A stretch of 64,000 bases of DNA from Pseudarthrobacter phenanthrenivorans Sphe3 (GTDB taxonomy: Bacteria; Actinomycetota; Actinomycetes; Actinomycetales; Micrococcaceae). Each line of letters starts with the position of its first letter. Position 1 is the first letter of the stretch. Positions 1 through 64,000 of the stretch are shown piece after piece. Location: NCBI RefSeq assembly GCF_000189535.1, contig NC_015145.1:248001-312000 (forward strand), in the 5' to 3' direction. Made by a program: the position numbers and the translations under genes. The notes beneath the pieces were generated by a model. The model was given only the letters and a program-made list of their open reading frames with translations. It was not told the origin of the DNA and did no database searches.

Positions 1-612
1 GGCCGAACCCGAGGACTCGTGGCACATGTTTGAGCAGTCCGGCAGGTTGTTGGTGCCGATTGCCCGGGCGTAGAGCTGGTACATGAAGGCGGTCTCGTTC
101 GCGGTCCGCCCGGAAGTGTAGAAAACGCACCGGTCTGCCGTGGTGGCACGCACGTGCTCGCCGATCAGCTCGAACGCCTCAGCCCAGGAGATCGGGGAGT
201 AGTGGGTATCGCCTTCCCGGATCACCACCGGCTCGCTGAGCCGGCCCTGGTTGCCCAGCCAGTACTCCGTCTTCGTCGAAAGCTCGGCAATGGAATGCTT
301 CGCCCAGAACTCGGCGCCCACGGTGCGGAGGGTGTTTTCCTCCGCCACGGCCTTCGCGCCGTTCTCGCAGAACTCGGCCGCCTTGCGCTTCTTGTCCGAC
401 TCCGGCCAGGCGCAGCCCGGGCAGTCGAAGCCGCCCCGCTGGTTCAGCCGCAGCAATGAATGGGCGGTGCGGGCAACGCCCGCCTGCGCCACGGCGCGTT
501 CCAGGGCCACCATGACCGCTTTGACGCCGGCGGCCTCAGTCTTGGGCTTGTGGACTTCGAGGTCGTCCTCGTTGATGTCCGCGACGGGGGCGGGCTGCTT
601 ACCGAACTTCAT
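1..612 (-). CDS. FdhF/YdeP-type molybdopterin oxidoreductase (N-terminal part, runs off the window)
   Basis: The minus strand is open from an ATG at 612 to the window edge: 204 codons, so the C-terminus is missing. The N-terminus has a CPGC pair (Cys64, Cys67) followed by AWPE, then WLGNQGRLSEP, SWAEAFELIGEH and, near the edge, LPDCSNMCHESSG. These are hallmarks of the FdhF/YdeP branch of bis-MGD molybdenum enzymes, often annotated as formate dehydrogenase alpha-like. The expected role is oxidation of formate or a similar small substrate in the cytoplasm. It lies downstream of, and on the same strand as, the mycothiol formaldehyde dehydrogenase and an MBL hydrolase, which would deliver formate, so formate oxidation is a reasonable inference. 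The true substrate of YdeP-like proteins is poorly known. Confidence 0.88.
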   Translation of the reverse strand, partial: MKFGKQPAPVADINEDDLEVHKPKTEAAGVKAVMVALERAVAQAGVARTAHSLLRLNQRGGFDCPGCAWPESDKKRKAAEFCENGAKAVAEENTLRTVGAEFWAKHSIAELSTKTEYWLGNQGRLSEPVVIREGDTHYSPISWAEAFELIGEHVRATTADRCVFYTSGRTANETAFMYQLYARAIGTNNLPDCSNMCHESSGSA

Positions 613-656
613 CGTTCCAACTTCCTTACCGGCATACGCCGTTCTTTCCATGACCG

Positions 657-692
657 GCAATGGCGTGCCGGGTTATCCCGGCACGCCATTGC
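657..692. terminator. Perfect 16-bp hairpin between the MBL hydrolase and FdhF-like genes
   Basis: Arms 657-672 and 677-692 are exact reverse complements around a TTAT loop. No U-tract follows on either strand. It lies in the 93-bp gap between two same-strand genes, so it may be an attenuator, a processing site or a weak terminator that lowers fdhF expression relative to the upstream pair. Confidence 0.7.
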
Positions 693-705
693 TGCTGAAT
701 CCCTG

Positions 706-1326
706 TTACTGCGAAACCTTCGCCAGCGTTTCCTGCTCCGCAGCGATGGTGGTGTTGTCCCCGTGCCCGGTGCGGACCACGGTTTCCGGCGGGAGGGTGA
801 GCAGCCGTTCCCGGATCGAGGCCAGGATGGTGGGGTAGTCACTGTAGGACCGCCCGGTCGCACCGGGCCCGCCGTTGAACAGCGTGTCCCCGGTGAACAC
901 CGTCCCTTCGCTTTCCAGGTAGAAGCAGGTGGAACCGGGGGAATGTCCGGGGGTGTGGATGGCCCGCAGTGTTGCCCCGGCCACCTCGAAGACGTCCCCG
1001 TCGGCCAGTTCCCGGTCCGGCTTGGCGTCCGGATAGACCTGCTCCCAGAGGACCAGGTCCGCGGGGTTGAGGTAGATCGGCGCGCCGACCGCGTCAGCAA
1101 CGTCCCGGGCAGCGCCGATGTGGTCATTGTGCGCGTGGGTCTGCAGGATCGCGAGGACCTTCCGGCCCTTCACCTGGTTGATGATCGCCGCGGCGTCATG
1201 CGGGGAGTCAATAACCACGCACTCCTCGTCGTTGCCGACGATCCAAACGTTGTTGTCCACATCCCAGGTGCCGCCGTCGAGCGAAAACGTGCCCGAGGTG
1301 ACCAGGTTCTCGATGGTGACCGCCAT
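706..1326 (-). CDS. MBL-fold metallo-hydrolase, probable S-formylmycothiol hydrolase
   Basis: A 206-residue protein with the metallo-beta-lactamase metal site THAHNDH at residues 63-69, a later HTPGHSPG, FTGDTLF and RTGHGDNT. This is the single-domain glyoxalase II-like form. Its ATG overlaps the TAA of the upstream mycothiol-dependent dehydrogenase by one base (TAATG), so the two are translationally coupled. In mycothiol users the dehydrogenase makes S-formylmycothiol, which needs a thioesterase to give formate and free mycothiol. The coupling and fold make this the likely enzyme; the exact thioester substrate is inferred from context. Confidence 0.88.
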   Translation of the reverse strand: MAVTIENLVTSGTFSLDGGTWDVDNNVWIVGNDEECVVIDSPHDAAAIINQVKGRKVLAILQTHAHNDHIGAARDVADAVGAPIYLNPADLVLWEQVYPDAKPDRELADGDVFEVAGATLRAIHTPGHSPGSTCFYLESEGTVFTGDTLFNGGPGATGRSYSDYPTILASIRERLLTLPPETVVRTGHGDNTTIAAEQETLAKVSQ

Positions 1327-2411
1327 TAGAGTTCCACCACCGAACGCAGAACCTTGCCCTCGTGCATCCTGTCAAAGGCTTCCTCCACCTGGTCGATGGT
1401 GATCCGTTCGGAAACGAAAGCGTCCAGGTCAAGGTTGCCCAGCTTGTAGTGCGCCACGAGCATCGGGAAGTCACGGGAGGGCAGGCAGTCCCCGTACCAG
1501 GAGGACTTCAGCGACCCGCCCCGGCCAAAGACGTCCAGCAGCGGCAGTTCCAGCTTCATGGCCGGCGTCGGAACGCCCACCAACACCACGCGGCCGGCGA
1601 GGTCGCGGGCGTAGAACGCCTGCTTGTACGTTTCGGGACGGCCGACGGCGTCAATCACCACGTCTGCGCCGTGGCCTCCCGTGAGGGCGCGGATGGCCTC
1701 GATGGGGTCTTCCTTGCTGGAATCGATGCCGTGCGTGGCGCCGTGGGACGTTGCCATTTCCACTTTGTTGGCGTCAATGTCCACCGCGATGATCGTGGTG
1801 GCCCCGGCAAGCTTGGCGCCGGCGATCGCGGCGATGCCAACACCGCCGCAGCCGATCACTGCCACGGACTCGCCGCGCTTGATCTCGCCGGTGTTGATGG
1901 CGGCGCCGATGCCGGCCATGATGCCGCAGCCGAGCAGCCCGACGGCGGCAGCATCGGCTTCGGGGTCCACCTTGGTGCACTGCCCGGCGGCAACCAGCGT
2001 CTTTTCCGCGAACGCGCCGATGCCCAGCGCGGGGGAGAGGACCGTGCCGTCCTCAAGGGTCATCTTCTGGGTGGCGTTGTGCGTGTTAAAGCAGTACTGC
2101 GGCTGGCCCTTGGCGCAGGCGCGGCACTCCCCACACACCGCCCGCCAGTTCAGGATCACGCGGTCACCCGGAGCAACGGAGGTAACATCATCGCCCACGG
2201 CGGACACCACACCGGTTGCCTCGTGGCCCAGCAGGAACGGGAAATCATCATTGATTCCACCCTGCTTGTAGTGCAGGTCCGTATGGCACACCCCGCACGT
2301 CATGATGTCCACCAAGGCCTCGCCCGGGCCCGGGTCCGGGACCAGGATGGTCTCCACTGACACCGGAGCGTTCTTTTCCTTGGCAATGACAGCCTTGACT
2401 TTGTGAACCAT
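1326..2411 (-). CDS. S-(hydroxymethyl)mycothiol dehydrogenase (mycothiol-dependent formaldehyde dehydrogenase)
   Basis: A zinc-dependent class III-type alcohol dehydrogenase of 361 residues. Visible are CGVCHTD (catalytic zinc Cys), GHEATGVV, the structural-zinc cluster CGECRAC, and the NAD-binding GCGGVG near residue 190. The N-terminus [17 protein letters not shown] and overall match fit the mycothiol enzyme, which oxidises the spontaneous formaldehyde-mycothiol adduct to S-formylmycothiol in the cytosol. I start at the ATG at 2411, behind an AGGAAAGGAAA stretch, rather than the longer frame from 2492 whose extra residues look untranslated. It is the first gene of a minus-strand unit with the MBL hydrolase and probably the FdhF-like gene. 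Confidence 0.93.
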
Positions 2412-2577
2412 GAGCTGGTGTTTCCTTTCCTGAAACCCGGAATCTTGGCGGCAGCACGGAGGCAGTCCCACCACCCGGTTCAACGATCTCATGCCGCGGT
2501 CCGGGCCGCGTCAGCTCGTGCAGGAACCGTTGCTCCATTGCGCATTACACAACACGGTGCATATAGCGCGTACTCGA

Positions 2578-2607
2578 AATATGTCAGCCGTCACAGAGCA
2601 GTGTCAA
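2578..2607 (-). promoter_or_regulatory. Candidate sigma-70-type promoter for the mycothiol dehydrogenase operon
   Basis: Read on the minus strand: TTGACA (2607-2602), an 18-bp spacer and CATATT (2583-2578). Transcription would begin near 2571, leaving a leader of about 160 nt before the ATG at 2411. Confidence 0.55.
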
Positions 2608-2669
2608 CAGAGAGGCTGTGGAGATGACTCCCTTCCTGCCGATCCGGTCAGCAGGAAAATCCGCTAAGC

Positions 2670-2699
2670 GCAACTCATGTGCCTTCGGTGCAACTCATG
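2670..2699 (+). repeat. Direct repeat GCAACTCATG, two copies 20 bp apart
   Basis: GCAACTCATG occurs at 2670-2679 and 2690-2699, exactly two helical turns apart, midway between the divergent promoters. A tandem activator or repressor site is possible. Confidence 0.5.
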
Positions 2700-2783
2700 A
2701 CACGTCGATGCAGGGGGTGGACTCGCTTCAAGACTACCTGGCCGCCGCGGGAAACGCCCGGTAGAACTTGTTGTTAAAAGTCA

Positions 2784-2812
2784 TTGACTGTGGCGCCGGT
2801 CACCCATAGTCT
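2784..2812 (+). promoter_or_regulatory. Promoter of the transporter-creatinase unit
   Basis: TTGACT at 2784-2789 and TAGTCT at 2807-2812 with an ideal 17-bp spacer. Start of transcription is expected near 2819. Confidence 0.65.
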
Positions 2813-2823
2813 GATGCAACAGC

Positions 2824-2840
2824 GTTGCGCTGAACGCAAC
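2824..2840. promoter_or_regulatory. Operator-like inverted repeat GTTGCG-N5-CGCAAC
   Basis: A perfect 6-bp dyad with a CTGAA spacer directly after the predicted transcription start and 21 bp before the transporter ATG. A protein bound here would block the promoter. The IclR-family regulator encoded at 5608-6486 is the obvious candidate ligand. Confidence 0.55.
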
Positions 2841-2861
2841 CACAACAATTTTGGTGGACAT

Positions 2862-4226
2862 ATGAGTAACGAGATCTCCCCCGCGGCGTCCCACGGCCGC
2901 ATCGAGGGCAGCCTGATGAGCCACTCTCACCCCCAACCTGCTGACACCGCCGTCAGCAAAGAGACCCGCCGCAGGGTCATCGCGGCCAGCTTCATCGGAA
3001 ACTTTGTCGAATGGTTCGATTACGCGGTGTACGGCTACCTGGCCGTAACCATCGCCACCGTCTTCTTTCCTGAATCGGATCCGCAGACCGGCTTGCTGCT
3101 GACCTTCGCGCTCTTTGCCATTTCCTTCCTGGTCCGTCCCCTGGGCGGGTTCATCTGGGGCCACATCGGTGACAGGGTGGGGCGCCGGACGGCACTGTCA
3201 CTCTCCATCCTCATCATGTCCGGTGCCACGTTCTGCATCGCCCTGATCCCCGGCTACGACGTCATCGGGCTCTGGGCACCCGTCCTGCTCCTGATCATCA
3301 GGGTGGTCCAAGGCTTCTCCGCTTCCGGCGAATACGCGGGAGCGTCCGCCTTCCTGGTGGAGTACGCGCCGGCCAACCGGCGTGGCCTCTACGCTGCGGT
3401 GGTCCCCGCCAGTACGGCGGCAGGCCTGCTCCTTGGTTCCCTGCTGGCCGGGTTGCTGACCACGCTTCTCAGCACCGAAGCGATGCACAGCTGGGGCTGG
3501 CGCCTGCCGTTCCTGCTGGCAGCACCCATGGGCCTGATTGGCCGGTATATCCGGACCAAGCTGGAAGACACCCCCGTGTTCCGCGAACTGGAGGCGGAAG
3601 ACCAGGCAGCCAAGGCGCCCGTCGCCAGCCTGTTCCGGAAACACTGGCGGCAACTGCTGCAGGCCGTCGGCGCCGTGCTGCTCAACGCCGTCGGCTTCTA
3701 CGTGATCCTCAGCTACATGCCCACGTACCTGTCCTCGGAGCTGGGCCTTGGGGAAACCGAATCCTTCCTGGCCACCACCGTGGCGCTGACCACCTACATC
3801 GGCTTCATCTTCCTGACCGGAATGCTCTCGGACCGCTATGGGCGGAAGAAGGTGCTCATTGCGGCGTCCGTGAGCTTCATCCTTCTGACTGTGCCCGCGT
3901 TCGCCCTGCTGGGTACGGGGAACTTCCTGGTCATCGTCCTGGTCCAGATCCTGCTGGGCGCCATGCTCACCCTCAATGACGGCACGCTCCCCAGCTTCCT
4001 GGCGGAGATGTTCCCCACGCGGGTCCGTTACAGCGGCTTCGCCGTCAGCTTCAACCTCTCCAATGCACTGTTCGGCGGTACCGCCCCGTTCATGGCGACC
4101 CTCCTGATCGCGGCCACGGCGAGCGACCTGGCGCCTGCCTGGTACCTGGTGGCAGCCGCCGTCGTCTCCCTCATCGCCGTGGCGCTGTCCAGGGAGACCT
4201 GCAAGGAACCCCTGCGCCACGAATAG
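2862..4226 (+). CDS. MFS transporter of the metabolite:H+ symporter (MHS/ProP-like) family
   Basis: A 454-residue membrane protein with about 12 hydrophobic segments and the MHS signatures GNFVEWFDY near the N-terminus, GHIGDRVGRR in the loop between segments 2 and 3, RVVQGFSASGEYAGA, and DRYGRKKVL in the mid loop. The family carries small zwitterions and organic acids with protons (ProP, ShiA, citrate and related). Because it sits directly upstream of creatinase and shares a promoter, uptake of creatine or a related compound is inferred. I choose the ATG at 2862; an ATG at 2916, with GAGGG eight bases upstream, is an equally good start and would remove an 18-residue polar leader. Confidence 0.88.
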   Translation: MSNEISPAASHGRIEGSLMSHSHPQPADTAVSKETRRRVIAASFIGNFVEWFDYAVYGYLAVTIATVFFPESDPQTGLLLTFALFAISFLVRPLGGFIWGHIGDRVGRRTALSLSILIMSGATFCIALIPGYDVIGLWAPVLLLIIRVVQGFSASGEYAGASAFLVEYAPANRRGLYAAVVPASTAAGLLLGSLLAGLLTTLLSTEAMHSWGWRLPFLLAAPMGLIGRYIRTKLEDTPVFRELEAEDQAAKAPVASLFRKHWRQLLQAVGAVLLNAVGFYVILSYMPTYLSSELGLGETESFLATTVALTTYIGFIFLTGMLSDRYGRKKVLIAASVSFILLTVPAFALLGTGNFLVIVLVQILLGAMLTLNDGTLPSFLAEMFPTRVRYSGFAVSFNLSNALFGGTAPFMATLLIAATASDLAPAWYLVAAAVVSLIAVALSRETCKEPLRHE

Positions 4227-4284
4227 CTTCCTCCACATCCAAAACCAACTGCACCTAAATGCACGAGAGAAAGGCATCGCCACG

Positions 4285-5538
4285 ATGACCATCACCACCG
4301 AAAATGCCACCACCGTCGCCGAGCTCGAGCGCACCAAAATCCTGAAGAACGGCGAAAAGGTCAGCCTGACGTTCTCGGATGCCGAGTTTGAGCGCCGGAT
4401 CGCGGGACTGCGCCGCATCATGGCGGAGAAGGAACTGGACGCCGTCGTCCTCACCAGCTACCACTCCATCAAGTACTACTCCGACTTCCTCTACACCACC
4501 TTCGGCCGTTCCTACGGCATGGTGGTCACCAAGGATGACACCGTCACCGTTACCGCCAATATCGACGCCGGCATGCCTTGGCGCCGCAGCTACGGCGACA
4601 ACATCGTCTACACGGACTGGCGCCGTGACAACTACATCTTCGCCATCCAGGAAGTCCTCCGGACCCGCGGCATCAACCCGCGCCGCCTCGGCGTCGAGGA
4701 CGACTCGCTGCCGCTGGACAACCGCAACAAGATCCAGGCAGCCTTCCCGTCCGCAACCCTCGTGGACGTGGCCCAGGCCGCCATGCGCCAGCGCATGATC
4801 AAGTCCGCCGAGGAAATCGAGGTCATCAAGCACGGCGCCCGCATCGGCGACCTCGGCGGCGAGGCCATCCGCAATGCCATCACCGCCGGGATCAGCGAGT
4901 ACGAGGTGGCGCTGATCGGCACCGAGGCCATGGTCCACGAGATCGCCAGGACCTTCCCCGACTCCGAGATCCGCGACACCTGGGTCTGGTTCCAGTCCGG
5001 GATCAACACCGACGGCGCCCACAACTGGGCCACCACCCGCAAGATCCAGGAACACGACATCCTGTCCCTGAACTGCTTTCCCATGACCTCCGGCTACTAC
5101 ACGGCCCTGGAGCGGACGCTGTTCTACGGCGAACCGGATGCCCGCTCGCTGGAACTGTGGAACATCAACGTGGAAGTCCACAAGCGCGGACTGGAGCTGA
5201 TCAAGCCCGGCGCTGTCTGCAAGGACATCGCCGCCGAGCTCAACGAGATCTACGTCGGCTACGGCCTGCTGGCCAACCGCACCTTCGGCTACGGCCACTC
5301 CTTCGGCGTCCTCAGCCACTACTACGGACGCGAAGCCGGACTCGAGCTCCGCGAGGACATCGATACCGTGCTCGAACCCGGCATGGTGGTCTCCATGGAG
5401 CCGATGATCACCGTCCTCGACGGCCAGCCGGGTGCCGGCGGCTACCGCGAGCACGACATCCTGGTGGTGGGCGAGGATGGCGCGGAGAACATTACCAAGT
5501 TCCCGTTCGGCCCCGAGTACAACATCATCGGCGCCTGA
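4285..5538 (+). CDS. Creatinase (creatine amidinohydrolase)
   Basis: A 417-residue protein of the M24 pita-bread fold. It closely recalls Pseudomonas creatinase along its length: SYHSIKYYSDFLY, GQ/GMPWRR, FQSGINTDGAHN, ILSLNCFPM, YTALERTLF, FGYGHSFG, SHYYGREAGLELREDID, and GAENITKFP. His246, in TDGAHN, corresponds to the catalytic histidine; the metal ligands of true M24 peptidases are not needed. It hydrolyses creatine to sarcosine and urea in the cytoplasm. An N-terminal extension of about 14 residues precedes the usual start of the family. It lies 58 bp after the transporter and is closed by a strong hairpin before the IclR gene. No sarcosine oxidase or urease lies inside the window. Confidence 0.95.
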   Translation: MTITTENATTVAELERTKILKNGEKVSLTFSDAEFERRIAGLRRIMAEKELDAVVLTSYHSIKYYSDFLYTTFGRSYGMVVTKDDTVTVTANIDAGMPWRRSYGDNIVYTDWRRDNYIFAIQEVLRTRGINPRRLGVEDDSLPLDNRNKIQAAFPSATLVDVAQAAMRQRMIKSAEEIEVIKHGARIGDLGGEAIRNAITAGISEYEVALIGTEAMVHEIARTFPDSEIRDTWVWFQSGINTDGAHNWATTRKIQEHDILSLNCFPMTSGYYTALERTLFYGEPDARSLELWNINVEVHKRGLELIKPGAVCKDIAAELNEIYVGYGLLANRTFGYGHSFGVLSHYYGREAGLELREDIDTVLEPGMVVSMEPMITVLDGQPGAGGYREHDILVVGEDGAENITKFPFGPEYNIIGA

Positions 5539-5557
5539 GCCCGCAACACCGTGCTGA

Positions 5558-5589
5558 AAGCGGCGCCACCCCAGGCGGTGGCGCCGCTT
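5558..5589 (+). terminator. Hairpin terminator after creatinase
   Basis: Perfect 13-bp arms AAGCGGCGCCACC (5558-5570) and its complement (5577-5589), with a 6-base loop. The U-tract is weak, as is common in this GC range. It separates creatinase from the regulator gene. Confidence 0.75.
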
Positions 5590-5607
5590 CTCGGCCTTCC
5601 TTAGGGA

Positions 5608-6486
5608 ATGATGGATACCACCATGAGCGCAACAGAATCCGGGACCACCGGCAGCGAGACCACCGGCAACGCCGACACCAAGGGCGCGTCAGTCATCGTC
5701 AACGCGATCGCTGTCCTGCGGACCTTCACGGCGGACCAGCCGCTGCTGGGCGTCACGGATATAGCCAACCGCGTGGGGCTGCACAAGAGCACCGTCTCCA
5801 GGATCCTGGCCACTTTTGAGCAGGAGCACCTGGTGGAGCGCGATGCCGAAACACGCCGGTTCCGGCTGGGGCTGGGGCTGATCGCCGTGGCCGGGCCGCT
5901 TCTCGCCGAGCTGGAGGAGCGCCGCGTCGCTTACCCCGTGCTGCGGGAACTGTCCGAGCAGACAGGCGAAACCAGTGCCCTGATGGTGTGGAGCGGGGAC
6001 GAGTCCATTTGCGTCGAGCAAATCGCCAGCCATCAGCAGATCAAGCACACCACTCCCCTGGGGGCCCGGTACAACGATGCCCTCAGCGCCTCCGTGCAGG
6101 TGTTCCTCGCCCAGGAGCCGGAGGACAGGGTCCGGTCCCTGCTCAGCAGCGGGAGCATTGCGTATCCCGGCCTGGATGACGCCGGCATCGATGCGTACCT
6201 GGTCCGGCTGAAAGACGACGTCCGACGCGGCTGGGCCGTCAACTACGGCGAGACCTCCATTGACGAAGTGGGCCTGGCGGCGCCCGTGTACGACCACCGC
6301 GGCGAGGTGGTGGCCGCCGTCCTGGTTCCCGCCCCGCGCTTCCGCGTGTCCACCGAAAGGCTCCAGGCCCTGGGGGAGTCCTGTGCCGCCGCAGCAGCAA
6401 AGGTGACCGCCCGGCTGGGCGGGAGGCCGGGCGAAGCGTCCCGTCGGAGCGAACGTGAACAGCGCGCAAAGAAACAAAGCTTGTAG
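5608..6486 (+). CDS. IclR-family transcriptional regulator
   Basis: A protein of about 292 residues with an N-terminal winged helix-turn-helix (VTDIANRVGLHKSTVSRIL, about residues 48-66) and the IclR effector domain ending VGLAAPVYDHRGEVVAAV. A Ser/Thr/Gly-rich, probably flexible stretch of some 25 residues precedes the DNA-binding domain. Starts at 5608, 5611 and 5623 are all possible; none has ideal Shine-Dalgarno spacing. It follows creatinase by 69 bp, so it probably senses creatine, sarcosine or a related metabolite and acts on the promoter at 2784-2840. That target is inferred from position only. Confidence 0.87.
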   Translation: MMDTTMSATESGTTGSETTGNADTKGASVIVNAIAVLRTFTADQPLLGVTDIANRVGLHKSTVSRILATFEQEHLVERDAETRRFRLGLGLIAVAGPLLAELEERRVAYPVLRELSEQTGETSALMVWSGDESICVEQIASHQQIKHTTPLGARYNDALSASVQVFLAQEPEDRVRSLLSSGSIAYPGLDDAGIDAYLVRLKDDVRRGWAVNYGETSIDEVGLAAPVYDHRGEVVAAVLVPAPRFRVSTERLQALGESCAAAAAKVTARLGGRPGEASRRSEREQRAKKQSL

Positions 6487-6509
6487 CTTCAAGTAATCTC
6501 GCGTAGGGT
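6481..6509 (+). promoter_or_regulatory. Promoter of the RibA-monooxygenase-HAD operon
   Basis: TTGTAG (6481-6486) and TAGGGT (6504-6509) are 17 bp apart. The -35 box overlaps the end of the IclR coding region. Transcription should start near 6516, inside the palindrome that follows. Confidence 0.5.
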
Positions 6510-6510
6510 G

Positions 6511-6526
6511 AGTTGAAAGTTCAACT
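6511..6526. promoter_or_regulatory. Operator-like palindrome AGTTGAA-AG-TTCAACT
   Basis: Perfect 7-bp arms with a 2-bp spacer, placed over the predicted transcription start. The TTGAA-N2-TTCAA layout is typical of MarR-family operators. No MarR gene is in the window, so the regulator would be encoded elsewhere, or the neighbouring IclR protein may bind. Confidence 0.6.
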
Positions 6527-6543
6527 AACTCTGAGGACCCGAG

Positions 6544-7251
6544 ATGACCGTAACCAGCCACCAGCACGTCAGCCGCAGGCTCGACCTTGCGACCGTGCGC
6601 AGCCGGGTCAGCGTCCCCCTGCGCTTTCCGGACGGTTTCACTGCCGACGCCGATGTGCTCACCTTCCACGGCCTTGCCGACGGCAAGGAGCACCTGCTGC
6701 TGGGACTTGGCGGATGGGAACAGGCGCTGCTCCACCGGGAGTCGGGGCGTCCCGCGCCCCTGGCCCGGCTGCACAGCGAGTGCCTCACGGGCGACGTGTT
6801 CGGCAGTGAACGCTGCGACTGCGGTCCCCAGCTCCGGGAAGGCGTGGAGGAAATAGCGGCCACGGGCGGGTTCCTGCTCTACCTTCGCCAGGAAGGCCGG
6901 GGCATCGGCCTGTACGCCAAGCTCGATGCCTACGCGCTCCAGGATGCCGGCCTGGACACTTATGAGGCCAACGTTGCCCTTGGCCATGGCGAGGACGAAC
7001 GCGACTACACGGCTGCAGCCCAGATGCTCGCCACGCTCGGCGCCACCTCAGTGCGCCTCCTGAGCAACAACCCGGACAAGGCGGCGCAGCTCCTGGACCT
7101 GGGCATCGACATCACCGAACAGGTCCCCACCGGGGTGCACCTGTCCAGGGCCAACCACCGCTACTTGGCAGCCAAGCGGGACCACACCTCCCATACGCTG
7201 GACCTCCCGGCCCGGACGCGGCAGGAATTGAAAAATGACCGTCTTTCTTGA
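6544..7251 (+). CDS. ribA: GTP cyclohydrolase II (RibA), stand-alone
   Basis: A 235-residue single-domain protein. The zinc and catalytic motif RLHSECLTGDVFGSERCDCG carries the three expected cysteines, and RQEGRGIGL and NNPDK form the GTP-binding parts. It opens GTP to the pyrimidine that starts riboflavin synthesis. It lacks the DHBP synthase (RibB) domain found in the usual actinobacterial RibBA, and it is not in a rib cluster. Its end overlaps the flavin monooxygenase gene by 17 bp. It is probably a paralogue that raises flavin supply for that enzyme or makes a modified product; the first is simpler. Confidence 0.9.
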   Translation: MTVTSHQHVSRRLDLATVRSRVSVPLRFPDGFTADADVLTFHGLADGKEHLLLGLGGWEQALLHRESGRPAPLARLHSECLTGDVFGSERCDCGPQLREGVEEIAATGGFLLYLRQEGRGIGLYAKLDAYALQDAGLDTYEANVALGHGEDERDYTAAAQMLATLGATSVRLLSNNPDKAAQLLDLGIDITEQVPTGVHLSRANHRYLAAKRDHTSHTLDLPARTRQELKNDRLS

Positions 7252-8473
7252 CGACGCCCCCGCCTGGGTTGCCGCCGGAGCTGCGGCTCCGCATCCGGCT
7301 GCTGCGCGGGAAGCGCTGATCCCCGGCCACGACGAAATGCTTGAGCGCGCCGATGCCCTCGTGCCGCAGTTGCGGGAGCGGGCGGAGGAGACGGAGCGCC
7401 TTCGGCGGATCCCGGACGCCACGATGGATGAGCTGCACGCGGCCGGCATCTTCAGGATCCCCGCACCTGCAAGCCTCGGCGGTTACGGCATGGGCCTGGC
7501 CACGTATGCTGACATTGTCCGGCGGCTTGCGCGGGGCTGTGCCTCCACGGCCTGGAACGCCGGACACCTGATGGAACACGTCTGGATGCTCACGCGCTGG
7601 CCCCATTCAGTCCAGGACGAAGTCTTCGCGGACGGTCCGGCTCCTCTGGCCGCAGCCACGGCCGCACCGGTAGGAAGTGCCGAGGACGTGCCGGGAGGCT
7701 ACCTCATAACAGGCCAATGGAGCTTCGCTTCCGGCGTGCTGCACTCCCGGTGGGCCCTCCTTGCCGTGGAGCACAACGGCGCCAGGCTCCAGTGCCTCGT
7801 CCCGATCACTGAAGTGGCGGTGGTGGACACCTGGCACACCGCCGGCCTCCGCGGAACCGGCAGCAACGATATCCACGCCGAAAGGCTCTTCGTTCCCGCC
7901 CGCCGGGCCGTGCCCTGGACGCTGCTGGCGTCACCGGACAATCCCGGCAGCCGGATCCACTCGAATCCCCTCGTCAGCGCACCCCTGGGTACATTGCTGA
8001 ATGTCGTGGCGCCCTCGGTAGCGCTGGGAGCCGCAGAGCACGCCCTGGAACTGTTCCGGGAGCAGATGCTGAAGCGCAAGGTCAAGAACACGGTCCAAAG
8101 CCGGCAGGCGGACTCGCCCCTTGCCCAGGCCCGCTACTCCCAGGCTTATGGCCTTGTTGCCACGGCGCGGCTGCATTGGGCGGAAGCGGTACGGCTGGCC
8201 GCAGACTCCTCCCGGCGGCCGGACCCAATGACCGAGCAGGATAGGGCCCGCTACCGGTTGTCCCTCGCCCTCAGCGGTGAGGCATCGGCGCATGCCGTCA
8301 ACCTGGTCATGGCCGCTTCCGGCGGGAGCGCACACCGGCTGTCGCATCCGCTCCAGCGGATCCACCGTGACGTTGCCGTCCTGCTCAACCATCCAACGCT
8401 GGCCACCGATCCCATCCTGGAGCAGGCGGGCCGCGGACTGCTGGGCCTCGGACTGACTGTGGCCAGTTTCTAG
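7235..8473 (+). CDS. Acyl-CoA dehydrogenase-fold flavin-dependent monooxygenase (HsaA / HpaH C2-like)
   Basis: A 412-residue protein with the acyl-CoA dehydrogenase fold in its oxygenase version: RRIPDATMDELHAAGIFRI near the N-terminus, WSFASGVLHS, GLRGTGSNDI, and a C-terminal helical domain ending RIHRDV. It lacks the catalytic glutamate pattern of true acyl-CoA dehydrogenases. Relatives are group D oxygenases that take reduced flavin from a separate reductase and hydroxylate aromatic or sulfur compounds (HsaA, p-hydroxyphenylacetate hydroxylase C2, DszC). No reductase lies next to it. Translation is coupled to ribA by the 17-bp overlap, which links flavin supply to flavin use. Substrate unknown. 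Confidence 0.8.
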   Translation: MTVFLDDAPAWVAAGAAAPHPAAAREALIPGHDEMLERADALVPQLRERAEETERLRRIPDATMDELHAAGIFRIPAPASLGGYGMGLATYADIVRRLARGCASTAWNAGHLMEHVWMLTRWPHSVQDEVFADGPAPLAAATAAPVGSAEDVPGGYLITGQWSFASGVLHSRWALLAVEHNGARLQCLVPITEVAVVDTWHTAGLRGTGSNDIHAERLFVPARRAVPWTLLASPDNPGSRIHSNPLVSAPLGTLLNVVAPSVALGAAEHALELFREQMLKRKVKNTVQSRQADSPLAQARYSQAYGLVATARLHWAEAVRLAADSSRRPDPMTEQDRARYRLSLALSGEASAHAVNLVMAASGGSAHRLSHPLQRIHRDVAVLLNHPTLATDPILEQAGRGLLGLGLTVASF

Positions 8474-8495
8474 CAGGGCCGCCACGTAGACTGGC

Positions 8496-9317
8496 ATGAT
8501 GCGGTTGGTAGCAAGCGATATTGACGGAACGATCCTCGGCCACGACGGGAAGATCAGTGACCGCACCGTCCGTGCCTTCCATGCCTGCCGGGAGGCCGGC
8601 GTCGAACTCGTCTTTGTCACAGGCCGGCCGCCGCGCTGGCTGCACCCACTGCAGGACCGGTTGGGGCACACCGGCACCGTCATCTGTTCCAACGGTGCAG
8701 TGGTGTGGGACCTGGAGGCTGACAGGCTGGTGTCTGCCCGGACCCTTGGCATCGAAGCCGTGCTGGAAATGCGCCGCGTCATCAAGCGGCTGCGTCCTGC
8801 CGCCCTGTTCGCCGCCGAAACGCTCGCGGGCTTCCACCTTGAACCCGGCTTCATCGAGAACGGCTCCAGCGAACTGCTCTCGGAATTCACCCCCGCGCCG
8901 CTCGCCCAAACGCTGGCCGCCGATGACGCCGTGGTGAAATTCCTGGCCATCGTCCGGGAGGGAACCGCCGATGACTTCCTCGCGGAGGTCGCTCCCGCCG
9001 TCGAGCACCTTGCCTCCGCCACCCATTCATCGCCGGGGGTGCCCATGCTTGAGCTGGCCCTGCCAGGCGTCAACAAGGCTGTCACCTTGGCCGAGTACGC
9101 CGCTTCCCTCGGCATCGACGCCGCAGATGTGGTGGCCTTCGGGGACATGCCCAACGACATCGAGATGCTCCGCTGGGCGGGCCACGGTTACGCCATGGCG
9201 AGCGGGCACCCCGAAGCGATCCGCGCGGCGGGCCAGCAGGCGCCGCATTTTGACGACGACGGCGTGGCCCAGGTCCTGGAGGCACGGCTGGCCTCGCTGG
9301 GCGTCAGGCTTCCCTGA
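8496..9317 (+). CDS. Cof-type HAD-IIB phosphatase
   Basis: A 273-residue protein with all HAD motifs: ASDIDGT (nucleophile Asp), VFVTGR (motif II), NKAVTLAEYA with the motif III lysine, and FGDMPNDIEML (motif IV). The large cap between motifs II and III marks the Cof/IIB class, which dephosphorylates sugar phosphates and nucleotides including flavin precursors. It follows the monooxygenase by 22 bp, so it is probably in the ribA operon. Some members act on the phosphorylated ribitylamino-uracil of riboflavin synthesis; that role is suggested here by context only. ATG codons at 8496 and 8499 are adjacent. Confidence 0.85.
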   Translation: MMRLVASDIDGTILGHDGKISDRTVRAFHACREAGVELVFVTGRPPRWLHPLQDRLGHTGTVICSNGAVVWDLEADRLVSARTLGIEAVLEMRRVIKRLRPAALFAAETLAGFHLEPGFIENGSSELLSEFTPAPLAQTLAADDAVVKFLAIVREGTADDFLAEVAPAVEHLASATHSSPGVPMLELALPGVNKAVTLAEYAASLGIDAADVVAFGDMPNDIEMLRWAGHGYAMASGHPEAIRAAGQQAPHFDDDGVAQVLEARLASLGVRLP

Positions 9318-9341
9318 GCCCGCGCCGTTTTCACAGCTGGC

Positions 9342-9363
9342 GCTCACCTCACGTTTACCTTTG
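9342..9363 (+). promoter_or_regulatory. Possible PhoP (PHO) box, two 11-bp direct repeats
   Basis: GCTCACCTCAC (9342-9352) is followed at once by GTTTACCTTTG (9353-9363); both resemble the GTTCACC core of actinobacterial PhoP sites. A TAGAGT -10 box follows at 9369-9374, so the repeats take the place of a -35 box, as in PhoP-activated promoters. The downstream phosphodiesterase gene fits phosphate control. Confidence 0.45.
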
Positions 9364-9419
9364 CTCCCTAGAGTCGGAACCGGAGAGCCCAACCTCTCCA
9401 TTCCGTTCAGGGGGTAACA

Positions 9420-9722
9420 ATGGCAAGGAAACGCCGGCAGGGAAACACCGAGGCGCCGATCCGCCAGGTGACGCCCGCTCCGCATTGGAAGAAGCTGCGG
9501 CAGGGTGACCGGGTCACCGTCCACTTTGCCCCGGGCTTCGCGGCCGGCGGCCTGGTTGACGCTGTCACGTCAGACCACACGGCCGTCTGGATAGATTTCG
9601 ACGGCGGCCGGGGACGGACGCTGCTGCACTGCAGCGACGGCATCGACATCGTTCGTGACTCCGGCGATGTCCCGCAGGAGGAAGCTGTTTCCCAGGGCGG
9701 TGCTGTCCCGCACGCAGGCTGA
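9420..9722 (+). CDS. Small hypothetical protein with an SH3-like barrel pattern
   Basis: A 100-residue protein not recognised. The first 25 residues are basic; residues 28-75 alternate short hydrophobic strands (DRVTVHFAPGF, AVWIDFDGGRG, LLHCSDGIDIV) like a small beta-barrel, and the tail is polar. The start is well supported by AGGGGGT six bases upstream. It sits 46 bp before a glycerophosphodiesterase and behind the possible PHO box, so phosphate-linked expression is possible. Function unknown. Confidence 0.7.
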   Translation: MARKRRQGNTEAPIRQVTPAPHWKKLRQGDRVTVHFAPGFAAGGLVDAVTSDHTAVWIDFDGGRGRTLLHCSDGIDIVRDSGDVPQEEAVSQGGAVPHAG

Positions 9723-9768
9723 CCGCGCACCCCGTCCGGGGCACCCTTGGCTGCGGTACGCTCGCTGT

Positions 9769-10572
9769 GTGAGCCTGCCGTTCTTCGACCACGCCGGCGC
9801 CGACGGATCCCCGCTGCCCATCGCCATGGCGCACCGGGGATTTTCCCGGCAGGGCCTGGAAAACTCCATGGCCGCGTTCCGCGCCGCCGTCGAACTTGGC
9901 TACCGGTACCTCGAAACCGATGTGCACACCACGGCCGACGGCGTGGTGCTCCTCTTCCACGACGAGACGCTGGACCGGGTGACCGACGGCAGCGGAAAAG
10001 TGTCCCAACTTCCCGCCCATGCCGTGGCAGGCGTACGGATTGGCGGGCTCGAGCCCATTCCCCGCTTTGACGAGCTGCTCGCGGAACTGCCGGACGTGCG
10101 GCTGAACGTCGACGTCAAGGACTGGAACTCGGTGCGCAGCATCGCCGACGGAATCGAATACCACCAGGTGCACCACCGCGTGCTGCTGACCAGTTTCTCG
10201 GACCGCCGGCGGCGTGCTGTGCTGAAGCGGCTCAGCCGCCCGGTGGCGGCTTCGGCGGGCGTTGTGTCGGTAGGCCTGTTCACGGTGCTCGGCCCCGTGT
10301 TGCCGGGGCCCGCCTTCAGGTGGGGCATGCGGCGGTACCTCCGCGGAGTGCACGCGCTGCAGGTTCCGGTGCGCTACGGCAGGGTGGAAGTGGTCACGCC
10401 CGGATTTATCCGGCGGGCCCACGCCCTCGGGCTGGTGGTCCACGTGTGGACAATCAACGACCCCGCTGAGATGCGCAGGCTGCTCGAGCTGGGTGTGGAC
10501 GGGCTGGTGACGGACCGCGCAGACCTGCTGCGCGAGGTACTGCTGGAACGCGGGGAGTGGCCGCACGCCTGA
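9769..10572 (+). CDS. Glycerophosphodiester phosphodiesterase family protein
   Basis: A protein of about 267 residues with the GDPD barrel motifs AHRGFS, ENSMAAF, ETDVHTTADG and HDETLDRVTDG, then NVDVKDW and, near the end, VHVWTINDP. These hold the catalytic histidines and metal-binding acidic residues. It splits glycerophosphodiesters into glycerol 3-phosphate and an alcohol. No signal peptide is visible, so it is probably cytoplasmic. I choose the GTG at 9769; the frame is open upstream but the added residues are arginine-rich and not family-like. The start codon lies 46 bp after the preceding small gene. Confidence 0.88.
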   Translation: MSLPFFDHAGADGSPLPIAMAHRGFSRQGLENSMAAFRAAVELGYRYLETDVHTTADGVVLLFHDETLDRVTDGSGKVSQLPAHAVAGVRIGGLEPIPRFDELLAELPDVRLNVDVKDWNSVRSIADGIEYHQVHHRVLLTSFSDRRRRAVLKRLSRPVAASAGVVSVGLFTVLGPVLPGPAFRWGMRRYLRGVHALQVPVRYGRVEVVTPGFIRRAHALGLVVHVWTINDPAEMRRLLELGVDGLVTDRADLLREVLLERGEWPHA

Positions 10573-10645
10573 CCCGGTGCGGCCACGTTCCCGTCCCTGG
10601 CACTGTCCGTGCGGCTGGTTCCCGCCGCGGTGCCGGGTGTGATGC

Positions 10646-11116
10646 CTAGCCCCGGCCGGTGCTGGTGGAAGGATCCTGGTCGCCCTCGGAAGGGTCGGCC
10701 CGCAGCTCATCCGGGTTGGATTCGGGCAGGCCCCCGGAGCCGGGGACCCCACTGGGCGCAGCCGGTGCTCCACCCGCCGGCGCGGAGGCACTGCCTGCCA
10801 GGCCGCCGTCGTCCTCTCCGGCGCTTCCCCGCCCGGCACTCTCCTGGCTGTCGCCGCCCACTTCGTCGGTGTCCGCGTCACCGCCCAACGGGTTCTCGGA
10901 GACGGGGCCGGGGGCCGCTCCGGCCTTGAGCCCGGGGGCCTTTTGCTTCTCTGCTTCCATGGCGTTGGACCCCTCGCTCAGGGAGGAGTGGACCTCTACG
11001 TCGTCATTGGGATTCGTGGGGTCGGGAACATGTGTTTTCTCAGTGGGCTTTGATGTCCCGGCCAGGTCCTCCATGGCGTTTTCTGCTGCCTTGCCAATGC
11101 TGTCGCCGATACCCAT
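10646..11116 (-). CDS. Acidic low-complexity protein, possibly stress-related
   Basis: A 156-residue protein with an amphipathic start (MGIGDSIGKAAENAMEDLAG, reminiscent of CsbD-like stress proteins) and a long tail rich in Gly, Ala, Pro, Ser, Glu and Asp. It has no membrane segment and is probably disordered. The start is supported by AGAAGGAG about 8 bases upstream. An open frame on the opposite strand covers the same bases but has no ribosome binding site. Function unknown; it belongs with the other small hydrophilic proteins at 11258, 17175 and 22351. Confidence 0.7.
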   Translation of the reverse strand: MGIGDSIGKAAENAMEDLAGTSKPTEKTHVPDPTNPNDDVEVHSSLSEGSNAMEAEKQKAPGLKAGAAPGPVSENPLGGDADTDEVGGDSQESAGRGSAGEDDGGLAGSASAPAGGAPAAPSGVPGSGGLPESNPDELRADPSEGDQDPSTSTGRG

Positions 11117-11257
11117 GTGACTGCTCCTTCTGACATCGCGTACCGGGCACCCCAGATGACGCCCGGAACATTTACCCTTCCAGAATTATCAGCATGCTTA
11201 CAATTAGTCCAGAGCCGGGGCAAGGTACCGCGGCCCGACAGGAAGGACGCGAGCATC

Positions 11258-11488
11258 ATGAGCAGCTACCATCCGGAAAATGATCCCGCGAACCCGGACC
11301 GGCCGGGCAAGGAGCGCAACGATCAGCAGGACACAGGCCGGCAGGGCAGCCAGGAGTCTGCGGGCTCGCCGAATCCGGACCCTGCAGAGGGCAACATCAC
11401 CGGGCTTGAGCCGGGCGGGGGAGTGCCTCCCGGCGAGACTCCGCCCGCCGAAGACCAGATGAGCCGCGACCAGGGGCACAGCGAATAG
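11258..11488 (+). CDS. Small hydrophilic protein with a GLEPGGGVPPGETPPAE motif
   Basis: A 76-residue protein rich in Asp, Pro, Gly, Gln and Ser. The motif PDPAEGNITGLEPGGGVPPG and following ETPPAE resembles small actinobacterial proteins I associate with DUF6480; those often end in a membrane helix, which is absent here. The frame is open upstream to 11117, but the ATG at 11258 follows GGAAGGACG and begins the typical composition. Function unknown. Confidence 0.65.
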   Translation: MSSYHPENDPANPDRPGKERNDQQDTGRQGSQESAGSPNPDPAEGNITGLEPGGGVPPGETPPAEDQMSRDQGHSE

Positions 11489-11500
11489 CGTCACCGGTGG

Positions 11501-11536
11501 GGCAGGCATGGGGGCGGTCCGCCTTCCGTGCCTGCC
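11501..11536. terminator. Hairpin between convergent genes
   Basis: GGCAGGCA (11501-11508) pairs with TGCCTGCC (11529-11536), with further partial pairing inside. It lies between the ends of the plus-strand small gene and the minus-strand EAL gene and can serve both. Confidence 0.5.
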
Positions 11537-11548
11537 TGGGATGCCGTG

Positions 11549-12610
11549 TCAGTGCTGTTCGTTTGCGCCTGAGGTGGTGCCGGCCTGCTCGGGTTCACCC
11601 AGTTGGCGCGTGAGTCCGTCCAGGTCCAGGCGGCTGTTCCAGCTGGCCCAGTCCTTGGGCTGGACGGAGGGCCGGCCCAGCAGGTAGCCCTGCCCGGCAT
11701 CCATTCCCAGCTCGGTGAGGACCTTCAGTTCCCCCACCGTCTCGATACCCTCTGCCACCAGGGTGGTTCCGATTTGTTCGGCGAAGTCCACCACGCAGGC
11801 CGCCAGCGCACGCTGGACGCCGTCATTGTCCACATCGGCGATGACGTTCCGGCCCACCTTCAGGAAATCGGGCCGCAAATGCACCATCCGGCTCAACGCT
11901 CCTGCCCCCGAGTGGGTGTCGTCCACGGCGATCCGAAGGCCCTGGTCACGCAACGGGTTGACGGCGGCAATGAACTGAACGTACTCCTCGTCCTTGACCG
12001 TCTCGGTCAGTTCCAGGACCACACGGCTGATGGGAAGTTCGATGTGCTCGAACAACTCCGGCAGCCGGGGGTCCAGGCAGGAGGCGGGCGAAATATTCAG
12101 GGAAACGAACAGGTTCTCCGGAAGCGACTTTGCTGCCGCTGCCGCTGAGCCCAGGGCGGAGAACTCAAGGTTTGCGCCCAGGCCCACGGCGGCCGCCTCG
12201 GCGAACCACAGCTCCGCTGCGGCGCCGTCGTCGCTGACGAACCGGGAGAGTGCCTCGACACCCACCACGGCTTTTTCCTCCAGACCGTAGATGGGCTGGA
12301 AGGCGGTCATTAACATCCGGCTCTCCAGCAGCGCGCTGATGCGTGACATGCTGCGGATCGCATCGATTTGTTCGGTTACCTTGGGCGGGAGTGCGGGCGT
12401 CAGCCGCATTTGCCGGGCCACCTCAAGTGTTTCCACTGTGTTGGCGTCGCTCCGCCGGGTTTCCAGGAGGTATTCAAGCAGTGCCCGCTCGGGCACGCCC
12501 GGATTTTCGTCGAGGCTCTTGCTGAGGCGCTGCCGGACGGCCGCGGCGGACGGATCCGTGTCTGCCAGCACAGCGGCGATGATTCCCCATGCCTGTATTC
12601 GAACCGACAT
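11549..12610 (-). CDS. EAL-domain protein, probable cyclic di-GMP phosphodiesterase
   Basis: A 353-residue soluble protein. An N-terminal helical region of about 100 residues, without a known sensor domain, precedes an EAL domain. Catalytic residues look complete: GVEALSRF (the EAL motif), LNISP, LELTE, VDDTHSGAG (the Asp pair), FLKVGR (Lys), VAEGIET (Glu) and GQGYLLGRP (Gln). It should hydrolyse c-di-GMP to pGpG. It lies 165 bp downstream of the GGDEF-EAL gene on the same strand and may be a separate transcript. Confidence 0.88.
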   Translation of the reverse strand: MSVRIQAWGIIAAVLADTDPSAAAVRQRLSKSLDENPGVPERALLEYLLETRRSDANTVETLEVARQMRLTPALPPKVTEQIDAIRSMSRISALLESRMLMTAFQPIYGLEEKAVVGVEALSRFVSDDGAAAELWFAEAAAVGLGANLEFSALGSAAAAAKSLPENLFVSLNISPASCLDPRLPELFEHIELPISRVVLELTETVKDEEYVQFIAAVNPLRDQGLRIAVDDTHSGAGALSRMVHLRPDFLKVGRNVIADVDNDGVQRALAACVVDFAEQIGTTLVAEGIETVGELKVLTELGMDAGQGYLLGRPSVQPKDWASWNSRLDLDGLTRQLGEPEQAGTTSGANEQH

Positions 12611-12775
12611 TAGCTACGCCCCCAGTTGACGAAGTAATGACCCAGTGGCCCTTTGTTGTTCAATTTCCCAATGCCTTTAAATTCCGGTGACTCTGTTCAA
12701 AGCCGATTTTCACGGCGAGGAAGAGCAGACACCGCACGATGATCGTATATCGCAGGAAACAAAAGTGCAGTACTT

Positions 12776-14317
12776 TTACCCTTGCTGTTTGGCGCTTTCG
12801 GGCCGGTCCGCCAGCAATTCTGGAATTTGTCCCGGGGGGACCGGCCTGCTGAAGAAATAACCCTGGGCGCTGAGGCAGCCCAGGCCGCGCAGGAGCTCTG
12901 CCTGCTCCGCCGTTTCCACGCCTTCCCAGACCGCTTCCAGGCCGCACGCCCGGATCAGCTGCAGGACCGCCGCCACCAGGGCCGGCTGGGTGGGATCCGT
13001 TCCCAGCCCCACGATCAGCGAACGGTCAACCTTGACCCGGTCCACGGGAAGCCGCCGCAGGTAACTGATGGATGAATAACCGGTGCCGAAGTCGTCGATC
13101 TCGATCCCCACGCCAAGGCCGCGCAGCCCGCCCAGGGAGTACCGGTCCAGCTCGTTGCCCTTCACGATGGCGACTTCGGTCAGTTCAAGCACCACCTGGT
13201 CCGGCCGTACGCCGGTCTCCTTCAGGACGTTCCGGACGTCCTCGATAAACTGCAGGCTTTGCAGATCGCTGGCGGAGATGTTGATCCGGACGGAGAACCG
13301 GCTGTCCACCAGGGACGCGTCGATCCAGTCCCGGAGCTGGTGCACGGCAGTCCGGAGCACCCACAGCCCCAGTTCAGAGATGAGCCCCGCTTCTTCCGCC
13401 AGTGGAATGAATTCGTCCGGCATGATGAAGCCGCGGGTGGGGTGGTTCCAGCGGACCAGGGCCTCCACACCCTCAATCCTGCCGGTGGCCAGTTCCACCA
13501 CCGGCTGGTAGTGGAGTGTCAGGCCGCCATTCCTGATCGCGGCCCGCAGGTCCTCCAGCAGTTGGCTGCGGAGCCTGCGGACCAGGAGGAGGCCGGGTTC
13601 GAATCGGTGCAGCCGGTTTTGGCCCTCCGCCTTGGAGGCGTACATGGCGACGTCGGCCTCCATCAGCATGTCCTCGGGCGTTTTTCCGTCGCCGCCGGCA
13701 CTCAGGCCGATGCTCGCCCCGCAGCGCACGGTGCGGCCCGGCAGTTCGACGGGCTCGGCCAGGGCGGCCAGGATACGGTGCCCCACGATGCCTGCCTGGT
13801 CCGGTGAGGCCGCCGGCAGGACGATGGCGAACTCGTCCCCGCCGAGCCGGGCCACGACGTCGGACTCGCGGACCGCGCTGCGGATCCTTTCGCCCACGGT
13901 GATGAGGACATGGTCCCCGGCGGTATGGCCCAGGCTGTCATTGATCGATTTGAAGGCGTCCAGGTCCATCAGCAGGAGGACGGGGCCTTCCGCGGAGCCG
14001 GTATCGCCCTCCAAGGCAGCTTTCAGGGCGTCGATCAGGGCGGAGCGGTTGGCCAGGCCTGTGAGCGGATCCTGCATGGCCATCTTCTGCATCTCCAGAT
14101 GGGCTTCATGCAGGAGCTGGGTCCGGACCTGTACCCGCTGCTCAAGCTCCTCGTAAATGATCTGCAGGTCTTCGGCGAGCAGGTTGGTGCCCATGATGAT
14201 GGCATCGAGCTCATCACGTGCAGGGGAAACCTCGATCCGGGAGTTGAGGTCCCCGGACGCCAGCCGGACGATGCCTTCCAGGAGCTGGGAAAGCCGCGGG
14301 TCGTTATCCGCAAACAT
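12776..14317 (-). CDS. GGDEF-EAL protein (diguanylate cyclase / phosphodiesterase)
   Basis: About 513 residues. Residues 1-60 resemble a HAMP helix pair without a membrane anchor and lead into a coiled coil, EELEQRVQVRTQLLHEAH. The GGDEF domain has an intact active site RLGGDEFAIV and, five residues before it, an intact inhibitory I-site RESD. The EAL domain has GVEALVRW, INISASD, LELTEVA, IDDFGTGYSS, VKVDRS, EGVETAEQ and AQGYFFSRP, so it also looks active. It could make or break down c-di-GMP. I start at the ATG at 14317 with AGGA upstream; a GTG at 14356 would overlap the kinase gene but lacks a binding site. It lies 17 bp after the kinase gene and is likely co-transcribed. Confidence 0.9.
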   Translation of the reverse strand: MFADNDPRLSQLLEGIVRLASGDLNSRIEVSPARDELDAIIMGTNLLAEDLQIIYEELEQRVQVRTQLLHEAHLEMQKMAMQDPLTGLANRSALIDALKAALEGDTGSAEGPVLLLMDLDAFKSINDSLGHTAGDHVLITVGERIRSAVRESDVVARLGGDEFAIVLPAASPDQAGIVGHRILAALAEPVELPGRTVRCGASIGLSAGGDGKTPEDMLMEADVAMYASKAEGQNRLHRFEPGLLLVRRLRSQLLEDLRAAIRNGGLTLHYQPVVELATGRIEGVEALVRWNHPTRGFIMPDEFIPLAEEAGLISELGLWVLRTAVHQLRDWIDASLVDSRFSVRINISASDLQSLQFIEDVRNVLKETGVRPDQVVLELTEVAIVKGNELDRYSLGGLRGLGVGIEIDDFGTGYSSISYLRRLPVDRVKVDRSLIVGLGTDPTQPALVAAVLQLIRACGLEAVWEGVETAEQAELLRGLGCLSAQGYFFSRPVPPGQIPELLADRPESAKQQG

Positions 14318-14334
14318 CGGATTCCTGCATCCGC

Positions 14335-15978
14335 TCAGTTTTCCTGGCTGCGGCACGGATCAAGGGGGAGGCTCACGGTGACCGTGGTGCCGGAGCCCAG
14401 CGTGGAGGACACGTCGATCCGGCCGCCGTGCCGGGAAACGATGTCCTTGGTGATGGCCAGTCCCAGGCCAGTCCCGGGAATTGCCCCGGCCATGGCGTTC
14501 GAGGCGCGGTAAAACCGGGTGAAAACATGGTGGATCTCGTCGCTGGAGATGCCGATGCCGGTGTCCGCCACACTGACGGTGGCCCACCTGGTGCCGTCCG
14601 CTGCCGCGTGCGACTCGCTTCCCACCTCGATCCGCCCTCCGCTGGGGGTGAACTTGATGGCATTGGACACCAGGTTGGTGAAGACCTGCTGCAGCTGCAC
14701 CTCGTCGGCAAGGATCTCCGGGTCCTCCGGCACGGGTTCCACCGCAATGGTGACGTTCTGGAGCGTTGCCAGTGGCCGCAGCGCTGCCGCCACCAGGTCC
14801 AGTGTCTGTCCCAGCCGCACGGGGGTCAGGTGCATCAGGCTGTCGTCCAGCCCATTCCGGGAAACGCTGAGCATATCCTCGATGAGGATCCGGAGCCGCT
14901 CCGTGTTGCGCACCACGATGTCCAGCATCTGGTGGACCTCCGGTGACACGGGCTGCTCTGTCCTTTCCTGGATCATGTCCAGGTAGGCCATGATGGACGT
15001 CAGCGGCGTCCGCAGCTCGTGGTTCACGGTGGCCAGGAAATCGGTTTTGGCCTTGTCCAGCTGCTGGAGCTGCTTCACTACCTGCTGCTGGCTGCTGATC
15101 AGGTGGCTCTGGATCAGCGCGTGCGCCGCGTTGCCGGCCACGTGCTGGATCAGGCCCAGTTCCGTGCCGGACCACTTCCGGGGCTGGTCCAGCATGGCAA
15201 TCCAGATAATGCCCAATGAGGAGTTGCCCTCTCCCATGGGCACGGCAAGGGACGAAACGGCGTTGGCGATGCCCGCCGAAGCCACCTCACCCGCCGTCGG
15301 TTCTTCCGCCCCGGCCGGGGACAAGGTCTCAGCGCCGGCCCACAGCCGGTCCGCGGCTTGCCGGGCCTGCCGTTCATCGGGCAGTGCCTCTTCGGTGAGC
15401 GGTTCAAGCCCGGGCCTGTTCCAGCCAGCCGTAATCCGCGGCACCCGTTCGTCCTCGAAGGTAGTCAGCCAGACGTGGTCCGCCTTGAAGGTCCGCCCGA
15501 AGCCGGCAACCACGTGCTGGGCGATCTCCTGGGGGTCGATGGTTCCCCGGACGGCCGCGGACACCTGCCGGAGTTGTTCACGCAGCGCCTCGGTTTTCTG
15601 CCGGGCAGCCTTGCGGCGCGCCACCATACTGATGAGCGCCGTGGCGCGGTGCACCAGTTCCCGGGGCGGCGGAGGCTTGGCGATGCAGTCATGGATCCCG
15701 GACGGGTTCATGGCTGCAAGTTCTGCCGGATCATCCAGGTCCACCACCACCAGGACCGGAGCGGACGCCTCAAGTGAAGAGAGGGACGTATCGGCCACCA
15801 CAACGGAAGGTTCGACGGCGGCCAGCAGGCCAGCGAGCGCGTCGCTGTCCCGGGCGCAATGGACGGTGTAGCCCGCGTCGCGCAAGGCTTGGGCATTCAC
15901 TGCCAACCGTGTGGCATCGGGGTCTGCGACGATGGCGGTATACGGCGCGTGCAAGCCGCCTGGCGTATCAGCCGCCAC
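14335..15978 (-). CDS. Receiver-GAF-histidine kinase (hybrid sensor kinase)
   Basis: A soluble protein of about 547 residues. Its N-terminus resembles a response-regulator receiver: VADPDA for the acidic pocket, VVVADTSL holding a candidate phospho-acceptor Asp, and CIAKP for the lysine. Next is a GAF-like domain (TIDPQEIAQHVVAGFGRTF to AVPMGEGNSSLGIIWIAML), a HisKA dimerisation helix with FLATVNHELRTPLTS (phospho-His), and an HATPase domain with NLVSNAIKF, ADTGIGIS and GTGLGLAI. The GTG at 15978 follows AGGAAAGGGG and is preferred; ATG at 16008 or 16113 would extend into the divergent gene's leader. It likely controls the GGDEF-EAL protein encoded 17 bp downstream. Confidence 0.85.
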   Translation of the reverse strand: MAADTPGGLHAPYTAIVADPDATRLAVNAQALRDAGYTVHCARDSDALAGLLAAVEPSVVVADTSLSSLEASAPVLVVVDLDDPAELAAMNPSGIHDCIAKPPPPRELVHRATALISMVARRKAARQKTEALREQLRQVSAAVRGTIDPQEIAQHVVAGFGRTFKADHVWLTTFEDERVPRITAGWNRPGLEPLTEEALPDERQARQAADRLWAGAETLSPAGAEEPTAGEVASAGIANAVSSLAVPMGEGNSSLGIIWIAMLDQPRKWSGTELGLIQHVAGNAAHALIQSHLISSQQQVVKQLQQLDKAKTDFLATVNHELRTPLTSIMAYLDMIQERTEQPVSPEVHQMLDIVVRNTERLRILIEDMLSVSRNGLDDSLMHLTPVRLGQTLDLVAAALRPLATLQNVTIAVEPVPEDPEILADEVQLQQVFTNLVSNAIKFTPSGGRIEVGSESHAAADGTRWATVSVADTGIGISSDEIHHVFTRFYRASNAMAGAIPGTGLGLAITKDIVSRHGGRIDVSSTLGSGTTVTVSLPLDPCRSQEN

Positions 15979-16172
15979 GGTGTCCCCTTTCCTCCCAGTT
16001 GAGTACATTGTAGGGCGACGCCGGGCGGGCGGGTCCACGGAAAGCGGACATGAAGTGTGCGGGATGTTTTGAACGTTTACCGGGGGCGCCGGACGTGCCA
16101 CGGTTGCCGTCACGAACCCGCAACAATGCAGGACGCCGTGGTCCCTGCTGGTCGGGCACTTATATTGGTTCG

Positions 16173-17042
16173 GTGCCCTCCCCAGCGAAGCCTTCCCCCG
16201 CAGCAGCAGTCCGTTCCGCCGTCCGGAAATACCTCATGGTCCCCAAGCTTTTAAGGCTGTCCCGTTCAGCACCGAAGGAGCGCCCGGTGGCATGGGATAC
16301 CTATTGGGCGGGCATCCGGGAGGCCGGAGCAGGCAGCGAAATCCTGTGGGATGCGGGAACCGACCGCGAATTCCTGGGCTACAAGGACGTGCTGCTCCGC
16401 CACCTGGATCCGGAACTTCCCGTGGTTGATGTGGGCTGCGGCCATGGGAGCTTCACCAGGGCGCTCGCCGGTGTTTTCGGCGAAGTCATCGGGGTGGACG
16501 TCTCAGGGCATGCCGTTGCCCATGCCGCTGCCCACCCCATCGGGGAGGACCGTCCCCTCGGGCAGGACCACACCCTCGTGCAGAACCGCCCGGGAACCGT
16601 CCGTTACGAAGCCCGGGACATGACGGCGCCGGGCGCTGCCGAGGGTTTGACCGGCACCACGGATGCGAATGTCTTCATCCGCGGCGTGCTCCATGTACTT
16701 GACCCGTCCGACCAGGCTGCCCTGGTGGAAAACCTGCGGCTGCTGGCCGGCAGCCGGGGCACACTGTTCCTCGCAGAGACCAACTTCCAGGGCAACCCGG
16801 TGGAGTACGTTTCCCATCTTGGCGCAACGCACCAGAACATTCCGGCGCCGCTGGAGCGCGCCATCCGGGGGCTTCCCATGCCCGGCCGTTTCGGGCCCGA
16901 GGAGCGTTTGCGGGCACTTCCTCCGGAGTCGTGGGAACTCCTGGAGGACGGGGAGGCGGCCATCGAGACGAACCCGTTGACCGGCGTTGCGGGGAACAGC
17001 CGGGTCCCCGGGTATTTCGCGGTCCTGCGTCCCAGGAACTAG
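16173..17042 (+). CDS. SAM-dependent methyltransferase
   Basis: About 289 residues. A class I methyltransferase motif I, VVDVGCGHGSFT, is followed by VIGVDVSGHAV and later FIRGVLHVLDP and GTLFLAETN. The middle has a local Gln/Asp/His-rich stretch (GEDRPLGQDHTLVQNRPG). Substrate unknown. The frame is open from 16050, but the GTG at 16173 is placed seven bases after a TATATT box (16161-16166), which would give a leaderless message; ATG at 16236 is the alternative. It is transcribed away from the c-di-GMP genes. Confidence 0.75.
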   Translation: MPSPAKPSPAAAVRSAVRKYLMVPKLLRLSRSAPKERPVAWDTYWAGIREAGAGSEILWDAGTDREFLGYKDVLLRHLDPELPVVDVGCGHGSFTRALAGVFGEVIGVDVSGHAVAHAAAHPIGEDRPLGQDHTLVQNRPGTVRYEARDMTAPGAAEGLTGTTDANVFIRGVLHVLDPSDQAALVENLRLLAGSRGTLFLAETNFQGNPVEYVSHLGATHQNIPAPLERAIRGLPMPGRFGPEERLRALPPESWELLEDGEAAIETNPLTGVAGNSRVPGYFAVLRPRN

Positions 17043-17107
17043 CCTTTCCACGCGCCGCGCCCGGGCCGGTTCTTCACGTCCAGTTCCTGCACTCGGTGGC
17101 AAAACCC

Positions 17108-17138
17108 TTGACACAGGGGCTGTTCCGGAGGCTAGATG
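17108..17138 (+). promoter_or_regulatory. Candidate promoter with a consensus -35 box
   Basis: TTGACA at 17108-17113 is a perfect -35; the best -10 is TAGATG at 17133-17138 with a 19-bp spacer, which is weak. It leads into the palindrome at 17138-17160. Confidence 0.4.
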
Positions 17139-17160
17139 GTAAGTAGACTTACTACTTACC
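17138..17160. promoter_or_regulatory. 23-bp palindrome GGTAAGTAG-N5-CTACTTACC
   Basis: Perfect 9-bp arms around ACTTA. It is AT-rich against a GC-rich background and lies between the -35 box and the ribosome binding site AGGGGAAAGGG. It can be a repressor operator or, in RNA, a hairpin just before the ribosome binding site. Confidence 0.6.
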
Positions 17161-17174
17161 CCCAGGGGAAAGGG

Positions 17175-17633
17175 ATGGCAGCCATGGCGCAGGACAAAGG
17201 CAGCAAGGCCAGCGGGACTGAAGCGGACCGGGATGAAGAGAATCTGGGCGCAGGCCCCGATGACGGCAAGGTCCGAACAGGCCCGGAGTCATCAAAATCC
17301 CTCAAGTATTCACAGGAGGTCACCTCAACAGAGGACGAACCGGAGCGCGAGGGCCGGAGCCTGGTCACCACGCACCACGAAGTGATCCGGCAGTGGGCAG
17401 AGGAGCGCGACGGCGTTCCGGCCACGGTGGAAGGCACCGAGCACGGTGACCACCTGGGCGTGCTGCGGATCGACTTCGGCGGCGAAAATGACAAGCTCCG
17501 CCACATCAGCTGGGAAGAATGGTTTGAAACCTTTGACTCCCGCGGACTGAATTTCATCTACCAGGAACAACGCAGCGACGGCCAGCAGTCCAACTTCTTC
17601 CGGCTGGAAAATCCCGGCCGGGAAGACGCCTAG
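17175..17633 (+). CDS. Hydrophilic hypothetical protein
   Basis: A 152-residue protein. The first 65 residues are charged, rich in Glu, Asp, Lys and Gly, and likely disordered; the second half (LVTTHHEVIRQWAEER, HLGVLRIDFGG, ISWEEWFETFDSRGLNFIYQ) looks like a small folded module of the kind seen in short proteins on isolated stress or mobile loci. The start at 17175 follows AGGGGAAAGGG; a second ATG is at 17184. Control by the palindrome upstream is likely. Function unknown. Confidence 0.7.
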   Translation: MAAMAQDKGSKASGTEADRDEENLGAGPDDGKVRTGPESSKSLKYSQEVTSTEDEPEREGRSLVTTHHEVIRQWAEERDGVPATVEGTEHGDHLGVLRIDFGGENDKLRHISWEEWFETFDSRGLNFIYQEQRSDGQQSNFFRLENPGREDA

Positions 17634-17726
17634 CCGCGACCCGTCCAGCCGCAAGCGCAGCAGAGCGCCGGCCCACCCGCCGGTGCCGCTTCGCCGACGG
17701 CGGACGCAGAACCTACAGGAACTACC

Positions 17727-18158
17727 ATGTGCGAACTCATTCCCGACGGCACCCTCCGCCGGCTCCTGCTGCCACCCACCTATGGCCAGCACGTCACCCA
17801 CTCCACCGAATTCACCGTCCTGTCCGTCGAGATATGGGCCACGGGACTCGTGGTCAACATCCACTTGGCCTCGGAGGACGCTGCCGAACCCCGCATCATC
17901 CTCCAGGACCACTTCGGCACCGAGTATTCCTTCCGGAATTCCGCAACCGTGGGATCCCGGAACCTGCAGGTGTTCACCCCGTCGGTGCCTGCCGGAACCC
18001 GGAGCCTGACCGTGAGGTCGGCCGATGATCCGGACAGCCGTCCTGTGGTCACCTTCGCTGTCCCACTGATGGCAGTGCCGGATGAGGCTGAACCGTCCCA
18101 GGACGGCGCCCAGCGGGACGGCGACTATCCGTCGCCCCAACTCCGCCGGCCGGCCTGA
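17727..18158 (+). CDS. Hypothetical beta-rich protein
   Basis: A 143-residue protein with alternating hydrophobic strands (FTVLSVEIWATGLVVNIHLA, LQVFTPSVPAGTRSLTVRSA) and a polar tail. It has no signal peptide or membrane helix. It lies 93 bp after the preceding hydrophilic protein and 62 bp before an SDR gene on the same strand, so the three may form a unit. Not recognised. Confidence 0.6.
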   Translation: MCELIPDGTLRRLLLPPTYGQHVTHSTEFTVLSVEIWATGLVVNIHLASEDAAEPRIILQDHFGTEYSFRNSATVGSRNLQVFTPSVPAGTRSLTVRSADDPDSRPVVTFAVPLMAVPDEAEPSQDGAQRDGDYPSPQLRRPA

Positions 18159-18220
18159 CCCGCCGGCACCTGTCCGTGAGCCGGGCCTTTGCCCGGCCAA
18201 CCCATCGAAAGGCTCACACT

Positions 18221-19030
18221 ATGCAGGACACTGCTGGATTCATCCCAAGTACCGCCATTGTCACCGGCTCGGACTCAGGCATCGGCAAGGCCACTGCCGT
18301 CGCCCTTGCCAGGGCAGGCATGGACGTCGGAGTCACCTGGCATACCGACAAGGCGGGTGCTGAGGATACGGCGGAGGAAATCCGTCAACTGGGCCGCCGG
18401 GCCGTGGTTCGGCAGCTGGACACCACCGAACTCAGTGCCGCCGCCGGAGTCATCAACGAACTGGCGGACGAACTGGGCGGGGTGGACGTCTACGTCAACA
18501 ACGCCGGCACCGGCGAGAGCACCAAGTTCCTGGACCTGGATCTCGACTCCTGGCGCCGGACCCTGGATACCAACCTCAACGGCGCGTTCGTCTGCCTCCA
18601 GGCGGCCGCCCGCAGAATGGTGCAGGCCGGCAGGGGCGGGCGGCTGATCGCCGTCACCAGCGTGCACGAATTCCAACCCCGGGTGGGATCCTCCGCCTAC
18701 GATGCGTCCAAGCACGGCCTGGGCGGGCTCATGAAGACGCTGGCGCTCGAGCTCGCCGAGCACGGCATCACTGCCAACAACGTGGCCCCTGGCGAGATCG
18801 CCACCCCCATGACCGGGCAGGAGGATGAGGATCCCACCACCAAGGACCGGCCGGGGGTTCCGCTGGGCCGGCCTGGCGACGCGCGTGAGATCGCCGCAGT
18901 GATCGCTTTCCTCGCCTCGCCCGCCGCCAGCTACGTCAACGGTGCGTCCTGGGCCGTGGACGGCGGCATGCTGCAGATGGGCCCGCAGGCAGGATCGCAC
19001 ATCACCAGCCACGAGTGGCGGCAGGGGTAG
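18221..19030 (+). CDS. Short-chain dehydrogenase/reductase
   Basis: A 269-residue classical SDR. NAD(P)-binding TGSDSGIGKA, NNAGTGES, catalytic Ser in VTSVHEF and the YDASK tyrosine-lysine pair are all present, and the end AVDGGMLQMGP is family-like. It resembles the beta-ketoacyl-reductase or glucose-dehydrogenase-like branch; substrate unknown. The ATG at 18221 has GAAAGG upstream; the frame extends to 18176 without support. Confidence 0.88.
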   Translation: MQDTAGFIPSTAIVTGSDSGIGKATAVALARAGMDVGVTWHTDKAGAEDTAEEIRQLGRRAVVRQLDTTELSAAAGVINELADELGGVDVYVNNAGTGESTKFLDLDLDSWRRTLDTNLNGAFVCLQAAARRMVQAGRGGRLIAVTSVHEFQPRVGSSAYDASKHGLGGLMKTLALELAEHGITANNVAPGEIATPMTGQEDEDPTTKDRPGVPLGRPGDAREIAAVIAFLASPAASYVNGASWAVDGGMLQMGPQAGSHITSHEWRQG

Positions 19031-19112
19031 GGAAGCCGCTCCACCCGAACGCGCAGTCCGCATGCCGGATCTGGCAAGCGCTTTCCGTCGGTCTGCTGGC
19101 ATGATGGAGCGC

Positions 19113-20237
19113 ATGCGCATTCTTATTGCTCCGGACAAGTTCAAGGGTTCCCTGACCGCAGCTGAAGCAGCTGCCGCCATCGCCGAGGGCGCGCTGCGCG
19201 TCTACCCTGACGCCGTCGCCACCCAGTTCCCCATCGCCGACGGAGGCGAAGGAACCTTGGAGGCTGCGGTGGCGGCCGGATACGAGGAACGCCTTAACGC
19301 CGTCGTAGGTCCCATCCTGGCCCCCACCGGCGCCGCGTGGGCCATCAGGAAGGCCGACGGCGGCACGGTCACCGCTGTCATCGAGACGGCCCAGGCCTCC
19401 GGCCTTGCAGCGATGGAGCCCACGCCGTCCAACGCGCTGCGCGCCCACAGCTACGGCTGCGGACAACTCATTGCCGCTGCCCTGGACGCCGGGGCCACGG
19501 AGATCGTGCTGGGCCTCGGCGGATCGGCAATGACCGACGGCGGCAGCGGCGCCCTGCGCGCCTTGGGGCTGAAGCCGCTGGACGCCGCCGGAAACGTGGT
19601 GCCGCTGGGTGGCGGCTCACTCGCCGAGGTCGCGGCGCTGGACACCAGCGGCCTGGACCCCAGGCTTACCGCAGCCACCTTCCGCATCGCCGTCGATGTG
19701 CGCAACCCTCTCTTTGGCCCAACAGGCGCAGCGCACGTCTTCTCTCCCCAGAAGGGAGCGGACCCGGACGCGGTGGAACTGCTCGACGCCGGTCTGCGCA
19801 ACTGGGCCTCCGTCCTCCGGGAGGCCACGGGCAGGGACGTCAACGTCCCCGGGACAGGCGCCGCCGGCGGCTTCCCGGCGTCGTTCCTTGCCTTCACCAA
19901 CGCCACGCTGGAAGGCGGCTTCGCGCTGGTAGCCGGACTGACCGGCCTGGCCGCACAGCTGGGCGGGGCGGACCTGGTGATTACCGGGGAAGGGTCCATG
20001 GACTCCCAATCGCTGACGGGCAAAGCTCCTATCGCGCTCGCTGATGCTGCACGGGAGCGGGGGATTCCCGTGATCGTGGTGGCGGGCCGGATCCTGGTCA
20101 CGCCCGAGGAACTCGCCGAACACGGCGTGGTGGCTGCCGCGCAGCTGCTGGACGTGGCGGCAAGCCCCCAGGACGCGGTGGACAACGCCGCCAAGTACCT
20201 GGCCCGGGCAACAAGCCAGGTACTTGAGGGCGCCTAA
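19113..20237 (+). CDS. Glycerate kinase
   Basis: A 374-residue protein of the GlxK/GarK family. The start MRILIAPDKFKGSLTA is the family's typical N-terminus and carries the ATP-site lysines; ADGGEGT, LGLGGSAMTDGGSG, NPLFGPTGAA and TGEGSMDSQS follow in order. It phosphorylates D-glycerate, feeding photorespiration-type or glyoxylate carbon into glycolysis. The frame is open upstream to 18942 but only the ATG at 19113 gives the expected start. It ends just before a convergent membrane-protein gene. Confidence 0.93.
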   Translation: MRILIAPDKFKGSLTAAEAAAAIAEGALRVYPDAVATQFPIADGGEGTLEAAVAAGYEERLNAVVGPILAPTGAAWAIRKADGGTVTAVIETAQASGLAAMEPTPSNALRAHSYGCGQLIAAALDAGATEIVLGLGGSAMTDGGSGALRALGLKPLDAAGNVVPLGGGSLAEVAALDTSGLDPRLTAATFRIAVDVRNPLFGPTGAAHVFSPQKGADPDAVELLDAGLRNWASVLREATGRDVNVPGTGAAGGFPASFLAFTNATLEGGFALVAGLTGLAAQLGGADLVITGEGSMDSQSLTGKAPIALADAARERGIPVIVVAGRILVTPEELAEHGVVAAAQLLDVAASPQDAVDNAAKYLARATSQVLEGA

Positions 20238-20241
20238 ACCG

Positions 20242-20601
20242 CTAGACGATGGTGGTGTTGCGGCGGCGTCGCCAGATCAGCACGACGACCAGCGTGGCCA
20301 GGGCAATTCCGCCGATGACCCAGGGGGTGAAATTAAGTCGGGTGGCCTCGTTCTCTGCCGACTCGCCGGTGCCGGGATTGGCGGGGCCGGTGGAGGCGGT
20401 ATCCCCGGGAGATGGTGTGGGTGATGATGCGGCCATCGCCCACGCCCCTCCGGAGGATCCCGAACTCCACGCTCCCGTGCTCTCCGCTGCGACGGCGGTT
20501 GATGCGCCGGCGGCAGGGGAAGCGTGGGCTGCCGCCACGGATGCTGCCGGGGCGGCCATGAGCAGGAGGGCGAGGAATGCGGTTCTTAGGATCGTGCGCA
20601 T
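20242..20601 (-). CDS. Secreted, membrane-anchored low-complexity protein
   Basis: A 119-residue protein with an N-terminal signal peptide (RTAFLALLLMAAPAASVAAA), an Ala/Ser/Gly/Pro/Thr-rich linker, a C-terminal membrane helix (PWVIGGIALATLVVVLIW) and a positive tail RRRRN. This is the layout of a sortase substrate but no LPXTG motif is seen before the helix; it is better read as a C-terminally anchored surface protein. Function unknown. Confidence 0.7.
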   Translation of the reverse strand: MRTILRTAFLALLLMAAPAASVAAAHASPAAGASTAVAAESTGAWSSGSSGGAWAMAASSPTPSPGDTASTGPANPGTGESAENEATRLNFTPWVIGGIALATLVVVLIWRRRRNTTIV

Positions 20602-20659
20602 ATAGAGTCATTTCCTTTCGTTTGAGACGCGCCGTTTGAGACGCGCCGCCTGGCGTGGC

Positions 20660-21184
20660 TCAGGTGCCGTTTTCGTTGTGGTTTGCTGACGAGCCTGCGG
20701 CTGCCCGCCTGTTGAGGTGGATGGGGACGTAGACCAGAAGCACCACCATCACTGCCATCAGCGCCGCACCGGCGGTGAGGCCGGCGGTGCGCCCGGCAGT
20801 AACGTCGAAGACCAGGGCGGCGGTGCCGGCGCTCAGCAGCGCGATTCCGGCCAAGGTGATTTTGGCGATCGTGTCGCCGCTGGAAACCAGGGTTTCCTTG
20901 AGCCGCTTCCGGAACAGCCGCCGGTGCACGCTGACCGGCAGGAGGATGAGTGCGGTGGTGAGCGCTGCGATCACAACGTTCGTCAGGTACAGGCCCACCT
21001 GGAAATCGTCCAGGTCCTCGAACCGCTCCTGGAAGGGGAGGGTCAGGAGGAAGCCGGCAAGGATCTGTACGCCCATCTGCAGCACGCGCATCTCCTGCAG
21101 CAGTTCCGCCCAGTTGCGGTCCAACTGCTCTTCGCGGGTCTCATTCCTGCCGGTTCGGCCCGTGTAATCCTCCACTTCGGACAT
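20660..21184 (-). CDS. DUF6328 family membrane protein
   Basis: A 174-residue protein with the N-terminal signature ETREEQLDRNWAELLQEMRV, then GVQILAGFLLTLPFQERF, which I recall as DUF6328, and four predicted membrane helices. Cytoplasmic N-terminus is likely. Function unknown; the family is common in Actinobacteria, usually as a single gene. Confidence 0.82.
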   Translation of the reverse strand: MSEVEDYTGRTGRNETREEQLDRNWAELLQEMRVLQMGVQILAGFLLTLPFQERFEDLDDFQVGLYLTNVVIAALTTALILLPVSVHRRLFRKRLKETLVSSGDTIAKITLAGIALLSAGTAALVFDVTAGRTAGLTAGAALMAVMVVLLVYVPIHLNRRAAAGSSANHNENGT

Positions 21185-21397
21185 TGCCTCTCCTTCCGTT
21201 GCCGGCCCTGGTGTTCTTTTCTACTCTTCCCCTACCCAGAAACAAGTCCGGCGTTGCTTCAAGACCATCATTTGATAAGTTTACTGATTAGTTGCACCGA
21301 ACGGTGGACTTTGCTCCTCCGGCCGGGATAGCTTCGAGGGGCCATGCATGGCGGAGCTCTTCGAAAACCGACACAGTGAAAAGTGAGCAGGCGGACT

Positions 21398-22297
21398 ATG
21401 AGCGACACAGAAAAGCAAACAGACCAGCCAAAGGATCCGCGGGGCGGCTACCACTCCGGCCCGTTCCCCGAGCAGGAACAGAAGCAGCCCGGGCTGACCG
21501 CGCCCATGGACCCCAAACCGGACCATGGGGAACTCAGCTACGAGGGCCACGGAAAGCTGCAGGGCAAGGCAGCGCTCATCACCGGAGGTGACTCCGGTAT
21601 CGGCAAGGCCGCCGCGATTGCCTTCGCCCGCGAGGGCGCCGATGTGGCGATCTCCTACCTTCCGGAAGAGGAAGACGACGCGCAGGACACCGCCGACTGG
21701 ATCCGGAAGGCCGGACAGCGCGTCCTCCTGTTCGCCGGGGACGGCCGCGAGGAGGATTTCAGCACCCGCATCGTGGAGGAGACCGTTGCCGGGTTCGGCC
21801 GGCTCGATGTGGTGGTGCTGAACGCCGCGTACCAAAAGAACCGCGACAGCCTGGCGTCCCTGCCCACGGAGGAATTCGACCGGGTCTTCAAGACGAACCT
21901 TTACTCCCTGCTGTGGACCGCACGGGCCGCCGTGCCGCACCTCAAGCCCGGCGCCTCGATCATCACCACCGCCTCAATCCAAGCCTTCAACCCCTCGCCG
22001 GGGCTGATCGACTATGCCATGACCAAGGCCGCGCAGGTGGCGTTCACCAAGGCCCTGGCCCAGGAACTTGGCCCGCAGGGAATCCGCGTCAACGCCGTGG
22101 CTCCCGGACCCATCTGGACCCCGCTGATCCCAGCCACCGAATGGCCGGAGAAGCTGCCCAAGTTCGGCCAGGACACACCGCTGGAGCGGGCCGGGCAGCC
22201 GGCCGAACTGGCCGCGGCGTACGTGCTGCTGGCCTCGGAGGACGGCTCCTACATCTCCGGGGCGGTGCTGCCGGTCACCGGCGGCAAAGGCCTCTAG
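21398..22297 (+). CDS. YghA-type short-chain dehydrogenase with disordered N-terminal tail
   Basis: A 299-residue SDR. About 50 residues rich in Gln, Pro, Glu and Gly precede the Rossmann fold, as in the YghA/YhdF group. Cofactor motif TGGDSGIGKA, LNAAYQKN, Ser in TTASIQAF, the YAMTK active site and GAVLPVTGGKGL are present. Members reduce aldehydes and appear in general stress regulons. The ATG at 21398 is used; its ribosome binding site is weak. Confidence 0.88.
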   Translation: MSDTEKQTDQPKDPRGGYHSGPFPEQEQKQPGLTAPMDPKPDHGELSYEGHGKLQGKAALITGGDSGIGKAAAIAFAREGADVAISYLPEEEDDAQDTADWIRKAGQRVLLFAGDGREEDFSTRIVEETVAGFGRLDVVVLNAAYQKNRDSLASLPTEEFDRVFKTNLYSLLWTARAAVPHLKPGASIITTASIQAFNPSPGLIDYAMTKAAQVAFTKALAQELGPQGIRVNAVAPGPIWTPLIPATEWPEKLPKFGQDTPLERAGQPAELAAAYVLLASEDGSYISGAVLPVTGGKGL

Positions 22298-22350
22298 AAG
22301 CAGACGCCGCCTCAAGAACAGTTTCATCCGATCGGACAACAGGAGGAACC

Positions 22351-22704
22351 ATGACGCAGGAAAACCAGCACGCCCAGCCCGAAACAGACCCGGGCGGCTA
22401 CGGCACCCCCACCGCTGAGCAGGAACTTGGGGGCGCCCAGGAAGCGGCGGGCGGCCCGGGCGGGGACAACGTGGGCACCAACGAGCCGCAATCCGATACC
22501 GGCGCGGATCCCGTGCCCCGCGACGTCGACCTTCCCTCCAGTGCAGCCGAGATCGACGAATCCAACGACGATTCACAGGGCTCCGCCCCGGTTTCGTCGG
22601 AGTCAGGCCAGGAGGCTGCCGGAATACCTGACGGCAGCGGCAACGACCTCCCCAAGGAGCAGTCACCCAACGACGACGACGGCGAGAGCTTCGACGCCGG
22701 CTGA
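22351..22704 (+). CDS. Acidic disordered protein downstream of the SDR
   Basis: A 117-residue protein made mainly of Gly, Asp, Glu, Ser, Gln and Pro, with almost no hydrophobic core and a very acidic C-terminus. It has a strong AGGAGG five bases before the ATG and lies 53 bp after the SDR, so it is expressed with it. Composition is that of hydrophilin-like stress proteins. Not recognised. Confidence 0.75.
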   Translation: MTQENQHAQPETDPGGYGTPTAEQELGGAQEAAGGPGGDNVGTNEPQSDTGADPVPRDVDLPSSAAEIDESNDDSQGSAPVSSESGQEAAGIPDGSGNDLPKEQSPNDDDGESFDAG

Positions 22705-22748
22705 CAAGTTTGGGTGCTGCTCCCTGAGGGCGGTGGGCAGATTCCCGG

Positions 22749-22795
22749 AAGGCCTCCGTACCGCGGTTCCTAAGGAACGGCAGGGCGGAGGCCTT
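22749..22795 (+). terminator. Hairpin terminator after the SDR operon
   Basis: AAGGCCTCCG (22749-22758) pairs with CGGAGGCCTT (22786-22795), followed by TTCGC. The loop contains a second small hairpin, GTTCC-TAA-GGAAC. Confidence 0.65.
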
Positions 22796-22888
22796 TCGCA
22801 TGTCTGGCATAGATTCCGGTGATGTGGGTACAGAACACGACGAACCCAATTCGCTATCTACGCCGATGCAGGCGACCGGAGGTGGGCT

Positions 22889-23761
22889 GTGAGCAGGAGA
22901 TCGTCAGAGCAGTGGGCGCAGCGGGTTGAGGTGCCGGACAGCGTGGAAGTGGACGTGTTGCTGCCTACGTGCGACAGGCCGGCCGAACTTGCCGTGACCC
23001 TCGCTGGCCTGGCCGCGCAGGCCGAGCCGGCCTTCGCCGTCGTCATCAGTGACCAGTCCGCCGGCACCCCCGGGTGGGAACATCCTGCCGCTGCCGCCAT
23101 GGTGCGGGTCCTCGAGGCCCAGGGCCGGCCGGTGACCCTGCTCCGCCACCTTCCGCGGCGCGGACTGGCCGAACACCGCCAGTTCCTGCTGGAGCAGTCC
23201 AGCGCGGAAAAGTGCCTCTTCCTGGACGACGACGTCTGGCTGGAACCTGGCGCGCTGGACCGGCTGAGCTGCGCGCTGGACAAACTGGAGTGCGGGTTCG
23301 TGGGGATGGCGCCCCAGGGCCTGTCCTACCTGGACGACCGGCGTCCCGAGCAGACAGCCGTCTTCGAGGCATGGGACGGGCCCGTGACGGCGGAACGCAT
23401 CCGTCCGGGCGCCCCCGGCTTTGAGCGGTGGCCGCTCCACAATGCCGCGAACCTCTCCCATGTGAGCGCCGACCTGTCCCTTCAGCCCGGCCAGTGGGTG
23501 CCGTACCGGGTGGCCTGGCTGGGCGGCTGCGCCATGTACCGGCGGGATGCCCTCACCTCCGCGGGAGGGTTCACCTTCTGGGGCAACCTGCCCGCGGACC
23601 ACGCCGGCGAGGACGTTGTGGCGCAGTGGCAGGTGATGGAACGGTTCGGCGGTGCCGGGATCCTGCCCTCAGGGGCCGTCCACCTGGAATCGCCCACCAC
23701 GGTGACGGACCGGCGGGTGGAGGCGTACGACGTCGTGCTGGGCAGGGAGCAGGCCGGCTGA
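22889..23761 (+). CDS. Family 2 glycosyltransferase
   Basis: A 290-residue soluble GT-A protein. The nucleotide-sugar region DVLLPTCDRPAEL, the acidic metal site LFLDDDVWL and the later HAGEDVVAQW (candidate catalytic acid) are visible. Donor and acceptor cannot be read. GTG start with GGAGGTGG upstream. It stands alone, with a GAF-ANTAR gene 95 bp downstream. Confidence 0.85.
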   Translation: MSRRSSEQWAQRVEVPDSVEVDVLLPTCDRPAELAVTLAGLAAQAEPAFAVVISDQSAGTPGWEHPAAAAMVRVLEAQGRPVTLLRHLPRRGLAEHRQFLLEQSSAEKCLFLDDDVWLEPGALDRLSCALDKLECGFVGMAPQGLSYLDDRRPEQTAVFEAWDGPVTAERIRPGAPGFERWPLHNAANLSHVSADLSLQPGQWVPYRVAWLGGCAMYRRDALTSAGGFTFWGNLPADHAGEDVVAQWQVMERFGGAGILPSGAVHLESPTTVTDRRVEAYDVVLGREQAG

Positions 23762-23855
23762 TCCGCACTTGCCCTCCCACTGAAGGGCATGCGGGACGTA
23801 TGGTTAACGGAGAGGTTTTGCAGTAGGCCGGAGCGCTTCAACCAAGGCGTTGATT

Positions 23856-24929
23856 ATGGCCGCTGAACCCACAGGGCAACTCGGCTGGGGGCCCCTTCCA
23901 GTACCCCCGGAACAGGTCTTTGACAGCAAGGACGTCGAGACCTACCTGTGGGATGTCACGCGCGACCTAATGGCGGACATTAGGGGCGACCAGCGCGGGA
24001 TCAGCTGGGCTGCCACCATCTTCCGCCTGGGCCGGGCGCACACAGTTGCCGCCGGCTCCGAGACCGCCCGCGAAGCGGACCGTGAACAGTGTTCCTTCTC
24101 CGACGGGCCGGTCATGGAAGCGGTCCGCACCGGGGAATTTGTCCTCCTGTCCGATGTCAGCCGGGACCGCCGCTGGCCCGGGTACGCCAGTGCCGCTGCC
24201 GGCCACGGAGTCCAGTCGCTCCTGTCCATGCCCCTCGCTTCCGAAGGCGGAACCAGCGCCGCCATCAACCTCTACGCAGCCTTTCCGCACGCCTTTACCA
24301 GCGATGACTTGCTCCACAGCAGAAGCTACGCGCAGCAGGTGGGGCGGGCGTTGCGGGTAGTAGTGCGGGTGGCCGAACGCGCCGAAGCGACGGCGGGAAT
24401 CGCCGTCGTGCAAAGCTCCCTGGTGCTGGTGGACCTCGCCGTGCGCAGCCTCATGGATGAGTACGGACTCAGCCGCGAAGGCGCGCTCCGGTTCCTGCAG
24501 ACGCAGGCCCTGCACCACGAGCTTGACCTTCGGGGCGCCGCGCTGAACGTTGTTGTGCCCGGCGCGGGCCGGGAGAACGCCGGGGGCGTGGAGTCCGGCA
24601 GGGAACCGTCGGGGCTAAGGCAGGGAATGCCCGACGGCGTCGCGGACTTCCGCCTGGTGCCTCCCGCCGAGCTGGACCAGCAGGCGGAAACGCCGCGCGG
24701 CGCCGGACAGGAGCCACCAGGAAAGCGCGACGCCGAGCGCGACGCATCGGGTGGCGCAACCGGCAGGGAGGCTGGCGGCAGGGATCCTGCCGGTAGCGGG
24801 ACTGCCGGCAGGGCAACGGCCAGAGGGGTCAGGGCCGGACGTGGCAAGGGGCCGCGGGATCCGGCCGGGAGCCGCAGGACCGGGCGGGGCAAGGAGACAT
24901 CGCCCCCGGCGGAAGGGAGGACGGCATGA
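23856..24929 (+). CDS. GAF-ANTAR protein, probable RNA-binding antiterminator, with a long basic tail
   Basis: About 357 residues. A GAF domain covers roughly residues 40-170 (DGPVMEAVRTGEFVLLSDV is the typical stretch). An ANTAR domain follows (about 178-240: GIAVVQSSLVLVDLAVRSLM, then GLSREGALRFLQTQA), which in this family binds tandem RNA hairpins to prevent termination. The last 120 residues or so are Gly/Arg/Ala/Glu-rich and disordered, unusual for the family. I use the ATG at 23856; a TTG six bases earlier is possible. Its stop overlaps the next gene's ATG (ATGA). Confidence 0.85.
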   Translation: MAAEPTGQLGWGPLPVPPEQVFDSKDVETYLWDVTRDLMADIRGDQRGISWAATIFRLGRAHTVAAGSETAREADREQCSFSDGPVMEAVRTGEFVLLSDVSRDRRWPGYASAAAGHGVQSLLSMPLASEGGTSAAINLYAAFPHAFTSDDLLHSRSYAQQVGRALRVVVRVAERAEATAGIAVVQSSLVLVDLAVRSLMDEYGLSREGALRFLQTQALHHELDLRGAALNVVVPGAGRENAGGVESGREPSGLRQGMPDGVADFRLVPPAELDQQAETPRGAGQEPPGKRDAERDASGGATGREAGGRDPAGSGTAGRATARGVRAGRGKGPRDPAGSRRTGRGKETSPPAEGRTA

Positions 24930-25849
24930 ACGGGGAGGACCAGGAGCGCAGGCGGCAGAGGGCGGAGGACCTTGGTCAGGCACACGCGGCGGACCTGGAC
25001 CGTGGGCAGCCGGCGGAGGGCACGCCCGATGACGGGCAGCAGCACCCCTGGCATCGCTTTGTTGCACTGGGGGATTCGTATACGGAGGGCGTAGGCGATC
25101 CCGAGCCGCGCAGCCTGGGCGGGCTCCGGGGCTGGGCAGACCGGGTTGCCGAGGAACTGAGTGCGGCCCAGCCGGATTTCGCCTACGCCAACCTCGCAGT
25201 CCGGGGCATGCTGCTCCAGCAGATCCTGGACCAGCAACTCGGCCCGGCCCTGGCGCTCAAATCGGACCTGGTGGCAATGTCCGGCGGCGGCAACGACATC
25301 GTGTTCCGGCGCGGAGATCCGGACAAACTCGCGGAAAGAATCGATCAGGCGGTGGGCCAGCTGGCCGGCACCGGCGCCACCGTCCTCCTGTTCGCGGGAC
25401 CAGACTGGGGTTCCACCCCGGTCCTGGGCCAGGTCCGCGGACGCATCGCGGTCTACAACGAAAACCTCCACGTGGTTGCCGCCCGGCATCACGCCATCAT
25501 GGTGGACCTGTGGTGCCTGCCCGCACTCCAGGATGTGCGGATGTGGGACCGCGACCGGCTGCATCTTTCCCCGCTGGGCCACCACACCGTCGCTGTGGCC
25601 ACTCTCGAAGCCCTTGCGGTGCCGCACACGCTCAAGCCGTTGCGGCCACGGCCGGTTCCCGTTCCGGGCTGGACGCAGGCCAGGGCGGAGGACCTGCTTT
25701 GGGCCGGCCAATACTTCCTGCCCTGGGTGCTGCGGCGGCTGCGTCCCCGGCCCGCGGGCGGCTCGGTGATGGCAAAGAGGCCACTGCCGGGACCCGTCTT
25801 CGGGCTGGGGCGCCTGGAGCGGCGGGACCGGCCCGACCAGGTGGCGTAG
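24926..25849 (+). CDS. SGNH/GDSL-type hydrolase
   Basis: A 307-residue protein. After a charged N-terminal stretch of about 40 residues comes ALGDSYTEGVGD (block I serine), then NLAVRG (block II), SGGGNDI (block III) and DRLHLSPLGHH (block V Asp/His), so the catalytic set is complete. No signal peptide is seen, so an intracellular esterase or acyl hydrolase is likely. Its ATG overlaps the GAF-ANTAR stop by four bases, implying coupled translation. Confidence 0.87.
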   Translation: MNGEDQERRRQRAEDLGQAHAADLDRGQPAEGTPDDGQQHPWHRFVALGDSYTEGVGDPEPRSLGGLRGWADRVAEELSAAQPDFAYANLAVRGMLLQQILDQQLGPALALKSDLVAMSGGGNDIVFRRGDPDKLAERIDQAVGQLAGTGATVLLFAGPDWGSTPVLGQVRGRIAVYNENLHVVAARHHAIMVDLWCLPALQDVRMWDRDRLHLSPLGHHTVAVATLEALAVPHTLKPLRPRPVPVPGWTQARAEDLLWAGQYFLPWVLRRLRPRPAGGSVMAKRPLPGPVFGLGRLERRDRPDQVA

Positions 25850-25887
25850 CGCCGCCGGCGGGTGCTCGTGGGGCGCTGCCTGTGGTC

Positions 25888-27240
25888 CTACCGCTTCTTG
25901 GGAGCCCGCTTGGCGGCTGCATTCATGGCGGCCTTGGCCGCGGGCGGCAGCCCCGCCTGTTCGGTCTCGGGCTCGGCTACCGTACCGCGGGCCTTCGCGA
26001 TGGCCTTCATGCCGTGGTAAATCACCAGGGCGGCCGCCGAACCCAGCGCGATGCCGGTGAACTTGAGGTCGCCGATGGTCCAGGTGTAGTCCGCGATGCC
26101 AATGATCAGGGCTACGGCAGCGGTGGTCAGGTTCACCGGGTTGGAGAAGTTCACCTTGTTCTGGACCCAGATCTTCACGCCCAGGATGCCGATCATTCCG
26201 TAGAGCATGGTGGCGGCGCCGCCCAGCACGCCCGGCGGGACGGTGGCGATCAGTTCGCCGAACTTGGGGGAGAAGCTCAGCAGGATGGCGAAGATGCCCG
26301 CAACCCAGTAGGCCGCCGTCGAGTACACCTTGGTGGCGGCCATGACGCCGATGTTTTCCGCGTAGGTGGTGGTGCCGGAACCGCCGCCGAAGCCGGCAAG
26401 GACGGTGGCGGCGCCGTCGGCCATAAGCGCACGCCCGGAGACGCCGTCGAGGTTCTGCCCGGTCATGGCTGCCACGGACTTTACGTGCCCGATGTTCTCC
26501 GCCACGAGCACCAGCACCACGGGGACGAACAGGCCGAGCACGCCGATGTGGAACTCGGGGGTCTGGAACTGCGGCAGGCCAACCCAGGCAGCGGCCTCCA
26601 TCTTTTCGTAGCTGACCTCACCGCGGAGCATTGCCACGAGGTAGCCCACCACAACACCCACCAGGATGCTCAGGCGGCCAAGGATCCCGCGGAACAGGAC
26701 GCTCACCAGAATGATGGTGGCCAGGGTGACGACGGCAGTGATCGGGGCGGCGTCGAAGTTCTGTTTTGCCGCCGGGGCCAGGTTCAGGCCGATGAGGGCC
26801 ACGATGGCGCCGGTCACGATCGGCGGCATGAGCCGGTTGATCCAGTCCGCGCCGAACTTCTGCACGATGGCGCCCACCAGCGCCAGGGCGGCACCGGCGA
26901 GCACCACGCCGCCCAGGGCCCCGGGCACGCCGAACTGCTGCTGGGAGGCCATGATGGGGGCAATGAACGCGAAGCTCGAGCCCAGGTAGCTGGGAACCCG
27001 GCCCTTGGTAATCACCAGGAAGAGCAGCGTTCCGATGCCCGAGAAGAACAGGGTGGTGGCGGGCGGCATGCCCGTGATGATGGGCACCAGGAAGGTGGCA
27101 CCGAACATTGCCACCACGTGCTGCATGCCCACGCCGATGGTCAGGGGCCAGGCCAGCCGTTCATCGGGGGCAACCACGTGCCCGGGCTTGATGGACTTGC
27201 CGGTGCCGTGGAGCTTCCATTTGATTCCGAGCATGCTCAT
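25888..27240 (-). CDS. Nucleobase:cation symporter-2 (uracil/xanthine permease, UraA/RutG-like)
   Basis: A 450-residue protein with about 12-14 membrane segments. The family motifs VAENIGHVKSVAAMTGQNLD and GGGSGTTTYAENIGVM are present, with the conserved acidic residues for nucleobase binding. It imports uracil or a purine with protons. A basic, alanine-rich C-terminal tail (about 40 residues) follows. It is divergent from a RutE-like reductase gene, which favours a pyrimidine role. Confidence 0.9.
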   Translation of the reverse strand: MSMLGIKWKLHGTGKSIKPGHVVAPDERLAWPLTIGVGMQHVVAMFGATFLVPIITGMPPATTLFFSGIGTLLFLVITKGRVPSYLGSSFAFIAPIMASQQQFGVPGALGGVVLAGAALALVGAIVQKFGADWINRLMPPIVTGAIVALIGLNLAPAAKQNFDAAPITAVVTLATIILVSVLFRGILGRLSILVGVVVGYLVAMLRGEVSYEKMEAAAWVGLPQFQTPEFHIGVLGLFVPVVLVLVAENIGHVKSVAAMTGQNLDGVSGRALMADGAATVLAGFGGGSGTTTYAENIGVMAATKVYSTAAYWVAGIFAILLSFSPKFGELIATVPPGVLGGAATMLYGMIGILGVKIWVQNKVNFSNPVNLTTAAVALIIGIADYTWTIGDLKFTGIALGSAAALVIYHGMKAIAKARGTVAEPETEQAGLPPAAKAAMNAAAKRAPKKR

Positions 27241-27440
27241 GGGCGGGGGCCTTTCAAGGGGGGTGCCGCGGAGGGCGAAGAATAACTGGGACTAGAATAC
27301 CGCCCTGCACCCGGCCCGGTCCTGCTGTGGCCAACGTCACCCGCCGTCACGGGAAGAGGATAGAGGTACTTGAAGTTGCAACTATGGAAAGCAACGAGGC
27401 CGCCCCCGGCAAGCGGGGAGGCGCAGCGAAAGGTAAGCCA

Positions 27441-28046
27441 ATGACCATTGCCCACGAAGAAGCAGTTATTGATTCGGCAGCCGTCGACGCCATCTTCGCC
27501 CAGGCCCGCACCGCCAACTCTTTTACCGGCGAAGTCACCGACGAGCAGGCCCAGGCCATCTACGAGCTGACCAAGTTCGGTCCCACCGCCTTCAACTCCC
27601 AGCCGCTGCGCGTGACCTATGTCCGGTCCGAAGAAGCCCGCGCCAAGCTGGTGGACGCCCTGATGCCGGGCAACCGCGCCAAGACCGCCTCCGCCCCGCT
27701 GGTGGCCATCCTCAGCTACGACACTGATTGGGCAGGCCAGTGGGACAACTTCCTCCCCGGCTACAACGCGCCCAAGGCCATGTACGACGCCAACCCTGAG
27801 CTGGCCGCCGCCACCGGCAACAACAACGCCCACCTTCAGGCCGGCTACTTCATCCTGGCCGTCCGCTCGCTCGGATTCGCCGCTGGACCCATGACCGGTG
27901 CCGACTTCGGTGCCATCGACGAGGCTTTCTTCCCGGCCGGCGACCAGAAGAGCTTCCTGGTCATCAACATCGGCCAGCCCGCCGAGGACGCCTGGGGAGA
28001 AGCCAAGCCCAAGTTCGCCTACGAGGATGTCGTCCGCACCGTCTAA
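27441..28046 (+). CDS. Malonic semialdehyde reductase-like nitroreductase (RutE family)
   Basis: A 201-residue flavoprotein of the nitroreductase fold. Signatures: FGPTAFNSQPLRVTYV, KTASAPLVAILSYD, NNAHLQAGYFILAVRSLGF and GPMTGADF, which are typical of RutE/HadB. RutE reduces malonic semialdehyde to 3-hydroxypropionate at the end of the Rut pyrimidine pathway. The other rut genes are not in the window, so a general role against reactive aldehydes or nitro compounds is also possible. The ATG at 27441 has AAAGG eight bases upstream; an ATG at 27384 is less likely. Confidence 0.85.
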   Translation: MTIAHEEAVIDSAAVDAIFAQARTANSFTGEVTDEQAQAIYELTKFGPTAFNSQPLRVTYVRSEEARAKLVDALMPGNRAKTASAPLVAILSYDTDWAGQWDNFLPGYNAPKAMYDANPELAAATGNNNAHLQAGYFILAVRSLGFAAGPMTGADFGAIDEAFFPAGDQKSFLVINIGQPAEDAWGEAKPKFAYEDVVRTV

Positions 28047-28054
28047 CCCCCCCC

Positions 28055-28145
28055 GACGCTCTCTCACTTAATGTGCCTTTTTGCTGATCCTCTCTCACCC
28101 GTGAGAGAGGATCAGCGTTTAAGCGACGTTAAGTGAGAGAGCGTC
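28055..28145. repeat. 91-bp nested double palindrome
   Basis: Outer arms GACGCTCTCTCACTTAA (28055-28071) and its exact complement (28129-28145); inside, GCTGATCCTCTCTCAC (28083-28098) and its exact complement (28101-28116). All four arms share CTCTCTCAC or GTGAGAGAG. It follows the RutE stop by 8 bp, after a run of eight C. It may terminate transcription, but its design is more like a REP/BIME or miniature element. Confidence 0.8.
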
Positions 28146-28161
28146 CGTGGGAGACTGGGGC

Positions 28162-28668
28162 ATGCCGGTGCGGAACCTTATCCTGGTCGCGTTCGTCGAG
28201 CCCGTTGCAGACGGGCTGGTTTTCCCCCGCAGCGAATGGCCGCTGCACATCACGCTGGTGAGGTTCGACGTCGGCAGTACGGACGGTGGCGACGTCGCCG
28301 AACATATCGCCGCGCTCGCGCAGGAGCCCGCCGTCGCGGCCCTCGGCGCCCTCCTCACCGTGGGGGAGGACGCGGGCTTTGGCCGGAACGGCTCGGTGCC
28401 TGTCAGCCTCATCCAGCCCCAGCCGGATCTGCAAAACCTGCACGAGCAACTTGTGGCGGCAGTGGGAAGCCTTGGCGGCACCATCCTGACGCCCGCCCAC
28501 ACCCTGTCCGGCTACCGCCCCCACGTTTCACACCACGGCACCAAACGGCTGAACCTGGGCGACGCCGTCGTGCTTGAACGGATAGCACTGGTGGACATGG
28601 CGCCGGACGGTGACCGCACCGTCCGGCGCATCCTGAAGCTGTGGAGGCGTGCCGAAGCGGAAGCCTAG
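28162..28668 (+). CDS. 2H phosphoesterase (2'-5' RNA ligase-like)
   Basis: A 168-residue protein with the two signature motifs of the superfamily: HITL early (PLHITLVRF) and a late H-x-S (YRPHVSHHG). The family includes 2'-5' RNA ligases and cyclic phosphodiesterases acting on RNA ends or small nucleotides. Single domain, cytoplasmic. ATG at 28162 preferred; a GTG at 28147 lies in the edge of the palindromic element. Its end overlaps the convergent pgm gene by four bases. Confidence 0.8.
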
Positions 28669-30329
28669 ACGATGACGCTGTCCACCAGGGCCTTGGCTTC
28701 GGCCTGGACCTGCTTGAGGTGCTCCTCGCCCTTGAAGGACTCGGCGTAGATCTTGTAGACGTCTTCGGTGCCGGAGGGGCGCGCGGCGAACCAGGCGTTC
28801 TCCGTGACCACCTTCAGCCCGCCGATGGACGCGCCGTTGCCTGGCGCCTCCGTCAGCTTGGCGGTGATCTCTTCTCCTGCCAGCGACGTTGCGGTGACGT
28901 CGGCGGCGGAGAGCCTGCCCAGCTTGGCCTTCTGCTCGCGCGTGGCGGCGGCATCAATGCGGGCGTAGACGGGCGCGCCGAACTGGTCTGTCAGTCCCTT
29001 GTACAGCTGGGACGGGGACTTGCCGGTGACCGCAGTGATTTCCGAGGCGAGCAGGGCCAGCAGGATGCCGTCCTTGTCCGTGGTCCATACGCTGCCGTCC
29101 TTCTTGTTGAACGAGGCGCCGGCTGATTCTTCGCCGCCAAACGCTCCTTCGCCTGACAGCAGGCCGGGGACGAACCACTTGAACCCAACCGGAACTTCCA
29201 CGAGTTTGCGGCCCAGGCTCTGCGCCACGCGGTCGATGATCGAAGAGGACACCAGGGTCTTGCCCACCACCGAGGCCGGGTTCCAGCCGCTGCGGTTGCG
29301 GTACAGGTAGTCGATGGCGACGGCGAGGTAGTGGTTGGGGTTCATCAGCCCGCCATCGGGAGTGACGATGCCGTGCCGGTCAGCATCTGCATCGTTGCCG
29401 GTGGCGATATCGAAGGCAGCCTGGCCGGATGCTGAAGCATCGGCCATCCGCTGGATCAGGGACGCCATGGCCGACGGCGAGGAGCAGTCCATCCGGATCT
29501 TCTCGTCCCAGTCCAGGGTCATGAAGGCCCACTGCGGATCCACGGTGGGGTTGACCACGGTGAGGTTCAGGTGGTGGCGTTCGCCGATTTCGCCCCAGTA
29601 GTCAACGGAGGCGCCGCCCATGGGGTCTGCGCCGATGCGGACGCCGGCGTCGCGGATGGCGTCCAGGTCAAGGACCGAGGGGAGGTCGTCCACGTAGCTG
29701 CTCAGGAAGTCGAACTTGCCGGTGGTGTCCGCGGCCTGGGCGTCGGCCAGGGGGATGCGCTTGACGCCGCGCAGGTCATTTTCCAGCAGTTCGTTGGCGC
29801 GGTTGGCGATCCACCCGGTGGCATCGGAATCGGCCGGACCGCCGTGCGGCGGGTTGTACTTGAACCCGCCGTCCGCGGGCGGGTTGTGGCTGGGGGTGAC
29901 AACGATGCCGTCAGCCTGCGGGGCGCCGGCGCCGGCGTTCCTGTTGTACGTGAGGATCGCGTGGCTGAGGGCCGGGGTGGGGGTGTAGCCGTGGCGGGCG
30001 TCGATGAGGACCTGGACGCCGTTGGCTGCCAGGACTTCAAGCGCCGAGTTCTGCGCCGGCTCGCTCAGCGCGTGCGTGTCCTTGGCGAGGAACAGCGGGC
30101 CGGTGATGCCCTGTCCCGCCCGGTATTCCACGATCGCCTGGGTGATGGCCACGATGTGTTTTTCGTTGAACGAGGCCTTGAGGCTGGAGCCGCGGTGCCC
30201 GGAGGTGCCAAAGACCACGCGCTGGCCGGGATCCGAGAGGTCCGGCGTGATGTCGTAATACGCGTCAAGAAGCGCAGTGATGTCAACAAGGTCCTGGGGT
30301 TGGGCAACTGTGCCCGCGCGGCTAGCCAT
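28665..30329 (-). CDS. pgm: Phosphoglucomutase (alpha-D-glucose phosphate-specific)
   Basis: About 554 residues, the length of the Pgm family. Motifs in order: [12 protein letters not shown], phosphoserine loop [18 protein letters not shown], metal loop [10 protein letters not shown], sugar loop GEESAGAS and the phosphate-binding [10 protein letters not shown]. It interconverts glucose 1- and 6-phosphate for glycogen, trehalose and wall sugars. ATG at 30329 with GGTGG upstream is used; the frame runs further upstream without support. Confidence 0.96.
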
Positions 30330-30458
30330 GCCACCAGCATGCCAGACGGGCGCCACAGTCAAAACGATCCGTCCGGAAAACGGCAACTGTGTCCGGCCTG
30401 TGACGAAAGAACGTCATCAAACGAGTAGGCAACCTGAGTACACCCCCTGCAAAGTACT

Positions 30459-30548
30459 TATATACCGCCGCCTGCGCGCCCTGTTACTTTCGAGGAATCC
30501 GGGGGAACCACCCGGGAGCAAGGCACGACGGCGGCCGCCCGCCGTCGT
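30459..30548 (+). promoter_or_regulatory. Promoter -10 and structured leader of the NERD gene
   Basis: TATATA at 30459-30464 is a likely -10 box. The leader of about 105 nt then contains two hairpins: CCGGG (30499-30503) with CCCGG (30511-30515), and ACGACGGCG (30525-30533) with its exact complement (30540-30548). No -35 box is obvious. Confidence 0.4.
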
Positions 30549-30576
30549 TCTTCCGGCAAGGAAGCGGGGACGCGCC

Positions 30577-31497
30577 ATGGGGGCAGAAGATGGGGCAGCG
30601 GAGCGGTCCAGGCTGGCTGCTGAACGGGTGGCGAGGCTGAAGCGACGCCTCGATGAGGCGGGTTCCGCACCCGATGCCATGTCATCCAGGGACAACGGCG
30701 GTGCCGACGGGAAAGTCGTGGCAGACAAGCTGCGGGAACTGGTTCCGCAGGGCTGGTACGTGCTGCATGACGTCCATTGGCCCGGCCGGCCCAAAGCCAA
30801 CCTGGACCACGTCCTGGTGGGACCGGGCGGAGTGGTGGTGGTGGATTCCAAGAACTGGAGCGGCGAAGTCCGCGTGGCGTCCGGGGTGCTGTGGCAGGGC
30901 CGGTACGCCCGCACCCAGGCAGTGGAGGGCGCACTGGCGCAGTGCGCCGCCGTGGCGTCCGTGGTTGCGCCGCCGCACCGCCGCCTGGTGCGGCCCTTGA
31001 TCTGCATGGCGGCCCAGCCGGACCTCTTCGGCGTAACCAGTTCGGACGTAGCCGTGGCGGGTGCACAGCGGGTGGTGGGCGCCATCGAGGCGTTGCCCCC
31101 CGTGTTGGACCAGCAGGCGGTGGTGGGGCTTTATGAGCACCTGGGCCAGGAACTGACGCATGAACAGGAGCCGGGCATCACGGCCTTTCGCAACGTTCGG
31201 CCGGCGGGTCCCGTTCCTTCCGCTACGGACGGCACACCGCCTCCGGTGCCTGCACGTTCAGGGTCCCGCCCCGTTGCGCCCCGTCCTGCTTCACCGCGCA
31301 CCCCTTCGGTCCGCAATGCTTCACCCCGTCCGGCCCACAGGAACAATTTGACCCGCGGGAACAGTTCGAAACGGTCGGCCGCGGCCGGGGCAGGCTCGAG
31401 GACCCGCAGCCGTGGCACCACCAGCGGAATCCAGCTCGCGATGCTGGCCGCGTTCGTCGCCTTTGCCGTGTATGTTCTGCCCTACTGGGGGCCGTAG
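30577..31497 (+). CDS. NERD-domain protein with C-terminal membrane anchor
   Basis: A 306-residue protein. A charged N-terminus precedes a NERD (nuclease-related) domain at about residues 48-135: WYVLHDVHWPGRPKANLDHV, GPGGVVVVDSKNWSG, with Asp and the DSK triad of the PD-(D/E)XK fold. A Pro/Arg/Ser-rich linker and a final membrane helix (LAMLAAFVAFAVYVLPYW) follow. A nuclease or DNA-processing role is assumed for the domain but not shown. The frame is open upstream to 30277 yet the ATG at 30577 begins the conserved part. Confidence 0.82.
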   Translation: MGAEDGAAERSRLAAERVARLKRRLDEAGSAPDAMSSRDNGGADGKVVADKLRELVPQGWYVLHDVHWPGRPKANLDHVLVGPGGVVVVDSKNWSGEVRVASGVLWQGRYARTQAVEGALAQCAAVASVVAPPHRRLVRPLICMAAQPDLFGVTSSDVAVAGAQRVVGAIEALPPVLDQQAVVGLYEHLGQELTHEQEPGITAFRNVRPAGPVPSATDGTPPPVPARSGSRPVAPRPASPRTPSVRNASPRPAHRNNLTRGNSSKRSAAAGAGSRTRSRGTTSGIQLAMLAAFVAFAVYVLPYWGP

Positions 31498-31550
31498 AAC
31501 CGGAGGGTGTGCGCGGGTAGGCTGGAACCAGCATCCAAGGGGGAGAAACC

Positions 31551-32081
31551 ATGACTGACCAGCCCAACCATCGGCCCGAATCCGGGCAGTCCGGCCAGCC
31601 GCAGTCCGAGTACGGGCAGTCCGGCCACGGGCAGGGCAACTATGGGCAGAACACGTTTGGCGGGCCGGGCCAGTACGGGGCGCCGGCATATGGCCAGCCG
31701 GGCAGCCCTTACGCGCAGCAGCAAAGCCCCTATGGGCAGCAGGCCGGCCCTTACGGGCAGCAGGGCTACTACGGTCAACCTGCCGGCCCCTACGGGCAGC
31801 AGGGCTACTACGGGGTGGCTGCTGAGCCAAGAACGTTGAGCATTGCCAGCATGGTGTGCGGCATCGCGTCCGTGATCATGGGCTGGATCCTGCTCCCGCA
31901 GATCGCCGCGATCATCACCGGACACATGGCACTCAAGCGGGAACCCGGAGGCAGGGGCATGGCGATCGCCGGCCTGGTGCTGGGGTACCTGTGCCTGCTG
32001 GGTTACGGTGCCTTCTGGCTGCTGGCCATTATCGGCCTCACCATCGCAAGCTCCACCAGCAGCGCCGGCTACACCTTCTGA
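31551..32081 (+). CDS. DUF4190 membrane protein with Gly/Gln/Tyr repeats
   Basis: A 176-residue protein. The first 90 residues are a low-complexity Pro/Tyr/Gly/Gln tract with repeats of PYGQQ and GYYG; the underlying DNA has a near-identical 29-bp repeat (GGCCC-TACGGGCAGCAGGG). Two membrane helices follow (ASMVCGIASVIMGWILLPQI and LVLGYLCLLGYGAFWLLAII) with GHMALKR between, as in DUF4190. AAGGGGGAG precedes the ATG. Function unknown; such proteins may scaffold at the membrane. Confidence 0.85.
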   Translation: MTDQPNHRPESGQSGQPQSEYGQSGHGQGNYGQNTFGGPGQYGAPAYGQPGSPYAQQQSPYGQQAGPYGQQGYYGQPAGPYGQQGYYGVAAEPRTLSIASMVCGIASVIMGWILLPQIAAIITGHMALKREPGGRGMAIAGLVLGYLCLLGYGAFWLLAIIGLTIASSTSSAGYTF

Positions 32082-32115
32082 ACCTGCAGGTATCCCGCTG
32101 CCGGTTGTGCACTGA

Positions 32116-32151
32116 GTTCAGGAAGTGCGCGTCGTTCAGGAGGTGCGCGTC
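32116..32151. repeat. 18-bp tandem duplication over a stop codon
   Basis: GTTCAGGAAGTGCGCGTC (32116-32133) and GTTCAGGAGGTGCGCGTC (32134-32151) differ at one base. The unit contains the stop codon of the FAD oxidase gene, so a second in-frame TGA follows 18 bp later. Confidence 0.75.
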
Positions 32152-33560
32152 GGCGGGATGTTGTGGTTGAGGCGGAACAGGTTCTGGGGGTCGTAACGGT
32201 CCTTGAGGGCCACCAGGCGCCGGTATTTTTCCGGGCCATATGCAGTGCGGGCAGCCTCTGCTTGTTCCAGTCCCGCTTCGGCGCCCAGGAAGTTCACGTA
32301 CTCGCCGTGCTCCGCCAGCGGCTGCATGAGCCTGTGGGCCCTGCGGGCGAAGGCGGTCAGCCTTTCGTCCTCTGAAGGATCGCGCCAGAATCCGTAGACA
32401 TTGAGCCAATAGCGGGCGGACCGGTTGGGAAAGGCTGTGGCATCGTCCGGGACGCGACCGAAGGCCCCTTCCATATGGTGGATATCGATCCCTGTTCCCT
32501 CCCACGCCAACTCCGACGCGAATCCCAGCAGGACTTCCACAGCATCTTCGTCAAGGCGGGAAAAGGAGACGTTCTTCCAGTAGCCCCGGGAGCCTTTGGG
32601 AAAGACACTGTCCATGGCGCTCTGCCAGTCCAGCCATGACGTGGGTCCTACCTCCTGCTCGTCAGGCCGCGCTTCTGCCCGCAGCTGGTCCACAAGTGCG
32701 AGGCCGGCCTGGTGATCGTCGGCAACCCAGGCGAATCCCACGATCATCCACGGCTCGTTCCCCATCCCGAATTCGGGCGGTAGCACCAGGAAGGAGATGA
32801 TGGGGTTCATCTCGTCCGGCAGGTCCCGGGTCCAGCGGGCAAAGGCGAGCAGCGCGTTTCGCCAGTTGCCGGGCCGGTAGAACAGATTTCCGCCCAGCGG
32901 AGCGGCCGGCAGGGGCCGCGCCCGGAAGGTGAAGGAGGATGCCACCCCGAAGTTTCCGCCGCCGCCACGCAGTCCCCAGAACAACTCCGGGTTCTCCTGT
33001 TCGCTGGCGTGCAGGTGCTCGCCGCTGGCGGTAACAACGTCTACGGATTCGAGGTTGTCCAGGCTCAGCCCGTTGGAGCGTGTCAGCCAGCCCACGCCGC
33101 CGCCAAGGGCAAGCCCGGCCACGCCTGTTCCGCTGATCACCCCCAAGGGGACCGCCAGGTGGTGCGCCGTGGTGGCCCGGTCCACGTCGGCGAGCGTTGC
33201 TCCGGGCTCCACGGTCACCAGCCGTCGCGCCGGGTCCACCTGGACGCGCTTCAGCGGTCCCAGGTCCAGCACCAGGCCTCCTTCAACGCTGCCATGGCCG
33301 GCCACGTTGTGCCCGCCGCCCCGGACGGCAAGGGCGAGCCCGCTTTGCCGTACGGCCTCCAAGGCGGCATCGATATCGGCAACAGCGCCGGCCCGGGCAA
33401 CAGCCCGCGGCCGAAGGTCCACCATGCCGTTCCATACGGCCCGGGCTTCGTCGTAGAGGGGATCCTGGGGCTCGATCAGGGACCCGGTCAGCCGCCGGCG
33501 CAGCTCGTGCAAAGCCTGCTGCACTTCCAGTTCCGGCTTGTTCTCTTGGATTGCGGACAT
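32136..33560 (-). CDS. FAD-binding oxidoreductase of the berberine-bridge-enzyme type
   Basis: A 474-residue protein of the VAO/PCMH family. The FAD-attachment motif RGGGHNVAGHG carries the histidine used for 8-alpha linkage; the second cysteine of bicovalent members is absent (ISGTGVAGLALGGGVGWLTR). GGGGNFGVASSF is followed by the BBE C-terminal motif YDPQNLFRLNHNIPP. Enzymes of this group oxidise sugars, alcohols or alkaloid-like compounds with oxygen. Substrate unknown. It is cytoplasmic, with no signal peptide. An 18-bp tandem duplication covers its stop codon. Confidence 0.88.
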   Translation of the reverse strand: MSAIQENKPELEVQQALHELRRRLTGSLIEPQDPLYDEARAVWNGMVDLRPRAVARAGAVADIDAALEAVRQSGLALAVRGGGHNVAGHGSVEGGLVLDLGPLKRVQVDPARRLVTVEPGATLADVDRATTAHHLAVPLGVISGTGVAGLALGGGVGWLTRSNGLSLDNLESVDVVTASGEHLHASEQENPELFWGLRGGGGNFGVASSFTFRARPLPAAPLGGNLFYRPGNWRNALLAFARWTRDLPDEMNPIISFLVLPPEFGMGNEPWMIVGFAWVADDHQAGLALVDQLRAEARPDEQEVGPTSWLDWQSAMDSVFPKGSRGYWKNVSFSRLDEDAVEVLLGFASELAWEGTGIDIHHMEGAFGRVPDDATAFPNRSARYWLNVYGFWRDPSEDERLTAFARRAHRLMQPLAEHGEYVNFLGAEAGLEQAEAARTAYGPEKYRRLVALKDRYDPQNLFRLNHNIPPTRTS

Positions 33561-33803
33561 CGTCAGTGCTTCCGAAACTAGGGCTTGGTGCCTGTGATGG
33601 TGTGGAAGAGCCAGGGGCGCCGGGCGCCCCGGAAAGGAGGGTTGCCGGCTGCTGTGCGGCGCACCCGAGGTAACGATGTCGAGAGTTTAGAACCGCCGCA
33701 GTGCGCGGTCAATGAACCAGTGCACTCCTTAGCGAATTTTCCTTTGCTGGCCGGATCCCGCGTTGCGGCCCTTGGACACGCCCACCCAGAAGACGGGCTG
33801 GGG

Positions 33804-34265
33804 CTACCTCCGCTGCTGGACCCGCGCCCGGTGCGCGTTCCTTCGGAGCTGGAGGATGCGGGCGCCGCCGGCCATGGCCACGAGCACGCCACCGGTCACA
33901 CTGGCGATAAACAGTGCCATGCCCAGCGGGACCATGCCTTCCAGGCCGAAGTACCGCACCACCACCTGGTCCTGGTTCTGCATGATGAAGATGATGAGCA
34001 GGATGAGCACCACCAGCGCCGCAACGACGGCGGCCCACACCACTCCCGCCCGTGTCACCTTGGGCTGTCCGGCCGGGGGGTTCGCTGCAGGCTGGGTATT
34101 GGTTGCGGGCGGCGCGGTGGTTGCCGGTTGGCCCGCGGCCGGATCCTGCCCCGAGGCTGTGGATTCCACAGGGGAGGTAACCCGCGGCTGGGAGGCGGTC
34201 CCGCCGTCGTAATGTCCGCTGCCCGACTCCGGCTGTCCGGCCGATGGGTAGTTTCCGGTACTCAT
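33804..34265 (-). CDS. LapA-domain (DUF1049) membrane protein
   Basis: A 153-residue protein. A Pro/Ala/Thr/Gly-rich tail of about 70 residues is followed by two membrane helices with the LapA pattern VLILLIIFIMQNQDQVVVRY, FGLEGMVPLGMALFIAS, then a basic end RRNAHRARVQQRR. In Gram-negatives LapA links lipid A assembly proteins; in Actinobacteria the role is unknown. The 243 bp after it, up to the FAD oxidase start at 33560, shows no gene. Confidence 0.8.
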   Translation of the reverse strand: MSTGNYPSAGQPESGSGHYDGGTASQPRVTSPVESTASGQDPAAGQPATTAPPATNTQPAANPPAGQPKVTRAGVVWAAVVAALVVLILLIIFIMQNQDQVVVRYFGLEGMVPLGMALFIASVTGGVLVAMAGGARILQLRRNAHRARVQQRR

Positions 34266-34358
34266 GCTGGTCCTTCCTCAGATGCGGATGCTAAGCATGC
34301 TTATTGTCCCACCCTAGTGGGAGGGCTGATGGGAGCACAACGCAACTAATCCAGGACG

Positions 34359-34393
34359 CAGCGGAAGGGCCTTCCCTGAAGACCCTTCCGCTG
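34359..34393. terminator. Hairpin with T-tract between 34.3 and 34.4 kb
   Basis: CAGCGGAAGGG (34359-34369) and its exact complement (34383-34393), followed on the plus strand by ATTTTTC. The nearby genes are minus-strand, so it probably ends the small gene at 34415-34609 from the other side. Confidence 0.6.
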
Positions 34394-34414
34394 ATTTTTC
34401 GCCGGGGCTCGCGG

Positions 34415-34609
34415 TCAGACCCTCTCCTTGCTCCGTTCAGCTGAGGGGCTGCCAGCGGCCGGGGATTTCCACGGGAAGGACCAGAAGGTAAAGTCCGGGG
34501 CCTTAACCGCTCTCTCCGGGGTTTCTACCGGGGTGTCCTGCTTTGCTTCGGGCTTGTGGTCGGCTTCTTTCCTGCCCCACCCGAAGTCCTTGCTGGATGA
34601 ATAGCACAT
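34415..34609 (-). CDS. Small hypothetical protein, MCYSSSKDFGW type
   Basis: A 64-residue protein beginning MCYSSSKDFGWGRKEADHK, with a Pro/Glu-rich middle and FTFWSFPWKSP near the end. It has an AGGAGG site seven bases before the ATG, which is strong evidence for translation. The N-terminal motif resembles short proteins I associate with Arthrobacter relatives, but I know no function. It lies 29 bp after the next small gene on the same strand. Confidence 0.75.
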   Translation of the reverse strand: MCYSSSKDFGWGRKEADHKPEAKQDTPVETPERAVKAPDFTFWSFPWKSPAAGSPSAERSKERV

Positions 34610-34638
34610 CACAGACCTCCTACTAACGTGACTGCCCT

Positions 34639-34878
34639 TTAATCGTCCTCCTCTCGGGCGCCTGTGGCTACGTCGTTTGCCTCCTCGGGGCGGTGGAACT
34701 CGCACGGCCCCTGGTGCCGGAGGGGGAGGAGGCAGGTGCGTCCGCTGGGCAGATGGACCAGGGCGCACCGTCCCTGTTCGGCCAGGTCTTCCCTGATGTT
34801 GGCGTTGCTCAGGTCCGGCCTGGCGTCTCCGGTTTGAGGGGCTGCTTCGGTGGCGGCTACGGGATATTCAGCATTCAT
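34639..34878 (-). CDS. Small Cys/His-rich protein, possible zinc binder
   Basis: A 79-residue protein. The middle, GRCALVHLPSGRTCLLPLRH followed by QGPCEFH, contains three Cys and three His with spacing compatible with one zinc site. A GAGGAG ribosome binding site precedes the ATG. It lies upstream of, and on the same strand as, the 64-residue gene. Function unknown. Confidence 0.72.
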   Translation of the reverse strand: MNAEYPVAATEAAPQTGDARPDLSNANIREDLAEQGRCALVHLPSGRTCLLPLRHQGPCEFHRPEEANDVATGAREEDD

Positions 34879-35018
34879 GAGGGCGACTCCTCGTAGAGCA
34901 GTGGCCGGCGGAAGGAGTGCCGCGGCCTGATACTCGCCTAAGTCTGCTCCTGGAGGGTTACAGGGGCATTAAGGGCGCGTTAGGGGCGGGTCAACAAAGG
35001 CGGCCATCAGGACGCGGC

Positions 35019-36458
35019 TCAGAATCCCAGTTGGTTGCTCACGCGCAGCAGGAGGGACTCCGACCCCATGGGCCCAACGAGCTGGATTCCCATCGGCAGG
35101 CCCTCGCCGCGCCCGCCGCCGGTCCAATGGACAGGAAGAGTGATGGCCGGCAGGCCGCAGACATTGACCATGGAAGACCAGGGCGCGTATTCGCACTGCC
35201 TGCGGTAGTCGCCGTCGGCATCTCCCGGCCATTGTGCGGCCGGCCATCGGTCGTCGCCGTGCAGGGCGCCCGTGAACCAGCCCACGGGGCGCGGTGTCTG
35301 GGCCAGCGCCGGCATGAGCATCAGGTCCCACTGCGCGTATTGGACCACCGTGTCGTGCTGGAACCGGCGGAGGAACGCCAGGGCTTCAGCCAGCTTCGCC
35401 GGGCTGCGCTGCTGCGCCCGGCGCCGGAAGGTGCGGGTGAGGGGTGCCAGCAGTGCTTCGCGGTGCGGGCTGATCCTGGCAGTCCCCACTGGCGCCGTCC
35501 AGGCGGTAGTGAACGCGTCGGGGTATCGGTTGTCGTACCTGATGGAGGCTTCGCATATCACATGGCCGGCGTGCTCCAGGAGGTCCTGCCCAACCTTGAG
35601 GGCATCCAGGGCTGCGGGTTCCGGGCTGAAGGGAAAGGTCCCCCACCAAGGGCTGTCCAGGGTGACGCCGATCCGGAGTCGTGGAGGATCTTCGCTGAGG
35701 GCCGCCAAATAACTGCCGGTATTCACGGCTCCGCTATCGGGCGTTGCGGGGGAGGGTGCCAGGGCATCCAGCATGAGCGCTGCGTCTGCGGAGGTCCTGG
35801 CCAAGGGGCCGGCCACCACCAGCCGGGCCGGATCGCCCAGGCTTTCCCCCGCCGGAACCAGGCCGCGGCCGGGTTTTAGCCCCACGAGCCCGCAGGCAGC
35901 GGCTGGGATGCGGATGGAGCCGCCGCCGTCGGTCCCCGGCGCAAACGGCAGCAACCCGGCGGCAACGGCGGCAGCGCTGCCGCCGGAGGATCCCCCTGAG
36001 CTCCTGCTCAGTGCGTGGGGGTTGCGCGACGGCGGCGCGATCCGGTTTTCGCTGTAGGCCGTCAGCCCAAATTCGGGCACCTGGGTCTTGCCCAGGGAAG
36101 TTACGCCCGCTTCCCTGAGCAGGGCTACCAGGGGGCTGTCCGTGGGCGCCGGCCTGTGGTCCAGCGCCGCACTGCCATGGGTTGTGACCACCCCTGCCAC
36201 ATCCGTGAGGTCCTTGAAGGCCAGGGGCATTCCGTGCAGCGGGGGAAGCTCATCCGCCGGGACCCGTAGCCGCAAAGTGTCGGCGGCCCGTGCCTGTTCC
36301 AGGGCCTGTTCCGCCGTGACTGTGATGAAGGACCCGAGCAGGGGATTTTGCCGTTCTATCCGGGCCAGGAAATGGGCCGCCGCGTCCGATGCTGACACTT
36401 CTCCCTGCCGCAACTGGTCCCGCAGCACTACCGCGGGCAGGTCATGGAGCTCAGCCAA
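35019..36458 (-). CDS. Amidase (amidase signature family)
   Basis: A 479-residue protein with the Ser-cisSer-Lys triad: MPLAFKDLTDVAG (Lys), SSGGSSGGSAAAVAAG and GTDGGGSIRIPAAACG (the two serines). It hydrolyses an amide; substrate not readable, and it lacks the GatB partner expected of GatA. The start is a TTG at 36458 with GGACGGG upstream; no in-frame ATG precedes it. The region between it and the small genes is 140 bp. Confidence 0.9.
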   Translation of the reverse strand: MAELHDLPAVVLRDQLRQGEVSASDAAAHFLARIERQNPLLGSFITVTAEQALEQARAADTLRLRVPADELPPLHGMPLAFKDLTDVAGVVTTHGSAALDHRPAPTDSPLVALLREAGVTSLGKTQVPEFGLTAYSENRIAPPSRNPHALSRSSGGSSGGSAAAVAAGLLPFAPGTDGGGSIRIPAAACGLVGLKPGRGLVPAGESLGDPARLVVAGPLARTSADAALMLDALAPSPATPDSGAVNTGSYLAALSEDPPRLRIGVTLDSPWWGTFPFSPEPAALDALKVGQDLLEHAGHVICEASIRYDNRYPDAFTTAWTAPVGTARISPHREALLAPLTRTFRRRAQQRSPAKLAEALAFLRRFQHDTVVQYAQWDLMLMPALAQTPRPVGWFTGALHGDDRWPAAQWPGDADGDYRRQCEYAPWSSMVNVCGLPAITLPVHWTGGGRGEGLPMGIQLVGPMGSESLLLRVSNQLGF

Positions 36459-36651
36459 AGGCGTGCCCGTCCGTTGACCGGCAGCGACGTTCCCGGCTGT
36501 CCGGGCCGAAGTGGGCGGCTGGGGCAGGATGCGCAGGGGACACGTTTCCTCCTAGGGTCACTCAAGCTTAACTTGGCCGGAGCAGGTCCTCCCGCGGCAG
36601 CTGAAGCACTAGGCTTAATGCCGAACCCGATCGGCGAAGGCAGGACTCTCC

Positions 36652-36978
36652 ATGAGCGATTTCGACAACGTTCCCGTCAACGACATTCCCGAAGATGCCG
36701 TGATCCTGGACGTCCGTGAGGACTATGAGTGGGTGGCAGGACATGCAGACGGCGCACTCCACATCCCCATGGACCAGCTGCCGGCCCGGCTGGATGAACT
36801 GGACCCGGACGAGGACCTGTACGTCATTTGCCGCACGGGGGGACGCTCCTTCCGGGCAGCGCAGTGGCTCACCGGCCAGGGGTACACGGCCATCAATGTT
36901 GCCGGCGGGATGGACCAGTGGCTGGAGGCCGGCAAGCCATTGGTTTCGGACAACGGGCTGAAGCCCATCGTGCTGTAG
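36652..36978 (+). CDS. Rhodanese-like domain protein
   Basis: A 108-residue single rhodanese domain with LDVREDYEW, GHADGALHIP and the active-site loop CRTGGRS whose Cys carries sulfur. It is a cytoplasmic sulfurtransferase or sulfide-handling protein. It lies 12 bp upstream of pheA, so the two are probably co-transcribed, though no functional link is known. Confidence 0.9.
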   Translation: MSDFDNVPVNDIPEDAVILDVREDYEWVAGHADGALHIPMDQLPARLDELDPDEDLYVICRTGGRSFRAAQWLTGQGYTAINVAGGMDQWLEAGKPLVSDNGLKPIVL

Positions 36979-36990
36979 GCGGGAACATCC

Positions 36991-37929
36991 ATGCCCGCCT
37001 TGCCGGCCACCTACACGTTCCTGGGACCCGAGGGTACCTTCACCGAAGCAGCCCTCCTGCAGGTGCCCGAAGCTGCCCACGCTGACCGCGTGCCGGCGTC
37101 GAACGTCAACGCAGCCCTTGACAAGGTGCGCGACGGCTCGGCGCAGGCCGCGATGGTTCCGATCGAAAACTCGGTGGAGGGCGGCGTTACCGCAACCCTT
37201 GACGCGATCGCCGCCGGACAGGAGCTGCGCATCATCCGCGAAGTCCTGGTACCCATCAGTTTCGTCCTGGTGGCAAGGCACGGCGTCCGCTTGGCTGACG
37301 TGCGGAAAATCTCCACCCATGGTCACGCCTGGGCGCAATGCCGGCTGTGGATGGACGCGCACATTGCCCATGCAGAATATGTGCCGGGATCGTCCACTGC
37401 CGCTGCCGCCGTGGGGCTCCTCAAGGAGGGCTGCCAGTATGACGCAGCCATCTGCGCACCCCTGGTGGCCCGGGAACAGCCCGGCCTGGCGGTGCTTGCG
37501 GAGAACATCGGCGACAACCCGGAAGCCGTGACCCGCTTTATCCTCGTCAGCCGGCCGGGCGTCCTGCCTCCGCGCACCGGCGCGGACAAAACCACTGTGG
37601 TGGTGCCGCTTCCGGAAGACCGGCCCGGGGCGTTGATGGACATCCTCGACCAGTTCGCCAGCCGCGGGGTGAACCTTAGCCGCATCGAGTCCCGTCCCAC
37701 CGGGCAGTATCTGGGGGACTACTTCTTCAGCATCGACGCCGACGGGCATGCTGGTGACGCCCGCGTGGCAGACGCCCTCGCCGGCCTGCACCGCATCAGC
37801 CCCGCCACGCGCTTCCTGGGCTCGTATCCCCGGGCAGACATGCAGGCCGTGAAGGTGGAGCCGCACACTGCTGACGACGCCTTCCAGGCGGCACGGACCT
37901 GGGTGGAAGGCATTCTCCGCCCTGCATAA
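36991..37929 (+). CDS. pheA: Prephenate dehydratase
   Basis: A 312-residue protein. The catalytic domain shows YTFLGPEGTFTEAAL, MVPIENSVEGGV and the Thr-Arg-Phe motif in EAVTRFILV; the ACT domain begins DRPGALMDILDQFASRGVNL with the phenylalanine-site ESRPTG. It converts prephenate to phenylpyruvate in phenylalanine synthesis, with feedback by phenylalanine expected. No chorismate mutase domain is fused. It follows a rhodanese gene by 12 bp. Confidence 0.95.
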   Translation: MPALPATYTFLGPEGTFTEAALLQVPEAAHADRVPASNVNAALDKVRDGSAQAAMVPIENSVEGGVTATLDAIAAGQELRIIREVLVPISFVLVARHGVRLADVRKISTHGHAWAQCRLWMDAHIAHAEYVPGSSTAAAAVGLLKEGCQYDAAICAPLVAREQPGLAVLAENIGDNPEAVTRFILVSRPGVLPPRTGADKTTVVVPLPEDRPGALMDILDQFASRGVNLSRIESRPTGQYLGDYFFSIDADGHAGDARVADALAGLHRISPATRFLGSYPRADMQAVKVEPHTADDAFQAARTWVEGILRPA

Positions 37930-38066
37930 GTGCGGCGGGAAAGCGCTTCCGCCCGCTTCGCCGTAAGCGTAGGTAAATGCCGTTCGAAGTACTTCCTTAG
38001 GCTGTGGACAATGCGTATGCTTACTTGATCCATACGGGGGATGGCCCCTAACGAAGGGATCGCGCC

Positions 38067-38270
38067 ATGACTACCAGCAGCACCGAAAACGACGGCCAGG
38101 GAATGATCGTGAACCCAAGGCCAACCGCGGACAACCAGGATTGGGACGGCGATGAGGCTGACCGTGCTGACCGCCTGCGCTTCGAGGAAGAGCAGGCAAT
38201 GATCCGGGAGCAGTCCGAAGCGCACGCGGTGGCGAAGGCTGCGGAGGCCGCCCGGAAAGCCGGCGACTGA
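38067..38270 (+). CDS. Small charged hypothetical protein
   Basis: A 67-residue protein, rich in Glu, Asp, Arg and Ala, with a predicted helix in the second half (DRADRLRFEEEQAMIREQSE, AHAVAKAAEAARK). AACGAAGGG precedes the ATG by about ten bases. A bidirectional hairpin follows 39 bp after its stop. Not recognised. Confidence 0.65.
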   Translation: MTTSSTENDGQGMIVNPRPTADNQDWDGDEADRADRLRFEEEQAMIREQSEAHAVAKAAEAARKAGD

Positions 38271-38308
38271 CGCGACCTGGAGGCCTCGCCTTCTCTTTCA
38301 CCCAGGCG

Positions 38309-38338
38309 TTAGGGGCGGGGTTCTGACCCCGCCCCTAA
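38309..38338. terminator. Bidirectional terminator overlapping a stop codon
   Basis: TTAGGGGCGGGG (38309-38320) and its exact complement (38327-38338), loop TTCTGA. The TAG stop of the minus-strand kinase gene (38335-38337) lies inside the right arm. Confidence 0.75.
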
Positions 38339-39390
38339 TCTTGTCCTCTGACCCTCACTAAAAGCGACCGCGGCTCCACCTGGACTGTGAGCCTGGTGGC
38401 CTCGCCGGCGGTATCACCGTCCAGCTGCGTGGGCATTGGCTCCGGGCACTGGATGACGATCCTCCCTGACCGGTAGACGGTCATGCTGGGCAGTTTCCCG
38501 CTGTGCTTGAACATGATCTTGACGTACATGAGCAGCCAGCCGAACGCGCTCCTGGGGCTCATCACCACCACGTCCAGCATCCCGTCATCAATCATTGCCT
38601 GGGGGATGAAGTCGATGCCCCCCGGAATCAGGCCGCAATTGGCGAAAAGTACGCTGCGGATGTTCCTGACCTGTTCAGGACTCCCGTCCAGCGAAATCGA
38701 AACCTTCTTCCGGCGCCCGGGCAGGTGCCGCATGCCCGCTTCCGTATACGCCAGCCAACCGAGGGCTTTCTTCAGGCCCGTATTGGTGTCTGCCAGGATC
38801 TCCGCATCCATGCCGATCCCCGCTATCACCAAGAACGTGTGCTCGGAGGAGTCCCCGGTCCGGGAGTTCTCGATCCCCATCCGGGCAGTGTCGATATAGC
38901 GCTGCCGGCCGAAAAGGGCGGTGTTGACATTGTCATGGAGGTCGTTGAGGTCCAGATGCACGTTCCGGGCAAGCAGGTTTCCGGTGCCCAGCGGGATGAG
39001 GCCCATGGCCACGTTGGTGTGCACCAGGGACTCAGCCACAACACGGACTGTCCCGTCGCCGCCGCCCACCAGGATGACGTCGGGGTTGTGCTCGAGCGCC
39101 GCCTGCACCTGCGAATAGCCGGGGTCCTCCGCCGTTGTCTCAAAAAACACCGGGTCCTCCCAGCCTGCCGCCAGGCACCCCCGCTGGATCTTGGCCCTCG
39201 CCTCTTCCGAGCGGGCTTTGATGGGGTTGAGGACTACCGCGACGCGCTGCCGCGTGAGCCCGGATTCCTGCGCTTCCCCGCCCACCATGCTTCGGACGTG
39301 CAGGGCCTTGAGCCTGCGCACGCCCCACCAGCTGGAGATGGCAAACGCGAGGGCCACCCCAATCAGCAGGTACAGGATCCAGTCGCTCAT
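38335..39390 (-). CDS. Diacylglycerol/lipid kinase family protein (YegS/DagK-like)
   Basis: A 351-residue protein. An N-terminal membrane helix ([17 protein letters not shown]) is followed by the DAGK catalytic domain with [40 protein letters not shown] and later [12 protein letters not shown]. It would phosphorylate a lipid such as diacylglycerol at the membrane. It is convergent with the small gene at 38067 and divergent from serS. Confidence 0.9.
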
Positions 39391-39480
39391 GGTGCTTCAA
39401 CAGTAGCCCGGCGGAAGCCTATGGTTCCGGCACGCCCGGCGTCGCCCTCCGTCGTGCGTTGGATTGGATACCCTTGTGTG

Positions 39481-40761
39481 GTGATCGACGTAAAAGACCT
39501 CAGCGAAAACCCGGATAAATACCGTGCCAGCCAGCGTGCCCGCCGCGCGGACGAATCAGTGGTGGACGCAATCATCTCCGCGGATTCCGCCCGCCGCGCC
39601 GCGCTGATCCGGTTCGAGAACCTCCGCGCCGAGCAGAACGCCTTCGGCAAGAAGGTGGCGCAGGCCAAGGGCGACGAGAAGAAGGCCTTGCTGGCCGAGG
39701 TCAAGGAACTGGCCAACTCGGTCAAGGCGGCTTCCGCCGAGGCCGACGCCGCGCAGACCAAGCAGGAAGAACTGCTGCGCACTATCCCCAACCTGATCGA
39801 GGACGGCGTCCCGGAAGGCGGCGAGGATGACTACGTAGTGGTCAAGACTGTCGGCACGCCCCGCGAATTCCCGGACTTCGAGCCGAAGGACCATCTGGAA
39901 ATCGGTGAACTGATCGGCGCCATCGACATGGAGCGCGGCGCCAAGGTTTCGGGCGCCCGCTTCTACTTCCTCCGCGGCGTGGGCGCCCGGCTGGAAATGG
40001 CGCTGCTGCAGATGGCCATGGACCAGGCCATCGAAGCCGGCTTCATCCCCATGATCACGCCCACCCTGGTGCGTCCCGAGACCATGCAGGGCACCGGCTT
40101 TGACGTAAAGCACGACGCCGAGATCTACCGTCTCGCCGAAGACGACCTTTACCTGGTGGGCACCTCCGAGGTGGCGCTGGCCGGGTACCACGCGGACGAG
40201 ATCCTCGACTTCTCCGCGGGCCCCATCCGGTACGCCGGCCAGAGCTCCTGCTACCGCCGCGAGGCCGGTTCGCACGGCAAGGACACCCGCGGAATCATCC
40301 GCGTGCACCAGTTCAACAAAGTGGAGATGTTCATCTACACCACGGTTGAAGAGGCTGCTGCGGAGCACCAGCGCCTGCTGGCGTGGGAAGAGGAGATGCT
40401 GGCCAAGTGCGAGCTGCCGTACCGGGTGATCGACACCGCGGCCGGCGACCTGGGCATGTCCGCTGCCCGCAAGTACGACTGCGAAGCCTGGGTCCCCACC
40501 CAGGGCGCGTACCGCGAGCTGACCTCCACCTCGAACTGCACCACGTTCCAGGCCCGCCGCCTGAACATCCGCGAACGGGCGGTCAACCCGGAGGGCGTTG
40601 CCAAGGGCACCCGGGCAGTGGCCACGCTGAACGGCACCCTGGCCACCACCCGCTGGATCGTCGCGCTGCTGGAGCACCACCAGAACGCGGACGGCTCGGT
40701 CAACGTGCCCAAGGCCCTGCAGAAGTACCTGGGCGGGCTTGAGGTCCTCCCGGTCCTGTAG
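39481..40761 (+). CDS. serS: Seryl-tRNA synthetase
   Basis: A 426-residue class II synthetase. The N-terminal coiled-coil arm for tRNA-Ser covers about residues 30-100; motif 2 is [33 protein letters not shown] binds serine, [15 protein letters not shown] precedes motif 3, [19 protein letters not shown] use the GTG at 39481, which gives the family start VIDVKDL; GTG at 39478 is next to it. No ribosome binding site is obvious, so it may be leaderless. The frame is open far upstream through the antisense of the lipid kinase gene, which is not real coding. Confidence 0.96.
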
Positions 40762-40781
40762 CTTTCGCCTTGTCCCGGGTT

Positions 40782-40825
40782 TGTTCGCGGATCTGCGCCT
40801 TCAAGGCCCGGATCCGCGAACAAGC
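40782..40825. repeat. 44-bp element, copy A (perfect palindromic ends)
   Basis: Layout TGTTCGCGGATC-N6-TTCAAGG-N10-CGAACAAGC. Copy A has near-perfect dyad arms: TTGTTCGCGGATC (40781-40793) and GATCCGCGAACAA (40811-40823). It starts 21 bp after the serS stop. A matching copy B with the same spacing is at 41936-41979. Confidence 0.8.
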
Positions 40826-40923
40826 TCCTGGCTCGGGGAGCTTGCCGCCGTCGCGCTCCCTGGTTGTCCACATAGGCCCACCCGGCTGCTGACTCCGTGG
40901 CGTCCAGCCGCCAGCCTTGTGGG

Positions 40924-41964
40924 ATGGAAATCCTGCCCGGACTGATCGATTCCGCCGCCATCCTGCGTATACAGGGGAGTACTGACCAGATCCACCGGGA
41001 GTTCCGGGCGGGACGCCTGGTCCGGATCCGGCGCGGTTTCTATGTGAGGACGGCGGACTGGCTCAGTGCCCGGCCTTCAGCGCGCTTCGCCTGGACGACG
41101 GCGGCCGTCGCGAGGTCCGTCAAGGGAGCGGTCTTGTGCGGGGAAACGGCTGCCCTGGCCAACGGACTGCCCACGCTTCGGACCCCGCCGTGTGTGGAAC
41201 TGGCAACCACCCTGCCCGGGCGGAGCGGAATTCGACGGTCGCCCCTGACGGTCCTGGGGGAGGGCGTGGCAGCACGGCAAGTCCGGGAACGCCGTTCATA
41301 TCCCCTGCGTTACTGCCTGAAACCTACGCTTGAGGCTATGGTGCAGGGCGAATTCAGGTGTACAAGCCCCGTTCAGACATCGCTTGACCTGATGGTGGCG
41401 GGCAAACCCGCTGAGGCCTTGGTGGTCGCAGACGGACTGGCGCGGCGGTTGCATGGCCAAGGCCACCTGTCGTCAGGCGCCAACCTGCTGGCCGTACGCG
41501 GGATCGCGGAAGGCATAGCGGCCCACCCCCATGCTTCGGCACGGCGCCGTGCGGAACGGGTAGCAGAACTGGCCAGTCCCTTGGCCGAGTCTGTGGGCGA
41601 GTCCTACAGCCGGGCAATGTTTGAGTTCCTGGGATTTGAGCAGCCCGTGCTGCAGCACGTCTTTTGCGATTCAGACGGTTTCATCGGCCGGGCCGATTGC
41701 TTCTGGCCGGGACACCGGGTTGTTGGCGAATTCGATGGTAAGGCGAAGTACGTCGAAGCCGCTGTTCGTGTTGGCACCACGCCGGAAGAGGCGGTGTACC
41801 GGGAGAAGATTCGTGAAGACCGCATCCGCGCCCTCGGCTTCGCCTTCGTGCGCTGGGGGTGGGCGGATATCGAAAACCCGGAGCGGCTGAGGCGGAAGCT
41901 CCTTGTGGCGGGGCTGCGACCGCGGATCAGGGGCCTGTTCGCGGATCCTTGCGTTCAAGGTTAG
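40924..41964 (+). CDS. Solitary AbiEi-like HTH / PD-(D/E)XK endonuclease-fold protein
   Basis: A 346-residue protein. The N-terminus has the AbiEi-antitoxin-like winged HTH pattern (IHREFRAGRLVRIRRGFYV). The C-terminus has a Vsr/DUF559-like nuclease core: Asp258 in GRADCFWPG, then Glu269, Asp271 and Lys273 in VVGEFDGKAKY, and REKIREDRIRALGFAFVRWG. No AbiEii toxin lies next to it. Its last nine or so codons (RGLFADPCVQG) are made from copy B of a 44-bp element, whose copy A lies upstream of the gene. ATG at 40924 is used, with GTG at 40897 possible. DNA cleavage is inferred from the fold. Confidence 0.78.
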   Translation: MEILPGLIDSAAILRIQGSTDQIHREFRAGRLVRIRRGFYVRTADWLSARPSARFAWTTAAVARSVKGAVLCGETAALANGLPTLRTPPCVELATTLPGRSGIRRSPLTVLGEGVAARQVRERRSYPLRYCLKPTLEAMVQGEFRCTSPVQTSLDLMVAGKPAEALVVADGLARRLHGQGHLSSGANLLAVRGIAEGIAAHPHASARRRAERVAELASPLAESVGESYSRAMFEFLGFEQPVLQHVFCDSDGFIGRADCFWPGHRVVGEFDGKAKYVEAAVRVGTTPEEAVYREKIREDRIRALGFAFVRWGWADIENPERLRRKLLVAGLRPRIRGLFADPCVQG

Positions 41965-41979
41965 GTTGCACGAACAAGC
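41936..41979. repeat. 44-bp element, copy B (degenerate right arm)
   Basis: TGTTCGCGGATC (41936-41947), TTCAAGG (41954-41960) and CGAACAAGC (41971-41979) repeat copy A with identical spacing; about 34 of 44 positions agree. Its inner right arm is degraded. It overlaps the end of the nuclease-like gene. Confidence 0.78.
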
Positions 41980-42110
41980 CCGGGAGTGTGGCGGGCGGCC
42001 CGGTTATTAACACTCACACCGGGGACAACCTGTGGGTATTTGCCAACTGTTCAACAACTCTGTGGCGCGCGTCCTAGCGGGATTTCACGGCCTTCTGCTC
42101 TACTTGATGG

Positions 42111-42974
42111 ATGACAACGCTGACTGAAACCTCAGTCGCCGGCAACGATGACCGGCGAGACAACAACGAGAACAACGCCATTAGCCAGAAGCTGATGGTC
42201 GCACTGGACGTGGACGGCACCCTGGTGAACCACGACGGCCACATGTCTGCGGGTGTCCGGGAATCCGCGCAGGCCGTAGTGGCTGCCGGGCACGAGGTCA
42301 TGATCGCCACGGGGCGTTCGCTGAATGCCACCTTGCCGATCATCGAGAAAATCGGGATCGAACGGGGCTACGCTGTCTGCTGCAACGGCGGCGTGACCTT
42401 GCGCCTCCACCCTGCGCTGGACGGCGGCTACGAGGTCATCCACAAGGCCACCTTCGACCCCGGACCCGCCCTCCGCGCACTGCGCGAACGGCTTCCCTCC
42501 GCCAAGTATGCGCTCGAAGATGAAGAGGGCAACTTCCTTTCCACCGAGCGCTTCCAGGACGCCAGCTTCGGCGTCGAGGCCATCGGCGTCGACTTCCACA
42601 CCCTGCTCGAGGCCACCGCCGTGCGTGTTGTGGTGTTCAGCACCGAGAACACCCCCGAAGAGTTCACCGCAGCGATTGAGCATGTGGGACTCGCCGGGGT
42701 GACCTACTCCGTGGGCTGGACTGCCTGGCTGGATATCGCCGCAGCCGGGGTGACCAAGGCCAGTGCCCTGGAGAACCTCCGCGGCAGGCTCGGCATTGAA
42801 CCGCACCTCACCGTGGCCATTGGGGACGGCCGCAACGACATCGAAATGCTCAGCTGGGCGGGGCGTGGCGTTGCGATGGGCCAGGCGCCGGAGGAAGTGA
42901 TCGCCGCCGCTGACGAGGTCACCCACTCAGTGTTCGACGACGGCGCTGCACACGTGCTGCGCAGCCTGCTCTAG
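42111..42974 (+). CDS. Cof-type HAD-IIB phosphatase
   Basis: A 287-residue protein. A polar N-terminal tail of about 28 residues precedes LMVALDVDGTLVNHDG (nucleophile), MIATGRS (motif II), TKASALENL (motif III Lys) and IGDGRNDIEML (motif IV), with the Cof cap between. It dephosphorylates a small metabolite. It is a paralogue of the protein at 8496-9317. A following phosphatase gene begins 16 bp downstream. Confidence 0.87.
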   Translation: MTTLTETSVAGNDDRRDNNENNAISQKLMVALDVDGTLVNHDGHMSAGVRESAQAVVAAGHEVMIATGRSLNATLPIIEKIGIERGYAVCCNGGVTLRLHPALDGGYEVIHKATFDPGPALRALRERLPSAKYALEDEEGNFLSTERFQDASFGVEAIGVDFHTLLEATAVRVVVFSTENTPEEFTAAIEHVGLAGVTYSVGWTAWLDIAAAGVTKASALENLRGRLGIEPHLTVAIGDGRNDIEMLSWAGRGVAMGQAPEEVIAAADEVTHSVFDDGAAHVLRSLL

Positions 42975-42990
42975 CGCAGTACAAGGCAGA

Positions 42991-43614
42991 ATGGAAAGCA
43001 TGACCCTCACCAGCTTCGCCCTCATCCGCCATGGCCAGACTGACTGGAACGCGCAGCGCCGGCTGCAGGGATCCACTGACATCCCGCTGAACGACGTCGG
43101 CCGTGCCCAGGCGCGTGACGCCGTCGCCGTTTTGTCCGCTTACGAATGGGACGCAGTGGTGTCCTCCCCGTTGAGCCGTGCCGCCGAGACAGCGGACCTG
43201 ATCGCCGAGGGGCTGGGGCTCGCCGACGTCCGGCGCATGCCGGAGCTGACCGAACGGAGCTTCGGACCGGCGGAGGGCATGCAGGCGGGGCCGGAACTGG
43301 ACGCGCTGCGCATCCCGGGCGGTTTCCGCGGCGCCGAAAGCGAGGACGAGGCTGCCGACCGGGGGCTGGCCGCCCTGGAGGCACTCGCCGAGGAATTCCG
43401 CGGCCGCCGCCTTCTCGTCGTCGCCCACGGGACCCTGCTGCGCGTGAGCCTCAGCCGCGCAGTGGGGAGCAAGCTCACGAGCATCGACAACGCAGTGCTG
43501 AACCTGGCGCACCACCACGCGATCGACGGCTGGCAGCTCGAATACTTCAACGGCGAGCCGGTGATGGCTGCCACCCAAAGCCAGGCTGTCCTGTCCGCAG
43601 GCGGCAGCAGCTAG
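42991..43614 (+). CDS. Histidine phosphatase (phosphoglycerate mutase-like)
   Basis: About 207 residues. LIRHGQTDWN holds the phospho-accepting His; SSPLSRAAET, LTERSFGPAEG and VVAHGTLLRV with the second His complete the pocket. The family includes phosphoglycerate mutase, CobC and general phosphatases; substrate unknown. It is probably co-transcribed with the HAD gene. ATG at 43000 is a possible alternative start. Its TAG overlaps the stop of the convergent gene. Confidence 0.88.
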   Translation: MESMTLTSFALIRHGQTDWNAQRRLQGSTDIPLNDVGRAQARDAVAVLSAYEWDAVVSSPLSRAAETADLIAEGLGLADVRRMPELTERSFGPAEGMQAGPELDALRIPGGFRGAESEDEAADRGLAALEALAEEFRGRRLLVVAHGTLLRVSLSRAVGSKLTSIDNAVLNLAHHHAIDGWQLEYFNGEPVMAATQSQAVLSAGGSS

Positions 43615-44210
43615 CGCACCTCAAGGATCATCGCCAGCAGCCGGGCGGCGGCCGGGCGGGCGGCATGCTCCTCGTTCCACTGCGCCCGGGCCACCGCCTT
43701 GCTCACAGCCTGCGTGGTGATCCCGAGTTCCTGGGCTACCGCCTTCTGCTGCCCGCGGACGCCGGGGGTCAGGAGGTCCAACACCCGCCATTCAGCCCCG
43801 GACCGGTCCCGCACAATGTGCCCCAGCAGCCGCAGCACGGCCTCGGCGTCGTGGGCAACATCGGCCAGCGGCCCTTCCACCGCCACCGGCACGCGCTCCT
43901 TGCTGCCGCGCAGGCGGTCAACGGCGCGCCGCGCGTAGACCAGGCCATGGCCGGAGGCGTCCTTGATCTGGTTGGGAAGCGGCTCATTGACAGGCCCGAC
44001 GCCGATCCCCACATACCAGGAACCGCACCTCAGCGCGATCAGGGCAGCTTCCACGGCCTGGTGCGGGCAGTCCACGATGCCCTGGACTTCGTCTTCCACC
44101 GAGCGGTCAAAGTCCAGGCGCGCAGGAATGTGCCGCAGGTCCTTGAGCAGCTGCGGCACCCGGTCACCATCGCGCCGGCTGTCGGTCTGGTTGATTGTCA
44201 GCGTGAACAT
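43611..44210 (-). CDS. SatD-like protein with C-terminal helix-turn-helix
   Basis: A 199-residue protein. The N-terminal two-thirds (TDSRRDGDRVPQLLKDL, SVEDEVQGIVD, GSWYVGIGVGPV) resembles the SatD family; the C-terminus has a helix-turn-helix (AVAQELGITTQAVSKAVARA). A DNA-binding regulator is likely; target unknown. ATG at 44210 is used; the frame extends to 44357 without support. It is divergent from the phosphoketolase gene and may control it. Confidence 0.7.
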   Translation of the reverse strand: MFTLTINQTDSRRDGDRVPQLLKDLRHIPARLDFDRSVEDEVQGIVDCPHQAVEAALIALRCGSWYVGIGVGPVNEPLPNQIKDASGHGLVYARRAVDRLRGSKERVPVAVEGPLADVAHDAEAVLRLLGHIVRDRSGAEWRVLDLLTPGVRGQQKAVAQELGITTQAVSKAVARAQWNEEHAARPAAARLLAMILEVR

Positions 44211-44343
44211 CTGAAACCAAAGACTACCCGCTGGTAGCAGTGGGGCAAGCGGGGTTGCCTCGGGCTGGCCCATCTGATGCGATGGGGGAACGGCTGCCGC
44301 CGGCGGATGCCGGACGGGCGGCGCACGCGACGTGAGGATGGCT

Positions 44344-46740
44344 ATGACCGGCAGCATGGGGCAGGACGAACTCGAACTCGTTGACCGCTGGTGGCGGGCC
44401 GCGAACTACCTTTCGGTGGGCCAGATCTACCTCCGCTCCAACGCGCTGCTCCGCGAGCCGCTGAAGCCGGAGCACACCAAATCCCGGCTGCTGGGGCACT
44501 GGGGCACCACTCCCGGGCTGAACTTCGTCTACGCCCACCTGAACCGCGCGATCCGCCGCGACTCAGCCGAGATGCTCTTCGTGGCCGGTCCCGGCCACGG
44601 CGGTCCCGCCGTCGTCGCCAATGCCTGGCTGGAGGGCACCTACTCGGAGATCTATGGCCATGTGGGCAACGACGGCGACGGCATGGCCGAGCTGTTCCGC
44701 CAGTTCTCCTACCCGGGCGGCATACCCAGCCACGCCGCGCCGGAGAGCCCCGGCTCCATCAATGAGGGCGGGGAACTCGGGTACTCCCTGGCCCACGCGT
44801 ACGGTGCTGTACTGGACAATCCCCAGGTGGTGGCCGCCGTCGTGATTGGCGACGGCGAGGCCGAAACCGGGCCGCTGGCCGCCAGCTGGCACTCCCACAA
44901 CTTCCTGGACCCGGCCACCGACGGCGCCGTGCTGCCCATCCTGCACCTGAACGGCTACAAGATCGCCAACCCCACGGTGCTCGCCCGCATGCCGGAAGCC
45001 CAGCTGGAGCAGTTGCTGCGCGGCTACGGACACGAACCGTACTTCGTCACCGTCAAGGACCCGGACAACACGGAACAGGCACACCAGGACTTCGCTGCGG
45101 CACTTGACGGCTGCCTTGCCGACATCCGGGCCATCCAGGACTCGCGGCGGACACCCCAGGGCGGACAGGACGTGCTGGACGTTGCGGGGCAGTCCGCGGA
45201 GGCGCCCCGCTGGCCCATGATCGTGCTGCGCTCGCCGAAAGGCTGGACCGGTCCCCGCTACGTGGACGGCCTCCAGGTCGAAGGCACCTGGCGCAGCCAC
45301 CAGGTGCCGCTGTCGGAGGTGCGGACCAACGGCGAACACCTCGCGCAGCTGGAAGAGTGGCTGCGGGGATACCGCCCGGAGGAACTGTTCGACGGCGACG
45401 GCAGGCTGCGTCCCGACGTCGCCGAGGCCGCGCCCACTGGCTCGTTCCGGATGAGCGCAACGCCGCACGCCAACGGCGGACTGCTGCGGAAGGCGCTGAA
45501 GCTCCCCGCCTATGGGGACCACGCCGTGGAGGTTGCGCGCGCAGGCACTGAACGGATCAGCCCCATGATCACGCTGGGATCCTGGATGCGCGACGTCATC
45601 TCCCTGAACATGGAGACGTTCCGGCTCTTCGGTCCTGACGAGACCGCCTCGAACCGGCTGCAGAACGTCTACGAAGTCACCGACAAGGTGTGGCAGTACC
45701 GGATTGACGACGCCGACGAGCACCTGGCGCGGTCAGGCCGGGTGATGGAGGTGCTCAGCGAACACCTGTGCCAGGGCTGGCTGGAAGGCTACCTCCTCAC
45801 CGGCCGCCACGGCGTCTTCAGCTGCTACGAGGCCTTCATCCACATTGTCGACTCCATGTTCAACCAGCATGCAAAGTGGCTGAAGGTGCACCGGCAGCTG
45901 CCGTGGCGCCAGCCGGTGGCCTCGCTGAACTACCTGCTGTCCTCGCACGTGTGGCAGCAGGACCACAACGGCTTCTCCCACCAGGACCCCGGGTTCATTG
46001 ACCATGCCGTGAACAAGAAGGCGGAGGTCATCAGGGTGTACCTTCCGCCGGACGCCAACACGCTGCTGTACATCATGCAGCACTGCCTGGCGTCCACGGA
46101 CTACGTCAACATCGTGGTCAGCGGCAAGCAGCCCTCGCCCACGTGGCTGGGCCCGGAAGACGCCGCAAACCATTGCCGCCGCGGCCTTGGGATCTGGCCT
46201 TTCGCAGGGTCGGAGGTGCCGGGTGAGGAGCCCGACGTCGTCCTCGCCTGTGCGGGCGACGTGCCCACGGTGGAGACGGTCGCGGCCGCGGAACTGCTGC
46301 GCGAGGGTGTGCCGGGCCTTAAGGTCCGCGTGGTGAACGTCGTGGACCTGATGCGGCTGCAGGATGAGAGCGAGCACCCGCACGGGCTGCCGTCACGGGA
46401 CTTCGACGGGATCTTCACCAACGACAAGCCCATCATCTTTGCCTACCACGGCTACCCTGCCCTGATCCACCGGCTGGCCTACCGCCGCTCCAACCAGGAG
46501 GGCCTGCACGTGCGCGGTTACAAGGAGGAGGGGACCACCACCACGCCGTTCGATATGGCCATGCTGAACGGGATCGACAGGTTCCAGCTGGCTATCGATG
46601 CTATCGACCGGGTGCCCGGGCTGGCCGAAAAGCACTCGCTCGTGCGGCAGGAGCTGCAGGACCGGCGGATGCGCGCCCGCCAGCACACCCGTATCCACGG
46701 CGAGGACCCGGAGGAGATCCGCAACTGGAAGCTCGGCTAA
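44344..46740 (+). CDS. xfp: Xylulose-5-phosphate/fructose-6-phosphate phosphoketolase
   Basis: A 798-residue ThDP enzyme. [32 protein letters not shown] (ThDP/Mg), [34 protein letters not shown] and a C-terminal [15 protein letters not shown] are family hallmarks. It splits xylulose 5-phosphate or fructose 6-phosphate to acetyl phosphate and an aldose phosphate. The ATG at 44344 has GAGG upstream; GTG 44332 and ATG 44338 are in frame. Full length and no frameshift. Confidence 0.95.
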
Positions 46741-46747
46741 CCCCGCC

Positions 46748-47500
46748 TTAGGCGGGCAGCCCGTCCAGCCGGCCGGACGGCAGGTGGATCCAGCCTTCGC
46801 TGCGGGCGGCCGCAGCGTGGGCGCCATCGGCGGGCACGGTCAGTCCGACGGCGACGGCACGGGCTGTAAGGGAGGCGACGACGGCGTCAAACAGGTCGTC
46901 TGAGTCGGCCAGGCGGTCCTCGTGCCCGGCCAGGTCCAGCCACGGTGCCTGCTGCCGCAGGCTTCCGAGCAGGACGGCCAGGCGTTCCGCCTCTGAGGTG
47001 CCGCGTCCCTTGTAGCCGCGGGCACTCAGGCCCCAGAGTTTCAGGGAGGCAGCCGGGTAGACCTCTGCGAGGCGCCCGGACCCGTCCCGTGGCTGGGGCC
47101 CATGCAGGACCGCGATTTTGGCCTGGATCACCGCGCACCGCATGGCAGGATGCGCCAACCGGTCCGCCGAAACGCTGAGCGGGATCAGGCCGGTCCGGCT
47201 GGTCACAAACCGGTCCGTATCCCTGTAGGCCAGCAGCCGCCGCCCTTCGATCCCGTCATGCTCAAGGACCGGGCCGCCGTCGAAGTTCAGGTGCCCGGTG
47301 AGGAACGGGAGCAGTGCCTGCGGCCAGCCCACCGGGCAGTCGATCCCAGTCATGGCAGAGGTGCCGAACAGGTCCACGATCTCCTGGTCGCCGACGTCAA
47401 GCGCCAAGTGCGCCAGCCGCGCCGCGCCGCCGTCCCACTCGATCACCGCCGCAGCAGTCTTCTTCGTGGCGGCAGCAAGGTCCACGCCCAGGGTCCTCAC
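46748..47500 (-). CDS. DUF429 family protein (RNase H-like fold)
   Basis: A 250-residue protein. Conserved DUF429 points: GVDLAAATKKTA, GIDCPVGWP, VYPAASLKLWG and DSDDLFDAVVASLTARA, giving the acidic residues of an RNase H-like core. A nuclease role is predicted for the family but not shown. Start GTG at 47500; the nearest purine-rich site (GGAGG) is 15 bases upstream, so the start is uncertain. It ends 7 bp from the convergent phosphoketolase gene. Confidence 0.82.
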   Translation of the reverse strand: MRTLGVDLAAATKKTAAAVIEWDGGAARLAHLALDVGDQEIVDLFGTSAMTGIDCPVGWPQALLPFLTGHLNFDGGPVLEHDGIEGRRLLAYRDTDRFVTSRTGLIPLSVSADRLAHPAMRCAVIQAKIAVLHGPQPRDGSGRLAEVYPAASLKLWGLSARGYKGRGTSEAERLAVLLGSLRQQAPWLDLAGHEDRLADSDDLFDAVVASLTARAVAVGLTVPADGAHAAAARSEGWIHLPSGRLDGLPA

Positions 47501-47532
47501 CTGATGGTCACCATGCCTCCGGAGCTCCAGGC

Positions 47533-48894
47533 CTACACGGCCTGGTAGTGGAGGGCCCCGGGAATCCCGCCCTTTTCACCGAGCGAGTCTCCCCGCGCGA
47601 AACCGGCCCACAGGCTGCGCAGCTGCCGCCCGACGTCGTCGACGTCCTCCCACCGGGCACCGGCAATCAGACCTACCCCGTCCCACGTGCTGCGGTTGCC
47701 GAAGAGTAACGGGAGGTCGACCGTGTGGGCGGCCCCGTAAATGTTGCCGGGAGCATGCCAGTGCAGGACATACCGGTGGGCTCTTCCCCCGGCCCGGGTA
47801 TGCCGCCGGACGAATTTCCGGGCCGCCCTGCCGTAGACAGCCTCAGTGACCACCCTGTCAATGGCCCGGACGGCGGCCGTCCCTGCAACCGGGAGCCGGG
47901 CCAGCCGGCTGAGGTAAGGGCTGCGGGGGAGGAACAGCCGCGCTTCCTCGGATGTGTGCCCGATCAGCACCTCAATCTCCGGCGCGGAGCGGTTCCAGGC
48001 GGCTTCAATGTCGGCTTCCGCAGGCAGCGGTGCATGCCCGTACTGGGTACCGAACGGCATCGCGGCGAGCATCCCGAATTTCCGGGCCACCTGGGCTACG
48101 TGCCCCTCCCGTTCCACGACTTCCATCGCGGGAGTGTCCTCGGTGACGGCCTCAGCAACGATGCCCATGGCATGGTTCATTTTGGCCCTGCCACGGGAGA
48201 TGCCCAGGGGCGCGCTTTGGAGGATGGCCCGCTGGAAGAGCGACGGCGCTTCGGGTGTCGCCATCAAATGGGCGATCGCGTCACCCCCGGCGGACTGGCC
48301 AAACGCTGTTACTTTCCGGGAGTCCCCGCCGAACGCAGCGATGTTCCGCTGCACCCAGCGGAACGCCTCGAGCTGGTCCAGGAGCCCCAGGTTGGCCGGT
48401 CGGCCAGTGCGGGTAGCCAGGAAACCGAACAGTCCCAGCCGGTAGGTCACGGAAACCACCACCACACGGTTTTCGGCCACCAGCCTGGCCGGGTCGAAGA
48501 TGGCGAGGTCGCCCGAGCCGGTGGTGTACGAGCCGCCGTGGATCCACACCATCACCGGCAGCCGTTCGCCGTCAGCCAGATCGGCGGGCATGGTGATGGA
48601 GAGGTTCTGGCAGTCCTCGCTGCCCGGAAGTTCCCCGTACCGTGTGCCCAGGACGTCGTCCAGGAACGGTACCGGCCCCTGCGGACAGGCGGGTGCGGGC
48701 GAGGTCGCCGCGTACGGTTCAATCCAGTCCGGTGCGGGGACGGGAGGCTGGAAGCGTGCAGCCTTGGCGTAAGGGATGCCTGTTGCCCGGATTACCGTCC
48801 CGTCCCGCCGGCCACTGACCGGTCCGCAGGGAGGGTTGAACAAAAGACTTGAACTCAATCGTGGTTCGGAACGCACAATGCAACCATGCCACAT
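47533..48894 (-). CDS. Type B carboxylesterase
   Basis: About 453 residues of the alpha/beta hydrolase esterase-lipase family. GIPYAKAARFQPP, EDCQNLSITMP, the oxyanion hole WIHGGSYTTGS, the nucleophile elbow FGQSAGGDA, and YGAAHTVDLPLLFG with the catalytic His are visible. It hydrolyses carboxylic esters; no signal peptide is seen, so it is intracellular. ATG at 48894 or GTG at 48876 could start it; neither has a clear ribosome binding site. Confidence 0.9.
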   Translation of the reverse strand: MWHGCIVRSEPRLSSSLLFNPPCGPVSGRRDGTVIRATGIPYAKAARFQPPVPAPDWIEPYAATSPAPACPQGPVPFLDDVLGTRYGELPGSEDCQNLSITMPADLADGERLPVMVWIHGGSYTTGSGDLAIFDPARLVAENRVVVVSVTYRLGLFGFLATRTGRPANLGLLDQLEAFRWVQRNIAAFGGDSRKVTAFGQSAGGDAIAHLMATPEAPSLFQRAILQSAPLGISRGRAKMNHAMGIVAEAVTEDTPAMEVVEREGHVAQVARKFGMLAAMPFGTQYGHAPLPAEADIEAAWNRSAPEIEVLIGHTSEEARLFLPRSPYLSRLARLPVAGTAAVRAIDRVVTEAVYGRAARKFVRRHTRAGGRAHRYVLHWHAPGNIYGAAHTVDLPLLFGNRSTWDGVGLIAGARWEDVDDVGRQLRSLWAGFARGDSLGEKGGIPGALHYQAV

Positions 48895-48974
48895 CCTGGC
48901 AGGGAGTTTTGGGCGCGTATCCGGGCCTTCAGCACGCCGGAGGTAGCGGCATCTGCCCAACAACTCCTAAAGCA

Positions 48975-49018
48975 CGACGGCGGGTGCCCGGCTCTTGCGA
49001 ACCAGGCACCCGCCGTCG
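48975..49018 (-). terminator. Terminator of ppa
   Basis: CGACGGCGGGTGCC (48975-48988) and its exact complement (49005-49018), a 14-bp stem with a 16-base loop. It lies 25 bp after the ppa stop on the minus strand, followed by TGCTTT. Confidence 0.75.
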
Positions 49019-49043
49019 AGGTAGCTGCGGAGGCAGCCGGAAA

Positions 49044-49532
49044 TCAGTGGCCCGTGGGCACGTACCGCTTGATGGAGGCTTCCAGCTCGGCTTCGGCGGC
49101 AGCGCGGTCGCCCCAGCCTTCAGCCTTGACCCACTTGCCCGGCTCCAGGTCCTTGTAGCGGGTAAAGAAGTGCTCGATTTCCTTGATCAGGAACTCGTTG
49201 ACGTCGCTGACTTCCTGGATGTGGTCAAAGCGGGCATCCACGGGAACGCAGAGGATCTTGGCGTCGCCGCCGCCGTCGTCCGTCATGTTGAAGACGCCGA
49301 TGGGGCGGGACTCCACGATGACGCCCGGGTGCAGGTCGAAGTCCTGGAGGAGCACCAGTGCGTCCAACGGGTCGCCATCCTCGCCGAGGGTGTTTTCGAA
49401 GTAGCCGTAGTGCGTGGGGTACTGCATGGCGGTGAAGAGGACGCGGTCCAGGCGGACGCGGCCGGTCTCGTGGTCAACTTCATACTTGACGCGGGAACCC
49501 TTGGGGATCTCGATGGTCACGTCATGCTTCAT
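49044..49532 (-). CDS. ppa: Inorganic pyrophosphatase (family I)
   Basis: A 162-residue soluble enzyme. [11 protein letters not shown], the metal site [12 protein letters not shown] and [12 protein letters not shown] are conserved. It hydrolyses pyrophosphate from biosynthetic reactions. It stands alone, closed by a strong hairpin, and is divergent from the cell-wall carboxypeptidase gene across a 154-bp region that must hold both promoters. Confidence 0.96.
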
Positions 49533-49686
49533 GGAATGCTCCTCGGCAATTGCAGGGGGTTCGCGGCACTTCTGACGGGCAACAAAAAGGACTGTCGGTG
49601 CCGCCGACTATTATTGAGGATATAGCGAGAGGCCCTGGAATCAGGAACTTGTGGGGATATTTCAGGACTTGAGGACCGGCACCGGC

Positions 49687-51246
49687 ATGACCAAAGCAAC
49701 TGGCAGGGATCAGCGGCTCCGCCATATCCGGGAGGCCGCAGCCCGGGGCGCCACAGCCCTGAAGGGGTCCTGGCCGGGCATCTTGCTGGCTTCGCTCCTG
49801 GCAGTCCTTGCCATCCCCTCGGTGGCCCTGGTGGCCCCGGGGTTCCTTGGCCCCGAACCCCCTGCGTCCGCTCCGCCTCCGCCTGCCTGGCAGCAGGCGC
49901 CCGCCAGCCCCTCCGCCCGGCTGGGGCTGGAAACACCCCGCCCCTCGGCGGCGATTCCCGCGGAAGCGGCGGTGACTGCGCAGCTGGAGCCGCTGTTGAA
50001 GGCCGACGGCGGCGGCAACTTCACGGGGCTGGTCCAGGATGCGCTCACCGGCCAGGTACTTTTTGACCGCGGCGGTTCCGAGAACAGGGTGCCGGCCTCC
50101 AACCTGAAGCTGTTGACGGCCATTGCCGCCCTGCGGGCCCTGGGCCCGGACCACCGGTTCACCACCAAAGCCGTGGCCGGACCGAACCCGGGGCAGGTGG
50201 TCCTGGTGGGCGGCGGTGACGTACTGCTGGGGCCGGGGGAGTCAAACCCGGAACAAACCCTGGGGCGGGCAGGGCTTGCGACGCTGGCAGCGCAGACGGT
50301 GGCAGCCCTGCAGGCGGAAGGCCGCGCCGGGGAGATCAAGGTGCTGGTGGACGATTCCCTCTTCACCGGTCCCGCCCTGAACCCTGCATGGGAGAGCGGG
50401 GACGTGGCAGCCGGTGAAGTGGCCCCGCTGTACCCGCTGGCGCTGAATTCGGCCCGCTTCGATCCCGCGGTCACCACCGGCCCCCGCCCCCAGGACGCCG
50501 CGATCACCGCCGCGGAGGAATTCGCTGCCCGGCTGCGGACGGCAGGCGCCGCGGCGGGACTCACCGTGGCCGCCGCCGTCGAACGTTCACCCGGCCCGGC
50601 CCAGGCGGCAGGCGGGGACAGTTCAGGCCGGGACACTTCAGGCGGGGACAAGTCAGGCGGCGACACTGAGGAGCCAGCAGTGCTGGCGGAAGTGCAATCT
50701 GCCACTGTTGCAGAGCAGGTGAACCTGATGCTGCAGGACTCGGACAACTACCTTGCCGAAGCACTGGGCCGGCTGGCGGCGCTGGCTGGCGGCCTGCCGG
50801 GCAGCAACGACGGTGCCACGGCCGCCGTCCGCTCCCAGCTCGGGGAGGCAGGGCTGGTCACGGACGGCCTGAAGCTGGTGGACGTCTGCGGACTGGCCAT
50901 GGGGAACCAGGTTCCGGCGCGGCAGTTTTCCGAGGCCGTCCGGGCCATCACCTCCGGTCCGGACATCAGGCTCCGGGCCGCATTGGACGGCTTTCCGGTG
51001 GCCGGCCTTACCGGGACCCTGGATACGCGGTACGGCGGGGGCGCAACGGCGGGGGGAGCGGGGCTGGTGCGCGCCAAGACGGGCACTCTGAACACGGTCA
51101 TTGCCCTCAGCGGCTATGTGGTGGATGCCGACGGCCGTCTCCTGGTCTTCTCCTTTATCGGCAACGGGCTGACCCCCGGGGCGGCGGGCAACAAGGAGGC
51201 GCTGGACCGCGCCGCCACCGCGCTGGCAGGCTGCGGCTGCCGGTAG
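49687..51246 (+). CDS. dacB: D-alanyl-D-alanine carboxypeptidase/endopeptidase (PBP4, S13 family)
   Basis: A 519-residue protein with an N-terminal signal-anchor (GILLASLLAVLAIPSVALVA) and a Pro-rich spacer. The penicillin-binding motifs are SNLK (Ser138-Lys141), SDN (352-354) and KTG (464-466). It trims peptidoglycan stem peptides outside the membrane. Between the first two motifs is a tract of Gly/Ser/Asp repeats (GGDSSGRDTSGGDKSGGD). ATG at 49687 chosen; GTG at 49651 is possible. Confidence 0.92.
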   Translation: MTKATGRDQRLRHIREAAARGATALKGSWPGILLASLLAVLAIPSVALVAPGFLGPEPPASAPPPPAWQQAPASPSARLGLETPRPSAAIPAEAAVTAQLEPLLKADGGGNFTGLVQDALTGQVLFDRGGSENRVPASNLKLLTAIAALRALGPDHRFTTKAVAGPNPGQVVLVGGGDVLLGPGESNPEQTLGRAGLATLAAQTVAALQAEGRAGEIKVLVDDSLFTGPALNPAWESGDVAAGEVAPLYPLALNSARFDPAVTTGPRPQDAAITAAEEFAARLRTAGAAAGLTVAAAVERSPGPAQAAGGDSSGRDTSGGDKSGGDTEEPAVLAEVQSATVAEQVNLMLQDSDNYLAEALGRLAALAGGLPGSNDGATAAVRSQLGEAGLVTDGLKLVDVCGLAMGNQVPARQFSEAVRAITSGPDIRLRAALDGFPVAGLTGTLDTRYGGGATAGGAGLVRAKTGTLNTVIALSGYVVDADGRLLVFSFIGNGLTPGAAGNKEALDRAATALAGCGCR

Positions 51247-51317
51247 AGGCCAGGACTCCCGCCGGAAGGTTCGCCGGTCAGCGAACTTAAGGACTATCCA
51301 CACCCTGCTGTGTTCTG

Positions 51318-52460
51318 ATGGGAACCATGGAGTCCACTGCACGCGAGTCGTCAGCCCAGACGTTGTCCGCCACGGCACAGTCCCTGATCAATTGGGACCT
51401 CGCCGCCTCCACTGCCGCGCGGCTGGCGCCGGCCGGTCCTGTGCTGAACCAGGCTGCCATCAGCGAAGCCGTGGACAGCCTGCGCCGCCTGGCTGATGTC
51501 TCGGTGGAACACGTCCACCACATCACCGGGCTGGAAGCCGCCCGCGACCTGCGCGATTCCTCCGTGCTGGTGGTGGACCGGGCGTCCTGGGCCAAGGCCA
51601 ACACCCAGAGCTTTGCCGTGATGCTCAAGCCGGCCATGGAAAAGATGCTGGAAAACCGGAGCGGCACCCTCAGCCCCACCGCCGCGAGCGTCAGCGGGGC
51701 CATCACCGGCAGCCAGCTGGGCGCCGTCCTGGCGTTCCTGGCCAGCAAAGTGCTGGGCCAGTACGATCCCTTCGCCGCCCTCGCCGACGGTTCCACCGCC
51801 CCCGCTGCCGGCAGGCTCCTGCTGGTTGCCCCGAACATCGTCTCCGTTGAGCGCGAACTCAACGTCACGCCGGAGGATTTCCGCCTCTGGGTATGCCTCC
51901 ACGAGCAGACCCACCGTGTGCAGTTCGCCGCCGCGCCCTGGCTCCGGCACCACATGCTGGAGCAGATCGACCAGCTCAGCGTGCACCTGCTGGGGAACGT
52001 CGATTCGCTCATGGAACGGGCCACCGCCGCGGCACGGTCGCTGAAGGACCGTACCGCCTCCGGCAACACGCCGGGCCGCGGCGCCATCCTTGACCTCCTC
52101 CAGGATCCCGAGGAAAAGGCCGCCATTTCGCACCTCACCGCCGTGATGAGCCTCCTGGAAGGCCACGCCAACGTGGTGATGGATGCCGTGGATGCCAGCA
52201 TCATCCCGTCCGTGAAAACCATCCGCCAGCGGTTCAACGACCGGGGCAAGGACCGCGGCGTGATCGAGAAGTTCATCCGCAGCCTGCTGGGCCTCGATGC
52301 CAAGATGCGCCAGTACTCGGACGGGGCCAGGTTCGTGCGCGCCGTGGTGGACGTGGCGGGGATGGAGGGCTTCAACAGGGTCTGGGAGTCTGCCGACCAC
52401 CTGCCCACCGAGCCTGAGATCCACGACGCCAAGCTGTGGCTTGAGCGGATGGGACTCTGA
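51318..52460 (+). CDS. Zinc-dependent metalloprotease (DUF2342, F420-biosynthesis-associated type)
   Basis: A 380-residue protein with the metal motif WVCLHEQTHRVQF (HExxH) and, further on, SLLEGHANVVMD with the third ligand. Conserved also are VAPNIVSVERELN and LGLDAKMRQYSDG. The family is almost restricted to Actinobacteria and is found, as here, between dacB and tilS; its substrate is unknown. Its stop codon is followed directly by the tilS TTG start. ATG at 51327 is an alternative. Confidence 0.87.
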   Translation: MGTMESTARESSAQTLSATAQSLINWDLAASTAARLAPAGPVLNQAAISEAVDSLRRLADVSVEHVHHITGLEAARDLRDSSVLVVDRASWAKANTQSFAVMLKPAMEKMLENRSGTLSPTAASVSGAITGSQLGAVLAFLASKVLGQYDPFAALADGSTAPAAGRLLLVAPNIVSVERELNVTPEDFRLWVCLHEQTHRVQFAAAPWLRHHMLEQIDQLSVHLLGNVDSLMERATAAARSLKDRTASGNTPGRGAILDLLQDPEEKAAISHLTAVMSLLEGHANVVMDAVDASIIPSVKTIRQRFNDRGKDRGVIEKFIRSLLGLDAKMRQYSDGARFVRAVVDVAGMEGFNRVWESADHLPTEPEIHDAKLWLERMGL

Positions 52461-52520
52461 TTGCCTGACGCCACTTTGCCTGACGCCACGTTGCCGGACG
52501 CGGCCGTGCCTGACGTGCCC
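52461..52520 (+). repeat. 15-bp tandem repeat at the tilS start
   Basis: Units TTGCCTGACGCCACT, TTGCCTGACGCCACG, TTGCCGGACGCGGCC and GTGCCTGACGTGCCC, each starting with a potential start codon in the same frame. Confidence 0.75.
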
Positions 52521-53669
52521 CCGCCGGCGGCACCTGCCAACCCTGCCCCGCATCGCAGCGGACGACGCCGGCCCGGAAGGCTGGCGCCCGTCGTCGGCAC
52601 AGCGCGCAAGATGCTCCGGGACGCCCTGGCCCAGGCCGGATATCCGGGGCGCCTCATCGTGGCCTGCAGCGGCGGCCCGGACTCCCTGGCTCTGGCAGCA
52701 GTGGCCGCCTACTTTGCCCGCCGCGGCCATGTGGACGGCCACCCGGTACGGGTGGGCGCCGTGGTGGTTGACCACCAGCTCCAGGAAGGCTCCGCGGAGG
52801 TGGCGGCGGAAACCGCCCGTGTCCTGCAGGAACTGGGCCTCGCGCCCGTGGAAATCCGGACCGTGACTGTGGCCGGAGAAGGCATGGGCCCGGAGGCGGC
52901 TGCGCGGGAAGCCCGGCATGAGGCGCTGGAGGCAGCCGCGGCCGGGCAGGGCGCGGATGCCGTCCTGCTGGGCCACACCCTGGACGACCAGGCGGAGCAG
53001 GTGCTGCTGGGCCTGGCGCGGGGCTCCGGCACGCGGTCCCTCGCCGGGATGAGGCCGGCCCGCGGCAAGCTGTTGCGGCCCTTCCTTGAACTCCGCCGGG
53101 CGGATACCGAGGAGATCTGCGCCGTGGAGGAGCTGGACCCGTGGCACGATCCCACCAACGCGGACCCCGCCTTCGCACGCTCCCGCACCCGCATGGAAGT
53201 ATTGCCGCACCTGGAGGAAAAACTGGGTCCCGGAGTCGCCGAGTCCCTTGCCCGGACGGCCGCCATCCTGCAGCTCGACGCCGACTACCTTGAGGAAGTG
53301 GCGGAAACCACGTTCCTCTCGCTCGCGCAGCGGAACGGGCCCGAAGTCAGCCTTCCGGAGGAGGCGTTGCGCGCCCTGGCCCCCGCCATCAGGTTCCGGG
53401 TAATCGCCAAGGCAGCGGCCGACGTCGGCGGGCAGCAGCCCAGCTACCAGCGGCTTCTGGCGGCCGAGGCGCTGCTGCGGCGGCAGGGCTCGGCGGGGCC
53501 TGTTGAGCTGCCCGGCGGAGTGAGCGTGTACCGTCTGTCGCTTGCCCAGCTGGAAGGGACCGGGGCCGCGGACAGCCCGGCCGGGGCCCCTGGACCCAAC
53601 CCCGTTCCCCGCGGAGGGCCGCGCTGTGGGAAGCTAGTGTTCCGGCCTCAAAAACCGCCCGCAAAATAG
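52461..53669 (+). CDS. tilS: tRNA(Ile)-lysidine synthetase
   Basis: About 402 residues. The PP-loop ATPase motif VACSGGPDSLAL (Ser70-Ser75) and GHTLDDQAEQVLLGLARGSG identify TilS, which attaches lysine to C34 of the AUA-reading tRNA-Ile. The start is taken as the TTG directly after the protease stop, with GGATGGGA upstream. The first 20 codons are a 15-bp tandem repeat encoding LPDAT, so TTG 52476, TTG 52491 and GTG 52506 are also candidate starts; the catalytic domain begins near residue 45. Confidence 0.93.
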   Translation: MPDATLPDATLPDAAVPDVPPPAAPANPAPHRSGRRRPGRLAPVVGTARKMLRDALAQAGYPGRLIVACSGGPDSLALAAVAAYFARRGHVDGHPVRVGAVVVDHQLQEGSAEVAAETARVLQELGLAPVEIRTVTVAGEGMGPEAAAREARHEALEAAAAGQGADAVLLGHTLDDQAEQVLLGLARGSGTRSLAGMRPARGKLLRPFLELRRADTEEICAVEELDPWHDPTNADPAFARSRTRMEVLPHLEEKLGPGVAESLARTAAILQLDADYLEEVAETTFLSLAQRNGPEVSLPEEALRALAPAIRFRVIAKAAADVGGQQPSYQRLLAAEALLRRQGSAGPVELPGGVSVYRLSLAQLEGTGAADSPAGAPGPNPVPRGGPRCGKLVFRPQKPPAK

Positions 53670-53699
53670 TCGCACCCCGCATCTACACAGGAGCCATTG

Positions 53700-54251
53700 G
53701 TGGATTCAAACGACGTCCAGGCAGACCTCAAGCACGTTCTCTACACCAAGGAACAGATCCAGCAGCGGATTACGGAGCTCGCTGCCCAGATCGACAAGGA
53801 TTACGAGGGCCGCGAAATCCTCATCGTGGGCGTGCTCAAGGGTGCGGTGATGGTCATGGCTGACCTGGCCCGGGCGCTGCACAGCCACATCTCCATGGAC
53901 TGGATGGCTGTGTCCTCCTACGGCTCCGGCACCCAGTCTTCGGGCGTGGTCCGCATCCTCAAGGACCTGGACACGGACCTGATGGGCAAGGACGTGCTGA
54001 TCGTCGAGGACATCATCGATTCCGGCCTCACCCTGTCCTGGCTCAAGACCAACCTCGAATCCCGCGGCACGGCGTCAGTGGAAATCTGCACCGCCTTCCG
54101 CAAGCCCACCGCCGCCAAGGTGGAGATCGACGTCAAGTACGTGGGCTACGACATCCCCAACGAGTTCGTGGTGGGCTATGGCCTGGACTACGCCGAGAAG
54201 TACCGCAACCTGGACTTCGTGGGCACCCTGGCCCCGCACGTCTACGAGTAG
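53700..54251 (+). CDS. hpt: Hypoxanthine phosphoribosyltransferase
   Basis: A 183-residue protein with VGVLKGAVMVMADL, DWMAVSSYG, the PRPP loop VEDIIDSGLTL and FVVGYGLDYAEKYRNL. It makes IMP (and GMP) from the base and PRPP. GTG at 53700 has AGGAG seven bases upstream, better than TTG 53697. It follows tilS by 30 bp, the normal actinobacterial order. Confidence 0.95.
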   Translation: MDSNDVQADLKHVLYTKEQIQQRITELAAQIDKDYEGREILIVGVLKGAVMVMADLARALHSHISMDWMAVSSYGSGTQSSGVVRILKDLDTDLMGKDVLIVEDIIDSGLTLSWLKTNLESRGTASVEICTAFRKPTAAKVEIDVKYVGYDIPNEFVVGYGLDYAEKYRNLDFVGTLAPHVYE

Positions 54252-54332
54252 GCCCCATCCCGCGATGACACTTAACGGCAGTGCTGCGGCCCGGAACTGC
54301 CGCCACATGCCATCTCGAGGAAGTTGCCGGAA

Positions 54333-55388
54333 ATGAAGGCCGGGAGCAGGGCCGTTGGCATCAAGGATGTGGCCCTGGCTGCCGGCGTCTCGGCCACCAC
54401 GGTTTCCCATGTCCTGAGTGATGCGGCGTACGCCCGGATCAGTCCCGCAACACGGAGCAAGGTGCGGTCCGCGGCGGAGCAGCTGGGATACGGCCCCAAC
54501 CGGCTGGCGCAGGCCCTCCGCAGCAGGCGCAGCGGGATACTGGGGCTGGTCAGCGAGGACATCGCCACAACTCCGCATGCGGGACGGATCATCCTCGGCG
54601 CGGACGAGGCCGCCAGGGCCCGCGGATACACCCTCATGGTCATCAACACGTCCGGCACGGCAGGCCCCGGGTCCCGCGAGGCTGACGTGGAGGCCCTCCT
54701 GGAGCGGCAGGTGGACGGGATCCTCTACGCCACCATGTTCCACCGGGTGGTGGAAGCGCCGGGCAATCTGGCGAAGGTGCCGGCGATCCTGGTGGACGCC
54801 GTCAGCACCGGACAAGGCTTCGCCTCCGTGGTCCCGGACGAGGCCGGCGGCGCCCGCACCGCCGTCGAAATCCTCCTGCATGCCGGACACACCCGCATCG
54901 GCTTCCTTAACAACACGGAGGACGTTCCGTCCACGAACGGGCGCCTCTCCGGCTTCCGGGACGCCCTCACCAGTGCAGGGCTCGACGGCGGCGCCGCACC
55001 GGTGGAGGCCGCGGCATCCGACGCGCAGGGCGGCTATGAGGCGGCGTCCCGGATCCTGCGGGGCGCTGCCCCGCCGTCGGCCCTCTTCTGCTACAACGAC
55101 AGGATGGCCATGGGCGCCTACCGGGCAGCTGCTGAGCTGGGCCTGTCCATCCCTGCGGACCTTTCGGTAGTTGGCTTCGACAACCAGGAACTGATTGCCG
55201 CCAGCCTTTATCCCGGACTCACCACAGTGGCGCTGCCGCATTACGGCATGGGGGCATGGGCGGCGGACCGGCTCATCGACGCCGTGGAGGGAAAGCCGGG
55301 CCCGGAGCCCATGCCCATGCTCCTTGCCTGCCCGCCGGTGGCCAGGGCCTCGGTGGCCGGTCCCCGGAGCGGCGCTAGTGCCCGATAA
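54333..55388 (+). CDS. LacI-family transcriptional regulator
   Basis: A 351-residue protein with an N-terminal LacI HTH (IKDVALAAGVSATTVSHVLS) and hinge, then a periplasmic-binding-like effector domain with GLVSEDIATTPHAGRII, GHTRIGFLNN, SALFCYNDRMAMGAY and DLSVVGFDN. It has no transporter or sugar gene beside it. It sits between hpt and ftsH, which are usually adjacent in Actinobacteria. ATG at 54333; the TTG at 54324 is possible. Its stop lies in a short tandem repeat. Confidence 0.88.
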   Translation: MKAGSRAVGIKDVALAAGVSATTVSHVLSDAAYARISPATRSKVRSAAEQLGYGPNRLAQALRSRRSGILGLVSEDIATTPHAGRIILGADEAARARGYTLMVINTSGTAGPGSREADVEALLERQVDGILYATMFHRVVEAPGNLAKVPAILVDAVSTGQGFASVVPDEAGGARTAVEILLHAGHTRIGFLNNTEDVPSTNGRLSGFRDALTSAGLDGGAAPVEAAASDAQGGYEAASRILRGAAPPSALFCYNDRMAMGAYRAAAELGLSIPADLSVVGFDNQELIAASLYPGLTTVALPHYGMGAWAADRLIDAVEGKPGPEPMPMLLACPPVARASVAGPRSGASAR

Positions 55389-55419
55389 GCCGGGTGCCCG
55401 ATAAGCCGGTGCCCATAAG
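55378..55419 (+). repeat. 16-bp tandem repeat at the end of the LacI gene
   Basis: GTGCCCGATAAGCCGG occurs at 55378-55393 and 55394-55409, with a shortened third copy to 55419. The stop codon of the regulator is in the first copy. The rest of the 248 bp before ftsH holds a possible extended -10 at 55546-55553 and no gene. Confidence 0.75.
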
Positions 55420-55636
55420 TTCCCGGTGCGGGCCCCGACATTGCCCTCCCATCGCTGTCCAGCCGCGGGCCCCAGGCAGCAGCACCCGGCTGCTACGCCT
55501 ACAGGGAACTTTTGCCGTTCATCATGCGTGATCTACTCCGGACGGTGTATAGCTAGAAGCTGACGCAGCACCATCACGCGCGCAGACTACTCGCCGTGAA
55601 GCACTACCAGAAGGGACGGGGCCAGCCCCCGAACAG

Positions 55637-57700
55637 ATGAAAGCTAAGAATTTCTTCAAAGGCCCGGGCATCTGGATCGTCGTCGTAGTCGGTCTGCTCC
55701 TGGTGGCCTTTGCAACGCTGGCGCCCGGCGGTGCGGCACGGATTGATACCGATAAGGGCCTCGAGCTGCTCTCCGGCAACCAGGTGGAGCAGGCAAAGAT
55801 CTTCGACGGCGAGAACCGCGTTGACCTTACTTTGCGGGACAACCTGCAGCTGGACGGGCAGGACAAGGGCAAGAGCGTCCAGTTCTTCTTCGTGGACGCC
55901 CGTGCTGAGGACGTTGTCAAGGCCGTGACCGATGCCAAACCAGCGCAGGGCTACACGGACCAGCCCATCGAGAGCAACTGGTTCTCCGGCCTGCTTTCCC
56001 TCCTGATTCCCGTCATCCTCCTGGGCGCGCTCTTCTGGTTCCTCATGACCCGTATGCAGGGCGGCGGTTCCAAGATCATGCAGTTCGGCAAGTCCAAGGC
56101 CAAGATGGTCAGCAAGGACATGCCGCAGGTGACCTTCGCCGACGTCGCAGGATCGGACGAAGCCGTGGAGGAACTCCAAGAAATCAAGGAATTCCTGCAG
56201 GAACCGGCCAAATTCCAGGCCGTTGGCGCCAAGATCCCCAAGGGCGTCCTGCTGTACGGCCCGCCAGGTACCGGTAAGACCCTCCTGGCCCGCGCGGTTG
56301 CCGGCGAAGCCGGCGTTCCCTTCTTCTCCATCTCCGGTTCCGACTTCGTGGAAATGTTCGTGGGCGTGGGTGCCTCACGTGTCCGCGACCTCTTCGAGCA
56401 GGCCAAAGCCAACTCTCCGGCCATCATCTTCGTGGACGAGATCGACGCCGTGGGCCGTCACCGCGGTGCCGGCATCGGCGGCGGCAACGACGAACGCGAG
56501 CAGACCCTCAACCAGCTGCTGGTGGAGATGGACGGCTTCGACGTCAAGACCAACGTCATCCTCATCGCTGCCACCAACCGTCCCGACGTGCTGGACCCCG
56601 CGCTGCTGCGTCCGGGCCGCTTCGACCGCCAGATCGGCGTGGAAGCGCCGGACCTGATCGGCCGCGACCAGATCCTGCAGGTCCACGCGAAGGGCAAGCC
56701 CATGGCGCCCGGCGTGGACCTCAAGGCCGTGGCCAAGAAGACCCCCGGCTACACCGGCGCGGACTTGGCCAACGTCCTGAACGAGGCCGCCCTCCTCACC
56801 GCCCGCTCCAACGCGAACCTCATCGATGACCGCGCGCTGGACGAGGCCATTGACCGCGTCATGGCCGGCCCGCAGAAGCGGAGCCGCGTCATGAAGGAGC
56901 ATGAGCGCAAGATCACCGCCTACCACGAAGGCGGCCACGCGCTCGTTGCAGCCGCGCTGCGGAACTCCGCCCCGGTCACCAAGATCACCATCCTTCCCCG
57001 CGGCCGCGCGCTCGGATACACGATGGTGGTTCCTGAGAACGACAAGTACTCCGTGACCCGCAACGAGCTGCTGGACCAGATGGCCTACGCGATGGGCGGC
57101 CGCGTGGCCGAGGAGATCGTGTTCCACGATCCCTCCACCGGCGCTTCCAACGACATCGAAAAGGCCACGGGCACCGCCCGCAAGATGGTCACCGAGTACG
57201 GCATGAGCGAACGTGTTGGCGCCGTGCGCCTGGGCCAGGGCGGCGGGGAGCCGTTCCTGGGCCGCGACGCCGGGCATGAGCGCAACTACTCGGACCAGAT
57301 CGCGTACGTGGTGGACGAGGAAGTGCGCAGGCTGATTGACCAGGCCCATGACGAGGCCTACGCCATCCTCATCGAGAACAGGGACGTCCTGGACCGCCTG
57401 GCCCTTGAGCTGCTGGAACGTGAAACGCTGAACCAGGCGGAGATCGCCGACATCTTCCGCGACATCCGTAAGCGCGACTTCCGTGAGGTGTGGCTGTCCA
57501 AGGAGACCCGTCCGGTCCAGATGGCAGGGCCTGTGGAGTCGTCCCGGGAACGGGCCGAGCGGGAAGCCCAGGAGGAGGCCAAGAAGGCCCGCCTGGACGA
57601 GCCTTTGGACGCGCAGCCACCGCATCCGCAGGGTGTTCCGGAGGACGCACCGTTCCAGGGCGGGGTAACGGACGCAGGGCCGGACGCCGTTCGCGGCTAA
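55637..57700 (+). CDS. ftsH: ATP-dependent zinc metalloprotease FtsH
   Basis: A 687-residue membrane AAA protease. Two membrane helices ([19 protein letters not shown] and [19 protein letters not shown]) flank an extracytoplasmic domain. Walker A GPPGTGKT is at 208-215, Walker [12 protein letters not shown] and the second region [11 protein letters not shown] follow, then the zinc motif HEGGH at 430-434. The C-terminal tail is charged and Pro-rich. It degrades membrane and regulatory proteins. It starts the folate operon region. Confidence 0.97.
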
Positions 57701-57710
57701 GCTTTCTTAC

Positions 57711-58355
57711 GTGACCCACTTCGACGACGACGACGTTCCCGCCTCCGCCGGATACCCGGCGGAGGGCGGCGCCGACCATTCAAAGCACCAGAAGGTGGAC
57801 CGGCCCCGCATCGAGGCTGCCGTCCGCGAGATCCTCCTTGCCATCGGAGAAGACCCCGACCGCGGCGGCCTGGTGGACACCCCTAAAAGGGTGGCCAAGG
57901 CCTACGCCGAGGTGTTCGCCGGCCTGCACCACGACCCCGCCGACGTCTTGTCCACCACCTTCGACCTGGACCATGAGGAACTGGTCCTGGTCAAGGACAT
58001 CCCGTTCTACTCCACGTGCGAGCACCACCTGGTGCCGTTCCACGGAGTGGCCCACGTGGGCTACATTCCGTCCCACGACGGCAAGGTGACGGGGCTCAGC
58101 AAGCTGGCCCGGCTCGTGGACATTTATGCGCGCCGGCCGCAGGTGCAGGAGCGCCTCACCACTGAGATCGTCGAGGCGATGGTCCGCTACCTCAAACCCC
58201 GTGGCGCCATCGTCGTTGTTGAATGCGAACACATGTGCATGTCAATGCGCGGTATCCGCAAGCCCGGAGCGAAGACCGTCACCAGCGCGGTCCGCGGGCA
58301 GCTTCATGACCCGGCCACCCGTGCCGAAGCCATGAGCCTCATCCTCGGAAGGTAA
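57711..58355 (+). CDS. folE: GTP cyclohydrolase I
   Basis: A 214-residue protein of the FolE1 family. The zinc ligands are in [13 protein letters not shown] and [32 protein letters not shown] is the conserved N-terminal stretch. It makes dihydroneopterin triphosphate, the first step of folate synthesis. GTG start at 57711, 10 bp after ftsH. The first 25 residues are acidic and not conserved. Confidence 0.96.
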
Positions 58356-58365
58356 CCATCAGACC

Positions 58366-59286
58366 ATGGATTCACTAGCTGCAGCCCCGGGAACCGGGCC
58401 CGCAACCTCCCCGCTGCCCGTACTGCGCAGACCGCGCCCGGCAGCCCGCTTTGAAGACCTGCCCACCGGCCGCACCCTGGTCATGGGAATCCTGAACGTC
58501 ACCCCGGACTCCTTCAGTGACGGCGGCAGGCATGCCACGGCGGACACTGCCATCGTGGCAGGGCTCCGGATGTTCTATGCCGGGGCGGACATCATCGATG
58601 TTGGTGGCGAATCCACCCGTCCCGGGGCCGAGGACGTCAGCCCGGAAGAGGAACAGCAGCGCGTCGTCCCCGTCATCGAGGCATTGGTGAAGGCGGGGGC
58701 CCTGGTCAGTATCGACACCACCCACGCTTCCACGGCGGCCGCTGCCATCAAGGCCGGCGCCGCCATCATCAATGACATCTCCGGGCTCAGCATCGAGCCG
58801 GAGATGGCGGAACTCGTGGCGGCCAGCAAGGTCCCGTACATCCTCACGCACCGCCGCGGCGACGCCCGCACCATGAATTCGCTTGCCGAGTACAAGGATG
58901 TGGCGGGGGAAGTGGTGGCCGAACTCGCCGGCGTGCGGGACAAGCTGTATGCCGCCGGCGTGAGCCGGGAGCAGATCATCGTGGACCCCGGCCTGGGGTT
59001 CGCCAAGAACGACGCCCAGAACTGGGAGCTCTTGCAGAACCTGGACCAGTTGGACAGCCTGGGACACCCCGTCCTGGTGGGAGCCTCACGCAAGCGGTTC
59101 CTGGGCACGCTGCTGACGGTGGCCGGCAAGTCCGCCGCCCCGGAGGAGCGCGACGGCGCCACCGCCGCCATCACTGCCATCAGCGCCTACCGCGGCGCCT
59201 GGGCCGTGCGCGTGCACGACGTCGGCCCCAGCCTTGACGCTGTCAAGGTCGCCTCGCGCATGGCCGCGCCACGCGCCGGCAGCTAG
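58366..59286 (+). CDS. folP: Dihydropteroate synthase
   Basis: A 306-residue TIM-barrel enzyme. MGILNVTPDSFSDGG, IIDVGGESTRPGAE, VSIDTTHA, ILTHRRGDARTMN, IIVDPGLGFAKN and VGASRKRFLG are the family blocks. It joins p-aminobenzoate to the pterin and is the target of sulfonamides. It lies 10 bp after folE. The N-terminal 30 residues are an Ala/Pro-rich extension. Confidence 0.95.
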   Translation: MDSLAAAPGTGPATSPLPVLRRPRPAARFEDLPTGRTLVMGILNVTPDSFSDGGRHATADTAIVAGLRMFYAGADIIDVGGESTRPGAEDVSPEEEQQRVVPVIEALVKAGALVSIDTTHASTAAAAIKAGAAIINDISGLSIEPEMAELVAASKVPYILTHRRGDARTMNSLAEYKDVAGEVVAELAGVRDKLYAAGVSREQIIVDPGLGFAKNDAQNWELLQNLDQLDSLGHPVLVGASRKRFLGTLLTVAGKSAAPEERDGATAAITAISAYRGAWAVRVHDVGPSLDAVKVASRMAAPRAGS

Positions 59287-59292
59287 CGCGCC

Positions 59293-59700
59293 ATGGACAG
59301 GATTACGCTGAGCGGCGTGACCGCCGTCGGCCATCACGGCGTGTTTGATTTTGAGCGCCGCCAGGGCCAGCCTTTTGTTGTGGACGCGGTGCTGTACCTG
59401 GACTTCGCCAAGGCTGCAAAGTCCGACGACGTCCGGGACACCGCCCATTACGGCGAGGTGGCACAGCGTATTACCGAGTGGATCAGCGGCGAGCCGCTGA
59501 ACCTGATCGAGGGGCTTGCCGTCCGGATTGCGGACAGCCTGCTCAGAGAATTCCGGCTCCAGGCCGTGGACATCACCGTGCACAAGCCCCAGGCGCCCAT
59601 CGAGGTGCCCTTCGGCGATGTGTCGGTCAGTGTCCACCGCAGGCGGAATGATGTGCACGGCAACAGCGCCGAAGGGCAAGCCCAGGGGGAGGGGCCATGA
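59293..59700 (+). CDS. folB: Dihydroneopterin aldolase
   Basis: A 135-residue protein with VTAVGHHGVFDFERRQGQPF, DVRDTAHYGEVAQRI and VDITVHKPQAPIEVPFGDV, including the catalytic lysine in HKP. It converts dihydroneopterin to 6-hydroxymethyl-dihydropterin. It starts 6 bp after folP, and its stop overlaps folK (ATGA). Confidence 0.94.
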   Translation: MDRITLSGVTAVGHHGVFDFERRQGQPFVVDAVLYLDFAKAAKSDDVRDTAHYGEVAQRITEWISGEPLNLIEGLAVRIADSLLREFRLQAVDITVHKPQAPIEVPFGDVSVSVHRRRNDVHGNSAEGQAQGEGP

Positions 59701-60242
59701 ACAGCGGTTATTCCAAGGCGGTGCTTGCGCTCGGCAGCAATCTGGGTGAGCGGAACGACACCCTCTCCGGCGCCGTGGCGGACCTGGTGGACCCGCCGGA
59801 AGTCCGGCTCCTGGCGGTCTCCCCTGTCGTACAGACGAAGGCCGTGGGCGGGCCGCCCGGCCAGCCCGACTTCCTGAACATGGTCATCACGGTGGAAACC
59901 AGCCTCACTCCGCAGGAACTGCTGGCCCACTGCCAGGCTGTGGAGAACAAACACCACCGGGTGCGCGAGGTTCGCTGGGGTCCGCGCACCCTCGACGTGG
60001 ACATCATCACCTACGGGACGCTGCGCAGCGACGACCCTGACCTCACCCTGCCGCATCCCCGTGCCGCGAGCCGGGCGTTCGTGCTTTACCCGTGGTCGCT
60101 GATCGAGCCTGCCGCCACCCTGGACGGGGAGCGAATCAGCACGCTCGCCGCCCGGGCAGACGACTTTGACGACCTTGCCCCGTTCGACGGCTTCGGCGAC
60201 TTCGACGGGATGCCCACAGCGGGAGCAGTGGAGGAGCGATGA
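59697..60242 (+). CDS. folK: HPPK, 2-amino-4-hydroxy-6-hydroxymethyl-dihydropteridine pyrophosphokinase
   Basis: A 181-residue enzyme with ALGSNLGERNDTL, FLNMVITVET, VREVRWGPRTLDVDIITYG and LPHPRAASRAFVLYPW, covering ATP, pterin and metal sites. It pyrophosphorylates the pterin just before FolP acts. Both ends overlap neighbours by four bases, so the folE-P-B-K order is a coupled operon. Confidence 0.95.
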   Translation: MNSGYSKAVLALGSNLGERNDTLSGAVADLVDPPEVRLLAVSPVVQTKAVGGPPGQPDFLNMVITVETSLTPQELLAHCQAVENKHHRVREVRWGPRTLDVDIITYGTLRSDDPDLTLPHPRAASRAFVLYPWSLIEPAATLDGERISTLAARADDFDDLAPFDGFGDFDGMPTAGAVEER

Positions 60243-60802
60243 AACCCATCAACCCCCTGCGCCTCCTGCTGATCGGCTTCATCCTGGCCGTGGCGGGCTG
60301 GTCCGCCACGGTGGTGACCAGCCGGTACAGCATGGCCACCCCCGTCCTGCCGGCCACCGCGCTGGCCACCATGGGCGTCATCGTGGCCATCACCCTGATC
60401 CTGGGAATCAGGGTCCTGCGGTGGCGCAACAGCATTAATTCCAACGGCGCCAAGAACGGGGGGACCAAGAAGCGCCCGGTGCTCGATCCACTCCTTGCCG
60501 CCCGGACGCTGGTGCTGGCCCAGGCCTGCGCGTACGCAGGAACGGTGCTGCTGGGCTGGCATGTGGGCATCTTCCTGGACCAGCTCCGCGTCTGGAGCCT
60601 GCGCAGCGATCAGGGCATTACGTGGCTCGCACTCGCCATGGCCGGCGGGGGACTGGTGATGATCGTGGTGGGCCTGCTGGTGGAACGGTTCTGCAAGATT
60701 CCGCCTGAGGACGGCGACACCAAGGGTGTGGACGGAAAGCCCGGCCGCGCTGTGCATGGCGAGGCCGCCGGGGAAGGCGAATATGCATACCGGGGCGATT
60801 GA
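60239..60802 (+). CDS. DUF3180 membrane protein
   Basis: A 187-residue protein with four predicted membrane helices (LLLIGFILAVAGWSATVV, ATALATMGVIVAITLILGI, ARTLVLAQACAYAGTVLLGW, LALAMAGGGLVMIVVGLLV) and DPLLAARTLVLAQA, a DUF3180 signature. It is found after folK in many Actinobacteria; role unknown. It overlaps folK by four bases and the next gene by 20. Confidence 0.9.
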   Translation: MKPINPLRLLLIGFILAVAGWSATVVTSRYSMATPVLPATALATMGVIVAITLILGIRVLRWRNSINSNGAKNGGTKKRPVLDPLLAARTLVLAQACAYAGTVLLGWHVGIFLDQLRVWSLRSDQGITWLALAMAGGGLVMIVVGLLVERFCKIPPEDGDTKGVDGKPGRAVHGEAAGEGEYAYRGD

Positions 60803-61295
60803 TCCTCCGGGTATCACCTGGCAACGGGTGTCCCCGAAATACATCACGGTCAGGGTGGTGCAGTGGGCCCTTGGCAACCTGGTGGCCGTGCTGGTCCTTT
60901 CCCTGCCGCTGCTGCTGGTCCTCTCCGGCGTGTGGCGTTGGCCGCCGCTCTGGCTGGCCGTCACCGTCCCTGCCGTGGCACTCGTGACAGCACTCTGGCG
61001 GCTGGTGCTGATCCCGCGGCAGGTCCGTGCCATCGGCTATGCGGAGCGGGATGACGACCTCCTGGTCAGGACAGGTATCTTCTTCCAGCGCACCATGGCG
61101 GTCCCCTACGGCCGCATGCAGTACGTGGACATCAGCGTGGGCCCGGTGGAGCGGTCCGTGGGCCTGTGCACCCTCAAGCTCCACACCGCCTCGCCCGGCA
61201 CCAACGCCCAGATTCCCGGCCTGCCGGCCGCCGAAGGGGCCCGGCTCCGCGAACAGCTGGCAGCGCGGGGCGAAGCCAGGTTGGCAGGGCTGTGA
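60783..61295 (+). CDS. PH-domain (DUF304) membrane protein
   Basis: A 170-residue protein with two membrane helices (ALGNLVAVLVLSLPLLLVLS and LWLAVTVPAVALVTALWRLV) and a bacterial PH domain (DDLLVRTGIFFQRTMAVPYG, RMQYVDISVGPVERSVGLCT). Usually found in pairs with a larger PH protein, here encoded next with a 4-bp overlap. It may sense or bind membrane components. ATG at 60783. Confidence 0.88.
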   Translation: MHTGAIDPPGITWQRVSPKYITVRVVQWALGNLVAVLVLSLPLLLVLSGVWRWPPLWLAVTVPAVALVTALWRLVLIPRQVRAIGYAERDDDLLVRTGIFFQRTMAVPYGRMQYVDISVGPVERSVGLCTLKLHTASPGTNAQIPGLPAAEGARLREQLAARGEARLAGL

Positions 61296-62824
61296 CGGCG
61301 GAGGGCCCCGAGCCCGGTGCCTCCGGCGCCTTTGCCAGCGGTGCGCCTGCCCGACTCCCCGTAGATCTGCCCGACGGCGAGTGGCTGCGCGTGCACCCGG
61401 CGTCACCCTTTGTCCGCGGCTGGGTTGCGCTGGCGGCCATCGCGTTCTTCTTCGGGCGGGATGTCTTTGAACGCGCCCTCCAGGGCCGGCCCATCCTCGG
61501 GGAGGAGCTTGCCGGCCGAGCCCCCTGGCTTCTCCTGGGCGGCGGAACGGTGCTGCTGGTCTCGGTGCTCGGCTTCATCCTCACCTGGTACTTCACGAAA
61601 TACCAGGTGTCCGGCGGCTACGTCCGGGTCAACAGCGGATTCCTGTTCCGGCAGCAGCGCCAGGCCAGGCTGGACCGGGTCCAGGCCATCGACATCGTCC
61701 AGCCCCTGCTGGCCAGGATCTTCGGGCTCGCGGAGCTCAAGTTCGAGGTGGCGGACGCCGGCGAATCGGCGGTCCGGCTGGCCTACCTGAAAATTGACGA
61801 CGCCCGGCAGCTCCGCGCCACCATCCTTGCCCGTGCCGCCGGTGTTGCCCTGGATCCGTCACGCCCTGCCGGGCCCGCACCCGAGGCGCCGGAATATCAG
61901 GTCCTGTCAGTGCCGCCGTCGCGCCTTGTGGGTTCGCTGCTGCTCAGCGAGCAAAGCCTGTTCGTAGTCCTGGGCGGGGTGGCCTCCGTCAGCCTCTCCG
62001 CCGCCACGGGCAGCGCCGCCTTCTACCTCTACCTCATTCCCGCCGCTGTGGGCCTTGCCGCCAGTTACTGGGGACTGTTTAACAAGGGCTACAACTTCAC
62101 CGCCGCGATCTCGCCGGATGGGATCCGCCTGCGCTACGGCCTGCTGGACACCCAGGCGCAGACGCTGCCGCCCGGACGGATCCAGGCACTGAAAGTCACC
62201 CAGCCGCCACTGTGGCGGCCGCTCGGCTGGTACCGCATGCAGGTCAACGTGGCAGGGTACGGACTGGTGGAAAACGCCGGCGAGGGCTCGGCCCGCACTA
62301 CCCTGCTGCCCGTGGGCAGGCTGGGCGATGTCATGGCCATGCTCGCCCTGGTCCTGCCGGACCCGGGCACATCTGAGCCCGCAGTCGTCTTCGGTGCCGG
62401 ACTGACCGGCCTGGACAGTGACGGCGGATTCGTGGCCTCACCGCGCCGGGTCCGCTGGCTCGCCCCGCTGGGTTGGCGACGGAACGGGTTCACCGCCACG
62501 GACACGGCACTGCTGCTGCGGTCGGGCCGCTGGTGGCGGCAGCTTGTTGTGGTGCCGCACCAGCGCACGCAGTCCATGGCACTGCACCAGGGGCCGGTGG
62601 CCCGGAGGTTCCGGGTTGCGGACCTGGTCCTGCACACCACCCCGGGACCCGTCGTTCCGCGCCTGACGCAGGCGGACGTGAACGCGGCACTGGCGTTGTT
62701 CGACGAACAGTCTGCCCGCGCCAGGCTTGCGAGGAAGCGGCAGACCACGGAACAGTGGCTCCGGCAGGTGGTTCCCGAAACCCGGATAGAGGCCTCAACG
62801 CAGGAAGGCGGGCAGCATGGCTAA
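61292..62824 (+). CDS. Multi-PH-domain (YdbT-like) membrane protein
   Basis: A 510-residue protein with several membrane helices (about residues 40-55, 75-98 and a pair near 210-255) and three PH-like repeats, for example YVRVNSGFLFRQQRQARLDR followed by VQAID, and later IRLRYGLLDTQAQTLPPGRI. It is the large partner of the preceding PH protein. GTG start at 61292 overlaps the previous stop (GTGA); the frame upstream is spurious. Function unknown, likely at the membrane. Confidence 0.87.
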   Translation: MTAEGPEPGASGAFASGAPARLPVDLPDGEWLRVHPASPFVRGWVALAAIAFFFGRDVFERALQGRPILGEELAGRAPWLLLGGGTVLLVSVLGFILTWYFTKYQVSGGYVRVNSGFLFRQQRQARLDRVQAIDIVQPLLARIFGLAELKFEVADAGESAVRLAYLKIDDARQLRATILARAAGVALDPSRPAGPAPEAPEYQVLSVPPSRLVGSLLLSEQSLFVVLGGVASVSLSAATGSAAFYLYLIPAAVGLAASYWGLFNKGYNFTAAISPDGIRLRYGLLDTQAQTLPPGRIQALKVTQPPLWRPLGWYRMQVNVAGYGLVENAGEGSARTTLLPVGRLGDVMAMLALVLPDPGTSEPAVVFGAGLTGLDSDGGFVASPRRVRWLAPLGWRRNGFTATDTALLLRSGRWWRQLVVVPHQRTQSMALHQGPVARRFRVADLVLHTTPGPVVPRLTQADVNAALALFDEQSARARLARKRQTTEQWLRQVVPETRIEASTQEGGQHG

Positions 62825-63710
62825 GCCCGGACGCCTCGGCGTCGGAATCATTGGCGCCGGCAAAGTGGGGGCGGTGCTTGGCGCCGCCCTGCGCGCCGCG
62901 GAACACGCCGTCGTCGGGGTCTCCGCGGTTTCCGAGGCGAGCCGTGAGCGGGCGGAAGCGCTGCTGCCCGGGGTTCCGGTCCTGGAGGTGCAGGAGATCG
63001 TGGAGCGCGCGGAACTGGTCCTGCTGGCCGTGCCCGACGACGCCCTGCCGGGCCTGGTGGACGGGCTGGCAAAGCTCGGGGCCTGGCAGCCGGGCCAGCT
63101 GGTGGCCCACACCTCGGGCCGGTTCGGGGTGGGCGTCCTGCACCCGGTCCGTGCTGCCGGCGCTGTCCCGCTCGCCCTGCATCCGGCCATGACGTTCACG
63201 GGGATGAGCCTTGACCTCACCCGGCTGCTGGACTGCACTTTCGGTGTGACAGCCGATGCCGCCATGCTCCCCATTGCTCAGGCACTTGTTGTGGAAATGG
63301 GTGCCGAGCCGGTGGCGATCGCGGAGGCGGACCGCACCCTCTATCACGCAGCCCTGGCGCACGGTTCCAACCACCTGGTCACCCTTGTTGCGCAGGCGTC
63401 CGAGCTCCTGCGCGACGTTGGGGTGGAGCTGCCCGAACGCATGTTGGGTCCGCTGCTGCGCGCAACCCTGGAGAATGCGCTGGCGTCCGGGGAGTCCGCG
63501 CTGACCGGTCCCGTGGCGCGGGGTGACGTGGGAACCGTTGCCGCGCATGCTGAGGCGCTGCGGGAGTTCGACGGCGGCGGGCACGGGGATGTGCTCGAGG
63601 CCTACCTTGCGATGGCGCGCGCCACCGCCCTGCGCGCCGAAGGGCGCGGACTGCTGAAGTCCGGCGAGCTGGAGGGGCTGCGCCGCGCCCTCGAACCGAA
63701 GGAGGACTGA
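62817..63710 (+). CDS. Rossmann-like and DUF2520 protein, candidate alternative ketopantoate reductase
   Basis: A 297-residue protein. [20 protein letters not shown] is the NAD(P)-binding start, [11 protein letters not shown] and [11 protein letters not shown] follow, with HPAMTFTG and a C-terminal helical DUF2520 domain ([20 protein letters not shown]). The layout parallels ketopantoate and pyrroline-carboxylate reductases, and I recall the PanG type of ketopantoate reductase having it. Position 2 bp before panC supports that reading, which is inference. It overlaps the PH gene by eight bases. Confidence 0.85.
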
Positions 63711-63712
63711 AG

Positions 63713-64000
63713 ATGCCCATCAAACTCGTCACCACGGTGGAGGCCCTGCACGGGGAGGGCGCCCGCCTGCTCGCCGCCAAACAGGGAAAATCCCAGGGCC
63801 TTGTTCCCACCATGGGGGCACTCCACGAGGGACATGCCGCCCTGGCCCGGACCGCCGTCGAACAGAATGACGTGGTGGTGGCCACGATCTTCGTCAACCC
63901 GCTGCAGTTCGGCGACGCCGTTGACCTGGACCGGTACCCCCGCACGCTGGAAGCCGACCTTGCACTGCTGGAGGCTGAGGGCGTTGACCTGGTTTTTGCA
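63713..64000 (+). CDS. panC: Pantothenate synthetase (partial, N-terminal 96 residues)
   Basis: The frame is open from ATG 63713 to the window edge. [12 protein letters not shown] (the ATP-binding start) and IFVNPLQFG with [13 protein letters not shown] are PanC hallmarks. It joins pantoate and beta-alanine. GGAGG precedes the ATG. The rest lies beyond the window. Confidence 0.94.

Follow-up and report, generated by a model that had tools for sequence, protein, structure and literature searches.

The nuclease-like gene that follows serS in Pseudarthrobacter phenanthrenivorans Sphe3 and the two palindromes that enclose it probably make up, with a likelihood that we place at roughly 60%, a single unit within a large family of actinobacterial elements that each consist of one nuclease gene enclosed by two copies of its own palindrome. 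The locus is contained in a 64,000-nucleotide stretch of DNA (the window), which we compared with related genes and genomes. Judged from these sequences, the association of palindrome and gene is strong and general within the sample, and the interpretation of both as a mobile unit is well supported by the comparison.

The presence of two copies of one element around the gene was confirmed by a repeat search, which located 49-nt copies at 40777-40825 and 41931-41979 (76% identity, spacing of 1154); the consensus register used in Table 1 shifts them to 40778-40826 and 41932-41980. The gapped pattern originally proposed matched both copies exactly and was absent from 100 shuffles of the window (0/100), ruling out a chance repeat. 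Copy 1 also matched the pattern on the reverse strand, with 2 mismatches. The repeat described as a 44-bp element is therefore real, but it is a 49-bp palindrome, a property that had been overlooked. Folding gave −39.3 kcal/mol (z −8.3) for copy 1 and −23.9 kcal/mol (z −2.2) for copy 2, a worn palindrome. The stop codon of the nuclease gene (41962-41964) falls inside copy 2, so that, as had been suggested, the last ten codons derive from it. This overlap varies among five intact orthologs, in which the stop lies before the palindrome (L027, L031) or inside it (L028, L030, L032). Elsewhere in the same genome the element was found at three other places within 3 mismatches (reversed-pattern control, 0), and a covariance model gave 12 strand hits, which correspond to six window-type sites in all because a palindrome matches on both strands. 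A 34-nt palindrome pattern allowing 3 mismatches was discarded, because its spacing was incorrect and it failed to find the copy in the window itself. The Rfam matches at the left palindrome, miR403 (both strands, 40768-40838) and mir-3160, were below the gathering scores and were taken as hairpin artefacts.

Table 1. Features of the locus, in window coordinates.
Feature	Position	Strand	Remarks
serS, left neighbour	39481..40761	+	Pfam Seryl_tRNA_N and tRNA-synt_2b
Left palindrome (copy 1), near-perfect	40778..40826	.	First base 16 nt 3' of the serS stop
TTGTCCACATAGG motif (also written TTNTCCACAT)	40864..40876	+	60 nt 5' of the ATG; recurs 5' of family genes
Gene for AbiEi-like / PD-(D/E)XK-type nuclease, 346 aa	40924..41964	+	ATG start; GTG at 40897 possible
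Codons of putative active site: E226, D258, E269/D271, K275, E294-K295	41599..41808	+	Invariant in alignment; putative catalytic role
Right palindrome (copy 2), worn	41932..41980	.	Covers last ten codons and stop of the nuclease gene
HAD-type hydrolase (Hydrolase_3), right neighbour	42111..42974	+	Pfam

The window protein combines an AbiEi-like N-terminal part with a C-terminal nuclease domain whose fold is closest to those of the homing endonuclease I-Bth0305I and Vsr, in line with the comparison to homing systems that had been drawn. Foldseek against the PDB gave no match at E ≤ 0.001, a PDB sequence search returned three chance-level rows, and searches of NCBIfam and PHROGs gave no convincing match. 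Pfam assigned AbiEi_4 to the window clade and DUF559/MTES_1575, two families predicted to be restriction-endonuclease-like, to distant members: L344 from the same genome and L349 from G186 were above the DUF559 cut-off, L345 and L346 matched both DUF559 and MTES_1575 below it, and the window protein matched neither. Residues E226, D258, E269/D271, K275 and E294-K295 are invariant over the 42 alignment rows and may form the catalytic site, and the dN/dS values of the nuclease gene ranged from 0.09 to 0.22 in six pairs of relatives. As the original prediction stated, there is no toxin partner; the gene is flanked by serS and a HAD hydrolase gene and has no AbiEii nucleotidyltransferase beside it. 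A defence device, with the nuclease directed against invading DNA and restrained by the palindromes as self-markers or switches, would fit the PADLOC AbiEi models, which matched 22/23 members at E up to 0.1, and the fact that a genome may have many members (for G186, 11 are listed). However, the neighbours at the junctions read were serS and the HAD hydrolase, none of 50,697 phage records gave a match and plasmids gave a single weak one, all of which make this explanation very improbable.

Family members were present in all 41 genomes searched within the genus, and the sites after serS were sorted into classes by reading the sequences, leaving out four of the 41 (G008, G019, G039, G040). The gene follows serS in the window's orientation in 12/41, although it looks frameshifted or stopped in G001, G025 and G033. 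At 11/41 sites a less closely related member faces the other way (broken or remnants in G003, G020 and G030), 4/41 have a palindrome without the gene (G006, G013, G016, G034), and 10/41 have neither. The left and right palindromes of one gene are alike and the types differ between gene clades, with TTGTTCGCGGATCC near the window clade and TCCCCGC, GGTGCACC and others in the inverted members. The empty site that had been proposed as a check, with one copy and no gene, was found in G016 with a palindrome of the window type; G006, G013 and G034 carry types of other clades. These gene-less palindromes could be remnants of gene loss or lone arrivals. The converse, a relative with the gene and no repeats, had been named as evidence against a cassette, and one such case exists, since G012 (L037) shows no visible palindromes, but it is only one of the 12 forward-oriented orthologs. 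At the empty junctions of the serS site and of the L191 site described below, the spacers are too divergent to fix the joint, and neither a target-site duplication nor a precise excision could be established. In G034 (L252, L306), the hydrolase gene is inverted beside serS and the nuclease gene lies about 3.5 kb off, as if by inversion.

Two loci, L186 (Arthrobacter cavernae) and L191 (Arthrobacter sp. Soil762), encode proteins 91.5% identical and have no common neighbours. Collinear DNA homology between them covers 2850-4040 and 2809-4040, respectively, as two segments with 86% and 78% identity, and the palindromes span 2866 to 4032 in L186 and 2827 to 4032 in L191, which has an extra half-site at 2809. 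L284 (G097) matches L191 only across 2827-4040, and the genome of L191 contains a second copy, 81% identical, about 7.6 kb away. Among the ten loci compared at the L191 site, it is filled in G138 and G037 as in L191's own genome, whereas G093 and G041 have a palindrome without the gene, G095 has part of one, and G120 and G030 have none; the palindrome of G041 retains a remnant of the promoter, indicating that the gene was simply lost there. We also compared the flanks of members at unrelated sites. Mean similarity was 19.7 for pairs with protein identity above 60% (36 pairs, which reuse few loci), and 12.9, 12.2 and 11.9 for identities of 50-60%, 40-50% and below 40% (2,328 pairs in the last class), so that only pairs above 60% show an increase. 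The outlier pair L169-L181 (score 72, no recorded protein identity) was taken as a shared neighbourhood missed by the filter. These alignments establish, at the level of sequence comparison, that gene and palindrome type move together, the unit appearing at unrelated sites with homology that ends within about 20 nt of the palindromes. Together, the empty sites and the repeats found at most family members support the cassette character postulated earlier.

To what extent repeats adjoin other genes of the family was assessed with two sets of loci. The named relatives were 80 of 586 confirmed candidates, of which 77 were compared after dropping three without flanks or with short ones. A profile search of the phylum found members in 13/50 genomes; 27 hits, forming part of the matches listed and picked blind to their flanks, were taken from G000, G002, G157, G164, G173, G186 and G188, and 26 were compared once L366 was dropped for its short flank. 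In the final test, the starts were set by the profile, the flanks reached 60 nt into the gene and 158 control genes were used. The left and right flanks matched above the 99th percentile of the controls in 52/77 named loci and 23/26 profile hits, and above the largest control in 42/77 and 21/26; the window gene scored 30. The remaining 25 named loci and three profile hits (L356, L367, L368) failed. The shared repeat was itself palindromic in 48/52 named loci and 19/23 profile hits. This test replaced a version with 109 control genes, a choice made after its result (9/26 profile hits and 38/77 named loci above the 99th percentile) had been seen, because the gene ends were wrong in it: start codons set by codon usage truncated many genes, and the window gene, its right palindrome being cut by the flanks, received a score of 13. 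In other versions, 37/77 loci exceeded the 99th percentile of unrelated pairs, 27/75 were above the 95th percentile of 950 window pairs and 13 above their highest value, and 22/77 ranked first in a permutation with a summed score of 2635 against a permuted maximum of 2233, a version that is confounded because inverted loci have serS in their flanks.

Matching repeats thus accompany most members examined, as the check suggested beforehand had sought; the bracketing expected of a REP-like or cassette system is general in the sample, but the repeats are palindromes that differ between members. In G186, the repeats of ten of the eleven members listed are mutually distinct (self scores of 29-122, no off-diagonal score above 13), and each of the four members listed for the window's own genome is bracketed as well, the repeat differing in every case. 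One of these four repeats, around L344, is an array of units of about 31 bp and not a simple palindrome. At 28056-28146, the window contains a solitary copy of a long near-perfect palindrome, identified by eye, made of CTCTCTCAC units of about 31 bp like those flanking L344.

The family genes also share a sequence upstream. We found TTNTCCACA in 44/80 named loci, vs 0.002 per 280 nt in the control, and TCCACA in 66/80; in 18 of the 44 loci having TTNTCCACA (one more by a scripted count) it lies 60 nt before the start codon. This distribution suggests that it is a promoter signal common to the genes of the family. The TTGTCCACATAGG motif resembles an actinobacterial DnaA box, and we would guess that the signal may be tied to replication.

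Away from the gene, half-site searches detected paired half-sites in a fixed geometry, with 0-2 matches per strand and genome in reversed-pattern controls, and none of 32 fetched solitary sites matched any of 30 family proteins. The window-type covariance model had hits in 31/41 genomes. The mean number of strand hits was 18.2 in the nine genomes with a close clade-A gene vs 3.6 in the other 32 (p about 1e-5), a comparison that ignores kinship, uses a model partly trained on these genomes and includes two genomes (G001, G025) in which the gene looks broken. The palindrome of L345 (about 66 bp) gave 35 forward and 37 reverse half-sites in its own genome (control, 1 and 0), or about 36 sites, and its half-sites had no match in 24/41 genomes. 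One pair of these sites flanks the family gene L345, and no family gene was present in any of the 20 sites fetched (L372-L391). In 17 of these 20, the full palindrome was recovered, with a nearly constant stem and a variable loop. Solitary palindromes of a given type are thus dispersed and, as far as the gene calls indicate, are located chiefly just after stop codons. Six window-type and about 36 L345-type sites in a single genome bear out the REP-like dispersal that had been envisaged.

The position of these copies is relevant to the possibility, raised in the original prediction, that the repeats are terminators that arose separately. The 39 window-type palindromes read are in 23 convergent, 14 tandem and 2 divergent spacers; the baseline at these loci was 30 convergent, 51 tandem and 28 divergent. 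Genes were called with a simple codon model, no palindrome has its centre within a called gene, and the distance to the nearest stop codon is often 15-40 nt. The 17 L345-type palindromes occupy 9 tandem, 7 convergent and 1 divergent spacers. Moreover, the hairpin of copy 1 is strong, and one spacer may have differing palindromes in different genomes. All this would be expected if the palindromes were ordinary bidirectional terminators kept alike by gene conversion, with a nuclease functionally unconnected to them. However, control genes do not have matching flanks, the palindrome type accompanies the protein to unrelated sites, and the arms are conserved as sequence: in a 36-sequence alignment RNAalifold keeps only 5 pairs, by which we rejected an RNA-structure explanation. 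A simple scan found no T-tailed terminator at either copy, in spite of the strong stem of copy 1; terminators in GC-rich actinobacteria often lack T runs. We therefore consider the terminator explanation half right, since the copies are where terminators are, and unlikely as a full account, since the matched flanks exceed those of control genes.

The same distribution bears on a regulatory role. Given that AbiEi binds inverted repeats at its promoter, the AbiEi-like N-terminal part and the paired sites around the gene could indicate a regulator, similar to AbiEi antitoxins, that binds both palindromes to control its own gene, the dispersed copies being its regulon. This is quite improbable, as the dispersed copies lie at 3' ends, only 2/39 and 1/17 are in divergent spacers, and the putative active-site residues, which a pure regulator would not need, are invariant.

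A further possibility is that another enzyme, such as a RAYT/IS200-type transposase, moves the palindromes and the nuclease gene is a passenger. Palindromes occur in genomes without the clade-A gene (18 strand hits in G004, 16 in G016 and 10 in G006), and they may enclose other DNA: in G025, a convergent spacer has two 74-bp window-type copies that differ by 1 mismatch (L304 1644-2623), and the 832 bp between them include a minus-strand ORF of 246 aa; among 19 relatives this spacer has one window-type palindrome in 12 and a different hairpin in 7. Palindromes can thus end up bracketing other DNA. Yet each of the four repeat families of the window's own genome encloses a gene of this single protein family and Pfam reported no Y1/HUH domain in the proteins scanned, so that we regard a separate enzyme as distinctly unlikely.

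Other spacers also showed an exchange of types. L129 and the orthologous spacers L289-L303, which adjoin a region of strong conservation that may consist of RNA genes, carry different palindromes and may be a landing hot spot. In L331, L332, L337, L338, L341 and L343, ATCGCCGGAAC...GTTCCGGCGAT or close variants replace the window type in one convergent spacer. In L130 1893-2642 and L305 1585-2316 (G000, G016), a gene that by eye resembles that of a CBS-domain protein lies between two window-type palindromes.

For a mobile unit of gene and palindromes, we propose that the AbiEi-like part would bind the palindrome and the Vsr/I-Bth0305I-like part would nick or cut it. Repair from another copy could then spread the palindrome alone, in a REP-like manner, or the DNA between two palindromes, be it the gene or, by accident, a cargo. 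Palindromes might persist best where they can serve as terminators, which would account both for the location behind serS and for the other copy having decayed. Extended to the phylum, the proposal is evenly balanced between being right and wrong: a class of mobile DNA in which an AbiEi-like wing picks a private palindrome, a homing-type nuclease cuts it and repair spreads palindrome or cassette, so that an enzyme unrelated to RAYT would sustain a REP-like system, enzyme and palindrome would co-diversify into many specificities, and bidirectional terminators would be seeded across actinobacterial chromosomes. Many of these genomes have several solitary AbiEi/DUF559-like nuclease genes, which are so far unexplained, and the private palindrome offers a candidate DNA target for each of them, as well as an enzyme for REP-like repeats without RAYT. 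A large set of sequence-specific nucleases, with sites adjoining their genes, could be obtained from this family. A search of open-licence PMC found no literature on palindromes around it.

Among known systems, several share part of these features. The AbiE system differs in that the window gene has no AbiEii nucleotidyltransferase beside it and carries an additional C-terminal nuclease domain; lacking a toxin partner, the unit is not AbiE. The Pfam descriptions shown for DUF559 and MTES_1575, which distant members match, cover the domain only, with no repeat association, although these distant members are bracketed too. In comparison with Tn7 TnsA and the ends of IS200/IS605, the loci read have no partner transposase and no HUH domain was reported. 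With homing endonuclease genes the unit shares the homing-type nuclease fold; unlike I-Bth0305I or Vsr-like enzymes, the window gene is intergenic and not inside an intron or conserved gene, an AbiEi-like domain is fused to the nuclease, and a target-like palindrome stands on each side instead of being split. Because the site is not interrupted, this is not a classical homing gene.

REP elements with RAYT transposases (REPtrons; Di Nocera et al. 2013; PMC3733652) are short intergenic palindromes, found for the most part near 3' ends where the adjoining genes are convergent or in tandem; they bracket an enzyme gene, and a genome has several families of them. Their length is given as 20-40 bp, an unpaired GTAG or CGTC tag stands at one end, and the enzyme, RAYT, is an HUH tyrosine transposase. 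The system studied here shares the enzyme gene bracketed by repeat copies and the extragenic copies near 3' gene ends, although its six window-type and about 36 L345-type sites are fewer than typical REPs. It differs in its enzyme, which is AbiEi-like/Vsr-like and not an HUH tyrosine transposase, and in the length of the window palindrome, 49 bp vs 20-40 bp. Since it has no HUH enzyme and the 36-sequence alignment of the window type has no unpaired GTAG or CGTC tag, the window element is not a REPtron. The simplest account of these likenesses would be a system that follows REP/RAYT in its logic and is homing-like in its enzyme.
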